A DNA stretch of 64,000 bases, from NCBI RefSeq assembly GCF_000160695.1, contig NZ_GG694006.1, positions 1-64,000 of the forward strand, in the 5' to 3' direction. Positions 1-64,000 of this stretch are shown here, one piece after another; the stretch's first letter is position 1; every line of letters begins with the position of its first letter. The position numbers and the translations under genes were made by a program. This DNA comes from Centipeda flueggei ATCC 43531. GTDB lineage: Bacteria > Bacillota > Negativicutes > Selenomonadales > Selenomonadaceae. The notes under the pieces were generated by a model. That model had not been told where the DNA came from and searched no databases. It was given only the letters and a program-made list of their open reading frames with translations.

Positions 1-214
1 TTAAGCAGCGAAACGGAAGCGTCGGAGCGTAAGCGACAGACGCTGACGATTGAGTCGCTTAGTCGATGTTTGTAAAGCAAATGTCGACTGTGACTTAGAG
101 TACTCGACGTTGACGCAGTCAATGTCGACAGTAACTCAAAGGTACAAGCCTACAAATACAATTTGCTTACAGTTTCTTCTGTGAAGTTTTGAGTGAGCAA
201 GACTCATTCAAGCA
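1..214 (+). other. rRNA operon spacer (probably 23S-5S) with two tandem hairpins
   Basis: No gene is seen here. The stretch lies directly before the 5S gene, so it is most likely the 23S-5S spacer, but the end of 23S itself is not in the window. Two consecutive hairpins can be drawn: about 71-97 (stem of roughly 11 pairs with two G-U, loop taaa) and about 108-136 (11 pairs, loop gca). Both carry a gtcgac-type arm, followed by gtgact in one and agtaact in the other, so they look like duplicated units. They may be RNase processing sites. Confidence 0.6.
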
Positions 215-330
215 TGCGGTGATGATGCCTGGACGGTACCACCTGTTCCCATTCCGAACACAGCAGTTAAGCGTCCACAGGCCGAGGGTACTTCGTTGGA
301 GACGACGTGGGAGACTAGGTAGTTGCCGCA
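215..330 (+). rRNA. rrf: 5S ribosomal RNA
   Basis: Typical 5S sequence of about 116 bases. The terminal helix forms between tgcggt at the start and gccgca at the end, and the core ccattccgaacacagcagtt and the gagactaggt segment near the 3' end are hallmarks of 5S rRNA. It is the last rRNA gene of the operon, followed by two tRNA genes and a terminator. The ends are placed from the terminal helix and may be off by one or two bases. Confidence 0.95.
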
Positions 331-381
331 AGGATAGAACTCGTGAATGACGTGTTCACGAGTTCTATTTATAAATAACAT

Positions 382-458
382 GGCGGCTTTGGTGAAGCGG
401 TTAACACACTGGATTGTGGCTCCAGCATGCATGGGTTCGATCCCCATAAGTCGCCCCA
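382..458 (+). tRNA. tRNA-His (GTG anticodon)
   Basis: Cloverleaf with anticodon GTG at 416-418 in a ctgga/tccag stem, T-arm gggttcgatcccc and encoded CCA at 456-458. The extra 5' G at 382 pairs with C73 at 455, which is the identity element of histidine tRNA. It is co-transcribed with the upstream 5S gene. Confidence 0.96.
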
Positions 459-459
459 T

Positions 460-535
460 AGGGGTATAGCTCAACTGGTAGAGCAACGGTCTCCAAAACC
501 GTAGGTTGTGAGTTCAAGTCTTACTGCCCCTGCCA
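460..535 (+). tRNA. tRNA-Trp (CCA anticodon)
   Basis: Seventy-six-base cloverleaf one base after tRNA-His. The anticodon is CCA at 493-495 (stem acggt/accgt), the acceptor stem is aggggta/tgcccct, and the 3' CCA is encoded at 533-535. It is the last gene of the rRNA transcription unit. Confidence 0.95.
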
Positions 536-546
536 TTGAGGTTCAG

Positions 547-572
547 CCGTATCGATTTGATACGGTTTTTTT
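547..572 (+). terminator. Intrinsic terminator of the rRNA-tRNA operon
   Basis: Stem ccgtatc/gatacgg around loop gattt, followed by seven T. It lies twelve bases after the CCA end of tRNA-Trp. Confidence 0.9.
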
Positions 573-592
573 GTTCTTTTATGTTCTTTTTC

Positions 593-621
593 TTGTCAAA
601 CGTTTCATTATGGTGTAGAAT
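593..621 (+). promoter_or_regulatory. Sigma-70 promoter for the 674 gene
   Basis: TTGTCA at 593-598, a 17-base spacer, and TAGAAT at 616-621. A strong ribosome site (aaggagg) follows upstream of the ATG at 674. Confidence 0.8.
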
Positions 622-673
622 GGCGAACAGCAAAATGATTTTTTTGCCTTGAATTTAAGGAGGAGATCTATCC

Positions 674-1231
674 ATGAAGAAATTCGTCCAAATGGCGCTT
701 GCTTTGTGCCTTATGCTGCTTGCCGTACAGGTGAGCGCATCTCCCTATACGGATAAAGTGACGCTTCCCGAGGGAGCAGTGATTACAAATGTTAATCGTT
801 TGGCGATCGGTGCACCTCTTTATGTACAGGTCGAGGATACGGCTCCTTCCATTGAGATCCTGACCCAGGTTGTTGCAGATGCTGCCCGTGTGACGCGTAC
901 TAACGTAGTCAGCTATGATACGGTGGTGAACGGGGTCAAGGAGAGCAAGGGCGTTGATCTGAAGACACTTCCGCGCCGTGATGCTGCGAAGACGTTTAAG
1001 GAAAATGTTGCCTCCTTTGCTGATGCCTATGTGATTCTGACGGTAGCAAACAATAGCCGTACGGTCTTTTTCTTTGATGTCTATCGCTCCGGTTCGAATG
1101 AGCTTCTCTATACCTATGAGGTGCGTGCGAATTCGACGGACGGCAATACGGTTGCAACGTTTTCCAGTCTTTCCGAGCAGTTCTATAAGAACTGGCAGCG
1201 TTCGGTGGATGCGCAGAATAAGGGGAAATAA
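674..1231 (+). CDS. Exported protein of unknown function (185 aa)
   Basis: I do not recognise a family. The first 22 or so residues form a clear Sec signal peptide (MKKF, a Leu/Ala-rich core, cleavage near VSA-SPY). The mature protein of about 160 residues has no cysteine and mixed alpha/beta character, with a central stretch rich in short polar residues. It is monocistronic: its own promoter lies at 593-621, the ribosome site is aaggagg seven to ten bases before the ATG, and an intrinsic terminator follows. In a diderm Firmicute such a product would be periplasmic. Coding sequence and start are secure; function is unknown. Confidence 0.88.
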   Translation: MKKFVQMALALCLMLLAVQVSASPYTDKVTLPEGAVITNVNRLAIGAPLYVQVEDTAPSIEILTQVVADAARVTRTNVVSYDTVVNGVKESKGVDLKTLPRRDAAKTFKENVASFADAYVILTVANNSRTVFFFDVYRSGSNELLYTYEVRANSTDGNTVATFSSLSEQFYKNWQRSVDAQNKGK

Positions 1232-1244
1232 TCAGATATATCCG

Positions 1245-1269
1245 GCTCCCACTCTGTGGGAGCTTTTTT
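1245..1269 (+). terminator. Intrinsic terminator
   Basis: Perfect eight-pair stem gctcccac/gtgggagc with loop tct, then six T. It ends the transcript of the exported protein at 674. Confidence 0.92.
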
Positions 1270-1310
1270 GTTGAATAAGGAAATTTTGTAGCATCTGCTC
1301 ATAATTTTGG

Positions 1311-1339
1311 TTGACAAAGATGCTGCACTATAATAAGAT
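1311..1339 (+). promoter_or_regulatory. Sigma-70 promoter for typA
   Basis: Consensus TTGACA at 1311-1316, a 17-base spacer, and TAAGAT at 1334-1339, about 45 bases before the typA start. Confidence 0.8.
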
Positions 1340-1384
1340 AGACACACTATCTTTTGGACGGATGCAGGGGAGGCACATCTTTTT

Positions 1385-3202
1385 ATGGTGACGAATGAAA
1401 AACTGCGCAATATCGCAATTATTGCACATGTTGATCATGGTAAGACAACACTTGTCGATGCGATGCTGAAGCAAAGTCATGTGTTTCGCTCGAATGAACA
1501 GGTGAATGAGCGCGTGATGGACTCGGGCGATATTGAGCGCGAACGCGGCATTACGATTCTTTCGAAGAATACGGCGATCCTTTATGATGGAATCAAGATC
1601 AATATTGTAGATACACCGGGACATGCTGATTTCGGCGGTGAGGTGGAGCGCGTTCTCAACATGGTGGACGGCGTACTCTTGCTTGTTGACGCATTCGAGG
1701 GACCGATGCCCCAGACGAAGTACGTGCTGCGCAAGGCACTTGAACAGGGGTTGAAGCCGATCGTGGTCATTAATAAGATTGACCGTCCGGATCAGCGTGT
1801 GGACGATGTATATGATGAGGTTCTAGAGCTCTTTATGGAGCTCGATGCAGACGACGATCAGCTCGATTTTCCTGTGATCTATGCGGCGGCGCGTGACGGT
1901 ATCGCAAAATTCAAGATGGAGGACATGAACGACAATCTTGAGCCGCTGATGCAGACGATTGTGAAGGAGATTCCGGCCCCGCAGGGCGATGCGGATGGCC
2001 CTCTGCAGATGATGGTGACGACGCTTGAGGCGGATGACTATGTTGGGCGTGTTGCCATCGGCCGCGTGATTCGGGGGTCGGTGCGTCCCAATCAGAATGT
2101 AGTTGTGATCAGTGGTGACCATGAGACGAAGGCGAAAGTCGGCAAGGTCTATGTCTATCAAGGACTCAAGCGTGTCGAGGTGGATGAGGCAGGTATGGGC
2201 GAGATTGTTGCTCTGACTGGCCTCGGTGATGTGAGTATTGGGTACACGGTAGCGGACGCAGAGAATCCGGAGGCGCTGCCGACGATTAATATTGATGAGC
2301 CGACTCTCTCGATGACCTTTGGTGTCAATACGAGTCCCTTTGCGGGCCGCGAGGGGCAGTTCGTCACCTCCCGCCATCTGCGTGATCGTCTGTTCAAGGA
2401 GATTGAGACCAATGTTGCTATGCACGTTGAGGAGACGGATTCTGCCGATGTGTTTAAGGTATCGGGACGCGGTGAGCTTCATCTGTCGATTCTGATCGAG
2501 CAGATGCGTCGTGAGGGCTACGAGCTGCAGGTCGGAAAGCCAGAGGTTGTCTATAAGATGATCAATGGCCAGAAGTGCGAGCCGATGGAGAATCTGACGG
2601 TCGAGGTGCCGCAGGAGTACATGGGCGCGGTCATGGAGGCTCTCGGCACACGTAAGGCAGAGCTGTCGAATATGACGGAGCTCTCGGGTTATATCCGCAT
2701 GGAGTTCTTCATCCCTGCACGCGGGCTGATCGGCTTCCGTTCTGAACTTCTGACGAGTACGAAGGGCAACGGTATCATGAATCATGTCTTCCACGGCTAC
2801 GTGCCGTATAAGGGGGATATGACGGGGCGTTCGCACGGGTCACTTGTTGCGTTTGAGCAGGGGGAGACGACAGGCTACGGAATCTTCTCGCTGCAGGATC
2901 GCGGTACGATGTTCATCTCGCCGGGGCAGCAGGTCTATGAGGGCATGATCGTCGGAGAGAATTCACGCGATATCGATATGGATATCAATCCGTGCAAGAA
3001 GAAGAATGTCACGAATATGCGTACGTCTGCCTCGGATGAGGCAATCCGTCTCACACCGCCCCGTATTCTGAGCCTTGAGCAGGCGTTGGAGTATATCAAT
3101 GACGATGAGCTCGTCGAAGTGACACCGGAGAATATTCGTCTGCGCAAGGCGATTCTCGATCGTACAGCACGCGGTCGTGCGGCGAAGAATGCCCGTAAGT
3201 AA
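1385..3202 (+). CDS. typA: Translational GTPase TypA/BipA
   Basis: Ribosome-associated GTPase of the EF-G-like family, involved in 50S assembly and stress or low-temperature growth. At 605 residues it has the usual family length. G motifs are visible: the P-loop AHVDHGKTT near residue 15, the switch I core RERGITI near 60, DTPGHADF near 78 and NKID near 130. These are followed by beta-barrel domain II, an EF-G-V-like domain and the TypA-specific C-terminal domain. The ribosome site (ggggagg) is eleven bases before the ATG, slightly long. It is transcribed alone from its own promoter; no clear terminator was seen after it. Confidence 0.98.
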
Positions 3203-3254
3203 GTCTTGTCCAATAAAATCCTTCGATCATAGAATTATTTTGTCAAAGATGTGC

Positions 3255-3283
3255 TTGCTTTTCTGAAAGAAATATGATAGTAT
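3255..3283 (+). promoter_or_regulatory. Probable sigma-70 promoter for sepF
   Basis: TTGCTT at 3255-3260, a 17-base spacer, and TAGTAT at 3278-3283, about 75 bases before the sepF start. Confidence 0.65.
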
Positions 3284-3357
3284 GTCTGCGTTAGCAAGAT
3301 GAGGTTTTGTCGCCAATTTTAGGCAGCGCTTAGAGAAATCGAGGAAGGAAGAGGTAA

Positions 3358-3909
3358 ATGGGTGCAGATTCGTTGTTTTCACGAGTGAAAGATATGTTTT
3401 CACACGTGGTGGACTCATTTCTACCGACCGATGAAGAAGATGATGAGGAGGATATCCTGGAGCAGCAGGCGTCACCGGCCATTCAGGCGACACAGGCGGC
3501 ACAGAACGTTGCTTCCGCGCGCCGTGTAGCCAATGGCGGTACGGTTCCTTTCTCCGCGCCTTCTCCTTCCTCTTCTTTCCAGACGCCGCGTACGCCGGCA
3601 ATGGGGGAGGGCGGAACGACCCCGTTGACCGTACATACGACAAAGGTATCAGAGCTGCGGGTGCGCATTCATCGTCCGCGCCGCTATGATGATGCGGCTC
3701 CTGCTGTTGTGCAGCTGAAGCAGGGGATTGCAATTGCGGTTAATTTTGACTGCATGAATCATCCTGAGCGACGTCGCGTTTGCGACTTCCTAAATGGTGC
3801 CTGCTACGTGATGCATGGTACAGCACATGTGGTGTCGAGCACGATCATCCTCTATGCGCCCAAAGGGGTTGATGTGACCGAGGCACTTGCTATGACGCAG
3901 TCAAACTGA
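3358..3909 (+). CDS. sepF: Cell division protein SepF
   Basis: SepF bundles FtsZ filaments and ties them to the membrane during septation. The N-terminus (residues 1-20) is an amphipathic helix of the membrane-anchor type. A long acidic and Ser/Pro/Ala-rich linker (about 25-95) follows, and then the conserved SepF core, including RRYDDA, NFDCMN and the signature CDFLNGACYVMHG near residues 141-153. At 183 residues it is slightly long because of the linker. The start is set by gaggaagaggtaa just before the ATG. It has its own promoter and terminator. In many Firmicutes sepF sits in the ylm/dcw region; here it stands alone between typA and rpsB. Confidence 0.92.
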   Translation: MGADSLFSRVKDMFSHVVDSFLPTDEEDDEEDILEQQASPAIQATQAAQNVASARRVANGGTVPFSAPSPSSSFQTPRTPAMGEGGTTPLTVHTTKVSELRVRIHRPRRYDDAAPAVVQLKQGIAIAVNFDCMNHPERRRVCDFLNGACYVMHGTAHVVSSTIILYAPKGVDVTEALAMTQSN

Positions 3910-3923
3910 ATGACGACGCAAAC

Positions 3924-3953
3924 ATGGAGGGATAGCATTCCTCCATATTTTTT
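3924..3953 (+). terminator. Intrinsic terminator after sepF
   Basis: Stem atggaggga/ttcctccat (one G-U) with a five-base loop, followed by a T-rich tail (attttttg). Confidence 0.85.
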
Positions 3954-3975
3954 GTGTAAAATTTTTTGGAGGGCG

Positions 3976-4004
3976 TTGTTTTACTGGTGACGGTATGTTA
4001 TAAT
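3976..4004 (+). promoter_or_regulatory. Sigma-70 promoter for rpsB
   Basis: TTGTTT at 3976-3981, a 17-base spacer, and perfect TATAAT at 3999-4004. The leader to the rpsB ATG is about 100 bases, long enough for S2 autoregulation, but no known leader motif was recognised. Confidence 0.85.
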
Positions 4005-4110
4005 ACGCCCTAGTGTGAAAAAGCACGCGTTTCCGATAGCCGTTCTGTGCTGCATTCTGTGCGGTGGTACGGCGGATGAGGGACGCGGAAGAACAACAGG
4101 AGGTATTTCC

Positions 4111-4815
4111 ATGGCAGTAATTTCTATGAAGCAGCTTCTGGAGGCGGGGGTCCATTTTGGGCATCAGACGCGCCGCTGGAACCCGAAGATGGCGCGTTAT
4201 ATCTTTACGGAGCGCAACGGAATCTACATCATCGATCTGCAGAAGACGGTACGCAAGGTGGACGAGGCGTACAACTTCCTCCGCAGTGTTGCGCAGGAAG
4301 GCAAGTCCGTCCTCTTCATTGGTACGAAGAAGCAGGCGCAGGAGGCAATCCGTGAGGAGGCGCTCCGTGCAAATATGTTCTATGTCAACGAGCGCTGGCT
4401 CGGCGGCATGATGACGAACTTCCAGACGATTCAGCGTCGTATTCATCGCCTCAAGACACTCGAGGAGATGGAGGAGAACGGCACGTTTGAGGTTCTTACG
4501 AAGAAGGAAGTGCAGGGGCTGCGTCACGAGAAAGAGAAGCTTGAGCGCTATCTGGGCGGTATTAAGGAGATGAACCGTCTGCCGGGTGCACTCTTCGTCG
4601 TTGATCCGCGCAAGGAGCGCATTGCGGTTGCTGAGGCACGCAAGCTGAATATTCCTATCGTTGCGATTGTCGATACGAACTGTGATCCGGACGAGATCGA
4701 CTATGTGATTCCGGGCAATGACGATGCGATTCGTGCCGTCAAGCTTCTCACGGGCTGCATGGCAGACGCTGTGCTTGAGGGCAGCCAAGGAGGCGCGCAG
4801 GAAGCGGAAGAATAA
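4111..4815 (+). CDS. rpsB: Small-subunit ribosomal protein S2
   Basis: S2 of the 30S subunit, 234 residues, the normal length. The N-terminal signature [21 protein letters not shown] is unmistakable, with the coiled-coil extension around residues 100-160 ([28 protein letters not shown]) and the second S2 signature around [19 protein letters not shown]. The open frame extends upstream to a GTG at 4015, but the ATG at 4111 has the strong site caggagg and matches the family start. Promoter at 3976-4004. An intrinsic terminator lies between it and tsf, so tsf is probably expressed by partial readthrough. Confidence 0.98.
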
Positions 4816-4825
4816 TAGAATGCAG

Positions 4826-4863
4826 TGGGGTAAGGGAGTGTTATCCCCTTACCCATTTTTTTT
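4826..4863 (+). terminator. Terminator/attenuator between rpsB and tsf
   Basis: Long stem (tgggg-taaggg pairing with ccccttaccca, one bulged G) followed by eight or nine T. No promoter was found between it and tsf, so it probably sets the S2 to EF-Ts ratio by partial termination. Confidence 0.85.
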
Positions 4864-4887
4864 GGAATGATCGTAGGAGGAACAATG

Positions 4888-5754
4888 ATGGCAATTAGTG
4901 CGGCAATGGTAAAGGAACTGCGTGAGCGTACAGGCGCGGGTATGATGGACTGCAAGAAGGCTCTTGCAGAGACAAACGGCGATATGCAGCAGGCGATTGA
5001 CTATCTGCGTGAGAAGGGAATTGCAAAGGCGGAAAAAAAGGCAGGTCGTGTTGCCGCTGAGGGTGCTGTAACGGCATACCTTACGCCCGATGCGAAGGTC
5101 GGTGCTATCGTTGAGATCAACTGCGAGACAGATTTTGCTGCAGGGAATGAGCAGTTCCGTGAGCTCAGCGCAAAGGTCGCAAAGCACATTGCTGAGACAA
5201 ATCCGGCAGATCTCGATGTGCTGAATGCGAGCACACTTGATGGCAAGGAGGTTGCCTCCCTCATCACCGAGGCAACGGCAACGATTGGGGAGAAGATCTC
5301 CCTGCGCCGCTTCGTTCGCTATGAAAGCGCGGGGCGCATTGCGGTATACATCCATATGGGCGGCAAGATCGGTGTCCTCGTCGAGCTCTCCGGTGGAGAT
5401 GAGCAGCTCGGCAAGGATATTGCGATGCAGATCGCAGCAGCGGCGCCGCTTGCTGTTGATCGTGCCGGTGTAACAGCAGATCATATCGAGCATGAGAAGG
5501 AAGTCCTCCGCAAACAGGCACTTGAGGAGGGAAAGCCCGAGAAGATCATCGAGAAGATGGTTGAGGGACGTATCAACAAGTTCTATGAGGAAGTCTGCCT
5601 GCTTGAACAGAAATTCGTCAAGGATCCGGAGAAAAAGATCGCTGATGTGCTTGGTCCGGTAGAGATCAAGGCGTTCACACGCTTCCAGTTGGGGGAGGGC
5701 ATCGAAAAGAAGCAGGAAGATTTTGCTGCGGAAGTTGCTGCACAGATGAAGTAA
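4888..5754 (+). CDS. tsf: Elongation factor Ts
   Basis: EF-Ts is the guanine nucleotide exchange factor for EF-Tu. From the ATG at 4888 the protein has 288 residues. The UBA-like N-terminal domain carries the signature [18 protein letters not shown], followed by the core subdomains ([11 protein letters not shown] near residue 75, with TDF contacting EF-Tu) and a C-terminal module. Start choice: ATGs at 4885 and 4888 follow aggagg (4875-4880), and 4888 gives the better spacing; the upstream ATG at 4867 precedes the ribosome site and is rejected. It lies directly downstream of rpsB behind an attenuator-type terminator. Confidence 0.97.
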
Positions 5755-5766
5755 AATGACATGAGG

Positions 5767-5793
5767 AGAGCTGCCCGTCGGCAGCTCTTTTTT
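5767..5793 (+). terminator. Intrinsic terminator after tsf
   Basis: Perfect nine-pair stem agagctgcc/ggcagctct with loop cgtc, followed by six T. Confidence 0.93.
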
Positions 5794-5825
5794 GCAGATG
5801 GTCTGCGGATTTTTTTGAAAAAGTA

Positions 5826-5834
5826 TGCTATAAT
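5826..5834 (+). promoter_or_regulatory. Extended -10 promoter for the pyrH operon
   Basis: TGC followed by perfect TATAAT (5829-5834) makes an extended -10 element. The -35 region is poor. It probably drives the run from pyrH to the 7146 gene. Confidence 0.7.
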
Positions 5835-5866
5835 GGCGCAGAGAATGTGCGTGAGGAGGAGTCGTC

Positions 5867-6592
5867 TTGGAAACGAAATATCGTCGCGTCGTATTGAAAC
5901 TGAGCGGAGAGGCATTGGCAGGAGATCAGAGATTTGGGATCAACCCGCAGGTGGTTGAGGAAATTGCGTCACAGATAAAAAAGGTGCGCGATCATGGCAT
6001 CGATGTTGCTATTGTTGTCGGCGGAGGGAATATCTGGCGTGGTCTTGCCGGCAGTGCCAAGGGGATGGATCGTACAACAGCGGACTATATGGGGATGATG
6101 GCGACGGTGATGAATGCGCTTGCCCTGCAGGATGCGCTCGAAAAACAGCATGTCGATACGCGCGTCCAGAGTGCAATTGAGATGCGTCAGATTGCGGAGC
6201 CGTATATTCGTCGCCGCGCTATCCGCCACATGGAAAAGGGGCGTGTTGTGATCTTCGGTGCAGGGACGGGCAATCCGTATTTTTCGACGGATACTACGGC
6301 AGCGCTGCGCGCAGCCGAGATTGAGGCGGATGTCATCCTGATGGCGAAGAAGGGGACGGACGGGATCTATGATTCTGACCCGAACAAGAACCCGAATGCC
6401 AAACGGTTTGAGACGTTGACCTATATTGATATTCTTAACAAGGGGCTGGCGGTCATGGATGCGACGGCGACCAGTCTTTGTATGGAAAACAAGATCCCCA
6501 TGGTGGTGTTTAGTATCGATGTGCATGAGAATATTGCGCGTGCATCGTTTGGGGAGCCGATTGGAACGACGGTAGGAGGCGAAGCTGTATGA
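5867..6592 (+). CDS. pyrH: UMP kinase
   Basis: Bacterial-type UMP kinase of the amino-acid kinase fold: UMP + ATP to UDP + ADP, an essential step to all pyrimidine nucleotides. It has 241 residues, the standard length. Visible motifs are [10 protein letters not shown] near the N-terminus, VGGGNIWRG near residue 50, and [20 protein letters not shown] near 125-145. Translation probably starts at TTG 5867, seven bases after gaggagg; no alternative ATG fits the conserved N-terminus. It is followed by frr with a four-base overlap, the usual Firmicutes order. Confidence 0.97.
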
Positions 6593-7146
6593 TCAAGGAT
6601 ATTCTGTCAAAGCATGAGGAAAATATGAATAAGGCGATCGATGTGCTTCGTCGTGAGTTCTCGTCCCTGCGTGCGGGTCGTGCGACACCGAATCTCCTGG
6701 ATAAGGTGATGGTCCCTTACTATGGCACACCGACCTCGGTCAATCAGCTTGCCAAGGTGACAGTGCCTGAGCCGCATATGATCGTTATCACTCCGTGGGA
6801 AAAAGCAATTCTGCACGAGATTGAGATTGCAATTTCGAAATCCGATCTTGGTCTTTCGCCGAATTCCGATGGAAATGTCATTCGTCTTGCAATTCCACAG
6901 CCAACGCAGGAGCGCCGCAAGGAGCTGATTAAGACGGTCGGAAAGAAGACGGAGGAAGCGAAGGTCGCGCTGCGCAACATCCGCCGTGATGCAAATGAGG
7001 CGATCAAGAAGCTCGAGAAGGACAAGGAAATCAACGAGGATGAGTCTAAACGCGGGCAGGACTCCGTGCAGAAGCTTGTTGATAAGTTTGTCAAGCAGAT
7101 GGATGAGATGCGTACGGCAAAGGAAAAAGAGGTCATGGAGATCTGA
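6589..7146 (+). CDS. frr: Ribosome recycling factor
   Basis: RRF splits the post-termination ribosome together with EF-G. Exactly 185 residues, as in most bacteria. The three-helix bundle segments are clear: [17 protein letters not shown] near residues 23-39, the beta-rich domain II ([14 protein letters not shown] ... [11 protein letters not shown]), and the long C-terminal helices with [17 protein letters not shown] overlap with pyrH means coupled translation. The next small gene overlaps its stop codon by one base. Confidence 0.98.
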
Positions 7147-7379
7147 TGCAGGATTCCTTTTCGGCACGCCCGTGGGACGAAGTTCGTCGAGAACTTGATG
7201 CGGCAGGTGTTCCGTATGTTGTAACGACGACATGTGCTTCGCGGCAGTTTTTCCCTGTAGACAAGGTGCATCCTTATGTCCTTCGTGTTCGAAGGGAAGG
7301 GGAGGGATATGCGGTGACGCTTGCCGCTCTCCCTCTGCGGAGTGCAGCGGTTGCTGCCTATGAAGAATATCTCCGCTGA
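7146..7379 (+). CDS. Small conserved-type protein, function unknown (77 aa)
   Basis: I do not recognise a family. The gene starts at an ATG whose A is the last base of the frr stop codon and ends just before the operon terminator, so it is the last cistron of the pyrH-frr unit. It has no signal peptide and no membrane segment. Residues CASRQFFPVDKVHPYVLRVRREG in the middle alternate basic and hydrophobic, suggesting a small beta-rich domain. Base composition matches the neighbours. Tight coupling to frr and the good terminator support a real gene. Confidence 0.72.
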   Translation: MQDSFSARPWDEVRRELDAAGVPYVVTTTCASRQFFPVDKVHPYVLRVRREGEGYAVTLAALPLRSAAVAAYEEYLR

Positions 7380-7387
7380 ACGCGCGG

Positions 7388-7420
7388 CACCCCTTTCGGC
7401 ATTTGCCGAAGGGGTGTTTT
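7388..7420 (+). terminator. Intrinsic terminator after the pyrH-frr unit
   Basis: Twelve-pair hairpin cacccctt-cggc/gccg-aaggggtg with one bulged T and loop attt, then four T. Confidence 0.85.
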
Positions 7421-7462
7421 GGTCATGGAATCGTCTTGCGGATAGGAATGGAGCGAACGAGC

Positions 7463-8257
7463 ATGTGGAGAAAACTCTTTGGCAGCGCTGAGGGGGAAGT
7501 ACCATCTTCGGAAGCCTCCCTTTCAATGGATCATACAGGCTCTAAGGATATGCTGCCGCGCCATGTTGCCATTGTGATGGATGGGAATGGACGATGGGCG
7601 AAGGCAAAGGGGAAATCTCGTTCTACGGGACATGAAGCAGGAGCACGCACGCTCAAGCGCATTGTGCGGGCCGCATCGGAGATGGGGATCGAAGTGCTGA
7701 CCGTCTATGCTTTTTCGACGGAGAACTGGAAGCGTCCACATCGGGAAATCGACTTTTTGCTGCGGCTTTTTGATACATTTCTGGCACGGGAAATTGATGA
7801 GATGAATGCAGAACAGGTGCGTATTCGTTTTATCGGCCGGCGTGACCGCTTCTCGGATCATCTGCTTGCTCGTATGGAGGAAGCGGAGCATCGCACGGCA
7901 CAGAATACTGGTGTGCACTTTAATCTGGCAGCGAACTATGGCAGTCAGGATGAGATCCTGCGTGCCGTACGGACGCTGGCTGCCCGTGTGGAGAAAGGAG
8001 AGCTTCGTGCAGAAGAAATTGACGAAATACTCTTTTCCCATACACTTGATACGGCAGGGGATCCCCCCGTCGATCTCTTCATCCGTACGAGCGGCGATCT
8101 GCGACTGAGCAACTTCCTTCTGTGGCAGTCTGCCTATGCAGAGTTGTACTTTACGGAGACGCATTGGCCGGATTTTACGCCGGAGGAACTCGCGCATGCT
8201 ATTGAGGATTTCGCGGGACGGAGCCGTCGGTTTGGCGGCTTATCTGCGGAAGAATAG
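7463..8257 (+). CDS. uppS: Isoprenyl transferase (undecaprenyl diphosphate synthase)
   Basis: Cis-prenyltransferase that makes the C55 lipid carrier for peptidoglycan and other envelope polymers. Motifs: HVAIVMDGNGRWAK (catalytic Asp at residue 40), the substrate loop TVYAFSTENWKRP, and the C-terminal block RTSGDLRLSNFLLWQSAYAE with the downstream FTETHWPDF. The open frame begins at 7403 inside the preceding terminator; ATG 7463 with ggag nine bases before it is preferred (264 residues), and ATG 7448 is a second option. No clear promoter was seen right upstream, so some readthrough or a weak promoter may serve it. First gene of uppS-cdsA-rseP-ispG-proS. Confidence 0.95.
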   Translation: MWRKLFGSAEGEVPSSEASLSMDHTGSKDMLPRHVAIVMDGNGRWAKAKGKSRSTGHEAGARTLKRIVRAASEMGIEVLTVYAFSTENWKRPHREIDFLLRLFDTFLAREIDEMNAEQVRIRFIGRRDRFSDHLLARMEEAEHRTAQNTGVHFNLAANYGSQDEILRAVRTLAARVEKGELRAEEIDEILFSHTLDTAGDPPVDLFIRTSGDLRLSNFLLWQSAYAELYFTETHWPDFTPEELAHAIEDFAGRSRRFGGLSAEE

Positions 8258-8271
8258 ATGGGAGGCTGTCT

Positions 8272-9093
8272 TTGATTACACGCATTATCTCCGGCATTAT
8301 CGGCATCGGTATTGCAGGTTATGTCATACAGTCGGGCGGAACAACGTTTGCCATTGCAGCGGCAGTGCTTGCCGCTCTTGCATGGTTTGAGTATACGCGT
8401 GCTTTTTCGCGACGTGGTGGCAGTCCTGCACTTTTTTCAGGGCTGCTTGGTATTGGCGGGATGCTGTACGGCGCATATGTCGGACATGAGAATATTATTC
8501 TGCTGGCTCTTATGGCGTCCTCAGTTCTTGCGCTCATGACCTGTGTGCTCCTCCGCGGCGATGTGTCTGTTCACGATGCAACTGTTTCTGTGGCGGGGAT
8601 CTGTTACATCGGTATGCCGTTTGCCCTGCTTATTCTCCTGCGGAATATGATGGGGCCTGTCTATGCGACGCCAATTGAGACGTTTTCCTGCGGGGCGGCG
8701 ATGGTCTGGGTGATGTTTATCGGGACCTGGGCAAGTGACAGCTTCGCCTATTTCGCAGGATGTGCGTTCGGTTCCCACAAACTGGCACCTGCCATCAGTC
8801 CAAATAAGACCATCGAGGGGTTCTTCGGCGGGCTGATCGGCACGATCGCTGTCATCGTAGGGATTGGCTGGTTTCTCGCAATGCCGCTGCCGCAGATGGC
8901 GGGACTGGGTGCTGCGATTGCCGTGCTCGGTACGCTTGGTGATCTTGTCGAGTCCATGATGAAGCGGCAGACAGGCATCAAGGACTCAGGTGCGATTATT
9001 CCAGGGCACGGCGGTGTATGGGATCGCTTCGACAGTGTCCTCTTTACGGCACCGCTGGTCTACTACTATACGGTATACATTGTCCTGCGCTGA
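8272..9093 (+). CDS. cdsA: Phosphatidate cytidylyltransferase
   Basis: Integral membrane enzyme converting phosphatidic acid + CTP to CDP-diacylglycerol, the branch point of phospholipid synthesis. It has 273 residues with about seven or eight hydrophobic segments and the family signature near the C-terminus (residues about 225-250: MMKRQTGIKDSG, then PGHGGVWDRFDS). Starts at TTG 8272 after ggagg; no ATG lies near. It lies 14 bases after uppS and 20 bases before rseP. In most Firmicutes dxr sits between cdsA and rseP; here it is absent. Confidence 0.95.
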   Translation: MITRIISGIIGIGIAGYVIQSGGTTFAIAAAVLAALAWFEYTRAFSRRGGSPALFSGLLGIGGMLYGAYVGHENIILLALMASSVLALMTCVLLRGDVSVHDATVSVAGICYIGMPFALLILLRNMMGPVYATPIETFSCGAAMVWVMFIGTWASDSFAYFAGCAFGSHKLAPAISPNKTIEGFFGGLIGTIAVIVGIGWFLAMPLPQMAGLGAAIAVLGTLGDLVESMMKRQTGIKDSGAIIPGHGGVWDRFDSVLFTAPLVYYYTVYIVLR

Positions 9094-9113
9094 ACGGGGC
9101 AAAAGGAGTTTGG

Positions 9114-10154
9114 ATGTTAGAGAAAATTGCTGCGACAGTCTTTGTCTTTGGGCTGCTCGTCTTTGTGCATGAATTGGGACATTTCATCACGGCAAAATTG
9201 ACCGGGATGCGCGTGGATGAATTTGCCATTGGCTTTGGACCGCGTCTTGTGCATTTCCGTTACGGAGAGACGGTTTATTCGATCCGTTTGGTTCCGCTGG
9301 GCGGGTTCAATGATATTGCCGGTATGGCAGCGGATGACAATGATGCCGGTGATCGCGGCTATTGCCGCAAACCGATTCTCTCCCGCATGATTGTGATTCT
9401 TGCGGGATCGGCGATGAATTTTATCCTGCCCGTTGTCCTCTTTTTTGGCATCTTTTTCTTTGCCGGGGTGCAGACGCCGAATCCCGCGCCTGTCCTTGGC
9501 AAGGTGCTCGCAGATAATCCTGCCGCACAAGCAGGGCTCATGACGGATGATCGTATCCTGGCGATTGACGGGCGTACCATCGATACATGGCAGGAGCTGG
9601 TGGATGCGATCCGCACGAACCATGGAACGGTACCGATGACCATGCAGGTGGAGCGCGGCGAGCAGGAACTGACGGTAAGCGTGACTCCGCATTATGATGC
9701 ATCACAGCAGCGTGGATATATCGGTATTGTGAATGCCTATACCAGCACCTATCCTGGTCTCTTCCAGTCCATCTCAATGGCATTCGAACGGACGATGATG
9801 ATTATCGTGATGATGCTCGATGCACTCTATCGAATCATTCTTGAGCTCTCCGGCTCAGAACTTGCGGGGCCGATTGGCGTAGCGCAGATGGCGGGGGAGG
9901 TCGCAGAGATGGGGATTGTCCCGCTCCTCAATTTCGCCGCACTTCTCAGTCTCAATCTTGCGATCATCAATCTACTTCCTGTACCAGCACTGGACGGAGG
10001 GCACTTTCTAACGCTCTGCGTCGAGGCGGTGCGCGGCAAGCCGCTGAGTCCGAAGGTCATGCACTACATTCAGAATGCGGGCGTGGGATTGATTATTCTC
10101 CTGATGCTGCTCGCCATGAAGAATGATGTCGTTCGTATCTTTGCAGGAGGCTGA
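9114..10154 (+). CDS. rseP: RIP zinc metalloprotease RseP (site-2 protease)
   Basis: Intramembrane protease that cleaves anti-sigma factors and signal-peptide remnants. 346 residues from ATG 9114, which follows aaaggag; the frame is open further upstream inside cdsA but that part is not conserved. Zinc motif HELGH at residues 19-23, inside the first membrane segment; a single PDZ domain around residues 120-200 (after the second hydrophobic segment); the third ligand motif PALDGGH near 290; and a final hydrophobic helix. Part of the uppS-cdsA-rseP-ispG-proS run. Confidence 0.95.
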   Translation: MLEKIAATVFVFGLLVFVHELGHFITAKLTGMRVDEFAIGFGPRLVHFRYGETVYSIRLVPLGGFNDIAGMAADDNDAGDRGYCRKPILSRMIVILAGSAMNFILPVVLFFGIFFFAGVQTPNPAPVLGKVLADNPAAQAGLMTDDRILAIDGRTIDTWQELVDAIRTNHGTVPMTMQVERGEQELTVSVTPHYDASQQRGYIGIVNAYTSTYPGLFQSISMAFERTMMIIVMMLDALYRIILELSGSELAGPIGVAQMAGEVAEMGIVPLLNFAALLSLNLAIINLLPVPALDGGHFLTLCVEAVRGKPLSPKVMHYIQNAGVGLIILLMLLAMKNDVVRIFAGG

Positions 10155-10162
10155 CCCACGCT

Positions 10163-11242
10163 ATGTCAACATTCGAACGCCGTCGCACGCGGCAGATTCA
10201 CATCGGAAACATCCCCATCGGGGGCGATGCACCGATCTCTGTGCAGTCCATGTGCAATACCAAGACGACGGATACGGAGGCAACGGTAAGGCAGATCCGC
10301 GAACTGGCCGCGGCAGGATGTGATATCGTACGCCTCGCTGTGCCCGATATGGCGGCGGCAAAGAACCTCGGCAATATCATTCGTCAGGTGAAGACGCCGC
10401 TCGTCGCCGACATCCACTTTGACTACAAACTTGCACTTGAGGCGATGGCACAGGGGATTGCAGCTCTGCGCATCAATCCCGGCAACATCGGCGGTACGGA
10501 GCGCGTGAAAAAGGTTGTCGCGGCGGCACGTGAGGGGGGAATCCCCATCCGCATCGGAGTGAATGCCGGCTCACTCGACCATAAGATGCTCAAGCGGTAT
10601 GGCGGTGTTACAGCAGAAGCCTTGGTTGAATCTGCCATGGAACATGTGCGTATTTTGGAGGAGTTGGATTTTCATGATATGAAGATTTCGCTCAAGGCGC
10701 ATGATGTTCCGCTGACACTTGCGGCGTATCGTCTAATGAGTGAGCGCACAGATTACCCTCTGCATCTTGGCATTACAGAGGCGGGCACGGCAGGGACGGG
10801 GATCATCAAGTCTGCCGTCGGCGTCGGAACTCTCCTCGCTGAGGGCATCGGTGACACGATACGCATCTCGCTGACGGGTGATCCCGTGGTCGAAGTCCGT
10901 ACGGCAAATGAGATTCTGAAGGCGCTTGGGCTGAAGGAGTACGGTCCGACGCTTGTCGCGTGTCCGACCTGCGGGCGTACGAGCATCGATCTCGCATCCA
11001 TTGCAGAGAAGGTCGAGGAACGCCTGCGCGGCATGGAGGATCCCATTGAGGTGGCTGTGATGGGCTGTGTTGTCAACGGTCCCGGCGAGGCACGCGGTGC
11101 GGATGTCGGTATTGCCGGAGGGAATGGTGAGGGGCTGATCTTCCGCAAGGGAGAGGTCGTTCGCAAGGTAAAGGAAGAAGAACTGCTGCCCGAACTCTTT
11201 CGGGAGATTGATGCGATATTGGAGGAACGGAAACGGTCATGA
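10163..11242 (+). CDS. ispG: 4-hydroxy-3-methylbut-2-en-1-yl diphosphate synthase
   Basis: Iron-sulfur enzyme of the MEP isoprenoid pathway, converting MEcPP to HMBPP. 359 residues, the short bacterial form. N-terminal TIM barrel (SVQSMCNTKTTD, RINPGNIGG) and C-terminal cluster domain with the ligand cysteines in ACPTCGRTS and MGCVVNGPGEA. It shows that the MEP route is used, so the missing dxr must be encoded elsewhere or replaced. Eight bases after rseP; overlaps proS by four bases. Confidence 0.97.
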   Translation: MSTFERRRTRQIHIGNIPIGGDAPISVQSMCNTKTTDTEATVRQIRELAAAGCDIVRLAVPDMAAAKNLGNIIRQVKTPLVADIHFDYKLALEAMAQGIAALRINPGNIGGTERVKKVVAAAREGGIPIRIGVNAGSLDHKMLKRYGGVTAEALVESAMEHVRILEELDFHDMKISLKAHDVPLTLAAYRLMSERTDYPLHLGITEAGTAGTGIIKSAVGVGTLLAEGIGDTIRISLTGDPVVEVRTANEILKALGLKEYGPTLVACPTCGRTSIDLASIAEKVEERLRGMEDPIEVAVMGCVVNGPGEARGADVGIAGGNGEGLIFRKGEVVRKVKEEELLPELFREIDAILEERKRS

Positions 11243-12951
11243 GAGCAACGAATCTGTACGCGCCTACCCTTAGAAATACGCCTGCGGAGGCGGAGATTGC
11301 GAGCCATCAGCTCATGTACCGAGCCGGTCTCATTCGCAAGTCTGCCGGCGGGATGTACACCTATCTGCCGCTCGCATGGCGCACCATCCGAAAGATTGAG
11401 CAGATCATCCGTGAGGAGATGGATGCCGCGGGCGGGCAGGAGATCATGATGCCAATCCTGCAGCCGTCTGAACTCTGGGAGGAGAGCGGCCGCTGGGGGG
11501 CATACGGCGCAGAGATGATCCGCGTGAAGGATCGTCATGGCCGCGAGTTCTGCATGGGGCCGACGCATGAGGAGATGATTACGGCACTCGTACGTGATGA
11601 GGTGCGCTCGTACAAGCAGCTGCCGCTCATGCTCTATCAGATTCAGGACAAGTTCCGTGATGAGCGCCGCCCACGTTTTGGGGTGATGCGCAGCCGTGAG
11701 TTCATCATGAAGGATCTCTATTCCTTTGACAAGGACATCGCGGGGATGAACGAGTCCTATCGCAAGATGTCCGTGGCCTATACAAATATTTTCACGCGCT
11801 GCGGACTGAACTTCCGTGCGGTGGAGGCCGACAGCGGCGCGATCGGCGGCGGGCATTCCGAGGAGTTTACTGTTCTTGCCCCTGAAGGGGAGTCGCGTAT
11901 TGCCTGTTGCGACGCATGCAGCTATGCGGCGAGTGACGAGAAGGCGGCACTGCGTCCGATCAATGCACCGGACGAGGCGGAGCTGCCGCTCGCGAAGGTA
12001 GCGACTCCGCATACGAGTACGATTGCGCTGCTTGCGGAATACCTCAAGATCCCCGTCGAAAAGACGATCAAAGCAGTCGCCTATCAGACGGAGGACGATG
12101 TCCTCATTCTCGCGTTCCTGCGCGGTGACCACGAGGTCAACGAGATCAAGCTCGTGAACGCCGTGCCGGGCGCACGGGAGCTGCGCATGGCGGACGAGGA
12201 GGCGATCCGTGCGGTTGGCGGCTGCCCCGGTTTTATGAGTCCCATCGGCATCAAGAAGGGCACGCATATCGTCGTCGATGAGACGGCGATGCGGATGCAC
12301 AACGCTGTTTCCGGTGCGAACGAAGCGGATTTCCACTATACGAATGTCAATCCGAAGCGTGACTTCGGTGCGGTGACTGTGGCAGACATCCGCCTCGTCG
12401 AAGAGGGAGACGCGTGTCCCGTCTGCGAAAATGGGCATCTCCATATCGGCCGCGGCATTGAGGCAGGACAGATCTTTGCCCTCGGCACGAAGTACAGTAA
12501 GGCAATGGGGGCGACCTTCCTCGATGAGGCAGGGAAGACGCAGCCCTTGCAGATGGGCTGCTATGGCATCGGTGTTGGACGCACAATGGCGGCGGCAATC
12601 GAGCAGAATCACGATGAGCATGGCATCATCTGGCCGCGCGCGATTGCGCCGTATGAAGTCGTCGTCGTGGCAGTAAACGCCAAGGCGGAGGAACAGCTCG
12701 CATACGCCGAAGAGGTTTACGAGGAGCTGCGTGCAGCGGGTGTCGATGTACTGCTCGATGATCGTCGCGAGCGTGCGGGCGTGAAGTTCAATGACTGTGA
12801 TCTCATCGGTTATCCTGTGCGCATAGCGATCGGCCCTAAGACCATTGAGAACGGAACAATTGAGGTGAAGATCCGCAAATCCGGTGCGCTCGTGAACTTT
12901 GCGCGGGATACCTATCTGAAGGGCGTGCAGGATATGCTGGCAGCGCTGTAA
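11239..12951 (+). CDS. proS: Prolyl-tRNA synthetase (bacterial type)
   Basis: Class II synthetase, 570 residues. Motif 1 and 2 regions are clear (RKSAGGMYTYLPLAWRT near 36-52, FRDERRPRFGVMRSREF near 137-153), then the inserted YbaK-like editing domain (about 225-400) that hydrolyses Ala-tRNAPro, motif 3 (MGCYGIGVGRTMAA near 440), and the anticodon-binding domain. The ATGA overlap with ispG signals coupling. No T-box leader exists because the gene is internal to an operon. Confidence 0.98.
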   Translation: MRATNLYAPTLRNTPAEAEIASHQLMYRAGLIRKSAGGMYTYLPLAWRTIRKIEQIIREEMDAAGGQEIMMPILQPSELWEESGRWGAYGAEMIRVKDRHGREFCMGPTHEEMITALVRDEVRSYKQLPLMLYQIQDKFRDERRPRFGVMRSREFIMKDLYSFDKDIAGMNESYRKMSVAYTNIFTRCGLNFRAVEADSGAIGGGHSEEFTVLAPEGESRIACCDACSYAASDEKAALRPINAPDEAELPLAKVATPHTSTIALLAEYLKIPVEKTIKAVAYQTEDDVLILAFLRGDHEVNEIKLVNAVPGARELRMADEEAIRAVGGCPGFMSPIGIKKGTHIVVDETAMRMHNAVSGANEADFHYTNVNPKRDFGAVTVADIRLVEEGDACPVCENGHLHIGRGIEAGQIFALGTKYSKAMGATFLDEAGKTQPLQMGCYGIGVGRTMAAAIEQNHDEHGIIWPRAIAPYEVVVVAVNAKAEEQLAYAEEVYEELRAAGVDVLLDDRRERAGVKFNDCDLIGYPVRIAIGPKTIENGTIEVKIRKSGALVNFARDTYLKGVQDMLAAL

Positions 12952-12979
12952 CATATTGTGGATGAACGGAGGACGGACC

Positions 12980-13759
12980 ATGAAACGAGGATGTGTAGGT
13001 ATCGCTGCTTCAGTGCTCGCCATGTATCTTTCTATATCGAATATTGCTCATGCAGAAACAATTGTCCATAATAAACGTAGTGTCCATCATGCAGCAGAGC
13101 AGGTTGAACCAAGGACAGCAGAGTTTCCTGCGGCTATAGAGCAGCCAACTCCAAAACAGCAGGTAAAAAGCGTTGCCCCAAATGAAGACACAAAACAGGA
13201 TACCCCTCCTCCAACGAGTGAGAAAAATCAGTCAGGGGAGATGATGTCGTCATCTCCCCTGATGCTTCCTCCTGCGGAAAAGAATCCTTTTTTCAAACTT
13301 AATATTCAGGATGATTTTATTAGTTATGTGTCCATGTACTATATATTGGACAATGAACAGAACAAGGATTTATTGATTACCGTCGAGAAGCAACGGTCTA
13401 CAACATACTTGTCGTCAGAATCATACATGATGTTCAAGATAACGGATATTAACAACGACCGTTCCAATCCACCGATCTTTTCTAAAAAACATCCGCCGCG
13501 ACTGGTTTTTAGAAAAGATGGCGTGGAAAAGATTGTTGCTTTTCAAAAAGTCTACATGATGAACAGTGAAGGTGTTGTCTATGGCAGAGTACGCAATTCT
13601 CTTCGGGAATTGGTGTATGCATCTGAAGTCTTTTTTGAAGTCTATCGTGAAGATGAACAATACCATCGTATCCACTTGCCGGATCAGGTCATACAGCAAT
13701 GGAAAGAGGTTCTGGAATCTGATTTGCGAAAGGTGAAGCAGGAACATCTGAATCGATAA
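12980..13759 (+). CDS. Exported protein of unknown function (259 aa)
   Basis: No family recognised. Sec signal peptide in residues 1-26 (cleavage near AHA-ETI). A low-complexity Pro/Gln/Thr/Ser-rich region follows (about 40-105), then a folded domain from about residue 108 to the end with many aromatic and charged residues (DDFISYVSMYYILDN, FFEVYREDEQYHRIH). The ATG at 12980 is preferred over the TTG at 12956 because of cggagga before it. Base composition is visibly more A+T-rich than the flanking genes, suggesting later acquisition or weak codon selection. It may ride on proS readthrough. Confidence 0.82.
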   Translation: MKRGCVGIAASVLAMYLSISNIAHAETIVHNKRSVHHAAEQVEPRTAEFPAAIEQPTPKQQVKSVAPNEDTKQDTPPPTSEKNQSGEMMSSSPLMLPPAEKNPFFKLNIQDDFISYVSMYYILDNEQNKDLLITVEKQRSTTYLSSESYMMFKITDINNDRSNPPIFSKKHPPRLVFRKDGVEKIVAFQKVYMMNSEGVVYGRVRNSLRELVYASEVFFEVYREDEQYHRIHLPDQVIQQWKEVLESDLRKVKQEHLNR

Positions 13760-13799
13760 ATATTACGATTCAGATAGGGACAGCATTTCATAGAGATAA

Positions 13800-13828
13800 T
13801 TGAAAATAACGCTGCTTATTGCTATAAT
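13800..13828 (+). promoter_or_regulatory. Sigma-70 promoter for hsp20
   Basis: TTGAAA at 13800-13805, a 17-base spacer, and TATAAT at 13823-13828 preceded by TGC (extended -10). No CIRCE inverted repeat was seen near it. Confidence 0.85.
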
Positions 13829-13867
13829 GAAGGCATTGACAGGTATATTTTATTGGAGGTGGCTGTT

Positions 13868-14314
13868 ATGTTTCGTCCATTGCCATTCAATCTGAAAGAG
13901 AATGCTGAGAAGGGGCAGGAGATGCTGAGCAAGGCACTTGATACAGTGATGGAGCACTCTTTCAACCCTTTTGATAAGGTCGGCGGGGTACTCTTTCCAT
14001 TTCGTGTTGATGTGATCGATACGGAGGCGCAGTATGAGATTTTTGCCGAACTGCCGGGATTCGCAAAGGATGCTATTGAGGTTTCGTACAGTGAAGATGG
14101 TCGACTGAAGATCAAGGCGGAACGCAGTGCGTCCGAGGTTTCGGAGGTTCGTTATCTCTGTCATGAACGCAGGACGGGTACATTTGAACGCTCCTTCTTC
14201 ATCGATGATGTAGATGATGCCTCGGTGTCTGTTTCCTATGAGGCAGGAATTCTGCATGTGATCCTGCCAAAGCTTGCCGAGAAACAGTCACGCCGTATCT
14301 TTACCATACAGTAA
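13868..14314 (+). CDS. Small heat shock protein, Hsp20/alpha-crystallin family
   Basis: ATP-independent holdase chaperone. 148 residues: a variable N-terminal arm, the alpha-crystallin domain from about residue 38 (FPFRVDVIDTEAQYEIFAELPGF) to 135, including the late motif SYEAGILHVILPK, and a short C-terminal tail ending RRIFTIQ, where the family usually carries an I-x-I anchor. ATG 13868 follows ggaggt by seven bases; the TTG at 13853 overlaps the ribosome site and is rejected. Own promoter. Confidence 0.94.
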   Translation: MFRPLPFNLKENAEKGQEMLSKALDTVMEHSFNPFDKVGGVLFPFRVDVIDTEAQYEIFAELPGFAKDAIEVSYSEDGRLKIKAERSASEVSEVRYLCHERRTGTFERSFFIDDVDDASVSVSYEAGILHVILPKLAEKQSRRIFTIQ

Positions 14315-14360
14315 TTCTTTTCATCATGGATAGAGATATATAGAACGGGAGAGGGTATCT

Positions 14361-15149
14361 ATGCCGGAGGATCGTGATTGGGGACTTTTTAAACAGAAGC
14401 TCAAGGCAAGGACGGAGATCGATCTGGATCTCTACAAAGAACCGCAGATGAAGCGCCGCATCAATAATCTGGTCATGCGTGCAGGGTATAAGGAGTGCTG
14501 TGCATATTTTGATCATGTGTGTAAGGACAAGGATGAGTTCGCAGCGTTTATCGAATATCTGACGATCAATGTGTCAGAGTTTTTCCGTACGCCGGAGAAA
14601 TTCAGCAAGCTTGAGACGGATGTTATTCCCGATCTCCTAAAGCGCTCGTCGAAGCTCAATATCTGGAGTGCAGGGTGTTCCATCGGGGCAGAGCCTTATT
14701 CGCTTGCCATCATTATGAAGGAGATGACGCCGGGGACGCGCCACCGCATCCTTGCGTCTGATCTCGATATCGAGATCCTGGCGAAGGCGAAGCGCGGCGT
14801 TTATACGGCGGATGAAATCAAGTGTATGTCACCAGAGCGCCGCCGTAAGTACTTTGATGAGGACAGTGACCACTATGCCGTCAAGCAGGAGATCAAAAGT
14901 ATGATCGAGTTTAAGCGTCACAATCTCCTGCAGGATAAGTTCGAGACGGGCTTCGATCTCATTCTTTGCCGCAATGTGGTCATCTATTTCACGGATGAGG
15001 CAAAGGATCAGCTCTACCGTCATTTCTTTGAGGCACTCAAGCCGGGCGGCATCCTATTTGTTGGTGCGACAGAGTCGATTCTCAACTTTCGCAAGATGGG
15101 ATATACGAGCTTTCAGCCGTTCTTCTATCAGCGTCCGCTCGAGTCATGA
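14361..15149 (+). CDS. cheR: CheR-type protein-glutamate O-methyltransferase
   Basis: Methylates glutamates of chemoreceptors using SAM. 262 residues, standard CheR: N-terminal helical domain (about 1-80, including TINVSEFFRTPE) and a C-terminal Rossmann domain with the SAM motif IWSAGCSIGAEPYSLA near residue 98 and FDLILCRNVVIYF near 198. No chemotaxis genes (cheA, cheB, mcp) lie beside it; it overlaps the next gene by four bases. The ribosome site is gggagagggtatct. Confidence 0.94.
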   Translation: MPEDRDWGLFKQKLKARTEIDLDLYKEPQMKRRINNLVMRAGYKECCAYFDHVCKDKDEFAAFIEYLTINVSEFFRTPEKFSKLETDVIPDLLKRSSKLNIWSAGCSIGAEPYSLAIIMKEMTPGTRHRILASDLDIEILAKAKRGVYTADEIKCMSPERRRKYFDEDSDHYAVKQEIKSMIEFKRHNLLQDKFETGFDLILCRNVVIYFTDEAKDQLYRHFFEALKPGGILFVGATESILNFRKMGYTSFQPFFYQRPLES

Positions 15150-16069
15150 GCGGAACTGTACGACTCACGCGGGGACAGCGGTGCGCGCTGCTCCAGCGTG
15201 AGGTAAAATGGGCGGAGGAAAAGGCCGCGGCATACCGCGCTGCGTTTTCACGCATCGGTGTGACCCATGCCGACGTGAAAGATTTCGCGGATATGGCACG
15301 GCTGCCGTTTTGGGACGCCGTGGCAGAGGAGGGGGCGCATGCCCCCTTTTTTATGCTTACCCTTCCCTTATCGGGGCTTATGCGTATGAGTATGCTGCGG
15401 GATGCGGCAGAGGGTGGTGGGCACATTCACTGCTATACGCAGGGGGATGTGGCACGGCAGGTGCAGGTGACAACGGATATGCTTGCTGCCTGCGGCATTC
15501 ACCGTGCGAGCACGGTGCTGCTCGTCGGCAATGCTGCAGACAGCAGGATCCTTGATCTCCAATATGCTCTCGATGGGCTTGGTGCGACGGTTCTGTCCTG
15601 TGCTTCGGCGGCAGATGCCTTGCGTCTCATGGACGTTGCTGTGCCGGATACGCTGATTGCATGGGAACATGATCTTCCTGTATTGGAAGGGACGCTGCAA
15701 AAGATGGCACTCTACCGTCTGATATCGATTGGGACGCAGGTAGGTGCACGAGAGAGTACACGGCAGATGGCGGCACGGTTGGGGGCGTGTCACATGCATC
15801 TCTTTACGCGTGCTCCGATGGGCGCACTGATCGGGTATCACAGCGGCAATGGTGCGGGCATTCATATCGAGGAGCGGCAGTTCCTTGCTGAGATCATTGA
15901 TGCAGCAGGCAATAGCTCCACAGCAGATGGGGGATGCGGGGAGCTTGTCCTCTCGACGATTGCGGCAGAGGCAATGCCCGTTCTGCGCTATCGTATGGGT
16001 CTGCGCGTGCGCTTGATGCGTGGGCAAGACTGCAGCGGCAATGAGAAGATATGGGTGGCGGAGGCTTGA
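15146..16069 (+). CDS. Degenerate phenylacetate-CoA-ligase-like (PaaK-like) protein
   Basis: Colinear with the PaaK branch of adenylate-forming enzymes but only 307 residues (PaaK is about 430). The N-terminus resembles the PaaK start, and the C-terminal part has FLAEIIDAAGN and GELVLSTIAAEAMPVLRYRMG, close to the PaaK blocks ending LRYRTGD. The SSGTTGKP ATP loop is replaced by AAEGGGHIHCYT, the YGLTE/YGLSE block by LFTRAPMG, and the C-terminal lysine domain is missing, so ligase activity is unlikely. It has no frameshift, starts in an ATGA overlap with cheR and ends one base before pyrF. It may be a pseudoenzyme with a binding role. The relationship is judged by eye. Confidence 0.7.
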   Translation: MSGTVRLTRGQRCALLQREVKWAEEKAAAYRAAFSRIGVTHADVKDFADMARLPFWDAVAEEGAHAPFFMLTLPLSGLMRMSMLRDAAEGGGHIHCYTQGDVARQVQVTTDMLAACGIHRASTVLLVGNAADSRILDLQYALDGLGATVLSCASAADALRLMDVAVPDTLIAWEHDLPVLEGTLQKMALYRLISIGTQVGARESTRQMAARLGACHMHLFTRAPMGALIGYHSGNGAGIHIEERQFLAEIIDAAGNSSTADGGCGELVLSTIAAEAMPVLRYRMGLRVRLMRGQDCSGNEKIWVAEA

Positions 16070-16070
16070 T

Positions 16071-16787
16071 ATGGTGGCAGATGAACGGCTGATTGCAGCA
16101 CTGGATGTCCATACGCGCGAGGCGCTGGAGGAATTGGTCGGACGGCTGGGGGACAGCATTTCTTACTATAAGGTCGGTATGGAGCTCTTTTATGCGCTTG
16201 GCGGGGACGTGGTCACGTGGCTGAAAAGAGAAGGCAATAAGGTGTTCCTCGATCTGAAGCTGCACGATATACCGAACACTGTTGCTGGTGGGCTGTGCTC
16301 TCTGCTGCGTCTGCGTCCTGATATTCTGAACGTCCATACGGCGGGCGGCCTGCGCATGATGCGGACAGCGTCAGAGGCACTGCACCGCGCGGCAGAGGAG
16401 GAGGGCATCCCCTGTCCGAAGCTGATCGGTGTGACGGTGCTTACGAGCATGGATGCGGAGGACTGGACGGGGCTCGGTCATACGGGAACCGTCGCGGATG
16501 CAGTGCTGCGCCGTGCAAAGCTGGCGCAGGAGGCGGGATTGGATGGTGTTGTTGCATCCCCTGCGGAGGCAACGGAGATTCGACGTGCCTGCGGCCGTGA
16601 TTTTTGGATTGTTACACCGGGGATTCGTCCCGCAGGTGCGGCTCATGACGATCAGCGCAGGGTGATGACGCCGGCGGCGGCACTCCGTGCCGGTTCGTCA
16701 CAGATCGTGGTGGGGCGTGCCATCTGCACAGCGGAGGATCCGCGCGCAGCGGCAGAAGCTGTTTTGAAGGAGATAGAGGAAATATGA
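16071..16787 (+). CDS. pyrF: Orotidine-5'-phosphate decarboxylase
   Basis: OMP to UMP, last step of de novo pyrimidine synthesis. 238 residues from ATG 16071, which has ggcggaggc before it and starts one base after the preceding stop; the longer frame from 16020 lies inside the upstream gene. Signature: LIAALDV at the start, the catalytic block KVFLDLKLHDIPNT near residue 60, and the phosphate-gripping end TPGIRPAG ... RAGSSQIVVGRAI. It is followed by pyrE with an ATGA overlap; the other pyr genes are not nearby. Confidence 0.97.
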   Translation: MVADERLIAALDVHTREALEELVGRLGDSISYYKVGMELFYALGGDVVTWLKREGNKVFLDLKLHDIPNTVAGGLCSLLRLRPDILNVHTAGGLRMMRTASEALHRAAEEEGIPCPKLIGVTVLTSMDAEDWTGLGHTGTVADAVLRRAKLAQEAGLDGVVASPAEATEIRRACGRDFWIVTPGIRPAGAAHDDQRRVMTPAAALRAGSSQIVVGRAICTAEDPRAAAEAVLKEIEEI

Positions 16788-17362
16788 TGACGCAGGACGA
16801 GGTGCGCGCACTGTTGGTTAAGACTGGTGCAATTATGGACGGACATTTTCTGTTGACGTCGGGACTTCACAGCCCGCACTATGTGGAGAAGTTTAACGTG
16901 CTGCAGCATCCGCAGTATACGCAGAGACTTTGTGAGGCGATGGCAGAGAAGTTTAAGGATGCGCGAATTGAGACAGTGGTTGGACCCGTGACGGGCGGCA
17001 TTCTGCTCGCGCATGAGACGGGCAAGGCACTCGGGACGCGTGCGATCTTCACGGAGCGAGTTGGCGGGAAGATGACGTTCCGCCGCGGTTTCTCCCTATG
17101 TGAGGGGGAGCGCGTACTGATTGTCGAGGACATCGTGACAACGGGCGGATCGATCAAAGAGGTGATCGACGTGGTTAAGGCGGCGGGGGCTGTTCCTGTA
17201 GCCGTCTCTATGCTCGTTGACCGCAGCGGCGGGAAGGCCGCATTTGGCGATGTGCCCGCAACTGCTCTCCTCACGATGAGCGTGGAGACGTATATACCAG
17301 AACAGTGCCCTCTCTGCGCCAAGGGAATTCCCATGACGAAGCGCGGCCGTACGGGCAAGTAA
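16784..17362 (+). CDS. pyrE: Orotate phosphoribosyltransferase
   Basis: Orotate + PRPP to OMP. 192 residues. The PRPP-binding motif VLIVEDIVTTGGS lies near 107-119; the orotate-contacting N-terminal block is LLTSGLHSPHYVEKF. The C-terminal PEQCPLCAKGIPMTKRG, with a CPLC pair, is typical of the Gram-positive and archaeal-like PyrE form. Translationally coupled to pyrF. Confidence 0.96.
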   Translation: MMTQDEVRALLVKTGAIMDGHFLLTSGLHSPHYVEKFNVLQHPQYTQRLCEAMAEKFKDARIETVVGPVTGGILLAHETGKALGTRAIFTERVGGKMTFRRGFSLCEGERVLIVEDIVTTGGSIKEVIDVVKAAGAVPVAVSMLVDRSGGKAAFGDVPATALLTMSVETYIPEQCPLCAKGIPMTKRGRTGK

Positions 17363-17373
17363 GGGCATGTACG

Positions 17374-18084
17374 ATGGCGAAGGAGTTTACGAAGGAAGTT
17401 GACGAGGCTCTTGCTGCATGTGTGCTGCTCGATACATTGCCGAAAGAACTGGATGGTTTTATGCTTGCCCCAATGCGGCAGGAGCACGAGGGACAGTATG
17501 ATTTCTTTCTCTATGATGCACCTGCAGAGCACCGTGCGATCGTGGGCTTCTATGATAGTGCCACAAAGACCTACAAGGTGCGCGTTGTAGTCGGGGTTGT
17601 GAGTTTTGCGCTGTCCTCCTTTGTCTGTGGAGATTTGGAGACGTTCGGGCGGGAACTCACAAGGAATCTGCCGCGTGTGACGGCGGAGCTGCATGCGGAC
17701 GCGCTGGCATCGCAGGAGCTTGCTCCCGTGTGCGATGCTATTCGTACGTGGTCGTATGGAGCAGCCCTTGCAGAGGAGTTGGAGGGCTTTTCTCTCTTTG
17801 TCCAACCCTCTGCACCGGCACAGCTGACGAATGGGTCATTTCTTATCATCGACTATGTAGATTTTGCCAAGGGGAACGATGTCGGTATCTATTACAATTG
17901 CTATCGCAATGAGTTCTTCGGTGAGTATCACGTGGCAGGAATGCCTTATGTAAGCTATGACTTTGATGCAGAAGATCTAGAGGGTCTGGAACAGCGGCTG
18001 GAGCTTCATCTCGTGCGCTATCTGCGCCTTGTGGCAGCGCAGTGGGCGAAAGAGCAGGGAGTGGATGATGGAAGCGGGAGGTAG
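17374..18084 (+). CDS. Cytoplasmic protein of unknown function (236 aa)
   Basis: Not recognised. No signal peptide or membrane helix. The sequence has two similar halves in hydrophobic pattern (TLPKELDGFMLAP ... GQYDFFLYDAP near residues 20-50 and LAEELEGFSLFVQP ... SFLIIDYVDF near 130-165), hinting at an internal duplication of a domain of about 100 residues. ATG 17374 fits the spacing after pyrE (11 bases) with a weak aaggg site; the frame open from 17305 lies inside pyrE. Probably last or near last in the cheR-pyrFE transcript. Confidence 0.75.
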   Translation: MAKEFTKEVDEALAACVLLDTLPKELDGFMLAPMRQEHEGQYDFFLYDAPAEHRAIVGFYDSATKTYKVRVVVGVVSFALSSFVCGDLETFGRELTRNLPRVTAELHADALASQELAPVCDAIRTWSYGAALAEELEGFSLFVQPSAPAQLTNGSFLIIDYVDFAKGNDVGIYYNCYRNEFFGEYHVAGMPYVSYDFDAEDLEGLEQRLELHLVRYLRLVAAQWAKEQGVDDGSGR

Positions 18085-18086
18085 TT

Positions 18087-19325
18087 GTGCAGAGAGATCA
18101 ACTGAGTACACTGCGGGCAGATGTACTGGAACGCGCGCGCAGCGCATTTGCACATATGGACGAGATTTCCGAGCAAAACACGAAGAAGGTGCTCGATGTC
18201 ATGCGGGCATGCCGCGTCTCCGATGTGCATTTTAATGTGAGTGCGGGTTACGCATACAGTGACCTCGGGCGTGAGAAACTGGATGAGGTCTATGCACGTG
18301 TCTTTGGTGCGGAGCGTGCCCTCGTGCGGACGCAGTTTGTCTCGGGGACGCACGCCCTCGCAGCAGTGCTGTTCGGCCTTCTCCGTCCCGGTGACCGCCT
18401 CATCTCCATCACAGGCACGCCCTATGATACGATGCAGACGGTGATCGGCTGGGCGCATGAAAGCTGTGGATCGCTGAAGGAATTCGGCGTCTCCTACGAC
18501 GAACTGCCCCTGCGTGAAGGGCGCGTGGATCTGGACAGCATTGCACATGTCATGACACCCGAGACGAAGATAGCACTCGTTCAGCGTTCACGCGGCTACA
18601 GTGAGCGCGAGCCGCTCAGCATCGCGGATATCCGTGCTGTCAGCGCGCGCATCAAGGCGGCAAATCCCAACTGCATTGTCTTCGTGGACAACTGTTACGG
18701 CGAGTTCGTGGAGACGGAGGAGCCGACAGCAATCGCGGATGTGGATATCATGGCGGGCTCGCTCATCAAGAACCCGGGCGGTGGACTTGCACCGACAGGC
18801 GGCTACATCGCGGGACGCAGCGACCTCGTGGAGATGGCGTCCTATCGCCTGACGGCGCCGGGGATGGGGGACGAGCTCGGCGCGAGCCTCGTCTCGAACC
18901 GTCTGCTCTTTCAGGGGCTGTTCCTCGCGCCGCATGTAGTCGCACAGGCACTCAAGGGTGCGGTGTTCGCCGCAGGCATCTTCGAGAGGCTGGGATGTCA
19001 TACATTCCCGCGCTTTACGGATGTGCGTAGCGATATCATACAGGCGATTGTGCTCGGGGATGCGGAGCGCATGAAGGCGTTCGCACGCGCGATACAGGCA
19101 ATGTCGCCCGTGGATGCGTTCGCCGCGCCTGAGCCGTGGGATATGCCGGGCTATACCGATCCGATCATCATGGCGGCAGGAACGTTCGTGCAGGGCGCGT
19201 CGATCGAGCTGAGCGCGGACGGTCCCATGCGCGCGCCGTACTGCATCTATCTGCAGGGCGGACTGACGTTCGAGCACGCCGCGCTCGGCGTGATGGCGGC
19301 GGCGGAAGCCATCCTGCCGCAGTAG
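18087..19325 (+). CDS. PLP-dependent methionine gamma-lyase/aluminium-resistance family protein (YnbB-like)
   Basis: Fold-type I PLP enzyme of the group annotated as aluminium resistance or methionine gamma-lyase-like (B. subtilis YnbB). 412 residues. Seen: DVHFNVSAGYAYSDLGREKLDEVYARVF near 50-75 (substrate arm), FVSGTHALAAVLFGLLRPGD near 90, QRSRGYSEREPLS, and the PLP lysine (about residue 228) in AGSLIKNPGGG. GTG start after gggaggt, two bases after the preceding stop. The physiological substrate of this family is not established. A terminator follows about 100 bases downstream. Confidence 0.9.
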   Translation: MQRDQLSTLRADVLERARSAFAHMDEISEQNTKKVLDVMRACRVSDVHFNVSAGYAYSDLGREKLDEVYARVFGAERALVRTQFVSGTHALAAVLFGLLRPGDRLISITGTPYDTMQTVIGWAHESCGSLKEFGVSYDELPLREGRVDLDSIAHVMTPETKIALVQRSRGYSEREPLSIADIRAVSARIKAANPNCIVFVDNCYGEFVETEEPTAIADVDIMAGSLIKNPGGGLAPTGGYIAGRSDLVEMASYRLTAPGMGDELGASLVSNRLLFQGLFLAPHVVAQALKGAVFAAGIFERLGCHTFPRFTDVRSDIIQAIVLGDAERMKAFARAIQAMSPVDAFAAPEPWDMPGYTDPIIMAAGTFVQGASIELSADGPMRAPYCIYLQGGLTFEHAALGVMAAAEAILPQ

Positions 19326-19423
19326 ATTCCGTCGGGAGGGATGAATATGTACGGTCATTGCTCACAGGTCGAGGAAGTGCCTCATTTAAGGGAGATAGAC
19401 GCATACATATATCGAGATTTTGC

Positions 19424-19449
19424 AGCTCATTCAAAGGGATGGGCTTTTT
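19424..19449 (+). terminator. Intrinsic terminator
   Basis: Stem agctcatt/gatgggct (with G-U pairs), loop caaagg, then five T. It closes the cheR-to-19325 region ahead of the ABC transporter promoter. Confidence 0.75.
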
Positions 19450-19511
19450 GTATGTTCAGTTTTTCGGATATTTTTGCAGTTTTAAGGATATTATTCTATC
19501 GCAAATATTTG

Positions 19512-19517
19512 TATAAT
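19512..19517 (+). promoter_or_regulatory. Probable -10 box of the importer operon (weak -35)
   Basis: Perfect TATAAT, about 60 bases before the ATPase ATG, in a very A+T-rich stretch. No matching -35 hexamer lies at 17 bases (tattat), as is common for activator-dependent promoters; the YesN-type regulator encoded downstream is a candidate activator (inference). Confidence 0.5.
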
Positions 19518-19575
19518 ACATACAATTGAATAAATAATACTATGATCGTGCGTATTTCCGATTGGAGGAGTGAAT

Positions 19576-20694
19576 ATGAGCGTAGCGATAGAGATTGAGA
19601 ATGCCGTCAAGAGATACGGCGATCTCACGATTATCCCGGGGATCACGGAGCATATCCGAAATGGAGAGTTTTTTACCCTGCTTGGTCCCTCGGGCTGCGG
19701 AAAAACAACGCTCCTGCGCATGATTGCAGGGTTCAACAGCATCGAAGGCGGTGACATCTGCTTTAACGAGAAGCGGATCAATGACATCCCCGCGCATCAG
19801 CGCAACATAGGCATGGTGTTCCAAAGTTATGCGATCTTCCCGCATCTCACCGTGCGGGAGAATGTGGAGTATGGGCTGAAGCTGCGTAAGGTGCCAAAGG
19901 CGGAGATGAAGGAGCGCGTCGATAAAATCCTCGATGTGGTGCAGATCACAGACTATCAGGATCGTTTACCCGAGCGTCTCTCCGGAGGACAGCAGCAGCG
20001 TGTGGCACTTGCCCGTGCGATTGTCATCCACCCGAGCGTGCTGCTCATGGATGAACCGCTCTCAAATCTTGATGCAAAGCTGCGTGTGGAGATGCGTTCC
20101 GCAATCCGCGAGGTGCAGAAGCAGGTCGGCATCACGACGGTCTATGTTACGCATGATCAAGAGGAAGCGCTCTCGATCTCCGACCGCATCGCTGTCATGA
20201 ACAAGGGGGAGATTCAACAGACGGCACGTCCGCAGACCATCTATGAGCGTCCGTGGAATATCTTTGTCTCGACCTTCATCGGTCACTCCAATCTGTTTCA
20301 CGGTACGGTGAAGCGGGGGGAGGGACAGACGAGCGTTGTTTTTCGCAATGGCTGGGAAATGCCCATGGACGGCATCGAGGATACGGCAGAGGACGGGATG
20401 GAGGTCGTCGTCTCTGTGCGCCCAGAGGAACTGTCCATTCAGTCCGAAGGACTCTCATGTGAGGTACTCACAAAGGTTTTCCTCGGCAAGTACATCAATT
20501 ACAGTCTCGGCTTTGCCGATGAGATGATCCTGCCGAATCAGGCGTCCATCGAGTTCTCGCAGGATCTCGGCCATGCTGAGCAGCAGCTCGAGGTGGGGGA
20601 TACGGTCTGTCTGCGCCCCAACGCCAAGCGCATCAATGTCTTTACGGCAGATGGCTCGCGCAATATTTTGAAGGATGTGGTGCACTATGAGTAA
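19576..20694 (+). CDS. ABC importer ATPase, FbpC/AfuC type
   Basis: ATP-hydrolysing subunit of a binding-protein-dependent importer. 372 residues: Walker A GPSGCGKTT at 37-45, Q-loop VFQSYAIFPHLTVRENV, signature LSGGQQQR, Walker B VLLMDEPLSNLD, switch His in YVTHDQEEA, then a C-terminal TOBE-like regulatory region (about 240-370). The family includes ferric iron (FbpC), hexose-phosphate (AfuC) and 2-aminoethylphosphonate systems; sequence alone does not choose. ATG 19576 is seven bases after ggagg. It overlaps the permease gene by eight bases. Confidence 0.93.
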   Translation: MSVAIEIENAVKRYGDLTIIPGITEHIRNGEFFTLLGPSGCGKTTLLRMIAGFNSIEGGDICFNEKRINDIPAHQRNIGMVFQSYAIFPHLTVRENVEYGLKLRKVPKAEMKERVDKILDVVQITDYQDRLPERLSGGQQQRVALARAIVIHPSVLLMDEPLSNLDAKLRVEMRSAIREVQKQVGITTVYVTHDQEEALSISDRIAVMNKGEIQQTARPQTIYERPWNIFVSTFIGHSNLFHGTVKRGEGQTSVVFRNGWEMPMDGIEDTAEDGMEVVVSVRPEELSIQSEGLSCEVLTKVFLGKYINYSLGFADEMILPNQASIEFSQDLGHAEQQLEVGDTVCLRPNAKRINVFTADGSRNILKDVVHYE

Positions 20695-22342
20695 GCATGG
20701 GGTGCGCCTTGACTTCTGGACGGGCATCACGGCTCTGTCGATTGGTGTGTTTGGGCTCTTCTTAATCTATCCGCTCTTTTCCCTCTTTATCTCTGCGTTT
20801 CAGGATGCCATGACGGGGGAGTTCACTCTTGAGCACTTCACGCACTTCTTCGAGCGGAAATATTACTATCAGTCGATGATCAACAGTTTCAGTGTGACCG
20901 CCTGTGTGACGGTTCTCGCCATCGTGATCGGGACGGCACTCGCGTACTGCATGACGCTCTTTCGTGTGCGCGGCAAGACGGCACTCGAAATCTGCATTAT
21001 CATCTCGCTGCTCTCGCCGCCCTTCATTGGCGCGTACTCATGGATTCTCATCGGCGGACGCAGCGGCATCCTGACGCAATGGCTGCAGACGACATTCCAC
21101 TATGAATTCCCGTCAATCTACGGGTTTACGGGCATTCTGCTCGTATTGACGCTGAAGCTCTATCCGTTTATCTACCTCTATGCCGCTGGTGCGATGAAGA
21201 GCATCGATGCGGCACTGGTTGAGGCAGCAGAGAGCCTTGGGTGCAGCGGCATCCGCAAGGTGGCGACAGTCATTGTCCCGCTCATTACACCGACCATTCT
21301 CGCCGGTGCGCTCATGGTGTTCATGAATGCGATGGCAGACTTTGGTACGCCGATGCTGATCGGTGAGGGCTTCAACGTCATGCCTGTCATGATCTACTCG
21401 GAGTTCATTAATGAAGTTGGCGATCAGGCGAATTTTGCGGCGGCGATGGCGGCGATTATGGTTCTCATTACCTCGACAATTTTCCTGCTGCAAAAGTACG
21501 TGGTGAGCCGCAAGTCGTTTACGATGAGCTCTCTGCGTCCGATTGCGGTCAAAGAGCTGCATGGTGTGCGAAATGTGCTAATGCATGCAGCGATATATCT
21601 GCTCGTCGCGCTGTCACTCATCCCCCAGCTGGTCGTCATTTATACGTCGTTCCTGGAGACAAATGGTGCGGTATTTACGGGCGGCTACTCGCTCGAGAGC
21701 TATACGACGATCTTCAGCAGTCTGGGAACATCGATCTCGAATACGTATCTCTTCAGTACGGCGGCTATTCTTGCTATTGTATTTCTCGGTATGACCGTCG
21801 CCTATCTGACGACGCGGCGCAAGAGTATACTCACAGACATCATCGATACATTGACGATGTTCCCATATATCATCCCTGGTTCTGTCCTCGGCATTACGCT
21901 TCTCTTAGCGTTCAACGAGGAACCGATGCTGCTCTCAGGGACAGCACTGATCATCATCATTTCGCTCGTCATAAGGCGTCTGCCCTATACGCTGCGCTCA
22001 AGTTCGGCGATTCTCTATCAGATCAGCCCGAGCATCGAGGAGGCATCCATCAGCCTCGGGGCCTCGCCCCTCAAAACGTTCTTTAAGGTGACGGCAGTGA
22101 TGATGCTCCCGGGCGTCATGAGCGGCGCGATTCTCTCGTGGATCACGGCGATCAATGAGCTCAGTTCCTCGGTCATCCTCTTCACGGGTGCGACCAAGAC
22201 CATGTCGGTCGCCATCTACACAGAGGTCATTCGTGCCAGCTATGGTACGGCGGCGGCACTCTCGACGATCTTGACGCTCACGACGATCGCCGCGATGCTG
22301 ATCTTCTTCCGCGTGTCGGGCAGCCGCGACGTTACCCTCTAA
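20687..22342 (+). CDS. ABC importer fused permease (two MetI-type domains)
   Basis: Single 551-residue permease with about twelve membrane helices, made of two homologous halves (roughly 1-275 and 290-551). Each has an EAA-type loop for the ATPase (EAAESLGCSGIRKVATVIVPLI near residue 185, EASISLGASPLKTFFKVTAVMML near 455). FbpB and AfuB have the same fused layout. Start chosen at ATG 20687, inside the end of the ATPase gene; ATG 20675 is possible. Sixty-eight bases then separate it from the binding protein gene. Confidence 0.92.
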   Translation: MSKHGVRLDFWTGITALSIGVFGLFLIYPLFSLFISAFQDAMTGEFTLEHFTHFFERKYYYQSMINSFSVTACVTVLAIVIGTALAYCMTLFRVRGKTALEICIIISLLSPPFIGAYSWILIGGRSGILTQWLQTTFHYEFPSIYGFTGILLVLTLKLYPFIYLYAAGAMKSIDAALVEAAESLGCSGIRKVATVIVPLITPTILAGALMVFMNAMADFGTPMLIGEGFNVMPVMIYSEFINEVGDQANFAAAMAAIMVLITSTIFLLQKYVVSRKSFTMSSLRPIAVKELHGVRNVLMHAAIYLLVALSLIPQLVVIYTSFLETNGAVFTGGYSLESYTTIFSSLGTSISNTYLFSTAAILAIVFLGMTVAYLTTRRKSILTDIIDTLTMFPYIIPGSVLGITLLLAFNEEPMLLSGTALIIIISLVIRRLPYTLRSSSAILYQISPSIEEASISLGASPLKTFFKVTAVMMLPGVMSGAILSWITAINELSSSVILFTGATKTMSVAIYTEVIRASYGTAAALSTILTLTTIAAMLIFFRVSGSRDVTL

Positions 22343-22410
22343 TGCGTTTCTTTCGGGCACGTTCCCGATGATGTTATAGGTTTGGTCGTTTTGTCAAAGG
22401 AGGTTATCTC

Positions 22411-23451
22411 ATGCGATTCAAAAAGGTGATTGCTGCTGTCGCGGCATCCCTCGTCCTCGGTACCGCGCTCAGCGGATGCGGTGGCGGGAGCGGCGGTGAG
22501 AAGCAGACGGCACAGGCAGATGACAACAGCCTCGTTATCTACTGCCCGCATCCGCTTGCCTTCATCAACCCTCTTGTCGAGGAGTTTGAGAAACAGAGCG
22601 GTGTGAAGGTTGAGGTCATCGCTGCCGGAACGGGCGAGCTCCTGAAACGCGTCGAGTCCGAGAAGGCGAACCCTCTCGGGGATATTTTCTGGGGCGGGTC
22701 ACTCAATACGATGAAGCCGAAGGCGGCACTCTTTGAGAACTACACTTCGGTGAACGAAGATCACATTCAGGCAGCGTTCAAGAACACAGAGGGACCAATG
22801 ACGCGCTTTACGGATATTCCGAGCGTCATTATGATCAATACGAATCTCATTGGCGATGTGAAGGTTGAGGGCTATGAGGATTTGCTGAACCCCGCCCTCA
22901 AGGGGAAGATTGCCTTTGCCGATCCGTCGAAGTCCTCGTCCTCCTATGAGCATCTCATCAATATGCTCTATGCGATGGGAAATGGTGACCCCGACAAGGG
23001 CTGGGACTATGTGGAGAAACTCTGCCGTAATCTGGACGGCAAGCTCCTCTCCGGTTCGTCTGCGGTCTACAAGGGGGTCGCCGATGGTGAGTACGCTGTT
23101 GGTCTGACCTTTGAAGAGGGCGGCGCGAAGTACGTTGCTGACGGTGCTCCCGTCAAGCTCGTCTACATGAAGGAAGGCGTTATCTCGAAGCCGGACGGCA
23201 TCTATATCATCAAGAATGCTAAGCACATGGAGAATGCGAAGAAGTTCATTGACTTCATCACGAGCAAAGAGGCACAGAGCATCATCGCCTCGCAGCTCCA
23301 TCGCCGCTCCGTGCGTGACGATGTGGACCCGCCTGTCGGACTCCTGCCGAAGGATCAGATCAAGATCATCAACGATGATGAGCAGGTTGTCGAGAAGAAC
23401 AAGAAGTCTTGGCTGGATAAGTTCAAGGACATCTTCACGAGTGTACAGTAA
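22411..23451 (+). CDS. ABC importer substrate-binding lipoprotein (Fbp/Afu type)
   Basis: 346 residues with a lipoprotein signal: hydrophobic core and lipobox ending LSGC, Cys 23 being the lipidation site. The mature part begins SLVIYCPHPLAFINPLVEEFEKQSG, the usual start of the iron/hexose-phosphate/phosphonate binding group, with GTGELLKRVESEK and FWGGSLNTMK next. The pair of tyrosines that ligate iron in FbpA is not obvious, so iron is doubtful. The strong site aaaggagg precedes the ATG. It forms a complete importer with the two genes before it; a terminator follows. Confidence 0.9.
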   Translation: MRFKKVIAAVAASLVLGTALSGCGGGSGGEKQTAQADDNSLVIYCPHPLAFINPLVEEFEKQSGVKVEVIAAGTGELLKRVESEKANPLGDIFWGGSLNTMKPKAALFENYTSVNEDHIQAAFKNTEGPMTRFTDIPSVIMINTNLIGDVKVEGYEDLLNPALKGKIAFADPSKSSSSYEHLINMLYAMGNGDPDKGWDYVEKLCRNLDGKLLSGSSAVYKGVADGEYAVGLTFEEGGAKYVADGAPVKLVYMKEGVISKPDGIYIIKNAKHMENAKKFIDFITSKEAQSIIASQLHRRSVRDDVDPPVGLLPKDQIKIINDDEQVVEKNKKSWLDKFKDIFTSVQ

Positions 23452-23517
23452 TCGTTGGATGATTTCCTGAAAAGGGCTGTTGGAGAGTTCTTCCCATCGG
23501 ATCGATGCGCTGGCCGC

Positions 23518-23582
23518 TTCCCCGCTTATGGGGAAAACTAATGCTCTCTTCCCCTAAGAGGGGGAGGGAATCGCTAGTGGTA
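23518..23582 (+). repeat. Two adjacent C-run/G-run hairpins in the 23452-23718 gap
   Basis: Non-coding. First hairpin ttcccc/ggggaa (23518-23535); the second joins cttcccc and gggggag (about 23547-23567). Immediately after comes gggaatcgct, ten bases identical to the left end of the repeats at 50944 and 58778, although no right end is present. They could be a degraded repeat remnant or part of the mRNA 3' structure. Confidence 0.4.
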
Positions 23583-23598
23583 GTTGAGGCACAAAACG

Positions 23599-23653
23599 CA
23601 GGGACTGTTGTATTAGGTGAAAACCTTTGTACAGCAGTCTCTGTTTGTTTTTG
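23599..23653 (+). terminator. Intrinsic terminator after the importer operon
   Basis: Fourteen-pair stem cagggactgttgta/tacagcagtctctg (with G-U pairs), with a second short aggt/acct pairing inside the loop, then tttgtttttg. Confidence 0.8.
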
Positions 23654-23661
23654 TCTAAATT

Positions 23662-23670
23662 TGGTATAAT
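23662..23670 (+). promoter_or_regulatory. Extended -10 promoter for the two-component genes
   Basis: TGG followed by TATAAT at 23665-23670, about 50 bases before the kinase start. It separates regulator expression from the importer operon. Confidence 0.65.
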
Positions 23671-23718
23671 AGAGTCCGGATGAAGATTATTTCGTAACTA
23701 TAGTTAAGGAGGGAGTGC

Positions 23719-25449
23719 GTGCGGAAATTTCAAGACGAGGTGCGCAGTGCACTCCTCCTGTATGCCATCGTTCCTGTTTTGCTCATCACGGTGATCTGTC
23801 TGCTGCTGGCAGCATTTTACTGGCATCGGAATGTCGCCGCGCACACGGAGGAGGAGGTACGGGCGACGGGCGCAATCTTTACGGAGCTGACACAGGATTA
23901 TGAGGAGCGTGCGGCAGAGATTGCAGCGGTCGGGCTCGATGGGTTCCATACGGACGAAAATGGACGAAGTGCCGCGATGGAGCGTGTTTACGCGCGGCTC
24001 AACCGCTATGGTGCACAACCGCATTTCTTCCTGTTGGACGCGGGGCGGCATGTTCTCTTTTCCACAGAGCGGGATGTCCCCCCGTATCTTGTGCCCACGT
24101 CAATGCACTGGGGCGTACTCTCGCGTATGGAGCAGCAGGAGGGGGGTGTGGCGGAATTTGTCCCGAACGGAGCACAGGATTGGGACTATGTGGTCGGGCA
24201 GGCAGTTCACCGCGCTCCTGCCATTGGAGATGCCGTATCGACGGTCGATGGCTATGCCGTCTTTGTCGTGCCCGTGCGGGAACTGGGGCAGCACTTGCAG
24301 ATGGGGGAGAAGGTACACTTCGCCATTGCTGACCGTGCGGGACGTGCACCGTTTGTCACAATGGCCGCTCTGCGGGACCCTGCTTTTCAAAAAATCGTGC
24401 CCGCATTGGATGGCAGAGCGGGGCTGGTCAGTGTGGATGGGCAGCACTATTATGCGGCATCTGAACCATTGGACGGAGGATTTACTATCTATGCACTTTT
24501 GCCGCTCGGCAGCCGTATCGCTCAATTTGCGACAGGGGGGGTGATTCTTCTCGGTGTCTTTTTGCTTATGCTGCCGCTGATCGTCATCAGTGTGCGCCGC
24601 GAGACGCGCGATAAGACGCGGGCGGTGGGGGAGATCGTGGATGCATTTCGTGCCGTGCGGCATGGACATCTGGATCGCAGACTCGCGATACGCTCGGGCA
24701 ACGAGTTTGAGGAGATCGGTGCGGCATACAATCGTATGGCGGAGAGTCTTGTCCGGCTCATGCGCGAAAATGAAGAGGAGGCACGAGCGAGTGTGATCTC
24801 AGAACTTCGCCAGCTCGAGTCACAGTTCAATCCGCATTTCCTCTTTAACACACTCGAGAACATCAAGTTTATGACGAAACTCGCACCCGACGATGCCGTG
24901 CGCATGATTTCTGCTCTTTCGGCACTCCTACGGTACAGCATCGATAATCGGGTGCGGCAGGTGACTCTCGCCGAGGATCTCTGCCATCTGGAGCGTTATA
25001 TCGAGATTCAGCGGCTGCGCTTTGGGGCACATTTTTCCTATCAACAGGAGGCCGCAAAAGGGGTGGAGTCCTGCTTCGTTCCGAAATTGCTCCTTCAGCC
25101 CGTCGTGGAAAATGCCATTCACTATGGTGCGGATGCAGAGGGGAACATAGAGATTAGGTCGCAGATTACCATGGAGGCGGAGCATCTGCACATCGTCATT
25201 GCGGACAGGGGGATGGGGATGGATGCAGAAACGCTGCATCGTCTGCGAACGATGATGGCGGAGGGGGAGAATCGCTCCGTGCACACGGGGCTCTACAATA
25301 TCGACCGTCGGATTCGTTTGCTCTATGGCACGGGATATGGTGTGCATATTACGTGCCCTCCGTCGGGAGGGACACGTGTGGAGATGGTGCTGCCGATTCG
25401 GTGCAGCGGAGGTGAAGAAAATGCAGCGCGTGCTGATTGTCGAGGATGA
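23719..25449 (+). CDS. Sensor histidine kinase, YesM/LytS type
   Basis: 576-residue membrane kinase: first helix about 14-34, an extracytoplasmic sensor region of about 230 residues (35-268), second helix about 271-292, HAMP about 293-350, the His_kinase block QLESQFNPHFLFNTLENIKFM with phospho-acceptor His 373, and an ATPase domain with VVENAIHYGAD and the glycine loop GTGYGVHI near the end. GTG start five bases after aaggaggg. It overlaps the regulator gene by 29 bases. The neighbouring importer is the likely regulon, and the sensor domain probably sees the imported solute or its binding protein (inference). Confidence 0.93.
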   Translation: MRKFQDEVRSALLLYAIVPVLLITVICLLLAAFYWHRNVAAHTEEEVRATGAIFTELTQDYEERAAEIAAVGLDGFHTDENGRSAAMERVYARLNRYGAQPHFFLLDAGRHVLFSTERDVPPYLVPTSMHWGVLSRMEQQEGGVAEFVPNGAQDWDYVVGQAVHRAPAIGDAVSTVDGYAVFVVPVRELGQHLQMGEKVHFAIADRAGRAPFVTMAALRDPAFQKIVPALDGRAGLVSVDGQHYYAASEPLDGGFTIYALLPLGSRIAQFATGGVILLGVFLLMLPLIVISVRRETRDKTRAVGEIVDAFRAVRHGHLDRRLAIRSGNEFEEIGAAYNRMAESLVRLMRENEEEARASVISELRQLESQFNPHFLFNTLENIKFMTKLAPDDAVRMISALSALLRYSIDNRVRQVTLAEDLCHLERYIEIQRLRFGAHFSYQQEAAKGVESCFVPKLLLQPVVENAIHYGADAEGNIEIRSQITMEAEHLHIVIADRGMGMDAETLHRLRTMMAEGENRSVHTGLYNIDRRIRLLYGTGYGVHITCPPSGGTRVEMVLPIRCSGGEENAARADCRG

Positions 25450-26203
25450 AGAGATCATCCGCAAGGGGCTGGTATGCACGATTGACTGGGCAGCGATGAA
25501 TTGCGTCGTGGTTGGCGACGCCGGCGACGGTATTGCAGGATTGGAGCTGCTGCGCACGACGCATCCCGACATTCTTTTGACAGATATCCGTATGCCGCGT
25601 ATGGATGGGATCACGATGGCAGAGTATGCACGTGATGCGGGAATTCTGCCGCAGCTCATTTTTCTTACGAGTTATGCAGAGTTTGATTATGCCAAAAAGG
25701 CGATTGAACTCCAAGCCGCTGACTATTTGCTGAAACCGGTCAATGAGGAGGAACTTGCAGCACTCCTGTATCGTCTTGCAGAGCAGAAGAAAGATAAAAC
25801 GAAGACAGAGCCTCTGTCAGAGGGGCTTGATTGGGCACGATATTTCTCGGATGATGGACTAAACCCCTATGTACGCTATGCTATGGAGCGCATTCGTTGT
25901 GATTATCGTGACAAGCTCAGTATTGAGCAGCTGGCAGAGGAATCTGGTGTGAGTGCGAGCTACCTCAGTCGGAAGTTCAAGGAAGTGCTGGGGCAGACCT
26001 TTCTTGAGGCTTTGACGCGTCAGCGCCTGCAAAAGGCGGTGAGTCAGCTCGCATCCGGAAAATATCGTGTTTATGAGATTGCTGAAAACAATGGCTTTGG
26101 TGACTATAAGAATTTCTGCAGTGTGTTCAAAAAGTATATGCACATATCACCGCGTGATTTCCTGCATTCTGTTCAGGACCGTGTGCGGCAGAAGGAAGAA
26201 TAG
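25421..26203 (+). CDS. AraC-type response regulator, YesN type
   Basis: 260 residues. Receiver domain 1-120 with the acidic pair near residues 8-10 (VEDEE), phospho-Asp 55 in LLTDIRMPRMDG, and the Lys in YLLKPVNEEE. A short linker leads to a double helix-turn-helix AraC domain (about 155-255: IEQLAEESGVSASYLSRKFKE and YEIAENNGFGDYKNFCSVFKKYM). ATG 25421 follows cggaggtgaag. This is the partner of the kinase before it. Other YesMN-type pairs mostly control carbohydrate uptake. Confidence 0.94.
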   Translation: MQRVLIVEDEEIIRKGLVCTIDWAAMNCVVVGDAGDGIAGLELLRTTHPDILLTDIRMPRMDGITMAEYARDAGILPQLIFLTSYAEFDYAKKAIELQAADYLLKPVNEEELAALLYRLAEQKKDKTKTEPLSEGLDWARYFSDDGLNPYVRYAMERIRCDYRDKLSIEQLAEESGVSASYLSRKFKEVLGQTFLEALTRQRLQKAVSQLASGKYRVYEIAENNGFGDYKNFCSVFKKYMHISPRDFLHSVQDRVRQKEE

Positions 26204-26271
26204 GGAAAGAGCGTATGCGGCGTGCATCCTATGCCTACACGGCACGGATTATATTTTTGTGGATGAAATGC

Positions 26272-26300
26272 TTGCGTACTGCTGGAAAACATGATATACT
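26272..26300 (+). promoter_or_regulatory. Sigma-70 promoter for rpsF-ssb-rpsR
   Basis: TTGCGT at 26272-26277, a 17-base spacer, and TATACT at 26295-26300; the leader is about 100 bases. Confidence 0.8.
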
Positions 26301-26358
26301 GTCACCTGTCGCGTGAGCGCCGCGTTCTTTTCGTGTGCGTTCGCAGAAGAATAACTCT

Positions 26359-26379
26359 GCCGCCGACAGGTACGGCGGC
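26359..26379 (+). promoter_or_regulatory. Leader hairpin, candidate S6:S18 autoregulatory site
   Basis: Perfect seven-pair G+C stem gccgccg/cggcggc with loop acaggta, 25 bases before the rpsF start. A leader RNA bound by the S6:S18 complex is known upstream of rpsF in many bacteria. The position fits, but I have not matched the consensus in detail. Confidence 0.5.
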
Positions 26380-26404
26380 CAAAGACCAAAGAGGAGGTGA
26401 TTTC

Positions 26405-26698
26405 GTGAGATTGTACGAAGTCATATTTATTGTGAAGCCGATGGAGGAAGAAGCGACAAACGCCGTCATCGAGAAGTTCACAAAGCTCATTCAGGCAAAC
26501 GGCGGTAAGATCGAGAAGGAAGACCGCTGGGGCAAGAAGCGTCTCGCCTATGAGATCAAGGACATGACCGAAGGATACTACGTTCTGCTGTACGTCAATG
26601 CAGAGCCTGCCTGTGTCGCTGAGTGTGACCGTGTGATGAAGATCACCGACGATCTGCTCAAGCACATGATCGTCCGTGCAGACGGCATCGAAGAATAA
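26405..26698 (+). CDS. rpsF: Small-subunit ribosomal protein S6
   Basis: 97 residues, ferredoxin-like S6: begins [11 protein letters not shown], with [26 protein letters not shown] in the middle. Starts at GTG 26405, directly after the near-perfect site gaggaggtga; an open frame from 26291 exists but crosses the leader hairpin and lacks the S6 N-terminus. First gene of the conserved rpsF-ssb-rpsR operon. Confidence 0.97.
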
Positions 26699-26730
26699 GA
26701 CATGACGGGATCCATGCAGGAGAGAGACCC

Positions 26731-27183
26731 ATGAACAGAGTCATACTGATCGGTCGCCTTGCGCGCGACCCTGAGATTCGCTACACACAGAGCGGCAAAG
26801 CATTTTGCCGTTTTACTGTGGCAGTTGACCGCCGCTTCTCGCGTGCGGCACAGCAGGAAGGACAGCAGACGGCTGACTTCATCCCCGTGACATGCTGGGA
26901 GAAACTCGCTGAGATCTGTGGCAATAACCTTACCAAGGGGCGCCGCATCGGAGTCGAGGGACGCATTCAGGTACGCAGCTACGACGGCAGTGATGGACAG
27001 CGGAAGTATGCGACAGATGTTGTTGCGGACAATGTGGAGTTTCTCGATTCGAAAAATGCCGGCAGCGCACCGCAGGGCAGCTATGATGCACCAGCATCGC
27101 ATAGTGCAGCACCCGCTGCGGGTGGAAGTGCCGCACCGGATATGATGGGACCCGTAATTCCGGATGATGACATTCCATTCTGA
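26731..27183 (+). CDS. ssb: Single-stranded DNA-binding protein
   Basis: 150 residues. OB-fold about 1-110 beginning MNRVILIGRLARDPEIRYTQSGKA, with aromatic residues for DNA stacking (FCRFTVAVDR, CWEKLAE); then a flexible Gly/Ser/Ala/Pro linker and the acidic tip DDDIPF that recruits repair and replication partners. Lies between rpsF and rpsR as in most Firmicutes. Site: aggagag before the ATG. Confidence 0.97.
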   Translation: MNRVILIGRLARDPEIRYTQSGKAFCRFTVAVDRRFSRAAQQEGQQTADFIPVTCWEKLAEICGNNLTKGRRIGVEGRIQVRSYDGSDGQRKYATDVVADNVEFLDSKNAGSAPQGSYDAPASHSAAPAAGGSAAPDMMGPVIPDDDIPF

Positions 27184-27229
27184 GTGAAGTACACCTCAGA
27201 ATATCCTGTAATAAGGAGGGACAGCCAAT

Positions 27230-27463
27230 ATGATGAAACGAGATCGGGGGCGCAAGCCACGTCGTAAGGTTTGCTCGTTCTGTGTAGACAAGGTCGATCA
27301 TATCGACTATAAGGATGCTGCAAAGCTGCGTCGTTTTACGACGGAACGCGGCAAGATTTTGCCGCGCCGGATTTCCGGCAACTGCGCAAAGCATCAGCGT
27401 CAAGTCACGCTCGCTATCAAGCGTGCGCGCAACATTGCGCTTCTTCCGTTCACGGCGGAGTAA
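27230..27463 (+). CDS. rpsR: Small-subunit ribosomal protein S18 (zinc-binding form)
   Basis: 77 residues with KVCSFC near 14-19 and GNCAKHQRQ near 50-58: the Cys/Cys/Cys/His set of the zinc-containing S18 variant, while many bacteria have a cysteine-free form. [12 protein letters not shown] and [11 protein letters not shown] are the core S18 blocks. Two adjacent ATGs (27230, 27233) follow taaggaggg; either may be used. Last gene of the operon, followed by a strong terminator. Confidence 0.96.
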
Positions 27464-27471
27464 ATATCGCG

Positions 27472-27499
27472 CCGCACCGCTATGGTGCGGTGTTTTTTT
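27472..27499 (+). terminator. Intrinsic terminator of rpsF-ssb-rpsR
   Basis: Stem ccgcacc/ggtgcgg with loop gctat, followed by tgttttttt. Confidence 0.92.
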
Positions 27500-27533
27500 A
27501 CGGGGATAAGATTCGGATAGAGGGATGATATAT

Positions 27534-27857
27534 ATGATACATTGCCAGAGAAAGTATATCGTATGTGTCCTTGCTGGCATACTTGGGTTCGGCATGATGA
27601 CTCTGTTTCTTCCGTCGGCAGAGGCGTCAGAGGCCTTGACGCTGAGTTATGAGGAGGGAGCCTCGAATGAGTATGATTTCCGTATCAGACGGGAAGAGCG
27701 TATTCATGAGGAGAATGTGCGAACCATCGAGTTCAATTTCCGTTGTGACGGTGATCAGGAAAAGTATGACCGTGCGATGCGCGCCGAACAAAAACGGCAT
27801 GCTGAGGCAGTGAACGAGATCGAACGAGATTATCGAAGCGGCAGTCCTTGGCGTTGA
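27534..27857 (+). CDS. Small exported protein of unknown function (107 aa)
   Basis: Not recognised. Signal peptide in residues 1-33 (basic start, hydrophobic core GILGFGMMTLFLP, cleavage near AEA-SEA). The mature part of about 75 residues is very rich in Glu, Arg and Asp with heptad-like charge spacing, so it is probably a helical or coiled-coil periplasmic protein. ATG 27534 fits the aggg site; ATG 27525 lies directly on it. It ends at a bidirectional terminator facing the minus-strand operon. Confidence 0.7.
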   Translation: MIHCQRKYIVCVLAGILGFGMMTLFLPSAEASEALTLSYEEGASNEYDFRIRREERIHEENVRTIEFNFRCDGDQEKYDRAMRAEQKRHAEAVNEIERDYRSGSPWR

Positions 27858-27867
27858 TAGACAACTC

Positions 27868-27922
27868 AAAAAGAACGTATCCTATGGGGGTCGTCCGATT
27901 ACTCCATGGGATACGTTCTTTT
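27868..27922. terminator. Bidirectional intrinsic terminator
   Basis: Long stem aaaagaacgtatcctatgg pairing with ccatgggatacgttctttt, A-rich on the left and T-rich on the right, between two convergent genes. Confidence 0.92.
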
Positions 27923-27928
27923 GTTTTT

Positions 27929-29176
27929 CTATTTTCGCAGTTCAATCGTATCGATTACTGTTCCGTCAAGGGATTCACAGCATATATGAAGCCGATGTAC
28001 ATCGGCTTCCATATAGAGATAGTTCGACGGAGCGGGATTGGGGGAGGCGGCGAGGTCATAGATCTCGGCAGGGACATCAAAGTATTCATTTCCGCCGGGA
28101 CCCCCAAGCAGATACAATGTCCCGTGAGGATCCGTTTGGTGTGCACGGATTTGCCGCCGACGATATGCATGGACATGTCCGGTAACAACAAGATCTATGT
28201 CAAGCGCATCAAATACATCCATGAAGATGTGCCCTACATCGCTGATGCCGTGCTGTGTCTGCTGATCGATCTGATACTCACCGTATGCGAGGATATCCTT
28301 ATGCATGAGGACGATCTTCCATGGGGCGTGGGATGCAGCTGCATCCCGTTTCAGCCAGTCAAGCTGCTCCTCCTTTAGCGCCGTTCCACATGCTCCGCAC
28401 TCGAGAAACTGCGTATCGAGGACAATGACGTGCAGCACACTGAGGTCAAAGGAATAATAGTGACCACGAAATGCCGGACTTCCATTTTCCGGCAGGACGA
28501 AGGTATGCAGATAGCGCATAGGGGGAACGTCTTCCCACGCGAGGCTGTAATATTCATGATTACCGAGTGCGGGGGCGTGGGGGACGCGTGCGAGGGGGGA
28601 CGGTTCGCCCTCCATTGCAGCGAAAAAGTTATCCCAATGCCATGCTGATTCACCGTTATCTGTGAGATCGCCGATGAGTGCAGCGAAGTCGATATCCCCA
28701 TGTCGCTGGAATGCTGCCTGATAGACAGAATTCCAGATGTTGTAATTCTCTCCGCACTGGCTGTCTGAAAAGAGCAGGGCCCGCACAGGGGCATATGCGC
28801 GGGGGACGGACAACGGAATCCAAGCGGTTTCCCCGCCGGAATGTACGATACGATATGTACCGCCAAACTTTGGCAATGGAATCTCTGCATGGAAGATAAA
28901 CTGTTCTGTGTCATCCATTGTGAAATGTGTGCACTCAGGGGTAAACGACACGGTATGTCCATCCTTGCCGCTGCGGAGTTCAACATAAGCATCGCGCAGC
29001 AATATCGGTGCATCCCACTGGATCATACGTGTCGATGCAGGCTGTGCTGTTATGATTTGGCGCAGGTGTCGGATGTCTTCCACAGCGGCGGCAGCGTGGG
29101 ATGAAAAGAGACTGCCAAGTCCCATCGTAATGATGGAATGCATGGCAGTCTGTAAGAAACGGCGTCGTGTCATCAT
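27929..29176 (-). CDS. Tat-exported metallophosphoesterase (purple acid phosphatase-like)
   Basis: 415 residues. Twin-arginine signal TRRRFLQT in the first ten residues, followed by a weak hydrophobic core ending near AAAA-VED. An Ig/FN3-like domain (about 40-130) precedes the calcineurin-like domain: LLFSDSQ near 145, IGDLTDNG, ALGNHEYY, LMHKDIL, VVTGHVHAYRR, in the usual order of metal ligands. Likely a periplasmic phosphomonoesterase or phosphodiesterase; the substrate is unknown. ATG 29176 shares an ATGA overlap with the TVP38 gene. Last gene of the minus-strand operon. Confidence 0.88.
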   Translation of the reverse strand: MMTRRRFLQTAMHSIITMGLGSLFSSHAAAAVEDIRHLRQIITAQPASTRMIQWDAPILLRDAYVELRSGKDGHTVSFTPECTHFTMDDTEQFIFHAEIPLPKFGGTYRIVHSGGETAWIPLSVPRAYAPVRALLFSDSQCGENYNIWNSVYQAAFQRHGDIDFAALIGDLTDNGESAWHWDNFFAAMEGEPSPLARVPHAPALGNHEYYSLAWEDVPPMRYLHTFVLPENGSPAFRGHYYSFDLSVLHVIVLDTQFLECGACGTALKEEQLDWLKRDAAASHAPWKIVLMHKDILAYGEYQIDQQTQHGISDVGHIFMDVFDALDIDLVVTGHVHAYRRRQIRAHQTDPHGTLYLLGGPGGNEYFDVPAEIYDLAASPNPAPSNYLYMEADVHRLHICCESLDGTVIDTIELRK

Positions 29177-29895
29177 TTTTTCTCCGTGTTCTCAGGTATG
29201 GTTTCCGTGTGCATCATACGTTTTTCAAAACGGATTGCAGTATAGATGAGAATAGCAGCACAGATAACGACAATGATAAGGCGAGTATTGTTCTCCTGCT
29301 GCATGATGAGGTCATGTCCGATGATTGCCTCGATGCCCGTCGAGGGAAATTTGCCGACGAGAGAGGCAAGCACATAGTCGCGCAGACGGATAGAGGAGAG
29401 TGCACCGACCGCATTCATGACAGCGGAGGGAAGATAGGGGACCATGCGGCCGATGAGCATAATGATGAATCCTTTGCTGCCGCTGTAATGGTCGATCTTT
29501 GCAAGGAAGGGGCTCTTGGCGATGGCACGTTCTGCCGCATCCCGGAAGTAGAAACGCATCAGCAGAAAGGCGATGGTTACACCGACGGTCTCGGCAACGC
29601 AGGAAAGAATAATGCCGGGGACAATGCCGAAAAGAATGACGTTTGCCGTTGAGAAGATAACGGCGGGCGGAAAGCCGAGTGCATTGGTAAAGAGAGTAAG
29701 CAAAAATGCGAAGAAGACCGCTCCCTGACCGAAGGTGTGAATGTAGTCTACCGTTGCCGGAATATCGCCGCTGGCAAGCAGCGAAAACAGTGAGGGGAGG
29801 AAATCCGGTGCGATAAGATGAATGATGGCAAAGAGAAGGATAATAGCGAGTGCCGCACCTATTTTTAGGATGCCCATGCCCTGTGGTTTTTTCAC
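29173..29895 (-). CDS. TVP38/TMEM64-family membrane protein
   Basis: 240 residues from GTG 29895, which follows aggaggag; the frame is open further upstream but that part lacks conserved content. About six membrane segments. The VTT/SNARE-associated core is visible: FTNALGFPPAVIFSTANVILFG near residues 70-95 and GSKGFIIMLIGRMVPYLPSAVMNAVGALSSI near 150-180. Relatives of the DedA/VTT group act as lipid scramblases or flippases for carriers such as undecaprenyl phosphate; the exact role here is not known. Confidence 0.88.
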   Translation of the reverse strand: MKKPQGMGILKIGAALAIILLFAIIHLIAPDFLPSLFSLLASGDIPATVDYIHTFGQGAVFFAFLLTLFTNALGFPPAVIFSTANVILFGIVPGIILSCVAETVGVTIAFLLMRFYFRDAAERAIAKSPFLAKIDHYSGSKGFIIMLIGRMVPYLPSAVMNAVGALSSIRLRDYVLASLVGKFPSTGIEAIIGHDLIMQQENNTRLIIVVICAAILIYTAIRFEKRMMHTETIPENTEKK

Positions 29896-29918
29896 GTAAA
29901 TACCTCCTCCTGGGAGTT

Positions 29919-30266
29919 TTAAGTCATAAAGAGAAGTACAAAGGCACCGAGGAGCAGGGAAAGGCTGAAGCCCTGCATGACGTTTGCGATATCTCGTCCA
30001 TAGGCAGAAGAAAAATATGCTGCGATTTTGCGCAGCTCGAAAATCAGGAAGGAAAGACAGAAAAAGATGAGTGAGAGATCGTCCTGTGTCCATCCATAGG
30101 CGAAGATCAGTGCAGTGAGAACGATGCCGGTCTGTTCTCCACGGGAAAACAGGCATTCCGTCTCTTTTTTTCGTTCATATGCATCAATTTCTGCGCGCGT
30201 CAATGGAATGCCCATCTCATTGAATTTTTCTTGCTCGCGGTCAAACCACCGGTAGTGGAAACTCAT
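29919..30266 (-). CDS. Small membrane protein of unknown function (115 aa)
   Basis: Not recognised. An N-terminal cytoplasmic region of about 45 residues rich in charged residues (SFHYRWFDREQEKFNEMG, YERKKETE), then about three hydrophobic segments (TGIVLTALIFAYGW, LSLIFFCLSFLIFEL, GFSLSLLLGAFVLLF). ATG 30266 follows cggaggtgaaa. Lies between the amidase and TVP38 genes in the same direction, 23 bases before the latter, so it is part of the operon. Confidence 0.78.
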   Translation of the reverse strand: MSFHYRWFDREQEKFNEMGIPLTRAEIDAYERKKETECLFSRGEQTGIVLTALIFAYGWTQDDLSLIFFCLSFLIFELRKIAAYFSSAYGRDIANVMQGFSLSLLLGAFVLLFMT

Positions 30267-30299
30267 GGATTTTCACCTCCGTTTTTTCTGTGTCAAATC

Positions 30300-31142
30300 T
30301 TATTTCGTGGCGATTCTCCGTTGTGTCGTATTCCCTGGCTTCGGTATGTCGGGACGCTTATTCGGACGCAATGACGGCCTTTCCGGAGTAGGACGTACGG
30401 GAGGATTTGGCGTGCTTGGTGTGGGGTGTGAAGGTCGGCCATTCTTTTTCTGTGCGGCCTCTAATCTCTCGCGCAGGAGGGCTTGCTGTTGTTCTTGTTC
30501 CTCACGTTCCCGGTGCATGATATGCAGACGCTCCGCTTGCAGTTCTTTTGAGCCGTAGTAGATGCATGACTCCGCCACGATATCCGGCATCTCTGCGTAA
30601 AGATATCGGCCAGGACATGCTGTGGCGTTAAAGTCACGGTGACCTTTTACGGTGACGCCCCAGATGGGATTGAGTTGATAGACGATGCACAACGCAGCGA
30701 TGAGATGTGCTGCACTATGCTTTTGCGCTTCGGTAGGAACGGCTGACTCGAAGTCTCCCACAATGTTGATGCCGATGGTATGACGGTTCTCTCCGTAGAC
30801 GTGTGCACCGACCGTGCCCATGGGGCGACCCTCCTCGATTGTGCCGTCCTTACGGATGAGGAAGTGATAGCCGATGCCTGACCAGCCGTTGTGAAGATGC
30901 CATTCATGGACGGTTTCGGCAGAGACATCTGCGTTCGTATTGCCAATGTGGTGGACGACAATACAGTCCGTGACAAAGCGGTTTTCCAGCGGGCCAAAAG
31001 ATAGATACGTTGGTTTTATCGTTACGCCCGGCAGGACGGGGGGAACGTACCATGATGCCTCTGCCGCATCTGGACAGAAGGGGAATAGGGCGGCACCAAT
31101 GCCGACAAGCGTCATGCGGCGCAAAAAATCTCTACGATTCAT
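30300..31142 (-). CDS. Tat-exported N-acetylmuramoyl-L-alanine amidase (PGRP/amidase_2 fold)
   Basis: 280 residues. Twin-arginine signal NRRDFLRRMTLVGIGAAL at the N-terminus. The amidase_2/PGRP domain (about 45-195) shows zinc ligands in VVHHIGN and GHRDFNATACPG plus RHTIGINIVGDF and GYHFLIRKDGTIEEGRP. The tail of about 80 residues is a Glu/Gln-rich helix followed by a Pro-rich segment, perhaps reaching across the periplasm. Probably cleaves the peptide stem of peptidoglycan. ATGA overlap with the upstream ABC gene. Confidence 0.9.
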   Translation of the reverse strand: MNRRDFLRRMTLVGIGAALFPFCPDAAEASWYVPPVLPGVTIKPTYLSFGPLENRFVTDCIVVHHIGNTNADVSAETVHEWHLHNGWSGIGYHFLIRKDGTIEEGRPMGTVGAHVYGENRHTIGINIVGDFESAVPTEAQKHSAAHLIAALCIVYQLNPIWGVTVKGHRDFNATACPGRYLYAEMPDIVAESCIYYGSKELQAERLHIMHREREEQEQQQALLRERLEAAQKKNGRPSHPTPSTPNPPVRPTPERPSLRPNKRPDIPKPGNTTQRRIATK

Positions 31143-32845
31143 GTGGGAATCTCCTGGGAAACGATTGTGTTGTCGTGTATACGAATTTCGGTTTCATGGA
31201 ACGCATAGAGCGTTGAGCGATGTCCGACACTGATGATGCCAGCCATAGGAAGCTCCTGCCGGAGAAGTTCATACAGTATGCGTTCGCGCGGCTCGTCGAG
31301 GGCGGATGTCGCCTCATCGAGAAAGACCCAGTCGGGACGAATGAGCAGAATGCGTGCAAAGGCAAGGCGCTGCTGTTCGCCGAGCGACAGAATGCGGCTC
31401 CAATCATCTGTGTCGGATAGGCGCGCTGCAAGATGCGGCAGCCCAACCTGCGCGAGCACGTGTGTCATCTTCTTATCAGAAGCTGCTGCCGTACGCGGAT
31501 AGGAAAGCACACGGCGGAGTGTACCGAGCGGCAGGTAGGGATGTTGAGGGAGAAAGAGCCGCGAGGACTTCTGCGGCATTGCTACCGTGCCGCTGCCCGT
31601 GAACCAGATCCCCGCAATGGCACGCAGAAGTGTGCTCTTTCCAACACCTGATGTCCCCGTGATGAGGGTGCGGCTGCCGTGCGGCAGGGTTAATCCAGAG
31701 ACAGAGAAAAGTTCTGCGCCGTGCGGGAGCACAACGTGAAGATCTGTAAGTTGAAGTGCATCCTCCGTATTGTTCGTATGTGCAATCGCAGATGATATGG
31801 CAGATGCTTCTGCGATATGCGCCGTAAAGCCTGATAGTCGCTGGATGACAGCGGACAGCTCGGCGATGGAGCTGTAGGAGTCGACGAAGAAGGACAGCGC
31901 ATCCTGTACGCGGCCAAATGCCGAGATAGTCTGCATCAGACCGCCGAGGGCGATCTCGCCTGCATAGTAGCGCGGTGCTGCCATGATGAGCGGGAAGATA
32001 ACGGCGAGCTGACCGTAGCCGTTCACGTAGAAATTCAGCAGCTTTGTTCGCCGCATCAGTCCCCAGTAGTTTTTTACGACATAGGCAAAGCGTTCCTTAA
32101 ACCCCTGTGCCTCTGCCAGCTCACCGTGATAGAATGCGATGCTCTCGCTGTTCTCGCGCACGCGCATCATGCTGAAACGGAAATCCGCCTCATAGCGCTG
32201 CTGATTGAAGTTCAGTCGGATAAGCTTTCGTCCGACAAAATGGACAAGGACACTGCCAACGCCTGCGTAGAGGAGAGACAGCCAGAACATATAGCCGTAG
32301 ATAGTGAATGTCTCGCCTCCCATAGGAACGGTGAGCGTTCCGGAGAGGTTCCACAGAACGACGGCGAATGCGCCGAGTGTTGTGATTTGTTTCAGTGCGC
32401 CGACAAGGAGTGCCAGGGTCAGCGTAACGAATTGATTAATATCCTCACTGATACGCTGATCGGGGTTGTCCGTATCGCTGCGGAGCATTTGCAGACGGTA
32501 GTAGACTTGTCCGTGCATCCAGCGCGCGAGGTAGTCCTCCGTCATCCATGTACGCCAGCTGATTGTCAGCATCTGCCGCAGATAGACGGCGTAGACGGCA
32601 ATGATGATGTAGAGAAGAGCGAGTCCTGTGAACGTACCGACGAGCGGCCAGAAGGAAGCCAAGTCGTACGCCTGAAGTGCATCGTAGAAGTCACGATACC
32701 AATCATTGATGCGGACAAGTAGGTACACCATGACGAGATTGAGCACGATGACAGAGGTGAGCAGTCCGCGCGCCCGCCACTTCTCGGCGGAACTCCAATA
32801 TCCCTTGAACAGCCGCCAAAAGCCACGAATGAGGGGCAGTTTCAC
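31139..32845 (-). CDS. SbmA/BacA-like (YddA-type) ABC transporter, fused membrane and ATPase domains
   Basis: 568 residues from GTG 32845, nine bases after aaggagg. The N-terminal membrane domain (about 1-330, six helices) carries SbmA/BacA-type motifs (NDWYRDFYDALQAYD, SWRTWMTEDYLARWM, NPDQRISEDINQF). The C-terminal ATPase has Walker A TGTSGVGKST, a signature-like SLGEQQRLAFARI (LSLGE instead of LSGGQ, usual in this family), and Walker B WVFLDEATSALDE. Relatives import or export peptides, cobalamin or very-long-chain acyl compounds; the substrate is unknown here. First gene of the operon. Confidence 0.9.
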   Translation of the reverse strand: MKLPLIRGFWRLFKGYWSSAEKWRARGLLTSVIVLNLVMVYLLVRINDWYRDFYDALQAYDLASFWPLVGTFTGLALLYIIIAVYAVYLRQMLTISWRTWMTEDYLARWMHGQVYYRLQMLRSDTDNPDQRISEDINQFVTLTLALLVGALKQITTLGAFAVVLWNLSGTLTVPMGGETFTIYGYMFWLSLLYAGVGSVLVHFVGRKLIRLNFNQQRYEADFRFSMMRVRENSESIAFYHGELAEAQGFKERFAYVVKNYWGLMRRTKLLNFYVNGYGQLAVIFPLIMAAPRYYAGEIALGGLMQTISAFGRVQDALSFFVDSYSSIAELSAVIQRLSGFTAHIAEASAISSAIAHTNNTEDALQLTDLHVVLPHGAELFSVSGLTLPHGSRTLITGTSGVGKSTLLRAIAGIWFTGSGTVAMPQKSSRLFLPQHPYLPLGTLRRVLSYPRTAAASDKKMTHVLAQVGLPHLAARLSDTDDWSRILSLGEQQRLAFARILLIRPDWVFLDEATSALDEPRERILYELLRQELPMAGIISVGHRSTLYAFHETEIRIHDNTIVSQEIPT

Positions 32846-32878
32846 GCAGTATCCTCCTTTTTTGAACGAACGATATTC

Positions 32879-32907
32879 ATTATAGTATTTTTTCATCAGA
32901 ACCGCAA
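32879..32907 (-). promoter_or_regulatory. Sigma-70 promoter of the minus-strand envelope operon
   Basis: Reading the minus strand: TTGCGG (32907-32902), a 17-base spacer, TATAAT (32884-32879), about 35 bases before the GTG start. Confidence 0.8.
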
Positions 32908-32939
32908 GGGAGTTGGCCGGGAAAAGATAAGCGCTGTCA

Positions 32940-32968
32940 TTGACTCAGACCTCTATATATAGTAGAAT
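32940..32968 (+). promoter_or_regulatory. Sigma-70 promoter for exbB-exbD
   Basis: TTGACT at 32940-32945, a 17-base spacer, and TAGAAT at 32963-32968; divergent from the minus-strand promoter 30 bases away. No Fur-box-like palindrome was obvious. Confidence 0.8.
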
Positions 32969-33013
32969 ACAGCTGAATTTAAGCCTATATTTACCAAATG
33001 GAAAGGGACTGCC

Positions 33014-33679
33014 ATGAATTCTATTGCGCAAGGCATTGCATTTTTTCAGCAGGGAGGTATCGTCATGTATTTCTTGACGATAGCGTCCATTTTTGTTGTC
33101 TTTATTGGGATTGAGCGCGCGTTTTACTTTTCACGTGCTGATGCGGGCCGTGCCTTTGCTCACGCATTCATGCTCGATATTGCAAATGCGCGCTATGCGG
33201 AGGCACTTGCCCTCGCGCGCGATCGTCGCGGGGCGATTGCCGATATTTTGTTCAGTGCAATCACCAAGAACAGCAGCCGTGCCGATCAGATGAGCTCCTA
33301 CATGGAGATCCAGTCCGGCATCGCACTCTCCAAGATGCGTCGCCGCATCTATTATCTGAGCGTGATCGTAACGATGGCCCCCCTCCTCGGGCTCTTGGGA
33401 ACGATCAGCGGAATGATTACGACGTTCAGCGTGTTCAACATCCAGGCGGGCGAGCCGACGGCGATCACGGGGGGCATCGGCGAGGCACTGATCGCTACGG
33501 CGATGGGACTCTGTGTTGCACTCATCGCACTCATGGTACATGCGTATTTTTCGCAGCGAATTGAGAACATCGTCACGGATATGGAGATGTGTTTTTCTGC
33601 CGCTGAGAGCAGCCGTCTTGCTCTCGCCGATGCTGCCGGCGTCACGGCAGACAATCCAGCGGAGGGGGCGGCACAATGA
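33014..33679 (+). CDS. exbB: ExbB/TolQ/MotA-type proton channel protein
   Basis: 221 residues, three membrane helices: about 14-36, then a cytoplasmic loop, then 115-145 (SVIVTMAPLLGLLGTISGMITTF) and 155-180 (GGIGEALIATAMGLCVALIALMVH). The GLLGTISGM and GEALIATAMGL blocks are the channel signature. With ExbD it converts proton-motive force into motion of a periplasmic partner; no tonB or tolA lies beside it, so ExbBD versus TolQR function is open. It implies an outer membrane. ATGA overlap with exbD. Confidence 0.92.
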   Translation: MNSIAQGIAFFQQGGIVMYFLTIASIFVVFIGIERAFYFSRADAGRAFAHAFMLDIANARYAEALALARDRRGAIADILFSAITKNSSRADQMSSYMEIQSGIALSKMRRRIYYLSVIVTMAPLLGLLGTISGMITTFSVFNIQAGEPTAITGGIGEALIATAMGLCVALIALMVHAYFSQRIENIVTDMEMCFSAAESSRLALADAAGVTADNPAEGAAQ

Positions 33680-34074
33680 GACTGCGTGACCGCAGGGCAT
33701 TCGGAAAGCCTGAGGTCGTCATCATTCCGATGATCGACATCATGTTCTTCCTGCTCGTCTTCTTCATCATGAGTACCCTATACATGGTCAACGTCAAGAC
33801 CGTGGATGTAAATCTCCCCAAGGCGCAGTCGGCACAGACTCAGCTGAATGTGACCTATCTCATCACGGTGCGCAAGGACGGCTCACTCTGGCTCGAGGAT
33901 CAGCCGATTGATGCGGATACTCTTGTGCGACAGGCACGCGCGGAGGCACAGAAGAATCCGCGCTTTGCGGTTGTTGTGCGTGCGGACGGGGATATGAACT
34001 ACAGCGGCGTCATGGAGCTGCTGGACCGTTTCCGCCAGGCAGGGATTACGCGCTTCGGATTGGCTGCAGAATAG
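33676..34074 (+). CDS. exbD: ExbD/TolR-type periplasmic coupling protein
   Basis: 132 residues. A single N-terminal membrane helix with the functional Asp (PMIDIMFFLLVFFIMSTLY, residues about 18-37), preceded by basic residues, and a periplasmic domain (VDVNLPKAQSAQ, ITVRKDGSLWLEDQP, VVVRADGDMNYSGVMELLDRFRQAGI) typical of ExbD/TolR. Partner of ExbB; together they form the two-gene operon ended by a terminator. Confidence 0.94.
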   Translation: MRLRDRRAFGKPEVVIIPMIDIMFFLLVFFIMSTLYMVNVKTVDVNLPKAQSAQTQLNVTYLITVRKDGSLWLEDQPIDADTLVRQARAEAQKNPRFAVVVRADGDMNYSGVMELLDRFRQAGITRFGLAAE

Positions 34075-34133
34075 AAAAAAGGAACCGTTGTACGAAGGAA
34101 GGACGTGTCATACAACGGCTCCTCTTGCTTTTG
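34075..34133. terminator. Bidirectional terminator between exbD and the DUF4127 gene
   Basis: Stem ggaaccgttgta/tacaacggctcc (one mismatch). T-rich right flank (cttgctttt) for the plus strand and an A-run at the left, which is a T-run for the minus strand. Confidence 0.8.
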
Positions 34134-34150
34134 TTCTGGGCATCCAGATA

Positions 34151-35848
34151 TTATGGCGCTTTCCGTTCAATTACGGGCACGGATTCAAGGCGTATCTCGA
34201 ATGTGCGGGGCCATGGGCAGTATGCATTGATATTGTTATGCGCAACACGCAGTGTCATGCCGTTTTGTTCAAAAGGGGCGCGGAATGCAGCAGTTGACTC
34301 ACAGCTCCTCATGCGGCGGCTCAGGTCATTCATCAGGAGGTCGTTTGCCCAATGCCAGTTTCGCGTGAGATCGAGATCGGCACTGTTCGTATAGCCCGCA
34401 CGGCGAAGTGCGTCATTCACGCGGTCAATCGTCTCCTTGAGGTAGAATTCGTCTTCTGCCATGCGCCCCGTGAGAAAGGCGAGATTTGCAGCGGCGGCGC
34501 GTTCCCGCTCCTCTGCCGTCGCGGCGTTTCTCATGGCACAGTGATAGAGAAGCGCCTCCGCAAGTGCCGTACCGATGGCGTTGCTTGCCGTATTCCACCC
34601 CGCGTATGCTGTCAGGGCGTTCACGGGGACATTTTTTTCGGTCAGAATGGGGAGCAGCGTTTCCTCCGCACGGAAATGGCGCGAGAGATCGACGAGTGCG
34701 ACGGATTTTCCTGCGGCCAGCATTTGATCGATTGCGGCGGCAGAGGGCGCGCGTGAGCCAAGCGTATCCGCATCGCCGTCACCCGCCGTGATAAAGAGGG
34801 TCAGGTCGTGGTCCGTGTCATCTGCTGCAAGCATGCCGCCGAGCATGGCGATCTTCTCCCGTGCTGTCACATCGTTTGAGACCGCCATAAAGGGAAAGAC
34901 GGCGTCTGCCATATCGTCACGCGCATAGCGCAGTGAAATGCGTGGGGGCGTCTCATCGCGCATACGCAAGCCATCGACTGCCATCCGCGTGAGCATAGAG
35001 AGCCCAATCTCATCTGCTCCGTGCACGATCATCGCCCGCTCCGGGGCGATGTTTTTTTGTGTCAGCAGGGCGGACAGTTCCGCCTTTTTCAGATTGCCGA
35101 CGGAGAACTCTTCGCCGTCGTCCTGCCCGAGTACAAGACGCGTGAGCGTGCCCTCCTCGGTGAGCGTAATGAGCATAGCGGCAAGAGCTGTGCTCTCGTC
35201 GAAATGCGCAAGATACTTTTGCAGATCCGTATCGGGGATCTCGGCGCGCAGACGCGCCATTTCCTCTGCATCGACCGGAAGCCCCGCGCCTGCGCGTCCC
35301 AGGAGACGAGCATAGGAGAGAAGCGCGCGCCGCTCGCGCCAGCCATTGATGCCGTCCTGCGGAATCGCACGCGGCAAAATATAGAACGCGTGCAGGGGAA
35401 CACTAGGATATGCTGCGTGCAGGCCGCGGAGATATGCGGCGAGCGCATCGATGTCCTCTGCCGAGATATGTGTCTCGCGTGCGGCGAGGAGCCCTCCCGA
35501 GAGCAGTTGATCGACCGAGAGAATGACGGCATCTGCATCATTGATATGTTCGGCTAACCAGTTCCGCATTTCCGACGTATTTCCAGCCGTGGAATAGTAG
35601 TCCATGAGTTCGGATGGCGGCGTCATGATCTCCTGTCCAATGATTCTTCCGCCGTTTATCACAAACTCTCTGCACGGCGGACGTGAGTCGAGCGGGATGA
35701 GCAGGATGGGGCGCTGCGCCCCGGCGGCAGACGAAGCTCCTGCGGAGAGTGGCTGCCATGTGCCGGTGGGAGTGAGGTGGAAGACCAAATGAAAAAGGAA
35801 GAGGGCAAGTGCGAGGAAGACAGCGACGATCCCCAAGTTATGTTTCAT
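34151..35848 (-). CDS. DUF4127-family protein, membrane-anchored or exported
   Basis: 565 residues. The hydrophobic N-terminus (about 5-25) is an uncleaved anchor or signal. The body matches DUF4127: RPILLIPLDSRPPCREFV near residue 46, PPSELMDYYST, ILSVDQLLSGGLLAARET near 110, LHAFYILPRAIP, the second half with IVHGADEIGLSML, and the C-terminal block YCPWPRTFEIRL. The family is widespread in Clostridia and Negativicutes with no known activity. Ribosome site: ggagg about 20 bases upstream plus a closer aaggggg. Convergent with exbBD. Confidence 0.88.
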   Translation of the reverse strand: MKHNLGIVAVFLALALFLFHLVFHLTPTGTWQPLSAGASSAAGAQRPILLIPLDSRPPCREFVINGGRIIGQEIMTPPSELMDYYSTAGNTSEMRNWLAEHINDADAVILSVDQLLSGGLLAARETHISAEDIDALAAYLRGLHAAYPSVPLHAFYILPRAIPQDGINGWRERRALLSYARLLGRAGAGLPVDAEEMARLRAEIPDTDLQKYLAHFDESTALAAMLITLTEEGTLTRLVLGQDDGEEFSVGNLKKAELSALLTQKNIAPERAMIVHGADEIGLSMLTRMAVDGLRMRDETPPRISLRYARDDMADAVFPFMAVSNDVTAREKIAMLGGMLAADDTDHDLTLFITAGDGDADTLGSRAPSAAAIDQMLAAGKSVALVDLSRHFRAEETLLPILTEKNVPVNALTAYAGWNTASNAIGTALAEALLYHCAMRNAATAEERERAAAANLAFLTGRMAEDEFYLKETIDRVNDALRRAGYTNSADLDLTRNWHWANDLLMNDLSRRMRSCESTAAFRAPFEQNGMTLRVAHNNINAYCPWPRTFEIRLESVPVIERKAP

Positions 35849-35967
35849 GCGGTAACCCCCTTTTTCCTCCAGCCCTTTGTTCTGTCCTTATTTTACTGGA
35901 TACCGTTCCGTTCCGCAATCCATTCTTTGTTGAGGGCGGAGGCGTATTCGAAAAGGCGCAGGGAAAA

Positions 35968-36682
35968 TTTCACAATGCGGTACTGCATAGGAATTTTGCA
36001 GAAATTGTTAACTGTGCCTACGGAATGGGCTTCGATCTCTCCGTCATTTCCAATAGCTCGCTGCTGCTCGACTGTAAGAATCTGCCGCAGGACTTCTTTT
36101 GCAAGATCACACACCTCGGGATCTCTGTGGACAGCATCGTACCTGAGACACTGCGTACGTTCGGCTGCCATGACGGCGGCAGCCGAACGTCCTGACGGAG
36201 TAGTGTCTCATGCAGTTGCTTTTCACTGCGAAAAAAGAGAACCCCGATCTTATCATCAAGCTGAACACGGTGGTCACGAATGTCAATGCCGCAGAGACGC
36301 TCATTCACTCAGAACGGGAACTTTCGATTACGCATTGGAAGTTTCTGAAGATGAATCTCCTTGATGATGGGAAGCGTTCGAACAGAGATCTAGAAATCGA
36401 GGAGGGAATGTTTCAGTGCTTTTTGCAGAACAACACGCGTACGTGTGGGAAAAACATCCCGGAAAGTTCCCTTGCACGCTCCTATATCATCGCTGACAAC
36501 CGCGGTTCACTCATCAACAACACAGAGGAGATCTACAAGACCTCGGCAGTCTGCTCCGTAAGGATTTTTGGACGGAGGTTTCCTGGTATACATTCGATGA
36601 GGAACTCTATGCAAGCAGGTATGGAAACGTCGGAGAAAAAAAGGCCCTAAGTTGCAGGAAACAAGATTCGAAAAGTAATTGA
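35968..36682 (+). pseudogene. Decayed viperin-like (prokaryotic viperin, radical SAM) gene
   Basis: Pieces in three frames align in order with the viperin family. Frame 1 (about 35968-36160): NFAEIVN, LSVISNSSLL and ITHLGISVDSIVPETL, matching viperin SIVSNGSLI and LDILAISCDSFDEEV. Frame 0 (about 36204-36540): KENPDLIIKLNTVVTNVN, ITHWKFLKMNLLDDG, EEGMFQCFLQNN and IPESSLARSYIIADN, matching FKINSVINRFN, VRWKVFQCLLIEGEN, DEEFERFLERH and VPESNQKMKDSYLILDE. A third frame (to TGA at 36680-36682): FDEELYASRYGNV, matching FDEKMFLKRGGKY. The CxxxCxxC iron-sulfur part is missing and two frameshifts occur, so it cannot be active. Prokaryotic viperins make chain-terminating ddh-nucleotides against phages. 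Identification is by eye. Confidence 0.78.
36158..36189. repeat. Perfect 12-base inverted repeat at a break point of the viperin pseudogene
   Basis: cgttcggctgcc and ggcagccgaacg flank an eight-base loop (36170-36177). It sits exactly where the first frame loses viperin similarity and some 20 to 30 residues of the expected protein are missing before the second frame resumes, so it marks a deletion or insertion event. Confidence 0.75.
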
Positions 36683-36707
36683 TTTTTCTGAATGGAGATG
36701 TTATAAT
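36679..36707 (+). promoter_or_regulatory. Sigma-70 promoter for mdh
   Basis: TTGATT at 36679-36684, a 17-base spacer, and TATAAT at 36702-36707. Its -35 box overlaps the ancestral stop codon of the viperin pseudogene. The leader to mdh is about 90 bases and contains a possible CTTGTTT/AAACAAG stem. Confidence 0.85.
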
Positions 36708-36804
36708 GATTTCATAGTTCAGATCTATTGGTATACCTTGTTTTAATTGTGTTGTTTATTGTGAAACAAGCAGCACAAGAGCTTTACTTAAGGAGGAAAT
36801 ACGT

Positions 36805-37755
36805 ATGAAGGTAACTGTTGTTGGTGCAGGTAACGTAGGTGCTACCGTAGCAAACGTCGTTGCGCTCAAGAAATTTGCGAGTGAGGTTGTCCTTATCGAC
36901 ATCAAAGAGGGTGTCTCCGAGGGCAAGGCAATGGACATGATGCAGTGCTCGCATGCGCTCGGCTTTGACACGACGGTCAAGGGTGTTACGAATGACTACG
37001 CTGCGACGGCAAATTCCGATGTTATCGTCGTTACCTCCGGTCTTCCGCGTAAGCCGGGCATGACGCGTGAGGAGCTTGTCGGCGTCAATGCAAAGATCGT
37101 CAAGAGTGTTGTGGAACAGGCGCTGAAGCATTCCCCGAATGCGATCTTCATCATCATCTCCAACCCGATGGATGCGATGACCTATCTTGCACTCAAATCC
37201 ACGGGACTTCCGCGCAACCGCATCATCGGCATGGGCGGCATGCTCGACAGCAGCCGTTTCCGTTATTATCTTTCCGAGGCACTCAACAAGGCAGGTCATC
37301 CTGCAACCCCGACCGATGTGGACGGTATGGTCATTGGCGGACACAATGACAAGACGATGGTTCCGCTCGTCAGCATTGCAACGCTCCGCGGCATTCCTGT
37401 CACGCAGCTCCTCTCGAAGGATGTCCTTGCTGATGTTGTCCAGAAGACGAAGGTCGGCGGCGCAACGCTGACGGGGCTTCTCGGTACGTCTGCATGGTAT
37501 GCGCCGGGCGCATCTGCCGCAACGCTGGTTGAGGCGATTGCGCTCGATTCGAAGAAGGTTATTCCTTGCTGCGTCTACCTCGAAGGCGAGTATGGCGAGA
37601 AGGAACTCTGCGTCGGTGTTCCTATTGTCCTCGGCAAGGGCGGCTTTGAGAAAGTTGTCGATGTCAAGCTCGAGGGCGAGGAGAAGGCGAAGTTCGAGGA
37701 GAGTGTCGAGGCTGCACGTGCTGTCAATGCACAGCTCGCTGATGCACTGAAGTAA
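36805..37755 (+). CDS. mdh: Malate dehydrogenase (LDH-like type)
   Basis: NAD-dependent malate/oxaloacetate interconversion; in propionate- or succinate-forming Negativicutes it works in the reductive direction. 316 residues: NAD motif GAGNVG at 7-12, Asp 32 (NADH preference), the substrate loop SGLPRKPGMTREEL near 80 with Arg residues that select malate over lactate, SNPMDAMTYL, and the catalytic His in VIGGHNDKTMVPL near 173. Strong site aaggagg. Own promoter and terminator, so monocistronic. Confidence 0.97.
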   Translation: MKVTVVGAGNVGATVANVVALKKFASEVVLIDIKEGVSEGKAMDMMQCSHALGFDTTVKGVTNDYAATANSDVIVVTSGLPRKPGMTREELVGVNAKIVKSVVEQALKHSPNAIFIIISNPMDAMTYLALKSTGLPRNRIIGMGGMLDSSRFRYYLSEALNKAGHPATPTDVDGMVIGGHNDKTMVPLVSIATLRGIPVTQLLSKDVLADVVQKTKVGGATLTGLLGTSAWYAPGASAATLVEAIALDSKKVIPCCVYLEGEYGEKELCVGVPIVLGKGGFEKVVDVKLEGEEKAKFEESVEAARAVNAQLADALK

Positions 37756-37779
37756 TCTTCTCTCCGTGAAGGAATAAAA

Positions 37780-37806
37780 AAGGATCTCTTCGGAGATCCT
37801 TTTTTG
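37780..37806. terminator. Intrinsic terminator after mdh
   Basis: Stem aaggatctc/gagatcctt closed by a ttcg tetraloop, flanked by an A-run and six T. Confidence 0.95.
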
Positions 37807-37842
37807 TACGCGTGATTTATTATGGAAAACACGCGGAAGGGA

Positions 37843-37871
37843 TTGACAGGCATGTATTGTTCCTCTATAAT
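37843..37871 (+). promoter_or_regulatory. Strong sigma-70 promoter for tRNA-Lys
   Basis: Consensus TTGACA (37843-37848), a 17-base spacer, and consensus TATAAT (37866-37871); start would fall about 20 bases before the tRNA. Confidence 0.92.
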
Positions 37872-37895
37872 AGCTATGCACTGCAAGGTGCAGAC

Positions 37896-37971
<76 letters not shown>

Positions 37972-37998
37972 TGAATGTTGCCCGCATATGCGGTTTTA

Positions 37999-38025
37999 GG
38001 CAGGTTGGCATACCAACCTGCCTTT
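37999..38025 (+). terminator. Hairpin terminator after tRNA-Lys
   Basis: Perfect ten-pair stem ggcaggttgg/ccaacctgcc with loop cata; only three T follow, so readthrough into surE is likely. Confidence 0.7.
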
Positions 38026-38050
38026 CGTGTATCAAGCAAATGAGAGGAAG

Positions 38051-38812
38051 ATGCCTTTGAATATCCTGATATCAAATGACGACGGGATTGCTGCAGAGGG
38101 GATTCATGTACTTGCGCGCCGCCTGTCTGGAGCACATCATGTGACGGTTGCAGCTCCTATGCATCAGCAGAGTGGTACGTCTCACGCGCTGACGATCGGG
38201 CGTGCGATTGAGGTGCGTGAGGATGAGAATTTCGATGCAGAGTGTCATGTCGCGGCGTGGGCGATCGACGGCACACCGACGGACTGTGCGAAGCTCTACC
38301 TGGATGCGATCGCAGAGGAACGTCCGGATGTTGTGCTTTCAGGGATCAATCACGGGTCAAATCTCGGTACGGATGTGATCTACTCGGGAACGGTTGGTGC
38401 CGCTTTTGAGGGATATTTCCACGGAATTTCATCGTTTGCACTCTCGCTTCTTGATGGCAGCAGTCTTTCATTTGCCGATGCGGCAGAGTATTTTGTCCCA
38501 TTCATGGAACAAGTTCTTGCTGCTGCAGATCAGCCATTTTTGTTGAACATCAACTTCCCGAAGGAGCTTGCGGGGGATGAGCCACGATTTGTGTTCTGCC
38601 GCCAGGGCGGACGCGATTACGTGAATGCATTTGAGCGCATTGAGATGGAAGAGGGGCGTGTGCATTACAAGGTAGCAGGCGAGGTGTCTGATACGGATAA
38701 GGGAATTGGAACGGATATCTATGCGGTGGAGCATGGGCTGATCGCGGTGACCCCACTGGGCGTGGATATGACGGACTATCCGCTGCTGCGCCAACTGGGT
38801 GATGCGCTATAA
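38051..38812 (+). CDS. surE: 5'/3'-nucleotidase SurE
   Basis: Metal-dependent nucleoside monophosphate phosphatase. 253 residues. Metal site SNDDG (8-12) at the N-terminus, SGTSHALT near 44, GTPTDCAKL near 78, SGINHGSNLGTDVIYSGTVGAA near 95, all in family order. ATG 38051 follows agaggaag; TTG 38057 and GTG 38027 are less likely alternatives. No separate promoter was seen, so it may depend on readthrough from tRNA-Lys. A strong terminator follows. Confidence 0.96.
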   Translation: MPLNILISNDDGIAAEGIHVLARRLSGAHHVTVAAPMHQQSGTSHALTIGRAIEVREDENFDAECHVAAWAIDGTPTDCAKLYLDAIAEERPDVVLSGINHGSNLGTDVIYSGTVGAAFEGYFHGISSFALSLLDGSSLSFADAAEYFVPFMEQVLAAADQPFLLNINFPKELAGDEPRFVFCRQGGRDYVNAFERIEMEEGRVHYKVAGEVSDTDKGIGTDIYAVEHGLIAVTPLGVDMTDYPLLRQLGDAL

Positions 38813-38835
38813 CCACATTGATAATCACTATAAAG

Positions 38836-38866
38836 AGAGGAGATTCGGCCTTCTCCTCTTTTTTTT
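38836..38866 (+). terminator. Intrinsic terminator after surE
   Basis: Perfect eight-pair stem agaggaga/tctcctct, loop ttcggcct, then eight T. Confidence 0.93.
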
Positions 38867-38881
38867 CATTCTTGTATGCGG

Positions 38882-38887
38882 TATAAT
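38882..38887 (+). promoter_or_regulatory. -10 box of the tetrapyrrole operon
   Basis: Perfect TATAAT about 70 bases before the first hem gene. The -35 region overlaps the T-run of the surE terminator and is poor. No heme- or cobalamin-responsive element was recognised. Confidence 0.6.
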
Positions 38888-38952
38888 ATTGAATATGAAT
38901 GGGGTTCATGTTTCTTTAGCTAAAATCCGCGCGGTAAAGAGGAGTGAGTTGT

Positions 38953-39615
38953 GTGCTGTATCCGCTGAATGTCGATCTGAGCGGACGTTCTCTTATCCTT
39001 GTCGGCGGCGGCAGGGTGGCAGAGCGTAAAGCATGCAGCATTCTCTCTGCTGGGACGGAGGCATCCATCTGTGTTATCGCACCAAAAGTCACTTCTGTGC
39101 TGCAGGAGCATGCCGCGGCAGGCAGGCTGTGCTGGAAGCAGACATGCTATGCGGACGGAATGCTCGAAGGTGCGTTTCTCGCCTATGCGGCGACGAATCT
39201 GCGCGAGGTCAATGCGGCCGTGGCGTCGGAGGCAAAACGCAGAGGGATTCCTGTCAATGTCATTGATGATCCTGCGGCATCTACTTTTCAGGTGCCTGCC
39301 TCGATACGCCGCGGCGAGCTGATGCTGTCCGTCTCGACCGCAGGCGGCAGTCCGGCGCTCTCGCGTGCGATACGGATGGAACTGGAGGAGATGTATCCGC
39401 CCGCCTTCGGAGTGTGGCTGGAGCGTGTATCATCCCTGCGGGTGGAACTACAGGAGAGTGTCTCATCGAGCAGTGCACGAACGCGCTTTTGGCATACGGC
39501 ACTGCGCCCTGATATTTTGACCATGGTTCGTCATGGTGCGATGGAGAAAGCAGAGGTTGAACTACGGAATGCGGCTCTTGACTTTGGGGCTCAATCATCG
39601 GACTGCACCGATTGA
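38953..39615 (+). CDS. Precorrin-2 dehydrogenase/sirohydrochlorin ferrochelatase-type protein
   Basis: NAD-dependent oxidation of precorrin-2 to sirohydrochlorin, on the way to siroheme or cobalamin. About 220 residues: Rossmann motif LILVGGGRVAERKACSIL near 15-32, the family block NVIDDPAASTFQVPASIRRGELMLSVSTAGGSPALSRAIR near 97-136, then a helical dimerisation tail. Matches the SirC/Met8 N-terminal part of CysG. GTG 38953 is chosen because ggag lies eight bases before; GTG 38944 is in the ribosome site. It overlaps hemA by 47 bases. Confidence 0.92.
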   Translation: MLYPLNVDLSGRSLILVGGGRVAERKACSILSAGTEASICVIAPKVTSVLQEHAAAGRLCWKQTCYADGMLEGAFLAYAATNLREVNAAVASEAKRRGIPVNVIDDPAASTFQVPASIRRGELMLSVSTAGGSPALSRAIRMELEEMYPPAFGVWLERVSSLRVELQESVSSSSARTRFWHTALRPDILTMVRHGAMEKAEVELRNAALDFGAQSSDCTD

Positions 39616-40930
39616 TGTACGTGAGCGGGTTTCATTCTCGCGCGAGGAACTGCGCACGGGGCTCCAGAACCTAGGCGATTACGACGGAGTGAGCGGGCTT
39701 GTGGTTCTGTCTACCTGCAACCGAACGGAGCTTTACGCTGCTGTGGAGGATCTCGCGGAGGGGGAGCGCTCCGTGCGGCAGTTCCTGTGCGATCTGGCGC
39801 AGGGCGGCGATGATCTGGATGCATATCTCTATACGTACACTGACGATGCGGCGATTGAGCATCTCTTCCGCGTGGCGTCGAGTCTCGACTCGCTTGTACT
39901 CGGTGAGGGGCAGATTCTCTCACAGGTGAAGGGGGCGTATGCGTTGGCACGAGAGGCAGGCGTGACCGGGACGATCCTCAATTTGCTCTTTCACCGTGCT
40001 ATTGCTACGGGAAAACGCGTACGGACGGAAACGCGCATCGCTTACCGTTCTGTGTCAGTAAGCTATGCTGCTGTCGAGCTTGCTGCTGCGTCTTTGGGAG
40101 GGCTTGGCGGCTGCGGAGCATTGATCTTCGGTGCAGGGAAGATGGCGGAATTGACGGCAGAACATCTGCGTGCGCATGGGATTGAGACGATCTATGTTGC
40201 CAACCGTCATATTGAGCGCGCGCGGGGGCTTGCCGAGCGGATCGGCGGAGAGGCCATTCCATTTGATCGTGCCATGGACTATGCGACAAATGTTGATGTT
40301 GTCGTTACATCGACTGGGGCACCGCATTATGTAATCAAGGCGTGGGAGGCGCGCCGCCTCATGACGCGTCGTCAGGGACGCAAAATCTTCTTTATCGATA
40401 TTGCCGTTCCGCGTGATGTTGACCCCGATGTTGCGGGGATCAAGGGAATTGAGCTCTATAATATTGACGCACTCGAGGCAGTGGTGGATGAGCACCTGGG
40501 AGAACGGCAGGCGGAGGCGGTCAAGGCACAGAAAATTGTGGAGGAGGAAGTTGCCGCCCTTCAGGAACGCTTCAAGTATCTTTCCTTTCAGCCGCTTATG
40601 GCACTGCTCTCAGGACGATGTGAGCGCATTCGCGCGCGTGAGATCAAGCGTGTGAGCGCGAAGCTGCCCGATCTCTCGGAAGAGGAAGGCCGTCAGGTTG
40701 AGCACATGAGCCGCATGATTGTACGAAAGATACTGCGCATCCCGATGATGAAGCTGCGGTCATCTGCGGGAACCAAGGATGAGGCATTTTACATCGAAGC
40801 AATGCGTTCTCTTTTTAAGTTAGATGCGATGGGAGAGACAGGAACCAGTGAACAGCGGCACAATCACTATCGGTACACGAGCGAGCAAGTTGGCTCTGTG
40901 GCAGGCGAACTATGTGGCGGAGGCCATTAA
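39569..40930 (+). CDS. hemA: Glutamyl-tRNA reductase
   Basis: First committed step of C5 tetrapyrrole synthesis: glutamyl-tRNA to glutamate-1-semialdehyde with NADPH. 453 residues. Catalytic Cys 50 in VVLSTCNRTELY, GEGQILSQVKGAY near 110, the NADPH motif IFGAGKMAEL near 190, and a C-terminal dimerisation helix. The last 30 or so residues overlap the start of hemC. ATG 39569 gives the conserved LTLGLNHRTAP start; the frame open from 39533 is upstream sequence inside the previous gene. Confidence 0.97.
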   Translation: MRLLTLGLNHRTAPIDVRERVSFSREELRTGLQNLGDYDGVSGLVVLSTCNRTELYAAVEDLAEGERSVRQFLCDLAQGGDDLDAYLYTYTDDAAIEHLFRVASSLDSLVLGEGQILSQVKGAYALAREAGVTGTILNLLFHRAIATGKRVRTETRIAYRSVSVSYAAVELAAASLGGLGGCGALIFGAGKMAELTAEHLRAHGIETIYVANRHIERARGLAERIGGEAIPFDRAMDYATNVDVVVTSTGAPHYVIKAWEARRLMTRRQGRKIFFIDIAVPRDVDPDVAGIKGIELYNIDALEAVVDEHLGERQAEAVKAQKIVEEEVAALQERFKYLSFQPLMALLSGRCERIRAREIKRVSAKLPDLSEEEGRQVEHMSRMIVRKILRIPMMKLRSSAGTKDEAFYIEAMRSLFKLDAMGETGTSEQRHNHYRYTSEQVGSVAGELCGGGH

Positions 40931-41783
40931 AAAGGAGCATCCGTCCTGCTGCGTGGAGCTGCATGAGCTGACGACGAAGGGAGATCGCATCCTGGATGCA
41001 CCGCTCGCTAAAATCGGTGGCAAGGGGCTCTTTACGAAGGAACTTGAGCAGGCGATGCTGGATGATGCGGTCGATCTTGCCGTGCATAGTCTGAAGGATA
41101 TGCCGACGGAGGTTCCCGACGGACTGGTCATCGGTGCGATTACAACACGGCTCGACCCCGGTGATGCCTTTGTCAGTGCACACTACGCTGCAGTGGAGGA
41201 TCTTCCTGTCGGGGCACGCGTGGGTACATCGAGTCTGCGCCGCCGCGCACAGCTTCTCGCCGTGCGTCCCGATTTAACGATCTGTGATCTGCGCGGAAAT
41301 GTCAATACGCGTCTTGCCAAGCTCGACGCAGGGGAGTTCGATGCGATTGTGCTTGCGGCGGCAGGACTAAAGCGACTCGGTTTTGAACGTCGTATCCGCA
41401 CCATTTTGCCGCGCTCTGTGATGCTTCCTGCGGTTGGGCAGGGAGCTCTTGCCATTGAATGCCGTGCTGGGGATGCCGCAATTCTTTCCGCCATTGAGTT
41501 TCTGCGTGATGCGGGTATGACGACGGCGGCACAGGCAGAGCGCGCGTTCCTGCGTCGTGTTGAGGGCGGCTGTCAGATCCCTGTCGGGGTTTATGCTGAG
41601 GTCGATGCTAATGGTCAGATTTCCATTGATGCTATGATTGCTTCGGTCGATGGACAGCGTATCTGCCGTTCTGATGCACACGGAGCAGGCGAGCAGGCTG
41701 AGGCTCTTGGAACTGCTCTTGCCGAGGAGCTCCTCGATGCCGGCGGACGTGAGATTTTGAAAGAGATTGGAATTACAGCATGA
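40848..41783 (+). CDS. hemC: Hydroxymethylbilane synthase (porphobilinogen deaminase)
   Basis: Polymerises four porphobilinogens into hydroxymethylbilane. 311 residues from GTG 40848 (site agga); ATG 40824 is an alternative. Motifs: ITIGTRASKLALWQA, HSLKDMPTEVPDG near 83, GTSSLRRRAQLLA, LRGNVNTRLAKL and the dipyrromethane cofactor Cys in RRVEGGCQIPVG. Overlaps hemA by about 80 bases and the next gene by four. Confidence 0.97.
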   Translation: MNSGTITIGTRASKLALWQANYVAEAIKKEHPSCCVELHELTTKGDRILDAPLAKIGGKGLFTKELEQAMLDDAVDLAVHSLKDMPTEVPDGLVIGAITTRLDPGDAFVSAHYAAVEDLPVGARVGTSSLRRRAQLLAVRPDLTICDLRGNVNTRLAKLDAGEFDAIVLAAAGLKRLGFERRIRTILPRSVMLPAVGQGALAIECRAGDAAILSAIEFLRDAGMTTAAQAERAFLRRVEGGCQIPVGVYAEVDANGQISIDAMIASVDGQRICRSDAHGAGEQAEALGTALAEELLDAGGREILKEIGITA

Positions 41784-43300
41784 AGAACGGAATGGTGTTT
41801 CTTGTTGGCGCGGGTCCCGGAGATCCGCGCCTTTTGACCGTGGGGGCGATGCAGTGCCTGAAACGGGCGGATGTCGTTGTCTATGACCATCTTGCCGATG
41901 AGAGTATTCTCTCCTATGTGCCTGAGGCAGCAGAGCGGATCTATGTCGGCAAGCAGTCCTGCCATCATACAATGCAGCAGGAGGAGATCAATGTCCTGCT
42001 CGCAGACAAGGCGGAGGAGGGAAAGACGGTCGTTCGTCTGAAGGGCGGAGATCCGTTCGTCTTTGGCCGCGGTGGGGAAGAGGCTCTTGTTTTGCTGGAA
42101 CGTGGAGTTCCTTTTGAGATTCTGCCCGGTGTCACCTCTGCGATCAGCGTGCCGGCCTATGCCGGTATTCCTGTGACACATCGAGGTGTGGCGGTTTCCT
42201 TTGCCGTGGTCACGGGACACGAGGATCCGACGAAACCCGAGTCTCATGTCCGCTGGCAGCATCTCGCGACAGGTGTGGATACACTGATCTTTTTGATGGG
42301 CGTGGCAAATCTGCCTGAGATCACGAAGCATTTGATCGAGAATGGGCGTCCCGCAGATACCCCGGCAGCACTTATCCGATGGGGGACGCGTGCCGATCAG
42401 GAGACATACGTGACGACAGTCGGTGAGGCGGCTGAGATGGTGCGTCGTGATGGGATGCGTCCTCCTGCGATCTTTATTGTGGGAGATGTGGTGCGCCTGC
42501 GAGATCGTCTGCGCTGGTTCGACCGCAGAGAGTTCCGCCCTCTTTTTGGGAAGCGCATTCTTGTCACACGCGCGCGTGCTCAGGCATCGGCATTGACGGA
42601 GAAACTGACGGCACTTGGTGCATCCTGCGTCGAGGCACCGGTGATTCGCATTGTTCCGCCGTCCGATTCGTACGCAGGACTGGATTCTGCCATCGGAAAA
42701 CTGCAGGACTATCACTGGGTGATCTTTACGAGTGTCAACGGTGTGGATCATTTCTTTGCACGGCTTCATCACGCAGGAAAGGATGCACGAGCACTCGGCT
42801 ATGCTAAAATTGCTGCCATCGGTACGGCGACACGGGATCGTCTCCGCACCTACGGGATCGAGGCAGATCTTGTGCCGCAGGAGTTCCGCGCTGAGGCAGT
42901 CGTGGATGCGCTCCGTCCGATTCTGCCGCCGCGTGCCCATATCCTCCTGCCGCGCGCACAGGAGGCACGCGACGTTCTTCCTGAGTCCTTGAGTGCACAT
43001 GGGGCGACTGTGGACGTTGCCGCAGCCTATGAGACGGTACCCGAGACAGAACATGGGGAAGAGCTCGCCGCCCAGATGATGGACGGTGCGTTTGACTACG
43101 TTACATTTACCAGTTCCTCCACCGTCAAGAATCTCGTGCGCATGCTCGGCAATATTACGCCGCTGCAGCATACGAAGATTGCCTGCATTGGACCGGTAAC
43201 GGCAGAAACCGTAGAGAGTTATGCGCTGATGTCTGCCATGACAGCCAGAACTTATACGATTGATGGATTGGTAGATTGCATAAGGGAGAATATAGAATGA
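41780..43300 (+). CDS. Uroporphyrinogen-III C-methyltransferase/uroporphyrinogen-III synthase fusion (CobA-HemD)
   Basis: Bifunctional 506-residue protein. N-terminal half (1-250) is the SAM-dependent CobA/SUMT: FLVGAGPGDPRLLT, VVYDHLA, VRLKGGDPFVFGRGGEE, PGVTSAISVPAYAGIPVTHR. C-terminal half (about 260-506) is HemD: KRILVTRARAQASAL, WVIFTSVNGVDHFF, ACIGPVTAET. So it makes uroporphyrinogen III and at once diverts it to precorrin-2 for siroheme or cobalamin. Such fusions are known in Clostridia and Negativicutes. ATGA overlaps at both ends. Confidence 0.95.
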   Translation: MKNGMVFLVGAGPGDPRLLTVGAMQCLKRADVVVYDHLADESILSYVPEAAERIYVGKQSCHHTMQQEEINVLLADKAEEGKTVVRLKGGDPFVFGRGGEEALVLLERGVPFEILPGVTSAISVPAYAGIPVTHRGVAVSFAVVTGHEDPTKPESHVRWQHLATGVDTLIFLMGVANLPEITKHLIENGRPADTPAALIRWGTRADQETYVTTVGEAAEMVRRDGMRPPAIFIVGDVVRLRDRLRWFDRREFRPLFGKRILVTRARAQASALTEKLTALGASCVEAPVIRIVPPSDSYAGLDSAIGKLQDYHWVIFTSVNGVDHFFARLHHAGKDARALGYAKIAAIGTATRDRLRTYGIEADLVPQEFRAEAVVDALRPILPPRAHILLPRAQEARDVLPESLSAHGATVDVAAAYETVPETEHGEELAAQMMDGAFDYVTFTSSSTVKNLVRMLGNITPLQHTKIACIGPVTAETVESYALMSAMTARTYTIDGLVDCIRENIE

Positions 43301-44268
43301 GTATGATTCAGCGTCCGCGCCGTTTGCGCATCTCGTCCGGGATGCGCGATCTTGTGCGTGAGACAGAGCTGTCGGTGCGCGATTTTGTCTATCCGATCTT
43401 TGTCGTTCCTGGAGAGAAGCTCAAAGAAGAGATCCCGAGTATGCCGGGGTGTTTCCACTACTCTGTGGATCAGGTCGCAGCACTCGCATACGAGATCGCA
43501 GCGCGTGGGATTCGCGCCGTCGAGGTGTTCGGCCTTCCTGCTTATAAGGATGAGGACGGCAGCTCTGCATGGGATATGGAGAGTCCTGTCCAGCGCGCGA
43601 TCGCTGCGATCAAGGACGCTGTTCCTAACCTGCTGGTCGTCGGTGATGTATGCCTTTGCCAGTATACGACACATGGACACTGTGGACATCTCACGGGACA
43701 CTATGTCGATAATGACAGGACGCTCGCACTCCTGCAGAAGGTTGCCGTAAGTCAGGCAAAGGCGGGGGCAGACATCGTTGCGCCGTCCGATATGATGGAT
43801 GGACGCATTGCCGCCATTCGCGAGGCACTTGACGAAAATAAATTTGAGAACACCTCCATCATGAGCTACGCAGTAAAGTATGCCTCGGGATACTATGGCC
43901 CTTTTCGTGATGCGGCAGACAGCACGCCCGCCTTCGGTGACCGCAGGCAGTATCAGATGGACCCGTCGAATGTCCGTGAGGCACTGAAAGAGACTGCACT
44001 TGATGTGGAAGAGGGCGCTGACATCATCATGGTTAAGCCGGCTCTTGCCTATCTCGACGTGGTACGCCGTGTCTATGAGGTGACAGATCGCCCCATTGCC
44101 GTCTACAATGTCAGCGGCGAGTACGCCATGGTCAAAGCGGCGGCAGCAAATGGCTGGATTGATGAGCAGCGAATTGTTCTGGAGACGCTGACGGGCATGA
44201 AGCGCGCCGGTGCAAAGATCATCATCACCTATCATGCCTTGGATGCTGCTGACTGGATGAACGGATAA
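43297..44268 (+). CDS. hemB: Delta-aminolevulinic acid dehydratase (porphobilinogen synthase)
   Basis: Condenses two ALA into porphobilinogen. 323 residues: start RPRRLRISSGMRDLVRET, zinc site VCLCQYTTHGHCG near 120-135 with all three cysteines, so the zinc-dependent form, and Schiff-base lysines in SYAVKYASGYYGPFR and MVKPALAYLD. ATG 43297 overlaps the stop of the fusion gene; gggag lies ten bases before. Confidence 0.97.
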   Translation: MSMIQRPRRLRISSGMRDLVRETELSVRDFVYPIFVVPGEKLKEEIPSMPGCFHYSVDQVAALAYEIAARGIRAVEVFGLPAYKDEDGSSAWDMESPVQRAIAAIKDAVPNLLVVGDVCLCQYTTHGHCGHLTGHYVDNDRTLALLQKVAVSQAKAGADIVAPSDMMDGRIAAIREALDENKFENTSIMSYAVKYASGYYGPFRDAADSTPAFGDRRQYQMDPSNVREALKETALDVEEGADIIMVKPALAYLDVVRRVYEVTDRPIAVYNVSGEYAMVKAAAANGWIDEQRIVLETLTGMKRAGAKIIITYHALDAADWMNG

Positions 44269-44280
44269 GGAGAGAGCTAT

Positions 44281-45600
44281 ATGCGCCATACCGAAAAATC
44301 AAAGGCTGCCTTTGATGAGGCAAAACGGTATATGCCCGGCGGGGTCAACAGTCCCGTCCGTTCGTTCGCCAATGTAGGGGGGAACCCTCTCTTTATTGCA
44401 CGAGCGGAGGGGGCGTATATCTACGATATTGACGGGAACTCTTACATCGACTACGTGGGATCATGGGGACCGATGATCGTCGGACACGCGCATCCGCAGG
44501 TAGTGAAGGCTCTGCAGGAGGCTGTGGTACGCGGGACAAGCTATGGTGCACCGACGCTCATGGAGACGGAGCTGGCCAAGCTCGTTCAGTCGGCCTATCC
44601 GACCATTGAATGCATTCGCATGGTCAACTCGGGAACCGAGGCGACGATGAGTGCACTGCGTCTGGCACGCGGCTATACCGGACGGGATAAAATCGTCAAG
44701 TTCATCGGATGCTACCATGGGCATAACGACAGCCTCCTCGTCAGCGCAGGCTCAGGCATGGCGACATTCGGCGTCCCGAGTTCTCCCGGTGTGACGAAGG
44801 GGACAGCGGCGGACACGATTGCTGTTCCGTACAACGATGAGGATGCCGTCCGCGATGTGATGGAGCGCGAGGGCGATCATATCGCCGCCGTCATCGTTGA
44901 GCCGGTCGCGGGAAATATGGGGCTGGTGCTGCCGCGTCAGGGTTATCTCTCTCTGCTGCGCGAGCTGACCGAGCAGCACGGCACGCTTCTCATCTTTGAT
45001 GAGGTGATGTGCGGCTTCCGTGCGTCCTTGGGCGGTGCACAGGCTGCCTATGACATCCGTCCCGATCTCACCTGCCTCGGCAAGATCATCGGCGGCGGTC
45101 TTCCCGTCGCTGCATACGGCGGACGCCGTGAGATCATGGAGCAGATTTCCCCCTCGGGTCCCGTCTATCAGGCGGGCACTCTCTCAGGCAATCCGCTTGC
45201 CATGACGGCGGGCATTGAGACGCTGAAGCTCATCACGGCAGACCCCGAAGAAGGGAAGGCGGATTACAGTCGTGAGCTGACCATCAAGACGAAAAATCTC
45301 CTGCTTGGCTGGCAGCGCACAGCGAAGGAGGCAGGTGTGCCGATATGTGCACATCAGGCGGGATCGATGTTCGGCATCTTCTTTATTGATCGTGATGTCT
45401 ATAACTATGAGGATGCCGCTGCTGCTGATCAGGATGCCTTCCGCATCTGGTTTGAGACGATGCTCGATGAGGGCGTGTATCTGGCTCCGTCCCAGTTTGA
45501 GACGGTATTCATGTCGGGAGCGCATACGGACAAAGACATTGAACGCACAATTGCCGCTTCGGAGAAGGCGTTTGCCGCAGTCAAAAAAGCACGAAAATAA
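44281..45600 (+). CDS. hemL: Glutamate-1-semialdehyde 2,1-aminomutase
   Basis: PLP enzyme producing 5-aminolevulinate from HemA's product. 439 residues. Seen: [13 protein letters not shown] near the start, [16 protein letters not shown] near 117, FDEVMCGFR near 240, the PLP Lys 268 in [17 protein letters not shown], and [16 protein letters not shown]. Site aaggagag. Last gene of the operon, giving the full set from glutamyl-tRNA to uroporphyrinogen III; the later heme genes (hemE, hemN, hemH) are not here. Confidence 0.97.
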
Positions 45601-45608
45601 TTTTCATC

Positions 45609-45646
45609 AAAGACCTCATGCGACTGCATCGTGTGAGGTCTTTTTG
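45609..45646 (+). terminator. Intrinsic terminator after hemL
   Basis: Ten-pair stem aaagacctca/tgaggtcttt with a loop of about 15 bases, followed by a T-run. Confidence 0.88.
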
Positions 45647-45681
45647 TGATTTGAAACATCTGTCCGTGTGAGTGAAGTCCA

Positions 45682-45710
45682 TTGATAGTGGAAGCAGTTC
45701 ATGATATAAT
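45682..45710 (+). promoter_or_regulatory. Sigma-70 promoter for the flippase-lipid kinase operon
   Basis: TTGATA at 45682-45687, a 17-base spacer, and TATAAT at 45705-45710. Confidence 0.85.
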
Positions 45711-45747
45711 TCAATCGATATTATTCTCATAATTAGCATTTGAGGCG

Positions 45748-47403
45748 GTGTTTCTCATTAGTGAGATGAATGTTGCGGAAGGGAAGAAGAGCAAAGGAGA
45801 ATCCTTTCTCAAGGGTACTTTTGTTCTGACCATCGCAGGTTTTGTGGTCAAGGTGATCGGGTCGCTGAACTGGATCTTCGTCTCCCGCATTCTAGGCGGC
45901 GAAGGTATTGGTCTCTACCAGATGGCGTTCCCCATTTATTTTTTTGCCATGACGGTCTCGCAGGCCGGTGTTCCGGTAGCGATTTCGATTATTACGGCGG
46001 AGCGCGTCGCACTCAAGGATATCTACGGAGCGAAGCGTGTATTTCGCATCTCTATGCTGCTCATGGTGCTGACAGGACTGCTCTTTTCGATTTTGACCTA
46101 TTTGGCGGCAGACTGGCTGATCGAGTGGCAGCTGATTCGTGATGCGCGTGCCTACAAGGCTGTGGTGGTGCTTGCTCCGACGGTCTTTTTCGTGACCCTG
46201 CTCGCCAGTTCCCGCGGGTATCTGCAGGGATGGCAGCGTATGACGCCGACGGCAGTGTCGCAGATTGTAGAGCAGATTTTCCGCGTGGTGACCATGATTG
46301 TCCTCGCGAGTCTTCTCATGCCATGGGGGCTGGACTACGCAGCCGCCGGCGCGTCGCTCGGGGCTTTCGCAGGGGCGGTGACAGGACTCATTGTTCTCGT
46401 CTACTTCCACATCAAACTGGAGCGAGACATTGTGCGTGATTACGGGACGGATCTGAGACCGCTGCCGAATGTTCCCTACGAAACACGACTTTCGATTATT
46501 CATCGTATTTTTAAGCTGGCACTTCCGGTCTCGGCGGCAAGCATTATGCTGCCCGTCGTCTCGAATCTGGATCTGATGATCGTTCCGCAGCGCCTCGAGG
46601 CGGCGGGCTACAGCATCAGTGAGGCGACGGAGCTTTTCGGTTATCTGAACGGCATGGCTGTCCCACTCGTCAATCTGGCGACGATTCTGACTGCATCCAT
46701 GGCAATGAGTATCGTTCCCGCCATCTCAGAGTCGCGTGTACTCGGCGATCAGGCACGCGTCTATGATCAGACGGCGGCGTCTGTGCGCATTTCGAATTTC
46801 GTCTGTTTTCCTGCCTTTGTCATTGTGTTTGTTTTGGCAACGCCAATTTCTTCGCTGATCTACAATGCGCCGGGGGCGGGGCCTGCGGTCATGATCTCGG
46901 CGGTGAGCATCATCCTGCTCGGTCTGCATCAGGTTTCAACGGGGATTTTGCAGGGACTGGGACATCCGACGATCCCCATGGTGAATATGGTGCTCGCAGC
47001 GGCGGCAAAGATTTTCCTGAACTGGCATCTGACGGCGATCCCCTGGCTCGGCATCATGGGGGCGGCATGGGCAACAGCGGCAGATATGGGGGTCGCCGCG
47101 CTCATTAACCTCTACTTCATCTACCGTTTTATCGGCTATCGTATCGAGCTCCTCCAGCTCATCAAGACGATATGTTCTGCCGGGATTATGGCATGTGCTG
47201 TTCATTTTTTCTATGTGTGGACACTGGCATGGTGGGGGATCGCAGCGATTTCTACCTTTGGTGCGGTGTTCTTTGGCTGCTTCGTCTATGTGGCGGCGAT
47301 GATCCTGCTGCGCGGCCTGATCGAGGAGGATCTGTACCGTCTGCCGATGGTCGGTACGGTCGGCATCCGATTTTTACAACGGATTGGGGTGTATAAGTCA
47401 TGA
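45748..47403 (+). CDS. MOP-superfamily polysaccharide/lipid flippase (SpoVB/MurJ-like)
   Basis: 551 residues with about fourteen membrane helices and short loops, the layout of SpoVB/MurJ/Wzx flippases of lipid-linked sugars. Typical blocks: FLKGTFVLTIAGFVVKVIGSLNW at the start, GLYQMAFPIYFFAMTVSQAGVPVAIS near 55, LASSRGYLQGWQRMTPTA near 150, MGAAWATAADMG late. Most like the SpoVB/YtgP group; the lipid substrate is not known, though peptidoglycan or outer-membrane polysaccharide precursors are plausible. The start is uncertain: GTG 45748 lies very close to gaggcg, and ATG 45766 is the first ATG. Confidence 0.9.
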   Translation: MFLISEMNVAEGKKSKGESFLKGTFVLTIAGFVVKVIGSLNWIFVSRILGGEGIGLYQMAFPIYFFAMTVSQAGVPVAISIITAERVALKDIYGAKRVFRISMLLMVLTGLLFSILTYLAADWLIEWQLIRDARAYKAVVVLAPTVFFVTLLASSRGYLQGWQRMTPTAVSQIVEQIFRVVTMIVLASLLMPWGLDYAAAGASLGAFAGAVTGLIVLVYFHIKLERDIVRDYGTDLRPLPNVPYETRLSIIHRIFKLALPVSAASIMLPVVSNLDLMIVPQRLEAAGYSISEATELFGYLNGMAVPLVNLATILTASMAMSIVPAISESRVLGDQARVYDQTAASVRISNFVCFPAFVIVFVLATPISSLIYNAPGAGPAVMISAVSIILLGLHQVSTGILQGLGHPTIPMVNMVLAAAAKIFLNWHLTAIPWLGIMGAAWATAADMGVAALINLYFIYRFIGYRIELLQLIKTICSAGIMACAVHFFYVWTLAWWGIAAISTFGAVFFGCFVYVAAMILLRGLIEEDLYRLPMVGTVGIRFLQRIGVYKS

Positions 47404-48284
47404 AGAAAATGGCCTTGATCTACAACCCCGTGTCGGGGCATGCCCTCTTTAAGGAGAAGTTGGACACGCTGATCGAACTTTTTCAGCGTCATGATATCAT
47501 ACTTTCCTCCTACCGCACGCGTGGGAATGGGCAGGATCAGCTCAGCCAGTTTCTCTGTGAGATTGCCCCTGCCGGCATACTGGCAGCGGGTGGTGATGGA
47601 ACAGTGCACGCAGTAGTGAATGCACTGCAGGATGCCAAGATCGACATACCACTCGGTATCTTAGGAAGCGGCACGTCAAATGATTTTGCTACGCACCTTG
47701 GGATTGGCGGGGATTGGGAGTCCTATGTGGAACGCATTGCAGCGGATGAGTCGCGGCGCGTTGATTTGGGCGTTTTGGAAGGACAGGGGCGCTATTTTGT
47801 CAACGTCCTCAGTGCCGGTGTCTTGACGGGGATCGCCCATGAGGTGAAGTCGGTCTATAAGAATTCACTCGGCCGAATCGCGTATTACCTGAAGGGGATC
47901 GGGGAGCTTCCGCGACTGCATTCATTTCCAGTGCACATTACGGCAGATGGTGAACACTATGAGGAAGAAATTTTCCTGTTCGTCATCGCCAACAGTCCTG
48001 TGGTGGCCGGGATGAAGCAGATCGGCAGCGATATTGCAATCGATGATGGGATGCTCGACCTCCTTGCCGTAAAGAAAACAGGTCTGCCGCAGTTTATGTC
48101 TGTGGCGGCAGACCTGTTTGCCGGAAAACCGGTATCGGAGCGGGACAATATCCTGCACATACGTGCACGGACATTTGAGCTCACAGCGGATGTACCGCTC
48201 TTTAGTGATGTGGACGGAGAATGCGGACCACGTCTTCCGCTGTGTGTGAGGACCGTCCCGCTGGCACTCTCCGTGTATTGCTGA
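47400..48284 (+). CDS. Diacylglycerol/sphingoid-type lipid kinase (BmrU/YegS family)
   Basis: 294 residues. N-terminal catalytic domain with YNPVSGHALFKEKL, the nucleotide motif AAGGDGTVHAVVNAL near 60 and LGILGSGTSNDFATHLG near 82; C-terminal beta-sandwich lipid-binding domain. Family members phosphorylate diacylglycerol or related lipids. ATGA overlap with the flippase gene suggests a shared role in envelope lipid turnover. It converges with the next minus-strand gene with only 11 bases between stops and no terminator visible. Confidence 0.92.
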   Translation: MKKMALIYNPVSGHALFKEKLDTLIELFQRHDIILSSYRTRGNGQDQLSQFLCEIAPAGILAAGGDGTVHAVVNALQDAKIDIPLGILGSGTSNDFATHLGIGGDWESYVERIAADESRRVDLGVLEGQGRYFVNVLSAGVLTGIAHEVKSVYKNSLGRIAYYLKGIGELPRLHSFPVHITADGEHYEEEIFLFVIANSPVVAGMKQIGSDIAIDDGMLDLLAVKKTGLPQFMSVAADLFAGKPVSERDNILHIRARTFELTADVPLFSDVDGECGPRLPLCVRTVPLALSVYC

Positions 48285-48295
48285 GTTTGTTCATA

Positions 48296-49534
48296 TTATT
48301 CGTTGTTTCCCAAATAATAGGCGACGAATTGCTGTGCCGTGCGACCACTGCGCCCGCTGTGCGTCATCTCCCAACGAAGCCCCGCAATGCGCAGCTCCTC
48401 AGGTGTCAGGTGGATGCCTTTTTGTGTGAGCATATGGTCGATGATTGCCAGATATTCTTCCTGATCCGGTGTATGGTACTGAATGATGAGACCAAAGCGA
48501 TCCGAGAGAGAAATCGCTTCGTTGATACTGTCATCGCGATGGACCTCATCCTGCTCGCGCTCACGCCATGTCTCACGGATGAGGTGACGGCGATTGGACG
48601 TCGCATAGATGCGTACATTGGAGGGGCAGGATGATACACTGCCCTCGATTGCGGACTTGACCGCCTTGAACTCGGCATCCGAGTCCTCAAAGGACAGATC
48701 ATCCAGGAAAATGATAAATTTTCGCCCCGCATAACGGCGCAGTTCGTTCATGATCGTGCTAAGTTCACGCAGCTGTTCCTTGGTGACCTGTACAAGACGC
48801 AGACCGTTCTCTTCGTATTCGCTGACCAGAGCTTTGACGGCGGAGGATTTTCCTGTCCCGCGTGTCCCAACGAGGAGTACGTGGTTGGACGGCTTGCCGA
48901 GGACGAAGGCGCGCGTGTTGCGGATAAGCTGCTCCTTCTGGTGCTGATAGCCGATGATATCCTTCATACGGGGGCACTCAAAGTGGTCGATGCCGCAGAT
49001 CTGGTGTGCTGCGCTGTCCCAACGGAATACGGAATAGGATGCCATATCTCCATAGCCGTATCGTGCGTAGAACGTTAATAGTGCCTCGGCGTAGTCCTCC
49101 GTCGTCTTTGCCGCATCGAGCAGCGGGAGAAGAAAATCCTCTGTCTTATCGTAGATGTTTTTCGTGGGCTCGTAGTTGTCCAGCAGCTCAGCCTTTAGAA
49201 ATGCACTAGTAGGAAGTGCGAAGATTGGATACAGCAGGGCGATATCCTGATAGAAGATATGGCGCAGGCTGTTTCCGGGCGGCAGCCCCGTGCGTTCCAT
49301 TGTTTCCGAGACGATATTCGGTGTGTGCGTAATGATGTGGAGGAGGTAGCGCGGCAGCAGATTTCCGCGCAGACCGAGATTCTCTGCAGCGGCGATCAGT
49401 GCTGCGCAGCATTCACTGCGCTCCTCTACGCCCTCCTCTCCGTACATCATGGTGTCCTCCAGTGCGGCGAGGACAGGATCCATGCGTAAATTATGCAGGG
49501 TGAGCAAGCTGGAAAGATTGACCTGTGGTTCCAT
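48296..49534 (-). CDS. DUF815-family AAA-type ATPase
   Basis: 412 residues from ATG 49534 (aaaggaatatgttct before it); the longer frame to 49609 has no family support. The N-terminal third is helical and family-specific. The ATPase core follows: Walker A LLVGTRGTGKSSAVKAL near 222, Walker B KFIIFLDDLSFED near 268, sensor-1 IYATSNRRHL near 305, then ISLSDRFGLII and a C-terminal small helical domain ending GRTAQQFVAYYL. Function of DUF815 proteins is unknown; they resemble DnaA/Cdc6-like clamp or remodelling ATPases. Confidence 0.9.
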   Translation of the reverse strand: MEPQVNLSSLLTLHNLRMDPVLAALEDTMMYGEEGVEERSECCAALIAAAENLGLRGNLLPRYLLHIITHTPNIVSETMERTGLPPGNSLRHIFYQDIALLYPIFALPTSAFLKAELLDNYEPTKNIYDKTEDFLLPLLDAAKTTEDYAEALLTFYARYGYGDMASYSVFRWDSAAHQICGIDHFECPRMKDIIGYQHQKEQLIRNTRAFVLGKPSNHVLLVGTRGTGKSSAVKALVSEYEENGLRLVQVTKEQLRELSTIMNELRRYAGRKFIIFLDDLSFEDSDAEFKAVKSAIEGSVSSCPSNVRIYATSNRRHLIRETWREREQDEVHRDDSINEAISLSDRFGLIIQYHTPDQEEYLAIIDHMLTQKGIHLTPEELRIAGLRWEMTHSGRSGRTAQQFVAYYLGNNE

Positions 49535-49560
49535 AGAACATATTCCTTTCTGTATTTCAT

Positions 49561-50814
49561 TCATGATTTTGTCTTGAAGATCGGCGAGGAGAGAAAATCT
49601 GTGCCGCATGTGCCGCCATGTGGCTGCGGCAGTGTCAACGTACGCAGCTCTGTGGCACGTGTATCGAAGGCGAGCATTTGCTGCAGCAGAGACAGCTTCG
49701 CTGGGGAGCGCGCACGCGCATCACTCGTCAACGTTTCTGCGGTACGTACAATAATTGGGAGAGGACAATTTTTTTTAATGTGCCGCAGCAGCGTTCTGCC
49801 TCTTCCATTAAATGCCAAGGGGCGGATGTAGAGACAGCCGGCGCGGTCAAAGTCCTCTGCCTGTATTTTTTGCAGCCGCAGCAGGAGGTGGATGATAAGA
49901 CGCCCGATGCGACTCTTTGGATAGCGCTTGGCGGAGGTATGCGTCAGCAGATCTTCGTAGGTTTCTGCCATACGCAGTGCACCCATCAGACGGTTTTCGA
50001 TCCCCTCAGAGACCCCGCAGATGCTGCGGAGTTCTGTGTCCGTCATGGTGAGGATCTCATAGCGCAGGAGACGCAGCAGTTCTCTGTGGCAGGGAAGGGC
50101 GTTCGGATGGGCGCGGCGCAGATCGTCAAGCACGCAAGGCATGACTCCCTCTGCGATGTGCTCCCATGGGGGGATATCCTGCTCCAGTGCTGCGCGAATG
50201 GAGGACGCACTGGTGATGCCGCTGCGCAGCCATGGCTCTCCGTGCTTCGCTGTTTTGCGCGGCAAGGAAAGCGGCGTGATGTCTGCACCCTTGGCGTGGA
50301 GTGCGCGCAGGTACTCCACGCCAAGGATGTTGTTCGGCGCACGCAGGATGCTTTCTTTGATGCCAAGCTGCTCCGCCAGGGCTGAGGACAGTGCCGCCGC
50401 ATAGGACAGTCCCATGGAGAGACTTTTCGCAATCATGTGCTGTGTCTTGCCTGTATCGATCTCCCGGGCAGCTCTTTCGAGCGGGGGTATGGCCGCTGCC
50501 TCTGTGCCGAAGGCAAGGTGGCTGACGACGCCAAGCTGCATGAGGAGGGAGACACCGCCGCGTGCAAAGTCCTGTGCACTGCGGCAGGCAAAGACGAAGG
50601 GGAGCTCGAGTACGAGGTCTGCACCTCCGTCGACGGCGTGCCGTGCCCGTGCCCACTTGTCGAGAACGGCGGGCGTTCCGCGCTGCGTTATGCTGCCGCT
50701 CATGACGATGACGATGCCATCCATGGAGGGGAATCTTCGGCGCAGTTCACCGAGTTGCCAGGCGTGTCCGTGATGAAATGGATTGTATTCGGCGATTACC
50801 CCGATGACGTCCAT
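49561..50814 (-). CDS. tmcAL: tRNA(Met) cytidine acetate ligase (TmcAL, YlbM family)
   Basis: ATP- and acetate-dependent ac4C formation at C34 of elongator tRNA-Met. 417 residues. The nucleotidyltransferase-type motif GVIAEYNPFHHGH at the N-terminus is diagnostic; IVMSGSITQRGTPAVLDKWARA and LRAPNNILGVEYLRAL follow, and RSGITSASSIRAAL is present. The C-terminal end CGTDFLSSPIF is typical. A run of G lies before the ATG. It diverges from mnmA, another tRNA-modification gene, across the 50815-51127 gap. Confidence 0.93.
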   Translation of the reverse strand: MDVIGVIAEYNPFHHGHAWQLGELRRRFPSMDGIVIVMSGSITQRGTPAVLDKWARARHAVDGGADLVLELPFVFACRSAQDFARGGVSLLMQLGVVSHLAFGTEAAAIPPLERAAREIDTGKTQHMIAKSLSMGLSYAAALSSALAEQLGIKESILRAPNNILGVEYLRALHAKGADITPLSLPRKTAKHGEPWLRSGITSASSIRAALEQDIPPWEHIAEGVMPCVLDDLRRAHPNALPCHRELLRLLRYEILTMTDTELRSICGVSEGIENRLMGALRMAETYEDLLTHTSAKRYPKSRIGRLIIHLLLRLQKIQAEDFDRAGCLYIRPLAFNGRGRTLLRHIKKNCPLPIIVRTAETLTSDARARSPAKLSLLQQMLAFDTRATELRTLTLPQPHGGTCGTDFLSSPIFKTKS

Positions 50815-50884
50815 ATTCCCCCCCCTTTTTTTTTCTTTTTAATTTTATCAAAAAAGAATACGTTTGTGTAGTCCTCCGTTCACA

Positions 50885-50902
50885 AATACAATATCTTGTA
50901 TT
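50885..50902. promoter_or_regulatory. Palindrome over the mnmA -35 box, candidate operator
   Basis: Perfect inverted repeat AATACAA-tatc-TTGTATT whose right arm contains the -35 hexamer. It sits in the divergent tmcAL-mnmA intergenic gap, where a repressor could act on one or both genes. Confidence 0.5.
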
Positions 50903-50924
50903 TTCGTAATGCGAATGCTATACT
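50896..50924 (+). promoter_or_regulatory. Sigma-70 promoter for mnmA, upstream of the repeat element
   Basis: TTGTAT at 50896-50901, a 17-base spacer, and TATACT at 50919-50924 with a TGC extended -10. The transcript would run through the whole repeat element at 50944-51104. Confidence 0.8.
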
Positions 50925-50943
50925 AAATTCACATTTGATTGAA

Positions 50944-51104
50944 GGAATCGCTGATAAAATGAAGTCCGTCAGATTAGCGTAGATTTTTTTGTCCGATTGA
51001 GGAGGAAAACCGGACGCATAGCCAAAGCTATGTGGAGGATCGCGGGCAAAAAGCGGGCAAAAAAGATGCGCTAAGATGGCGGTGCTGAATTTATCAGTGC
51101 TTCC
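50944..51104 (+). repeat. Long copy of a terminal-inverted-repeat element in the mnmA leader
   Basis: 161 bases with ends ggaatcgctgataaa and tttatcagtgcttcc (imperfect inverted repeats), the same ends as the 58-base copy at 58778. Inside, a second pair of inverted arms (ccgtcagattagcgtagat-T-run-gtccg, and a complementary cggg-caaaaaa-gatgcgctaagatgg) encloses small hairpins: gtccg/cggac and catagc-caaa-gctatg (51017-51032). A tandem gcgggcaaaaa pair is also present. tgaa flanks both sides, a possible target duplication. It has no coding capacity, so it resembles a MITE or a mobile structured RNA element. Confidence 0.75.
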
Positions 51105-51127
51105 TGAACTTCATGGTGGGACAGAGG

Positions 51128-52213
51128 ATGGAGAAACAACGTGTTGTCGTCGCGATGAGCGGAGGTGTGGACAGCTCGGTTACAGCTGCGCTGCTTCAGG
51201 AGCAGGGATATGAAGTCGTTGGTGTGACGATGCGTCTCTCGGAGGAGGGGCGCGATGCAGATCCTGATGGGCGCAGCTGTTGTTCTCTCTCGAGTGTGGA
51301 CGATGCGCGTCGTGTCGCTGACATCTTGGGGATTCCGCACTATGTGATGGACTTTACCGAGCCGTTTCAGCAGTTGGTGATTGACTATTTTACACAGGAG
51401 TACGCGCGCGGGCGCACGCCAAATCCGTGTATTGCGTGCAACCGTTATATTAAATTTGAAGGGCTGCTGGGAAAAATACGGGCGCTTGGGGCACAGCATA
51501 TTGCCACGGGGCATTATGCGCGGATCACACGTACAGGCGATGGGATCTATCATCTGCGAAAGGGAATTGATACGGCGAAGGATCAGTCCTATGTACTCTA
51601 TCATCTGACACAGAAGATGATGGATCACGTTCTCTTTCCGCTCGGAGATTATCGCAAGGATGAGATTCGGCATATGGCGGAGGACTATGGACTTCCTGTT
51701 GCTCACAAGGCGGAGAGTCAGGAGATCTGCTTTGTTCCCCATGACGACTATAAGTCCTACCTACGTATGCACGCACTGCAGACGATGCGGCCGGGGGCGA
51801 TCACGGATCGTGCGGGGCATATTCTCGGCACGCATGAAGGTATTGCCTTTTATACCATTGGGCAGCGCAGAGGACTCGGGATTTCGGCAGAGCATCCGCT
51901 CTACGTGATCGCATTGGATGCGGCTGAAAATCGTGTGATTGTCGGTGCGTCCGATGAGGTTTTTGCATGTGCGCTGACGGCATCCAATTTGAGCTGGACA
52001 CTGCCGCAGCCACCGCATGCGCCACGCAGCGTACGGGCAAAAATACGCTATGGAAAACGTGAGGCGGATGCGTGGATGGAGCCGCAGGGCGATGGAACTG
52101 TGGCGGTACATTTTTCCGAGCCGCAGCGTGCTGTGACGCCGGGGCAGTCCATCGTATTCTATGAGGGCGATGCCGTGTTGGGCGGCGGCAGCATCGACCG
52201 TGTGACACCATGA
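51128..52213 (+). CDS. mnmA: tRNA-specific 2-thiouridylase MnmA
   Basis: Makes 2-thiouridine at U34 of Lys, Glu and Gln tRNAs. 361 residues: PP-loop AMSGGVDSSV near 9-18, the catalytic cysteines in PNPCIACNRYIKF near 100 and SQEICFV near 200, IATGHYARI, KDQSYVLYHL, then the central and C-terminal beta domains (FYTIGQRRGLGI). ATG 51128 is preferred (MEKQRVVVAMSGG); ATG 51113 is possible. The start is 24 bases after the repeat element, so the leader is about 195 bases long. Confidence 0.97.
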   Translation: MEKQRVVVAMSGGVDSSVTAALLQEQGYEVVGVTMRLSEEGRDADPDGRSCCSLSSVDDARRVADILGIPHYVMDFTEPFQQLVIDYFTQEYARGRTPNPCIACNRYIKFEGLLGKIRALGAQHIATGHYARITRTGDGIYHLRKGIDTAKDQSYVLYHLTQKMMDHVLFPLGDYRKDEIRHMAEDYGLPVAHKAESQEICFVPHDDYKSYLRMHALQTMRPGAITDRAGHILGTHEGIAFYTIGQRRGLGISAEHPLYVIALDAAENRVIVGASDEVFACALTASNLSWTLPQPPHAPRSVRAKIRYGKREADAWMEPQGDGTVAVHFSEPQRAVTPGQSIVFYEGDAVLGGGSIDRVTP

Positions 52214-52241
52214 GCCGCCGTGATAGAGAGAGGGAACAACG

Positions 52242-53291
52242 ATGATGAGCCATGCCATGAAAATCAAGGCCGCATGTGCCGCACTGCTTTGTGTGATGCT
52301 GGTGCTTGCAGGGCTCTTTTGGTATTTTCGCGTCTACACGAAGACGCCGGAGTATGCTCTTCGTGCGATTGAACGCGCCTTTGAGACGCAGGATGAGACG
52401 CTCTTTCTGCGCTATGTGCGTCTGGATGACGTCCTTGACACGGGCTATGATGACTTTATGGCCGGGACGATGGACACGGAGTTTGGCGGAGTGCATGATA
52501 CATCTGCGGCTCTGGCGGATTTTTCAAAGATGCTCAAGCCGGCGTTTATCAAAATGTTGAATGATGCGGTTCACACGTATTTGACGGAGGGCGATTGGCC
52601 GCCGGCAGATGCCGCAAAGGACGGTTCGGACGCAGAGAATATCCTGTCCCGTATCGGCCTGCGTGATCTCTCGTTCCGTGAGACCGCGAATCTGACAGTG
52701 GATCAGGCGGCACAGACGGCGGTGGTCGATGTTGTCATGCATCAGGATGAAGCGGATGCGGATTTCACGTTCCAGGTTTGCCTTGCCCCCTCGGATAATG
52801 GAGATTGGCAGGTCGTATCGATACGGAATCTGTATGATTATGCAGCCTTCTTGGGCAATGCACGGCGCCTGCGGGTCCAGCAGTATCTCGAGGAGACGGA
52901 TGCCATCATTCGGCGGCATGATCAGAGCGTCAGTGCGGCACAGATGCGTCTCTATCGTGTGCTCGGTGCAGGAGCACTCGGGAATCAGACGACGCGGGAC
53001 ATGGCACGTCAGATCATGGAGCAGGATGTCCTCGCGGACTGGCAAGGACGGCGCGAAGAGCTGAGCGCAGTTTCCGTTCCCCGTACGATGCAGAGCCTCC
53101 AACAGCTGCGCCTCAAGATTTGTGATCTCCATATCGCCTACGCGGAGGGATATGCAGCGTGGATGACGGATAAGAACGCAGCGACGATCCGCTCTGCCGA
53201 GACGAATCTGCGGCAGGCGGATGTGCTCGAGGGAGAGGCGACATTCCTGGCACAGCGCGCACGGCGTCTATTTTCAGACGAGGAAGAGTGA
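52242..53291 (+). CDS. Membrane-anchored protein of unknown function (349 aa)
   Basis: One N-terminal membrane helix (about residues 7-28) and a large extracytoplasmic part. The stretch TPEYALRAIERAFETQDETLFLRYVRLDDVLDTGYDDF near 33-70 resembles the start of DUF2939-like domains, where short-chain repeats follow a helix pair; this match is tentative. The rest is helical with many charged residues and no cysteines after the anchor. 28 bases after mnmA, and the next gene follows within 15 bases, so it is mid-operon. Confidence 0.75.
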   Translation: MMSHAMKIKAACAALLCVMLVLAGLFWYFRVYTKTPEYALRAIERAFETQDETLFLRYVRLDDVLDTGYDDFMAGTMDTEFGGVHDTSAALADFSKMLKPAFIKMLNDAVHTYLTEGDWPPADAAKDGSDAENILSRIGLRDLSFRETANLTVDQAAQTAVVDVVMHQDEADADFTFQVCLAPSDNGDWQVVSIRNLYDYAAFLGNARRLRVQQYLEETDAIIRRHDQSVSAAQMRLYRVLGAGALGNQTTRDMARQIMEQDVLADWQGRREELSAVSVPRTMQSLQQLRLKICDLHIAYAEGYAAWMTDKNAATIRSAETNLRQADVLEGEATFLAQRARRLFSDEEE

Positions 53292-53302
53292 GGAGAGATA
53301 GG

Positions 53303-54184
53303 ATGCTCGATTCGAGCAGTGATACCGTGGCGATTCTCTACGACATAGAGAATGCGCCGATTGAAATGCTTCAGTATACCATTGACATCGCACAGCGTTA
53401 CCAGCCATGCCGCATGATTGTCGTCTCGGATTGGGAGGCGCATCCGGATCAGAAGCGCTGGGATCGGCTCATGGAGTCCCCGGACTTTACTTTTCGGCAG
53501 ATCAGCCGTACCTTCTTGGGAAAAAATTCCCTGGATTCCGCGCTCTATGACTCGGCACAGATACTCTATCAGGAGGGGGTGCGCAAGTACTTTATCATTA
53601 CGACGGATTCCGACTTTGTACGTATTGCTGAGTCACTGAATTCCGAGGATCCATCGTACATCATCGGTATTGGAACAAAGCAGGCAAGTGAGGACTTGCG
53701 CAACGCATACAACGAGTTCTTTGTATATCCGCCGCCAACCGAGAAGGAGCAGAAGTCGGCACGGGAAAAGAAGGAAAAGAAGACGGAGGAGATCGTGACA
53801 AAGAAGAAAGCAGCAGAAGAAAAGACAGCAAAGAATAATGCGAAAGTGAATGCAGAACCAGCAGGAAAGGCACGCGAGCAGAAAAAGCGCGCGGCAGCTG
53901 CGGCGAAGAAGAAGGATGCGGCAGGACACGCGGCAGAGGCGGCTGCACCGAAGTCACCTGCACTTAAGGAGACAAAGAAGACGGCAGCCAAGGCGAAGGC
54001 AGCGCCCGCGGCACAGCAAACAACGTCGAAGAACGAGGCCGTCAATTCTATCACAAATGGATTTCTTACAGTTCGCCTGCCCAAGAGCCTGCGTGCATCT
54101 CTTGACCGCAAGGTGCTCGAAGAGGAGGTCTCTCTGGATGAACTCGTGACATATCTCCTCATGCGCGGTCTCTCTGTGAAATGA
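53303..54184 (+). CDS. NYN (PIN-like) nuclease-type domain protein with Lys/Ala linker and possible ribbon-helix-helix tail
   Basis: 293 residues. The NYN domain (about 1-145) has the acidic residues of this RNase fold: AILYDIENAP near 12, SALYDSAQILYQEG near 80 and FIITTDSDFVRIAESL near 101. A Lys/Ala/Glu-rich region (about 150-250) of helical repeats likely binds nucleic acid. The C-terminus FLTVRLPKSLRASLDRKVLEEEVSLDELVTYLLMRGL looks like a ribbon-helix-helix DNA-binding module (HicB/Arc-like). ATG 53303 follows ggagagatagg. Function unknown; an RNA-processing or DNA-binding role is inference. Confidence 0.82.
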   Translation: MLDSSSDTVAILYDIENAPIEMLQYTIDIAQRYQPCRMIVVSDWEAHPDQKRWDRLMESPDFTFRQISRTFLGKNSLDSALYDSAQILYQEGVRKYFIITTDSDFVRIAESLNSEDPSYIIGIGTKQASEDLRNAYNEFFVYPPPTEKEQKSAREKKEKKTEEIVTKKKAAEEKTAKNNAKVNAEPAGKAREQKKRAAAAAKKKDAAGHAAEAAAPKSPALKETKKTAAKAKAAPAAQQTTSKNEAVNSITNGFLTVRLPKSLRASLDRKVLEEEVSLDELVTYLLMRGLSVK

Positions 54185-54197
54185 TGGAGGACTTGTC

Positions 54198-54599
54198 ATG
54201 GCGAACAGCAAGGAGCGTGTTCTGCTCTATCAGTTTCCCGCGGATCAGGCGGCGCTGATTATAGGTGTACTGCGTCCGATGGGGGTGGACGTTCAGATCC
54301 TTTCACCGAATGCGTGGCACGATAAGGTCGGCTGTCTCCTCGGGCGCAAAGGTTTTTTGAAGCAAACGGCGCAGGAGGGCGGCACGTTCTCGTTTCCGCA
54401 TCGTGTGATGCTGCTGGATGCGGTGAAGGGGAAGCGCCTGACACAGGTTCTTCGTGTCGTGGAGGATGCCGGCGTTCCGCATATCACCTACAAATCATCC
54501 ATTACGCCGTACAATACGCTGTGGACACTGCGCTATCTGTGTGAGCACATGGCGAAGGAACACGGCAGTGAAATGCCTACAGAAGGGAATACAGAATGA
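54198..54599 (+). CDS. DUF3783-family protein
   Basis: 133 residues, cytoplasmic. The C-terminal half VMLLDAVKGKRLTQVLRVVEDAGVPHITYKSSITPYNTLWTLRYLCEHM matches the short DUF3783 domain, and the N-terminal half (VLLYQFPADQAALIIGVLRPMGVDVQIL) looks like a diverged copy of the same fold. Function unknown. 13 bases after the NYN gene and ATGA-overlapping the binding protein gene, so it is co-transcribed with the polyamine operon. Confidence 0.85.
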   Translation: MANSKERVLLYQFPADQAALIIGVLRPMGVDVQILSPNAWHDKVGCLLGRKGFLKQTAQEGGTFSFPHRVMLLDAVKGKRLTQVLRVVEDAGVPHITYKSSITPYNTLWTLRYLCEHMAKEHGSEMPTEGNTE

Positions 54600-55537
54600 G
54601 CAAAATTCTTGCCTGCCTATTTTGTCTGACGTTGTTTCTTGCGGGCGGATGTGGATCTTCTGTGCAGGAGAAAAGTGCGCCGCTCCCCAAGCTGACCATC
54701 GGGCTGATGCCCGATACGGACTCAATACCATTCATTATCGCAGCGGAACGCGGCTACTTTGCTGAGGAAGGCGTCGAGGTAGAGCTGCAGCCGTTCAAGA
54801 GTGCAATGGATCGTGATGCAGCACTGCAGAGCGGAAATCTCGATGGGGCTGTGTCTGACCTTCTGGCTGTGATTTTCGCCCGTTCCGGCGGGTTCGATGT
54901 CCGCGCCGTTTCCTATACAGACGGCAATTACAATCTCGTTGCATCCGATGGGGCGGGGATTGCATCTCCTGCCGATCTGCGCGGCAAGGAGATCGCCGTC
55001 TCCAAGAACACGATCATCGAGTATGTGACGGACGAGATTCTCGCTGCCAACGGAATGCGTGAAGAGGATGTCGCAAAGGTCGTTATCCCGCAGATCCCGG
55101 TACGCCTTGAGATGCTCCGCAGCGGAAATCTCGGAGCGGCAGTTCTGCCGGAGCCGATGGCGAGCGTCGCGGCGGCATCGGGCAGCCACTATGTGATCGG
55201 CTCGGGTGATCTCGGCATCAACCCGGGCGTAATCGTCTTTTCCAAGTCCGCCCTTCAGGATAAGGAGAAATCCGTTCGGGCGATGTACCGCGCCTACAAT
55301 AAAGCAGTCGACTATCTGAACAATACGCCGCAGTCGGAGTATCTGGATCTCGTCGTGGAGCGGAGCGGATTTCCGCCTGCGGCGCGGGATGTTCTCGTGC
55401 TGCCGTCCTACCGTCATGCGGGAAGTCCGGCAGAGCCAGATGTGACGGAGGCTGTGCGCTGGGTGACGAGCAAGGGAAATGCGGCCGCCTACAGCTATGA
55501 TGATCTGGTCTCCCATCTCCTGTTGGAGGAGGAGTAA
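54596..55537 (+). CDS. ABC-type substrate-binding lipoprotein (NMT1/SsuA-ThiY-like), no transporter partner here
   Basis: 313 residues. Lipoprotein signal with lipobox LAGGC (Cys near residue 19). Begins KLTIGLMPDTDSIPFIIAAERGYFAEEGVEVELQPF, the typical opening of NMT1/SsuA-type binding proteins; SGNLDGAVSDLLAVIFA and LRGKEIAVSKNTIIEYV follow. Neither ATPase nor permease is nearby. It overlaps the decarboxylase gene by one base (stop TAA and ATG share an A), so it belongs to the polyamine operon; its ligand could be an amine or a sulfonate or pyrimidine-type compound. No ligand can be assigned from sequence. Confidence 0.88.
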   Translation: MSKILACLFCLTLFLAGGCGSSVQEKSAPLPKLTIGLMPDTDSIPFIIAAERGYFAEEGVEVELQPFKSAMDRDAALQSGNLDGAVSDLLAVIFARSGGFDVRAVSYTDGNYNLVASDGAGIASPADLRGKEIAVSKNTIIEYVTDEILAANGMREEDVAKVVIPQIPVRLEMLRSGNLGAAVLPEPMASVAAASGSHYVIGSGDLGINPGVIVFSKSALQDKEKSVRAMYRAYNKAVDYLNNTPQSEYLDLVVERSGFPPAARDVLVLPSYRHAGSPAEPDVTEAVRWVTSKGNAAAYSYDDLVSHLLLEEE

Positions 55538-56991
55538 TGCCCTATCTCTCTCAGACGAATGCGCCCATTGAGGAGGCGCTTGTGCGGATGAAGCGGGCTC
55601 GCCTCGTTCCGTTCGATGTGCCGGGGCACAAACGTGGCCGCGGCAATCCGGAGCTGGCTGAGTTCCTCGGGGCTGCCTGTCTTGATGTCGATGTAAACTC
55701 GATGAAGATGCTCGACAATCTCTGCCATCCAGTCTCAGTGATTCGTGATGCAGAGCGTCTGGCGGCAGAAGCATTCCGTGCCGCCCATGCTTTTTTCATG
55801 GTCAGCGGGACGACGGGCTCAGTGCAGGCAATGATCCTATCGACGGTAGGACGCGGCGACAAGATCATCATGCCGCGCAATGTCCATCGCAGTGCCATCA
55901 ATGCACTGATTCTCTGCGGCGCTGTGCCGATCTATGTCAATCCAGGCATCGAGGATACGCTTGGGATTGCGCTCGGGATGCGCACGGACGATGTCGCAGC
56001 CGCGATGGAGCGCCATCCGGACGCCAAGGCGGTATTTGTCAACAATCCGACCTATTACGGCATCTGCTCGGATCTGCGTGCCATTACGGAGAAAGCGCAT
56101 GCCCGCGGGATGAAGGTATTGGTCGATGAGGCACACGGTACGCACCTCTATTTCAGTGATCGGCTTCCAACGGCGGCGATGGATGCAGGCGCGGATATGG
56201 CCGCGATCAGCATGCACAAGTCCGGCGGCTCGCTGACGCAGAGCTCCATTCTTCTCTGTGCGAATACGATGCCGCTCGGATATGTCCATCAGATCATCAA
56301 TATCACACAGACGACGAGTGCCTCGTATCTGCTCCTCGCAAGTCTCGATATCAGCCGCCGCAATTTGGCACTGCGCGGCCGTGAAGTGATCGACCGCATT
56401 ATTGGACTTGTCGCCTATGCCCGTGATGAGATCAACGCGATCGGAGACTACTATGCCTATGAGCGTGAGCTGATCGACGGTGATGCCGTGTATGACTTCG
56501 ATACGACGAAGCTGTCCATCTTTACACGTGCAACGGGGCTTGCCGGCATCGAGGTCTATGACATCCTGCGCGATGATTATGACATACAGACCGAGTTCGG
56601 GGATATCGCAAACTTGCTTGCCTATGTTTCTGTCGGCGACCGTCCGAAGGATATTGAGCGGCTTGTCGCGGCACTGGCGGAGATCCGTCGGAACTATCGC
56701 AAGGATCCCTCCAAGACGCTCAAGATGGAGTATATCGATCCCGTGGTCGTCTGCGGTCCGCAGGATGCGTTCTATGCGGAGAAGGAGTCCCTGCCCATCC
56801 AAGAGACGAAGGGACGCATCTGTGCAGAGTTTGTCATGTGCTATCCTCCCGGCATCCCGATCCTTGCACCGGGAGAGGAGATCACAGACGAGATTCTGAC
56901 TTACATCCGCTATGCGAAGAAAAAAGGCTGTCAGATCACAGGGCCGGAGGATATGAGTATACAGCGTCTCAATGTAATGACGGAGAGATAG
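55537..56991 (+). CDS. speA: Orn/Lys/Arg decarboxylase, probably arginine decarboxylase (SpeA type)
   Basis: Fold-type I PLP decarboxylase of the short (about 490-residue) Firmicutes form, as B. subtilis SpeA. 484 residues: FDVPGHKRGRG near 25, MVSGTTGSVQAMI near 90, FVNNPTYYGICSDLRAI, DEAHGTHLYFSD near 200, PLP Lys 228 in SMHKSGGSLTQSS, PPGIPILAPGE near the end. The agmatinase two genes later argues for arginine over lysine or ornithine, although family members differ in specificity. Product would be agmatine. Confidence 0.9.
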   Translation: MPYLSQTNAPIEEALVRMKRARLVPFDVPGHKRGRGNPELAEFLGAACLDVDVNSMKMLDNLCHPVSVIRDAERLAAEAFRAAHAFFMVSGTTGSVQAMILSTVGRGDKIIMPRNVHRSAINALILCGAVPIYVNPGIEDTLGIALGMRTDDVAAAMERHPDAKAVFVNNPTYYGICSDLRAITEKAHARGMKVLVDEAHGTHLYFSDRLPTAAMDAGADMAAISMHKSGGSLTQSSILLCANTMPLGYVHQIINITQTTSASYLLLASLDISRRNLALRGREVIDRIIGLVAYARDEINAIGDYYAYERELIDGDAVYDFDTTKLSIFTRATGLAGIEVYDILRDDYDIQTEFGDIANLLAYVSVGDRPKDIERLVAALAEIRRNYRKDPSKTLKMEYIDPVVVCGPQDAFYAEKESLPIQETKGRICAEFVMCYPPGIPILAPGEEITDEILTYIRYAKKKGCQITGPEDMSIQRLNVMTER

Positions 56992-56994
56992 GCT

Positions 56995-57855
56995 ATGGAA
57001 TTTTGGTATACGGAAGAACATACACCGAATGTGCGGTTCTCCATCCGCGTAGATCGTCAGCTCTACAGCGGGCAGAGTGAGTTCCAGCGCATTGACGTAT
57101 TCGAGTCGCCCGAGTTCGGGCGATTTTTGACGCTTGACGGCTATATGATGCTCACAGAGAAGGATGAGTTCATCTATCATGAGATGATCACCCATGTACC
57201 GATGTGTGTGCATCCGGAGGCAGAGAACATTCTCGTGATCGGCGGCGGGGACGGAGGGACGGTACGGGAGTTGCTGCGCTACCCGTCGGTGCGGCATATC
57301 GATCTCGTGGAGATCGATGCGATGGTGATCGATGTCTGCCGTGAATATCTGCCGTCGACGGCGGCAGGACTGGATGATCCGCGGGTGAGCATCCACTGTG
57401 AAGACGGGCTGCGCTTTGTGCGCCGACCGGTCGATGTCTACGATCTCATTATCGTGGACTCGACGGATCCGTTCGGACCAGGAGAGGGTCTGTTCACCAA
57501 AGAGTTTTATGGCAACTGCTTCAAGGCGCTCAAAGCTGACGGCATCATGATCAACCAGCATGAAAGCCCCTTTTACGAGCAGGACGCCTATGCCATGCAG
57601 CGGATGCACAAGCGCATTGTTCATTCGTTCCCATACAGCCGCGTCTATCAGGTGCATATTCCGACGTATCCGTCGGGGCATTGGCTGTTTGGCTTCTCAT
57701 CCAAGAACCGCCGCCCCGTGGAGGGCGTCGATTTTGCACGATGGAAGGCACTCGGCATTCGGACGCGCTACTACAATACGCAGCTTCATGCAGCAGCATT
57801 TGCTCTGCCGAACTATGTGGAGGAGATACTCGAAGATGTGGAACCGCAACGTTGA
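56995..57855 (+). CDS. speE: Spermidine synthase (polyamine aminopropyltransferase)
   Basis: 286 residues. Transfers an aminopropyl group from decarboxylated SAM to putrescine. Motifs: YTEEHTPNVRFSIRVDRQLYSG, LDGYMMLTEKDEFIYHEMITHVP near 43, VIGGGDGGTVRELLRYPSV near 80 (SAM site), DLIIVDSTDPFGPGEGLFTKEFY near 142. Starts three bases after the decarboxylase with site gagagat. No SAM decarboxylase (speD) is in the window; it may lie elsewhere, or this enzyme may use another donor. Overlaps speB by 20 bases. Confidence 0.94.
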   Translation: MEFWYTEEHTPNVRFSIRVDRQLYSGQSEFQRIDVFESPEFGRFLTLDGYMMLTEKDEFIYHEMITHVPMCVHPEAENILVIGGGDGGTVRELLRYPSVRHIDLVEIDAMVIDVCREYLPSTAAGLDDPRVSIHCEDGLRFVRRPVDVYDLIIVDSTDPFGPGEGLFTKEFYGNCFKALKADGIMINQHESPFYEQDAYAMQRMHKRIVHSFPYSRVYQVHIPTYPSGHWLFGFSSKNRRPVEGVDFARWKALGIRTRYYNTQLHAAAFALPNYVEEILEDVEPQR

Positions 57856-58717
57856 AACATTTCTCGGCTGCGATAACACCTATGAGGAGAGCCATATCGT
57901 CCTCGTTGGTGCGCCGTTTGACTCGACGACCTCCTATCGTCCTGGTACGCGGTTTGCTGCCCGTACAATGCGGGCGGAGTCATACGGACTGGAGACGTAC
58001 AGCCCGTATCAGGAACTCGATCTCGAGGATGCACGCGTCTTTGACGGGGGGGATTTGGAGCTGCCCTTTGGCGATACCGAACGAGCACTGGCGATGATCA
58101 GGGAGCGCGCAGGGGCGATCCTGCACAGCGGAAAGCTGCCCTTTCTGATCGGCGGGGAGCATCTGGTCAGCCTCCCCGCAATCGGAGCTGCGGCGAAGCG
58201 ATATCCCGATCTCTCCGTCATTCACTTCGATGCACATACTGATCTGCGCGAAGAATATCTCGGCAACAAACTCTCCCATGCGACCGTTATCCGCCGTGCG
58301 TGGGATCTGCTCGGCGATGGGCGCATCCATCAGTTTGGGATACGCAGCGGCGAACGTGCGGAATGGCAGTGGGCACGGGCAGGGCATACGGATCTCCATC
58401 CATTTACCTTTGCAGGCCTCTCAGATGTGATTGCCGGCCTCCACGGACGTCCTGTCTATCTGACGATTGACCTCGACGTTCTCGATCCCTCCGTCTTCCC
58501 CGGTACGGGAACGCCGGAGGCAGGCGGTGTCACGTTTATCGAACTGATGAAGGCGGCACTCTCCGTTGTGCGTGGATGCAGGGTTGTCGCATGCGACATG
58601 ATGGAGCTCTCGCCGCCGCTTGACGCCAGCGGTACATCGACGGCAACGGCACTCAAGCTCCTGCGGGAGATTCTGCTCGCACTTTCGGCAGATTTTATCC
58701 GTCCGCCGCAGGTGTAG
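57836..58717 (+). CDS. speB: Agmatinase
   Basis: Mn-dependent ureohydrolase, agmatine to putrescine + urea. 293 residues from ATG 57836, which follows ggaggagatactc inside the end of speE. Metal ligands in GGEHLVS near 105, HFDAHTDLR near 130 and the C-terminal TIDLDVLDPSVFPGTGTPEAGG near 205; arginase/agmatinase fold throughout. With SpeA and SpeE it completes arginine to putrescine to spermidine. No terminator was seen after it; a new promoter follows for gatC. Confidence 0.94.
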   Translation: MWNRNVETFLGCDNTYEESHIVLVGAPFDSTTSYRPGTRFAARTMRAESYGLETYSPYQELDLEDARVFDGGDLELPFGDTERALAMIRERAGAILHSGKLPFLIGGEHLVSLPAIGAAAKRYPDLSVIHFDAHTDLREEYLGNKLSHATVIRRAWDLLGDGRIHQFGIRSGERAEWQWARAGHTDLHPFTFAGLSDVIAGLHGRPVYLTIDLDVLDPSVFPGTGTPEAGGVTFIELMKAALSVVRGCRVVACDMMELSPPLDASGTSTATALKLLREILLALSADFIRPPQV

Positions 58718-58727
58718 TGATTTCCGT

Positions 58728-58756
58728 TTGATACCGATGAAGTGATTTGTTATAAT
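58728..58756 (+). promoter_or_regulatory. Sigma-70 promoter for gatCAB, upstream of the repeat element
   Basis: TTGATA at 58728-58733, a 17-base spacer, and TATAAT at 58751-58756. The predicted transcript start (about 58763) is 15 bases before the short repeat element. Confidence 0.88.
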
Positions 58757-58777
58757 AGCAAGGAAACTGCGACTAAG

Positions 58778-58835
58778 GGAATCGCTGATAAAACGAGGTG
58801 TGCCGGATGGTCGTACCGCATTTATCAGTGCTTCC
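58778..58835 (+). repeat. Short copy of the terminal-inverted-repeat element in the gatC leader
   Basis: 58 bases with ends ggaatcgctgataaa and tttatcagtgcttcc, identical to the ends of the copy at 50944-51104 over 15 bases on each side. The middle (acgaggtgtgccggatggtcgtaccgca) lacks the long internal arms of that copy. The RNA would fold as one long hairpin 27 bases before the gatC start. No target duplication is obvious. Confidence 0.78.
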
Positions 58836-58861
58836 CGAAGCATGGAAAGATGGTGGAGTCT

Positions 58862-59152
58862 ATGAAGGTAACGGAACAGGATCTCAGGGTAACCGCGCAT
58901 CTCTCGCGTCTTTCGATTCCGACCGAGGAAAAGGAAGAGGCACTGGCGTCTCTGGGAGACTTTCTCTCATACGTGGATAATCTCTCGCGTGTTGATACGC
59001 AAGATGTGCAGCCGACGACGTATGCACTGCCCATCGAGAATGTCTTTCGCACAGACGAGGTGCGCCCGTCTCTTTCCAACGAGGCGGCGCTTTCGAATGC
59101 ACCGCTGCAGGAGGACGGGTATTTCAAAGTGCCGAAGGTACTCGAAGGGTAA
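58862..59152 (+). CDS. gatC: Asp-tRNA(Asn)/Glu-tRNA(Gln) amidotransferase subunit C
   Basis: Small structural subunit of GatCAB, 96 residues: HLSRLSIPTEEKEEALASLGDFLSYVDNLSRVDTQDVQPTTYALP is the family core, ending with DGYFKVPKVLEG. ATG 58862 with ggtggag before it is preferred; the frame is open through the repeat element from 58742 but that part is not conserved. First gene of gatC-gatA-gatB. Confidence 0.95.
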   Translation: MKVTEQDLRVTAHLSRLSIPTEEKEEALASLGDFLSYVDNLSRVDTQDVQPTTYALPIENVFRTDEVRPSLSNEAALSNAPLQEDGYFKVPKVLEG

Positions 59153-59164
59153 GGAGGGGCTGTT

Positions 59165-60631
59165 TTGAGTCTATATGAAAAACCGGCGCATGTCCTGCAC
59201 GATATGCTCGCGCGCAGCGAGATCAGCGCCCGTGAACTGACCGAGGATGTGCTTTCGCGCATGGATGCCGTAGAGGGCGATGTCGGCGCATACCTTCTGG
59301 AAACACGCGAGGGTGCGCTTGCTCAGGCGGATGCCGTGGATGCAAAACGTGCCGCAGGAGAGAAGATTCCGTTCCTCGCAGGGATTCCGGGTGCTGTTAA
59401 GGATAATATCTGCACCATCGGTGTACGCACGACAGCCGCGTCCAAGATCTTGGAGAACTTTGTTCCGCCCTATGATGCGACGGTCATGACGAAGCTGCAC
59501 GCAGAGGACGCCGTCATTCTCGGAAAGACGAATCTCGATGAGTTTGCCATGGGCGGCTCGACGGAGAACTCCGCTTTTCAGCCAACGCACAACCCTTGGG
59601 ACACGGCACGTGTTCCCGGCGGGTCGTCGGGCGGCAGTGCCGCTGCCGTGGCATCGGGAACGGCAATTTGGGCACTCGGCAGTGATACAGGCGGGTCGAT
59701 TCGTCAGCCCGCATCGTTCTGCGGTATTGTCGGACTGAAGCCGACCTATGGGCGCGTGTCTCGCTACGGTCTGATGGCGTATGCGTCATCACTCGATCAG
59801 ATCGGACCGCTTACGCGTGATGTCACGGATGCAGCCCATCTCCTAAACGTAATTGCAGGGCATGATCCGATGGACTCGACGGCCAGCCGCGCCAATGTTC
59901 CCGACTATACACAGGCACTCCGTGCAGATGTCAAGGGGCTGAAGATCGGACTCCCGAAGGAATATTTTATCGACGGAATGGATCAGGAGGTTGAGGCATC
60001 CGTCCGCAAGGCGATTGCGGATATGGAGGCGATGGGGGCAGAGGTTCGTGAAATCTCCCTGCCGCATACGGACTATGCCGTCTCCACCTATTATCTGATT
60101 GCACCTGCAGAGGCGGCGACCAACCTCGAGCGTTATGACGGTGTCAGCTACGGCGTGCGCGTCGATGGGGAAGATCTCGTCGACATGATGACGCGCACGC
60201 GCACGGAAAAATTCGGTGCGGAGGTCAAACGTCGCATCCTTATCGGCAACTATGCTCTTTCTGCGGGCTACTACGATGCATACTATCTCAAGGCACTCAA
60301 GGTGCGGACGCTCATTCAGCAGGACTTCATGCGTGCCTTTGAGGAGGTCGATGTCATCATGACGCCGACCGCACCGACCCCCGCCTATAAGATTGGTGAG
60401 ATGACAAGCCCCCTGCAGATGTACCTGCAGGATATCTCGACCGTGCCTCTCAACCTTGCGGGGCTGCCCGGTATCTCCGTTCCCTGTGGCTTTACCGCAG
60501 CGGGACTTCCCATCGGACTGCAGATCATCGGACGTCCGCTCGCGGAGGAGACGATCCTGCGTGCGGCATATGCCTATGAGCAGGCACATGATTTCCATAC
60601 AAAAATGGCACCGATTGGAGGAAAGGCATGA
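59165..60631 (+). CDS. gatA: Asp-tRNA(Asn)/Glu-tRNA(Gln) amidotransferase subunit A
   Basis: Amidase-signature glutaminase that feeds ammonia to GatB. 488 residues. Ser-Ser-Lys triad in GAVKDNIC near 77, [15 protein letters not shown] near 150 and [16 protein letters not shown] near 174; [24 protein letters not shown] follows. Starts at TTG 59165 after aaggagggg; no ATG lies near the conserved N-terminus. 12 bases after gatC. Confidence 0.97.
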
Positions 60632-62067
60632 AATACGAAACCGTCATCGGTCTTGAGATTCACTGTGAACTTAAGACAAAGACCAAGATTTTCTGCGGCT
60701 GTGCGACGGGCTTCGGCGCAGATCAGAATACGCATGTCTGTCCCGTCTGCCTTGGGCTTCCCGGTGTCCTGCCCGTCGTCAATCGTCAGGTCGTAAACTA
60801 CGCCATCAAGGCAGGGCTTGCAACCAACTGTGAAATCAACGGGTACAGCAAGTTCGACCGCAAGAACTATTACTATCCCGACCTTCCGAAGAACTTCCAG
60901 ACCTCACAGTTCGACCTCCCGATTGCTGAGCACGGCTGGGTGGATATTGACACGGAGGCGGGCAAGAAACGCATCCGTCTGACCCGCATCCACATGGAGG
61001 AGGATGCAGGGAAGCTCGTGCACTCCGGCACGACGATCAAGGATTCCTCCTCGTCCAACGTGGATTACAACCGTACGGGCGTGCCCCTGCTTGAAATCGT
61101 CTCCGAGCCGGATATGTCCTCGGCGGAAGAAGCGCGTGCCTACATGGAGAAGATCAAGACGATCATGGAGTACATCGATGTCTCCAACTGCCGCATGGAG
61201 GAGGGGAATCTCCGCGCAGACATCAACGTTTCTCTGCGTCCCGTCGGCTCGGACAAACTGGGCACACGCACGGAGATGAAGAACATCAACTCCTTCAAGG
61301 CACTTGAGGATGCCATCAACTACGAAATCGAGCGACAGACTGAGGTGCTCGAGGACGGCGGTCATATCATTCAGGAAACGCGCACATGGGATCCAGAGCG
61401 CGGCATCACCCTCTCCATGCGCAGCAAGGAGGAGGCACATGACTACCGCTATATGCCGGAGCCTGACCTGCCGCCGATTGTGACGAGCGCGGAGGAGATC
61501 GAGGCGATCCGCAAGGAGCTTCCCGAGTTGCCAGACGCTCGCCGTGCTCGTCTGATGGATGAAGCGGGGCTTTCCGCTTACGATGCGGGCATCATTACAA
61601 GCTCACGTGCGATGGCGGAATACTACGATGCCATTACGGCGACGGGCGCGGACGCGAAACTCGCGGCAAACTGGCTGATGGGCGATCTCGCAAAGAACCT
61701 CAATGCAGAGGGCAAGACGATCGAGGATTCACCCGTTGATGCAAAGCGTCTCGGTGAGATGATCCTGCTCATCTCGAAGGGCACGATTTCCTCGAAGATC
61801 GGCAAAACCGTATTCAAGGAGATGTGGATATCGCCCGATGCACCGGAAAAGATCGTTGCGGACAAGGGGCTCATCCAGATCACCGACACAAAGGAGATCG
61901 AGGATATTGTCGATCAGGTCATCGCAGCGAACACAAAAGCCGTTGAGGACTATAAGGGCGGCAACAAAAAGGCAATCGGTGCACTTGTCGGACAGGTGAT
62001 GAAGCAGTCCAAGGGTAAGGCGAACCCACAGATGGTCAACGAACTCTTGGCAAAAAAACTCGGCTGA
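60628..62067 (+). CDS. gatB: Asp-tRNA(Asn)/Glu-tRNA(Gln) amidotransferase subunit B
   Basis: Kinase/transamidase subunit binding the misacylated tRNA. 479 residues: [20 protein letters not shown] near the start, a zinc-site pair CGC...[23 protein letters not shown] near 78, [15 protein letters not shown] near 190, EMKNINSF, and the YqeY-like tail domain. ATGA overlap with gatA. The operon shows that glutaminyl- or asparaginyl-tRNA is made indirectly. Confidence 0.97.
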
Positions 62068-62070
62068 GAC

Positions 62071-62105
62071 AAACAGCCTTTTCCGAAAGGGAAAGGCTGT
62101 TTTTG
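62071..62105 (+). terminator. Intrinsic terminator after gatCAB
   Basis: Stem aaacagccttttcc with gggaaaggctgttt around a gaaa loop, followed by T-rich sequence. Confidence 0.88.
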
Positions 62106-62122
62106 TCAAAGGGGGCATTTCC

Positions 62123-62791
62123 ATGAACTATAAAGCCGCTGTATTTGATTTGGACGGAACACTTGTCAACTCACTGGACGATCTGGCGGACAGTGCCAAC
62201 GCCACACTTCGCGCACACAGCTTTCCCGTGCATGAGGTGGAGGCGTATCGCTATTTTGTCGGAGACGGCACACGAAAGCTGATGGAACGCATTCTCCCGC
62301 AGGAGAACGCTTCGGATACGATCTTTGTGGAGCAATTTATGTCTGAGTACAAGGACTGCTACGCGCGAAATCTGCTCCAAAAGACGAAGCCATACGACGG
62401 CATTATGGAGATGCTTGAGGAACTACGACGACGCGGTATTCCGATGGCAGTCTGCACGAACAAACATCAGTCTGCGGCAGAGATGATTGTGAAGACGCTT
62501 TTCCCGCACGGTATTTTTCAGGAAATCATCGGCGATCAGGAAGGACTGCCGCGTAAGCCCGACCCGCAAAAGGTGCTTCACATCATGAGAAATTTTGGGG
62601 TTACGGGAGAGCAGACCGCATATTTTGGCGATACAGACGTGGATATGGACACAGCACGCAATGCACGAGCATTTGCGGTCGGCGTTCTCTGGGGATTCCG
62701 ACCAGAGGAGGAACTCGTGGCACATGGGGCAGATATTCTCTTGACACACCCGATGGAACTATTTGAAAAGGTGATGTTTGCAGAGCGATGA
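62123..62791 (+). CDS. gph: HAD-superfamily phosphatase, phosphoglycolate phosphatase-like
   Basis: 222 residues. HAD motif I FDLDGTLVNS near 8-17, a helical cap (about 15-80), motif II CTNK near 113, motif III Lys in RKPDPQKVL near 142, motif IV YFGDTDVDMDTARNA near 165. Closest in pattern to Gph/PGP; substrate range of such enzymes is broad. Site aaagggggc before the ATG; four-base overlap with the next gene. Confidence 0.9.
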   Translation: MNYKAAVFDLDGTLVNSLDDLADSANATLRAHSFPVHEVEAYRYFVGDGTRKLMERILPQENASDTIFVEQFMSEYKDCYARNLLQKTKPYDGIMEMLEELRRRGIPMAVCTNKHQSAAEMIVKTLFPHGIFQEIIGDQEGLPRKPDPQKVLHIMRNFGVTGEQTAYFGDTDVDMDTARNARAFAVGVLWGFRPEEELVAHGADILLTHPMELFEKVMFAER

Positions 62792-64000
62792 AACATAGAA
62801 AAGCGATAAAGCAAGCCGCGCAGACGATTCCCGTCTGCAAAGGGCGAACCTATGAACTTCAAATTGACCGCCTCGGGACAAGCGGGGAGGGAGTCGGACG
62901 CTATGACAACTTTACTGTCTTTGTCCCGAATGCGCTCCCAGGCGAGACTGTCTCCGTCATCATAGAAGAAGTAAAGAACAGCTATGCACGCGGACGCATC
63001 AAGCAGATCCTGCATGAGAGTGTCGATCGCGTTGCCCCCCTCTGTGAACTCTACGAGGAATGCGGCGGCTGTCAGCTCCAACACCTCTCCTATGAGGCTC
63101 AGCTGCGTACAAAACGTGCACAGGTCGCAGACGCACTGATCCATATCGGTAAGCTTCCGCAAATTCCCGTGATGGAAACGCTGCGTGCAGAAGAACCGTG
63201 GAACTATCGGAACAAGATGCAGTTTCCAATTGGACGAAATAGCGGAAAGATCGTGATTGGCTGCTTTGCACAGGGCAGTCACAGGATTATCAATACGGAA
63301 AACTGCCACATCCAGCGTGCGGAGAACAACGACCTTGCAAATGCTGCACGCGAGATTGCAGAGCAGCTTCACATTCCGGTCTATAACGAGGACACGCACA
63401 AAGGTGTCCTGCGGCACATCGTCGGGCGCGTCGGACGCAGCAACGATCTCATGGCGATCATTGTCACTGCAACAAAGCAGCTCCCACGCGCAAAGGACTT
63501 TGTTCGCATGATGCGCGAGCGTCTGCCAAACCTCGTCAGTGTCCATCAGAATATCCAGACCTATCGCAACAACGTCATCATGGGGCGCGACACACAGCTG
63601 CTCTGGGGACGACCGACGATTATCGATTCTTTGGGGCGGCTGAACTTCCACATCTCCCCGCGCTCCTTCTTTCAGGTCAATACAAGACAGGCAGAACGCC
63701 TTTACGAGCAGGCACTCACCTATGCCGACCTGCATGGGACAGAGACTGTCATCGACGCCTATTGCGGCACAGGAACAATTACGCTGTTTCTTGCTCAAAA
63801 AGCGCGAAAGGTCTACGGCATCGAAATCGTACAGCCCGCCATCCTCGATGCACGAAAAAATGCACGCGACAACAATGTAAAGAATGCCGAGTTCATCGTT
63901 GGCGATGCGACCGCCGTCATGCCTGCACTCTACAAGCAGGGGATTCGCCCCGATGTCGTCGTCGTCGACCCGCCGCGTGTCGGCTGCACCGAAACCGTCC
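62788..64000 (+). CDS. 23S rRNA (uracil-5-)-methyltransferase, RlmD/RumA family (3' end outside window)
   Basis: Runs past the window end without a stop, so about 404 of roughly 450 residues are seen. N-terminal TRAM domain (ELQIDRLGTSGEGVGRYDN), iron-sulfur cysteines in LCELYEECGGCQLQHL, the block RNKMQFPIG, VNTRQAERLYEQAL, SAM motif DAYCGTGTITLFLA, and DPPRVGC, whose Cys is the usual place for the catalytic nucleophile. Makes m5U in 23S rRNA; whether U747, U1939 or both cannot be told. The ATGA overlap with gph suggests one transcript. Confidence 0.93.
   Translation, partial: MKHRKAIKQAAQTIPVCKGRTYELQIDRLGTSGEGVGRYDNFTVFVPNALPGETVSVIIEEVKNSYARGRIKQILHESVDRVAPLCELYEECGGCQLQHLSYEAQLRTKRAQVADALIHIGKLPQIPVMETLRAEEPWNYRNKMQFPIGRNSGKIVIGCFAQGSHRIINTENCHIQRAENNDLANAAREIAEQLHIPVYNEDTHKGVLRHIVGRVGRSNDLMAIIVTATKQLPRAKDFVRMMRERLPNLVSVHQNIQTYRNNVIMGRDTQLLWGRPTIIDSLGRLNFHISPRSFFQVNTRQAERLYEQALTYADLHGTETVIDAYCGTGTITLFLAQKARKVYGIEIVQPAILDARKNARDNNVKNAEFIVGDATAVMPALYKQGIRPDVVVVDPPRVGCTETV

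Follow-up and report, generated by a model that had tools for sequence, protein, structure and literature searches.

A 161-bp mobile element with a conserved, strand-specific fold in the mnmA leader

Described repeats and the element at mnmA

The closest precedents, as far as excerpts of the sources tell, are the bcr repeats and the Correia elements (PMC6542083, PMC3446304, PMC10969869, PMC2229807). The bcr repeats of Bacillus cereus are high-copy and MITE-like, as is the element described here. Repeats bcr1-bcr3 often lie in UTRs or operon gaps (PMC3446304, excerpt); bcr1 is linked to a TTTAT motif and confined to the B. cereus group (PMC6542083, excerpt). IS5-type ends are not described for bcr repeats in the excerpts of these two sources (PMC6542083, PMC3446304). 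The TTTAT association is absent from the present element, whose target profile is YTAR. Correia elements (NEMIS) of Neisseria are foldback MITEs of 100-200 bp with 24-bp ends and TA at the termini, according to the available part of PMC2229807. One of them sits downstream of the mtrCDE promoter, and RNase III cuts its transcript at the ends (PMC10969869, PMC2229807, excerpts). The present element, likewise a foldback MITE, differs in having 15-bp ends and a 4-bp duplication in place of 24-bp ends with TA termini. To our knowledge, Correia/NEMIS elements have no class-wide conserved core. REP (20-40 bp; PMC3733652, excerpt) and ERIC (terminal inverted repeats of 7 bp; PMC2229807, excerpt) resemble the element as small intergenic palindromic repeats. 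IS5-family IS and MITEs share with it 15-bp ends, a YTAR-type 4-bp duplication (the IS5 target is given as YTAR in an excerpt of PMC10359306) and, in sister species, a transposase gene between the same ends; unlike them, the element has a core unrelated to the IS interior and a fold conserved beyond the genus. A structured core with covariation is common to the element and to Rfam families, but no match to Rfam 15 at the gathering score was obtained at the mnmA element or at the copies of loci L428, L437 and L021. No such repeat was found among the open-access titles listed for Selenomonas or its class, Negativicutes, which does not prove its absence from the literature.

Positions 50944-51104 (+ strand) of the window, the whole stretch of 64,000 nucleotides analysed, are occupied by a 161-bp MITE copy, one of at least 40 in its own genome (nhmmer). 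The element goes beyond an ordinary MITE in that its fold is specific to one strand, is kept between genera and can be recognised in other families. It is read, at a probability of about 0.7, as a trans-mobilised MITE whose + strand fold, most likely as RNA, matters for its own spread or tolerance, and which is a recent passenger at mnmA. Such a gene-less core with a kept strand-specific fold makes the dependence of a mobile element on RNA or a folded single strand testable, and the covariance model serves the annotation of many intergenic repeats in relatives of Selenomonas.

Borders exact, because family ends and TGAA on both sides fix them (target-site duplications 50940-50943 and 51105-51108, from the sequence and the copy list); the original prediction of a 161-base element had placed them correctly. 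Terminal inverted repeats, also predicted, are 15 bp long (GGAATCGCTGATAAA / TTTATCAGTGCTTCC): the left one, GGAATCGCTGATAAA at 50944-50958 (+ strand), is shared with the IS5-family IS of sister species, and the right one, at 51090-51104, reads GGAAGCACTGATAAA on the - strand (end pattern, copy list). The structured core (50959-51089, + strand) forms one long rod and scores 125.7 bits with covariance model R1, of which the mnmA copy is one of the 31 building rows. The predicted nested inverted arms are real, the whole element being one rod in the fold; the energy is -71.1 kcal/mol for 50940-51118 (z -6.34), and none of 200 shuffles is as stable. GA faces GA on the + strand in three internal loops: 50961-50962 against 51087-51088, 50972-50973 against 51075-51076, and 50982-50983 against 51065-51066. 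The apical hairpin CGCATAGC-CAAA-GCTATGTG lies at 51015-51034 (+ strand; helix 4, 98.6% of cells paired). It is one of two inner hairpins originally proposed; the second is an alternative pairing, GTCCG/CGGAC, and is not a family feature, because it occurs in 20 of 35 own copies, 7 of 20 copies of genome G047 and 0 of 17 copies of genome G058. An 11-base tandem repeat, GCGGGCAAAAA twice at 51042-51063 (+ strand), is present as noted before, but is peculiar to the mnmA copy among the 40 own copies aligned. No ORF reaching 60 aa is contained in the element, in agreement with the predicted lack of coding capacity; its last 34 bases also belong to a reverse-strand ORF (51071-51742). With the letters TGATAAAAT, the left end resembles an extended -10, and a promoter scan gave nothing on the + strand there. 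A promoter of the element's own at this end may be entertained as an idea from the letters.

The element sits, as predicted, between a good promoter and the mnmA start codon. The promoter (50896-50924, + strand) consists of TTGTAT (50896-50901), 17 bp and TATACT (50919-50924); a counterpart is kept 5' of mnmA in all 14 genus genomes, with small hexamer changes, and a stricter consensus promoter scan does not have TTGTAT-17-TATACT among its predictions. A likely ribosome-binding site, GGTGGGA (51115-51121, + strand), was read from the sequence and fold and is outside the rod. The gene mnmA, for tRNA 2-thiouridine(34) synthase, extends over 51128-52213 (+ strand; NCBIfam NF001138, 443 bits, cut-off 284) from a chosen start, 51128, in a frame that opens at 51113, 3' of the element. 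Present in 14/14 genus genomes. The closest relative, G010 (91% MnmA identity), has a leader continuous through the target, an empty site. In G011 a full copy, flanked on each side by TTAA, lies 5 nt closer to the promoter; at the G011 position, G007 retains 23 bp that are read as an element remnant. Full copies are thus found in 2 of 14 leaders and a remnant in 1; the ten remaining leaders besides that of G010 have nothing, so that 11 of 14 are without a copy. A conserved mnmA leader was thereby ruled out. The own and G011 insertion points are 5 nt apart, and therefore most likely represent separate events. The mnmA insertion is recent, as the empty site in G010 indicates. A lone right end, TTTATCAGTGATTCC, was seen by eye upstream of the mnmA promoter in L216 (G005).

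Copies, targets and mobilisation

The own genome (2,163,132 bases, 8 contigs) has 41 matches at E<=0.001, one of them a short overlap on the reverse strand and the others 40 distinct places; with 40 of 109 candidates scored, the copy number is at least 40. The end pattern GGAANNNCTGATAAA occurs 90 times, against 0 for the reversed control. A first survey gave a match in 14/14 genus genomes and in 0/27 genomes outside the genus; matches in G003 and G013 are short (28-42 bases). Further genera (G047; G058/G079) have the full-length element, 68-87% identical, with the same ends and YTAR-like targets. The proposed search with the 15-base ends finds a multicopy element; the pattern that would have spoken against the original prediction, one copy per genome conserved at mnmA in all relatives, is not what was observed. 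Phage and plasmid records gave no match to the element at E 1e-5. Odd scan matches, in Nitrospira and two Clostridia MAGs, have no covariance-model match at E<=1; one of the three is a weak nhmmer match of 27 bases and 8.1 bits.

Exact 4-bp duplications flank 105 of 187 distinct full-length genus copies, against 1, 3, 1 and 3 at four control offsets. The 187 copies were gathered by similarity and so lean to the consensus; copies with a score <70, partial ends, N, short flanks or repeated flanks were dropped. The target profile of the genus copies is YTAR; TGAA at mnmA is a near-match, off strict YTAR.

A transposase with the same ends is found in relatives. DDE_Tnp_1 is present in 6 of 14 genus genomes (profile search). 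Both element ends surround the transposase gene at 6 of 27 DDE_Tnp_1 loci, in sister species, each unit being 1235-1247 bp; the predicted possibility of an IS sharing the ends is thereby confirmed, in the form of an IS5-family IS of ~1.24 kb. The 332-aa products of two IS copies scanned, L069 and L073, belong to the IS5 family (NCBIfam NF033581, 309 and 294 bits, cut-off 140) and carry DDE_Tnp_1 plus DUF772 by Pfam. Common to IS and MITE are the terminal 15-18 bases alone. For MITEs moved by DDE transposases, only the ends are usually thought to be needed. The IS transposase as query matches in 8 of 14 genus genomes; no matching transposase was found in the own genome with this query or the DDE_Tnp_1 profile; among copy-rich genomes, G000, G002, G005 and G010 gave none. 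The end pattern is frequent without the transposase (G010, 100 + 95; G005, 87 + 83; G002, 69 + 73). Three explanations offer themselves: recent loss of the transposase from the own genome, its absence from draft assemblies, or the use of another enzyme. Mobilisation in the own genome is argued from relatives, because no matching transposase is found there. The original suggestion of a MITE holds: the element is short, non-coding and multicopy, its ends are those of an autonomous IS in sister species, it makes IS5-type 4-bp duplications and its site is empty in the nearest relative.

Mechanistically, an IS5-family DDE transposase would act in trans on the 15-bp ends of this non-autonomous element of ~161 bp; insertion would occur at YTAR-like tetranucleotides, followed by their duplication. 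The + strand fold of the single-rod core has been kept by compensatory change across genera, and in other families it is joined to diverged ends. At mnmA the copy would lengthen the 5' leader and leave promoter and ribosome-binding site in place. It would presumably put a long hairpin into the mnmA mRNA and could be an RNase III or stability element by analogy with Correia; an effect on mnmA mRNA is conceivable because RNase III cutting is reported for Correia at mtrCDE.

Several copies and related elements have unusual settings. A 58-bp short element at 58778-58835 (+ strand; end pattern) carries the two ends of the MITE around a different short centre; its likes in the own genome are at C6:232290, C8:801433 and, by end pattern, C8:1102110. 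Two opposite-orientation copies at L045 (G000 C7:346009-347197) flank ~870 bp, a possible composite unit. The L034 copy (G000 C8:1166083-1166245) interrupts a cluster of ten tRNA genes; it lies on the strand opposite to them, with tRNA-Asn and tRNA-Gln as its neighbours. Longer variants of ~280 bp (L294, L295; G058) match only ~41 nt of each end. Both flanks of the L241 copy (G047) are ~92% identical to those of the L109 copy (S. massiliensis), of a different genus; exchange of the region between genera may be the cause, as far as sequence can tell.

The folded core and its breadth

The rod is kept by compensatory change. Among 40 own copies, 93.7% of rod cells are paired, with 106 both-side changed cells against 39.2 in shuffles. 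Alignment A2 holds 72 copies of three genera: 35 of the 40 own copies (five diverged or deleted omitted), 20 of G047 and 17 of 20 of G058 (three variants omitted); alignment A3 holds 31 of these 72. The 72 copies have 353 both-side changed cells against 123.3 (sd 8.4) when shuffled, none of 500 shuffles, which do not keep the relatedness of copies, being as high; sliding the partner gives 22-63. Paired cells make up 94.4% against 38-48% when slid, a comparison with a lean towards the true register, since folds of these very sequences supplied the structure. RNAalifold finds compensatory change at 27 of 50 pairs in the same alignment. A tally based on RNAalifold (GU 997 vs AC 59) was set aside as evidence, because the structure was chosen with G-U allowed; an unbiased register gives a modest excess.

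The + strand is the more stable one. Mean folds of + and - strands are -73.0 and -46.5 (187 genus copies), -75.6 and -45.6 (20 copies) and -83.3 and -55.3 kcal/mol (17 copies), and the + strand is more stable in 186/187, 20/20 and 17/17 (223/224 together). The asymmetry is due to G-U pairs and to the GA/GA internal loops, which lie 10-11 nt apart. Their six GA dinucleotides are present in 64, 67, 71, 71, 72 and 58 of the 72 copies. Symmetric double-stranded protein sites were ruled out as the cause of the GA motifs: GA faces GA, and such sites would pair in the foldback. Covariation and strand asymmetry, both expected of a functional structured RNA, are thus found. Retention of the fold through sequence change points to selection on the folded strand itself, and it would follow that the folded + strand matters to the spread or tolerance of the element and not to its neighbours. 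The mobile RNA of the original prediction is supported in part, by the conserved, covarying + strand fold, the RNA being putative.

The fold is recognised in five families. The proposed covariance model was built from the core with the ends left off (31 sequences, 131 positions, 47 pairs). It matches 107 of 380 class genomes and 34 of 102 genera at E<=0.001, with at most 8 candidates scored per genome and E-values that are rough because calibration was short. By our own tally, 74 genomes match at E<1e-12, 62 of the own family and 12 in four other families. Weak matches may be mere hairpins, because 24-34 bits are reached even by the reverse strands of true copies. In 20 copies from five other genera of the own family the rod and its GA loops recur, the GA of the two inner loops being present in 17, 20, 18 and 18 of the 20; the ends are mostly of the GGAANNNNTGATNAA type, several being variant. 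A sample of 400 kb from two genomes of other families gave four matches at E<=0.1 (86.3, 47.6, 37.6 and 20.9 bits). The best (G142, 86.3 bits) shows this rod and these GA loops between ends GGGAGCC...GGCTCCC; in that of G201 (47.6 bits), whose ends are GGAGCCGCTGCTTTA / TAAAGCAGCGGCTCC, agreement with the lower rod is poorer. The claim for other families draws on the few copies read and on the class table of the core model. An old class-wide mobile structured RNA is a tentative extension, at somewhat less than even odds: a rod with regularly spaced tandem GA motifs would have moved through the class inside ends that transposases recognise, changing its ends, keeping its fold and needing its RNA for spread. 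The transposase, or a host protein that binds or processes RNA, would be the partner of such an RNA.

Timing of constraint and rival explanations

Constraint is clear in spreading lineages. On internal branches of the tree of 187 copies, changes per column number 1.0 for GA (13 of 16 columns never changed), 0.7 for ends and 2.87 for other core; on terminal branches, 3.19, 3.93 and 4.9. Among 251 insertions, 19 ortholog pairs have both flanks in common; 2 of these pairs were dropped as redundant. The 17 pairs have changed in 1.85% of GA, 2.16% of end, 5.07% of paired and 7.8% of unpaired positions (GU 30 vs AC 13). In the 11 cleanest pairs, after masking of the scan motif (22 columns), changes are found at 3/132 GA against 40/1064 other core positions (p 0.62), at 7/330 end positions, and at 32/747 paired and 8/317 unpaired positions (GU 15 vs AC 10, p 0.42), no structure effect. 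That constraint bears on the spreading lineages and not on the inserted copies is weakly indicated either way; constraint on inserted copies too would fit the terminal-branch GA value (3.19 vs 4.9) and the 17-pair values for GA, unpaired positions and GU/AC. The lower divergence of inserted copies than of flanks within 100 bp (117/2728 vs 216/3365, 17 pairs) was set aside, because loci were fetched by element similarity and, in 6 of the 17 pairs, the two copies are not near-reciprocally closest.

An ordinary palindromic MITE, with a foldback that is a by-product of origin, a fold free of selection and subfamilies that differ by descent only, would account for the clean ortholog pairs and for near-neutral pair changes on terminal branches (WC-to-GU 114 vs WC-to-AC 92, p 0.14, in a register defined without favouring G-U), and bacterial MITE transcripts generally form long stem-loops (PMC2229807, excerpt). 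It is distinctly unlikely, as both-side changes far exceed shuffled and slid controls, internal branches show a GU excess in the same register (WC-to-GU 41 vs WC-to-AC 22, p 0.02), GA/GA mismatches and strand asymmetry are conserved, and the core is recognised in other families. The folded strand could also act as single-stranded DNA in transposition or replication and not as RNA. DNA parameters likewise favour the + strand (-35.7 vs -24.7; -37.4 vs -23.4), insertion is orientation-neutral, and tandem GA pairs are stable in DNA too; but G-U pairs are frequent in the arms, and we know of no use of a folded single strand in IS5-family DDE transposition with 4-bp duplications, so that DNA is unlikely to be the form that matters.

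Orientation is telling also against co-option as a cis-regulatory leader, whether of mnmA or of genes at large, in which the transcribed rod would regulate the gene downstream. The genes following the copies, which the original prediction had proposed to inspect, were surveyed by orientation (157 copies with enough flank, 150 classified, 5 without flanking ORFs, 2 inside an ORF; 31 copies in the own-genome classification): tandem copies are sense in 44 cases and antisense in 44, 34 are divergent and 28 convergent, and there is no sense preference. A regulatory role suits the position between a conserved promoter and the start codon, the G011 copy and putative G007 remnant in the same leader, and the capacity of Correia elements to act so (PMC10969869, excerpt). 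The leaders without a copy, the empty sister site and the differing insertion points nevertheless make it very unlikely, and co-option at mnmA, as originally proposed, is not upheld. ORFs, called by length only, end within 10 nt of the element 55 times and start there 30 times, which would be expected were YTAR a frequent source of stop codons.

The trans-mobilised MITE with a selected + strand fold remains preferred also over the least probable explanation considered, an rRNA-operon spacer hairpin that turned mobile and is recognised by the same RNA-processing enzyme. The 16S-23S spacer of L021 (G013) has hairpins and a core match at 861-986, 1109-1234 and 1461-1590. Two of its rods stop 8-9 nt short of tRNA genes, their apical parts have 22 and 35 nt in common with the element of genus g46 (91 and 89% identity), and a 91-bit core match lies just before the 23S gene, all of which would suit a spacer origin. 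The two tRNA-side matches, at 30 and 25 bits, are nevertheless in the range of reverse strands of true copies, the other rRNA spacer examined (L458, G142) has no match, and the 91-bit match, whose inverted ends are degenerate by eye, may be no more than an insertion. Positions 1-200 of the window, before the 5S rRNA gene, are by eye rich in hairpin-like inverted sequence.
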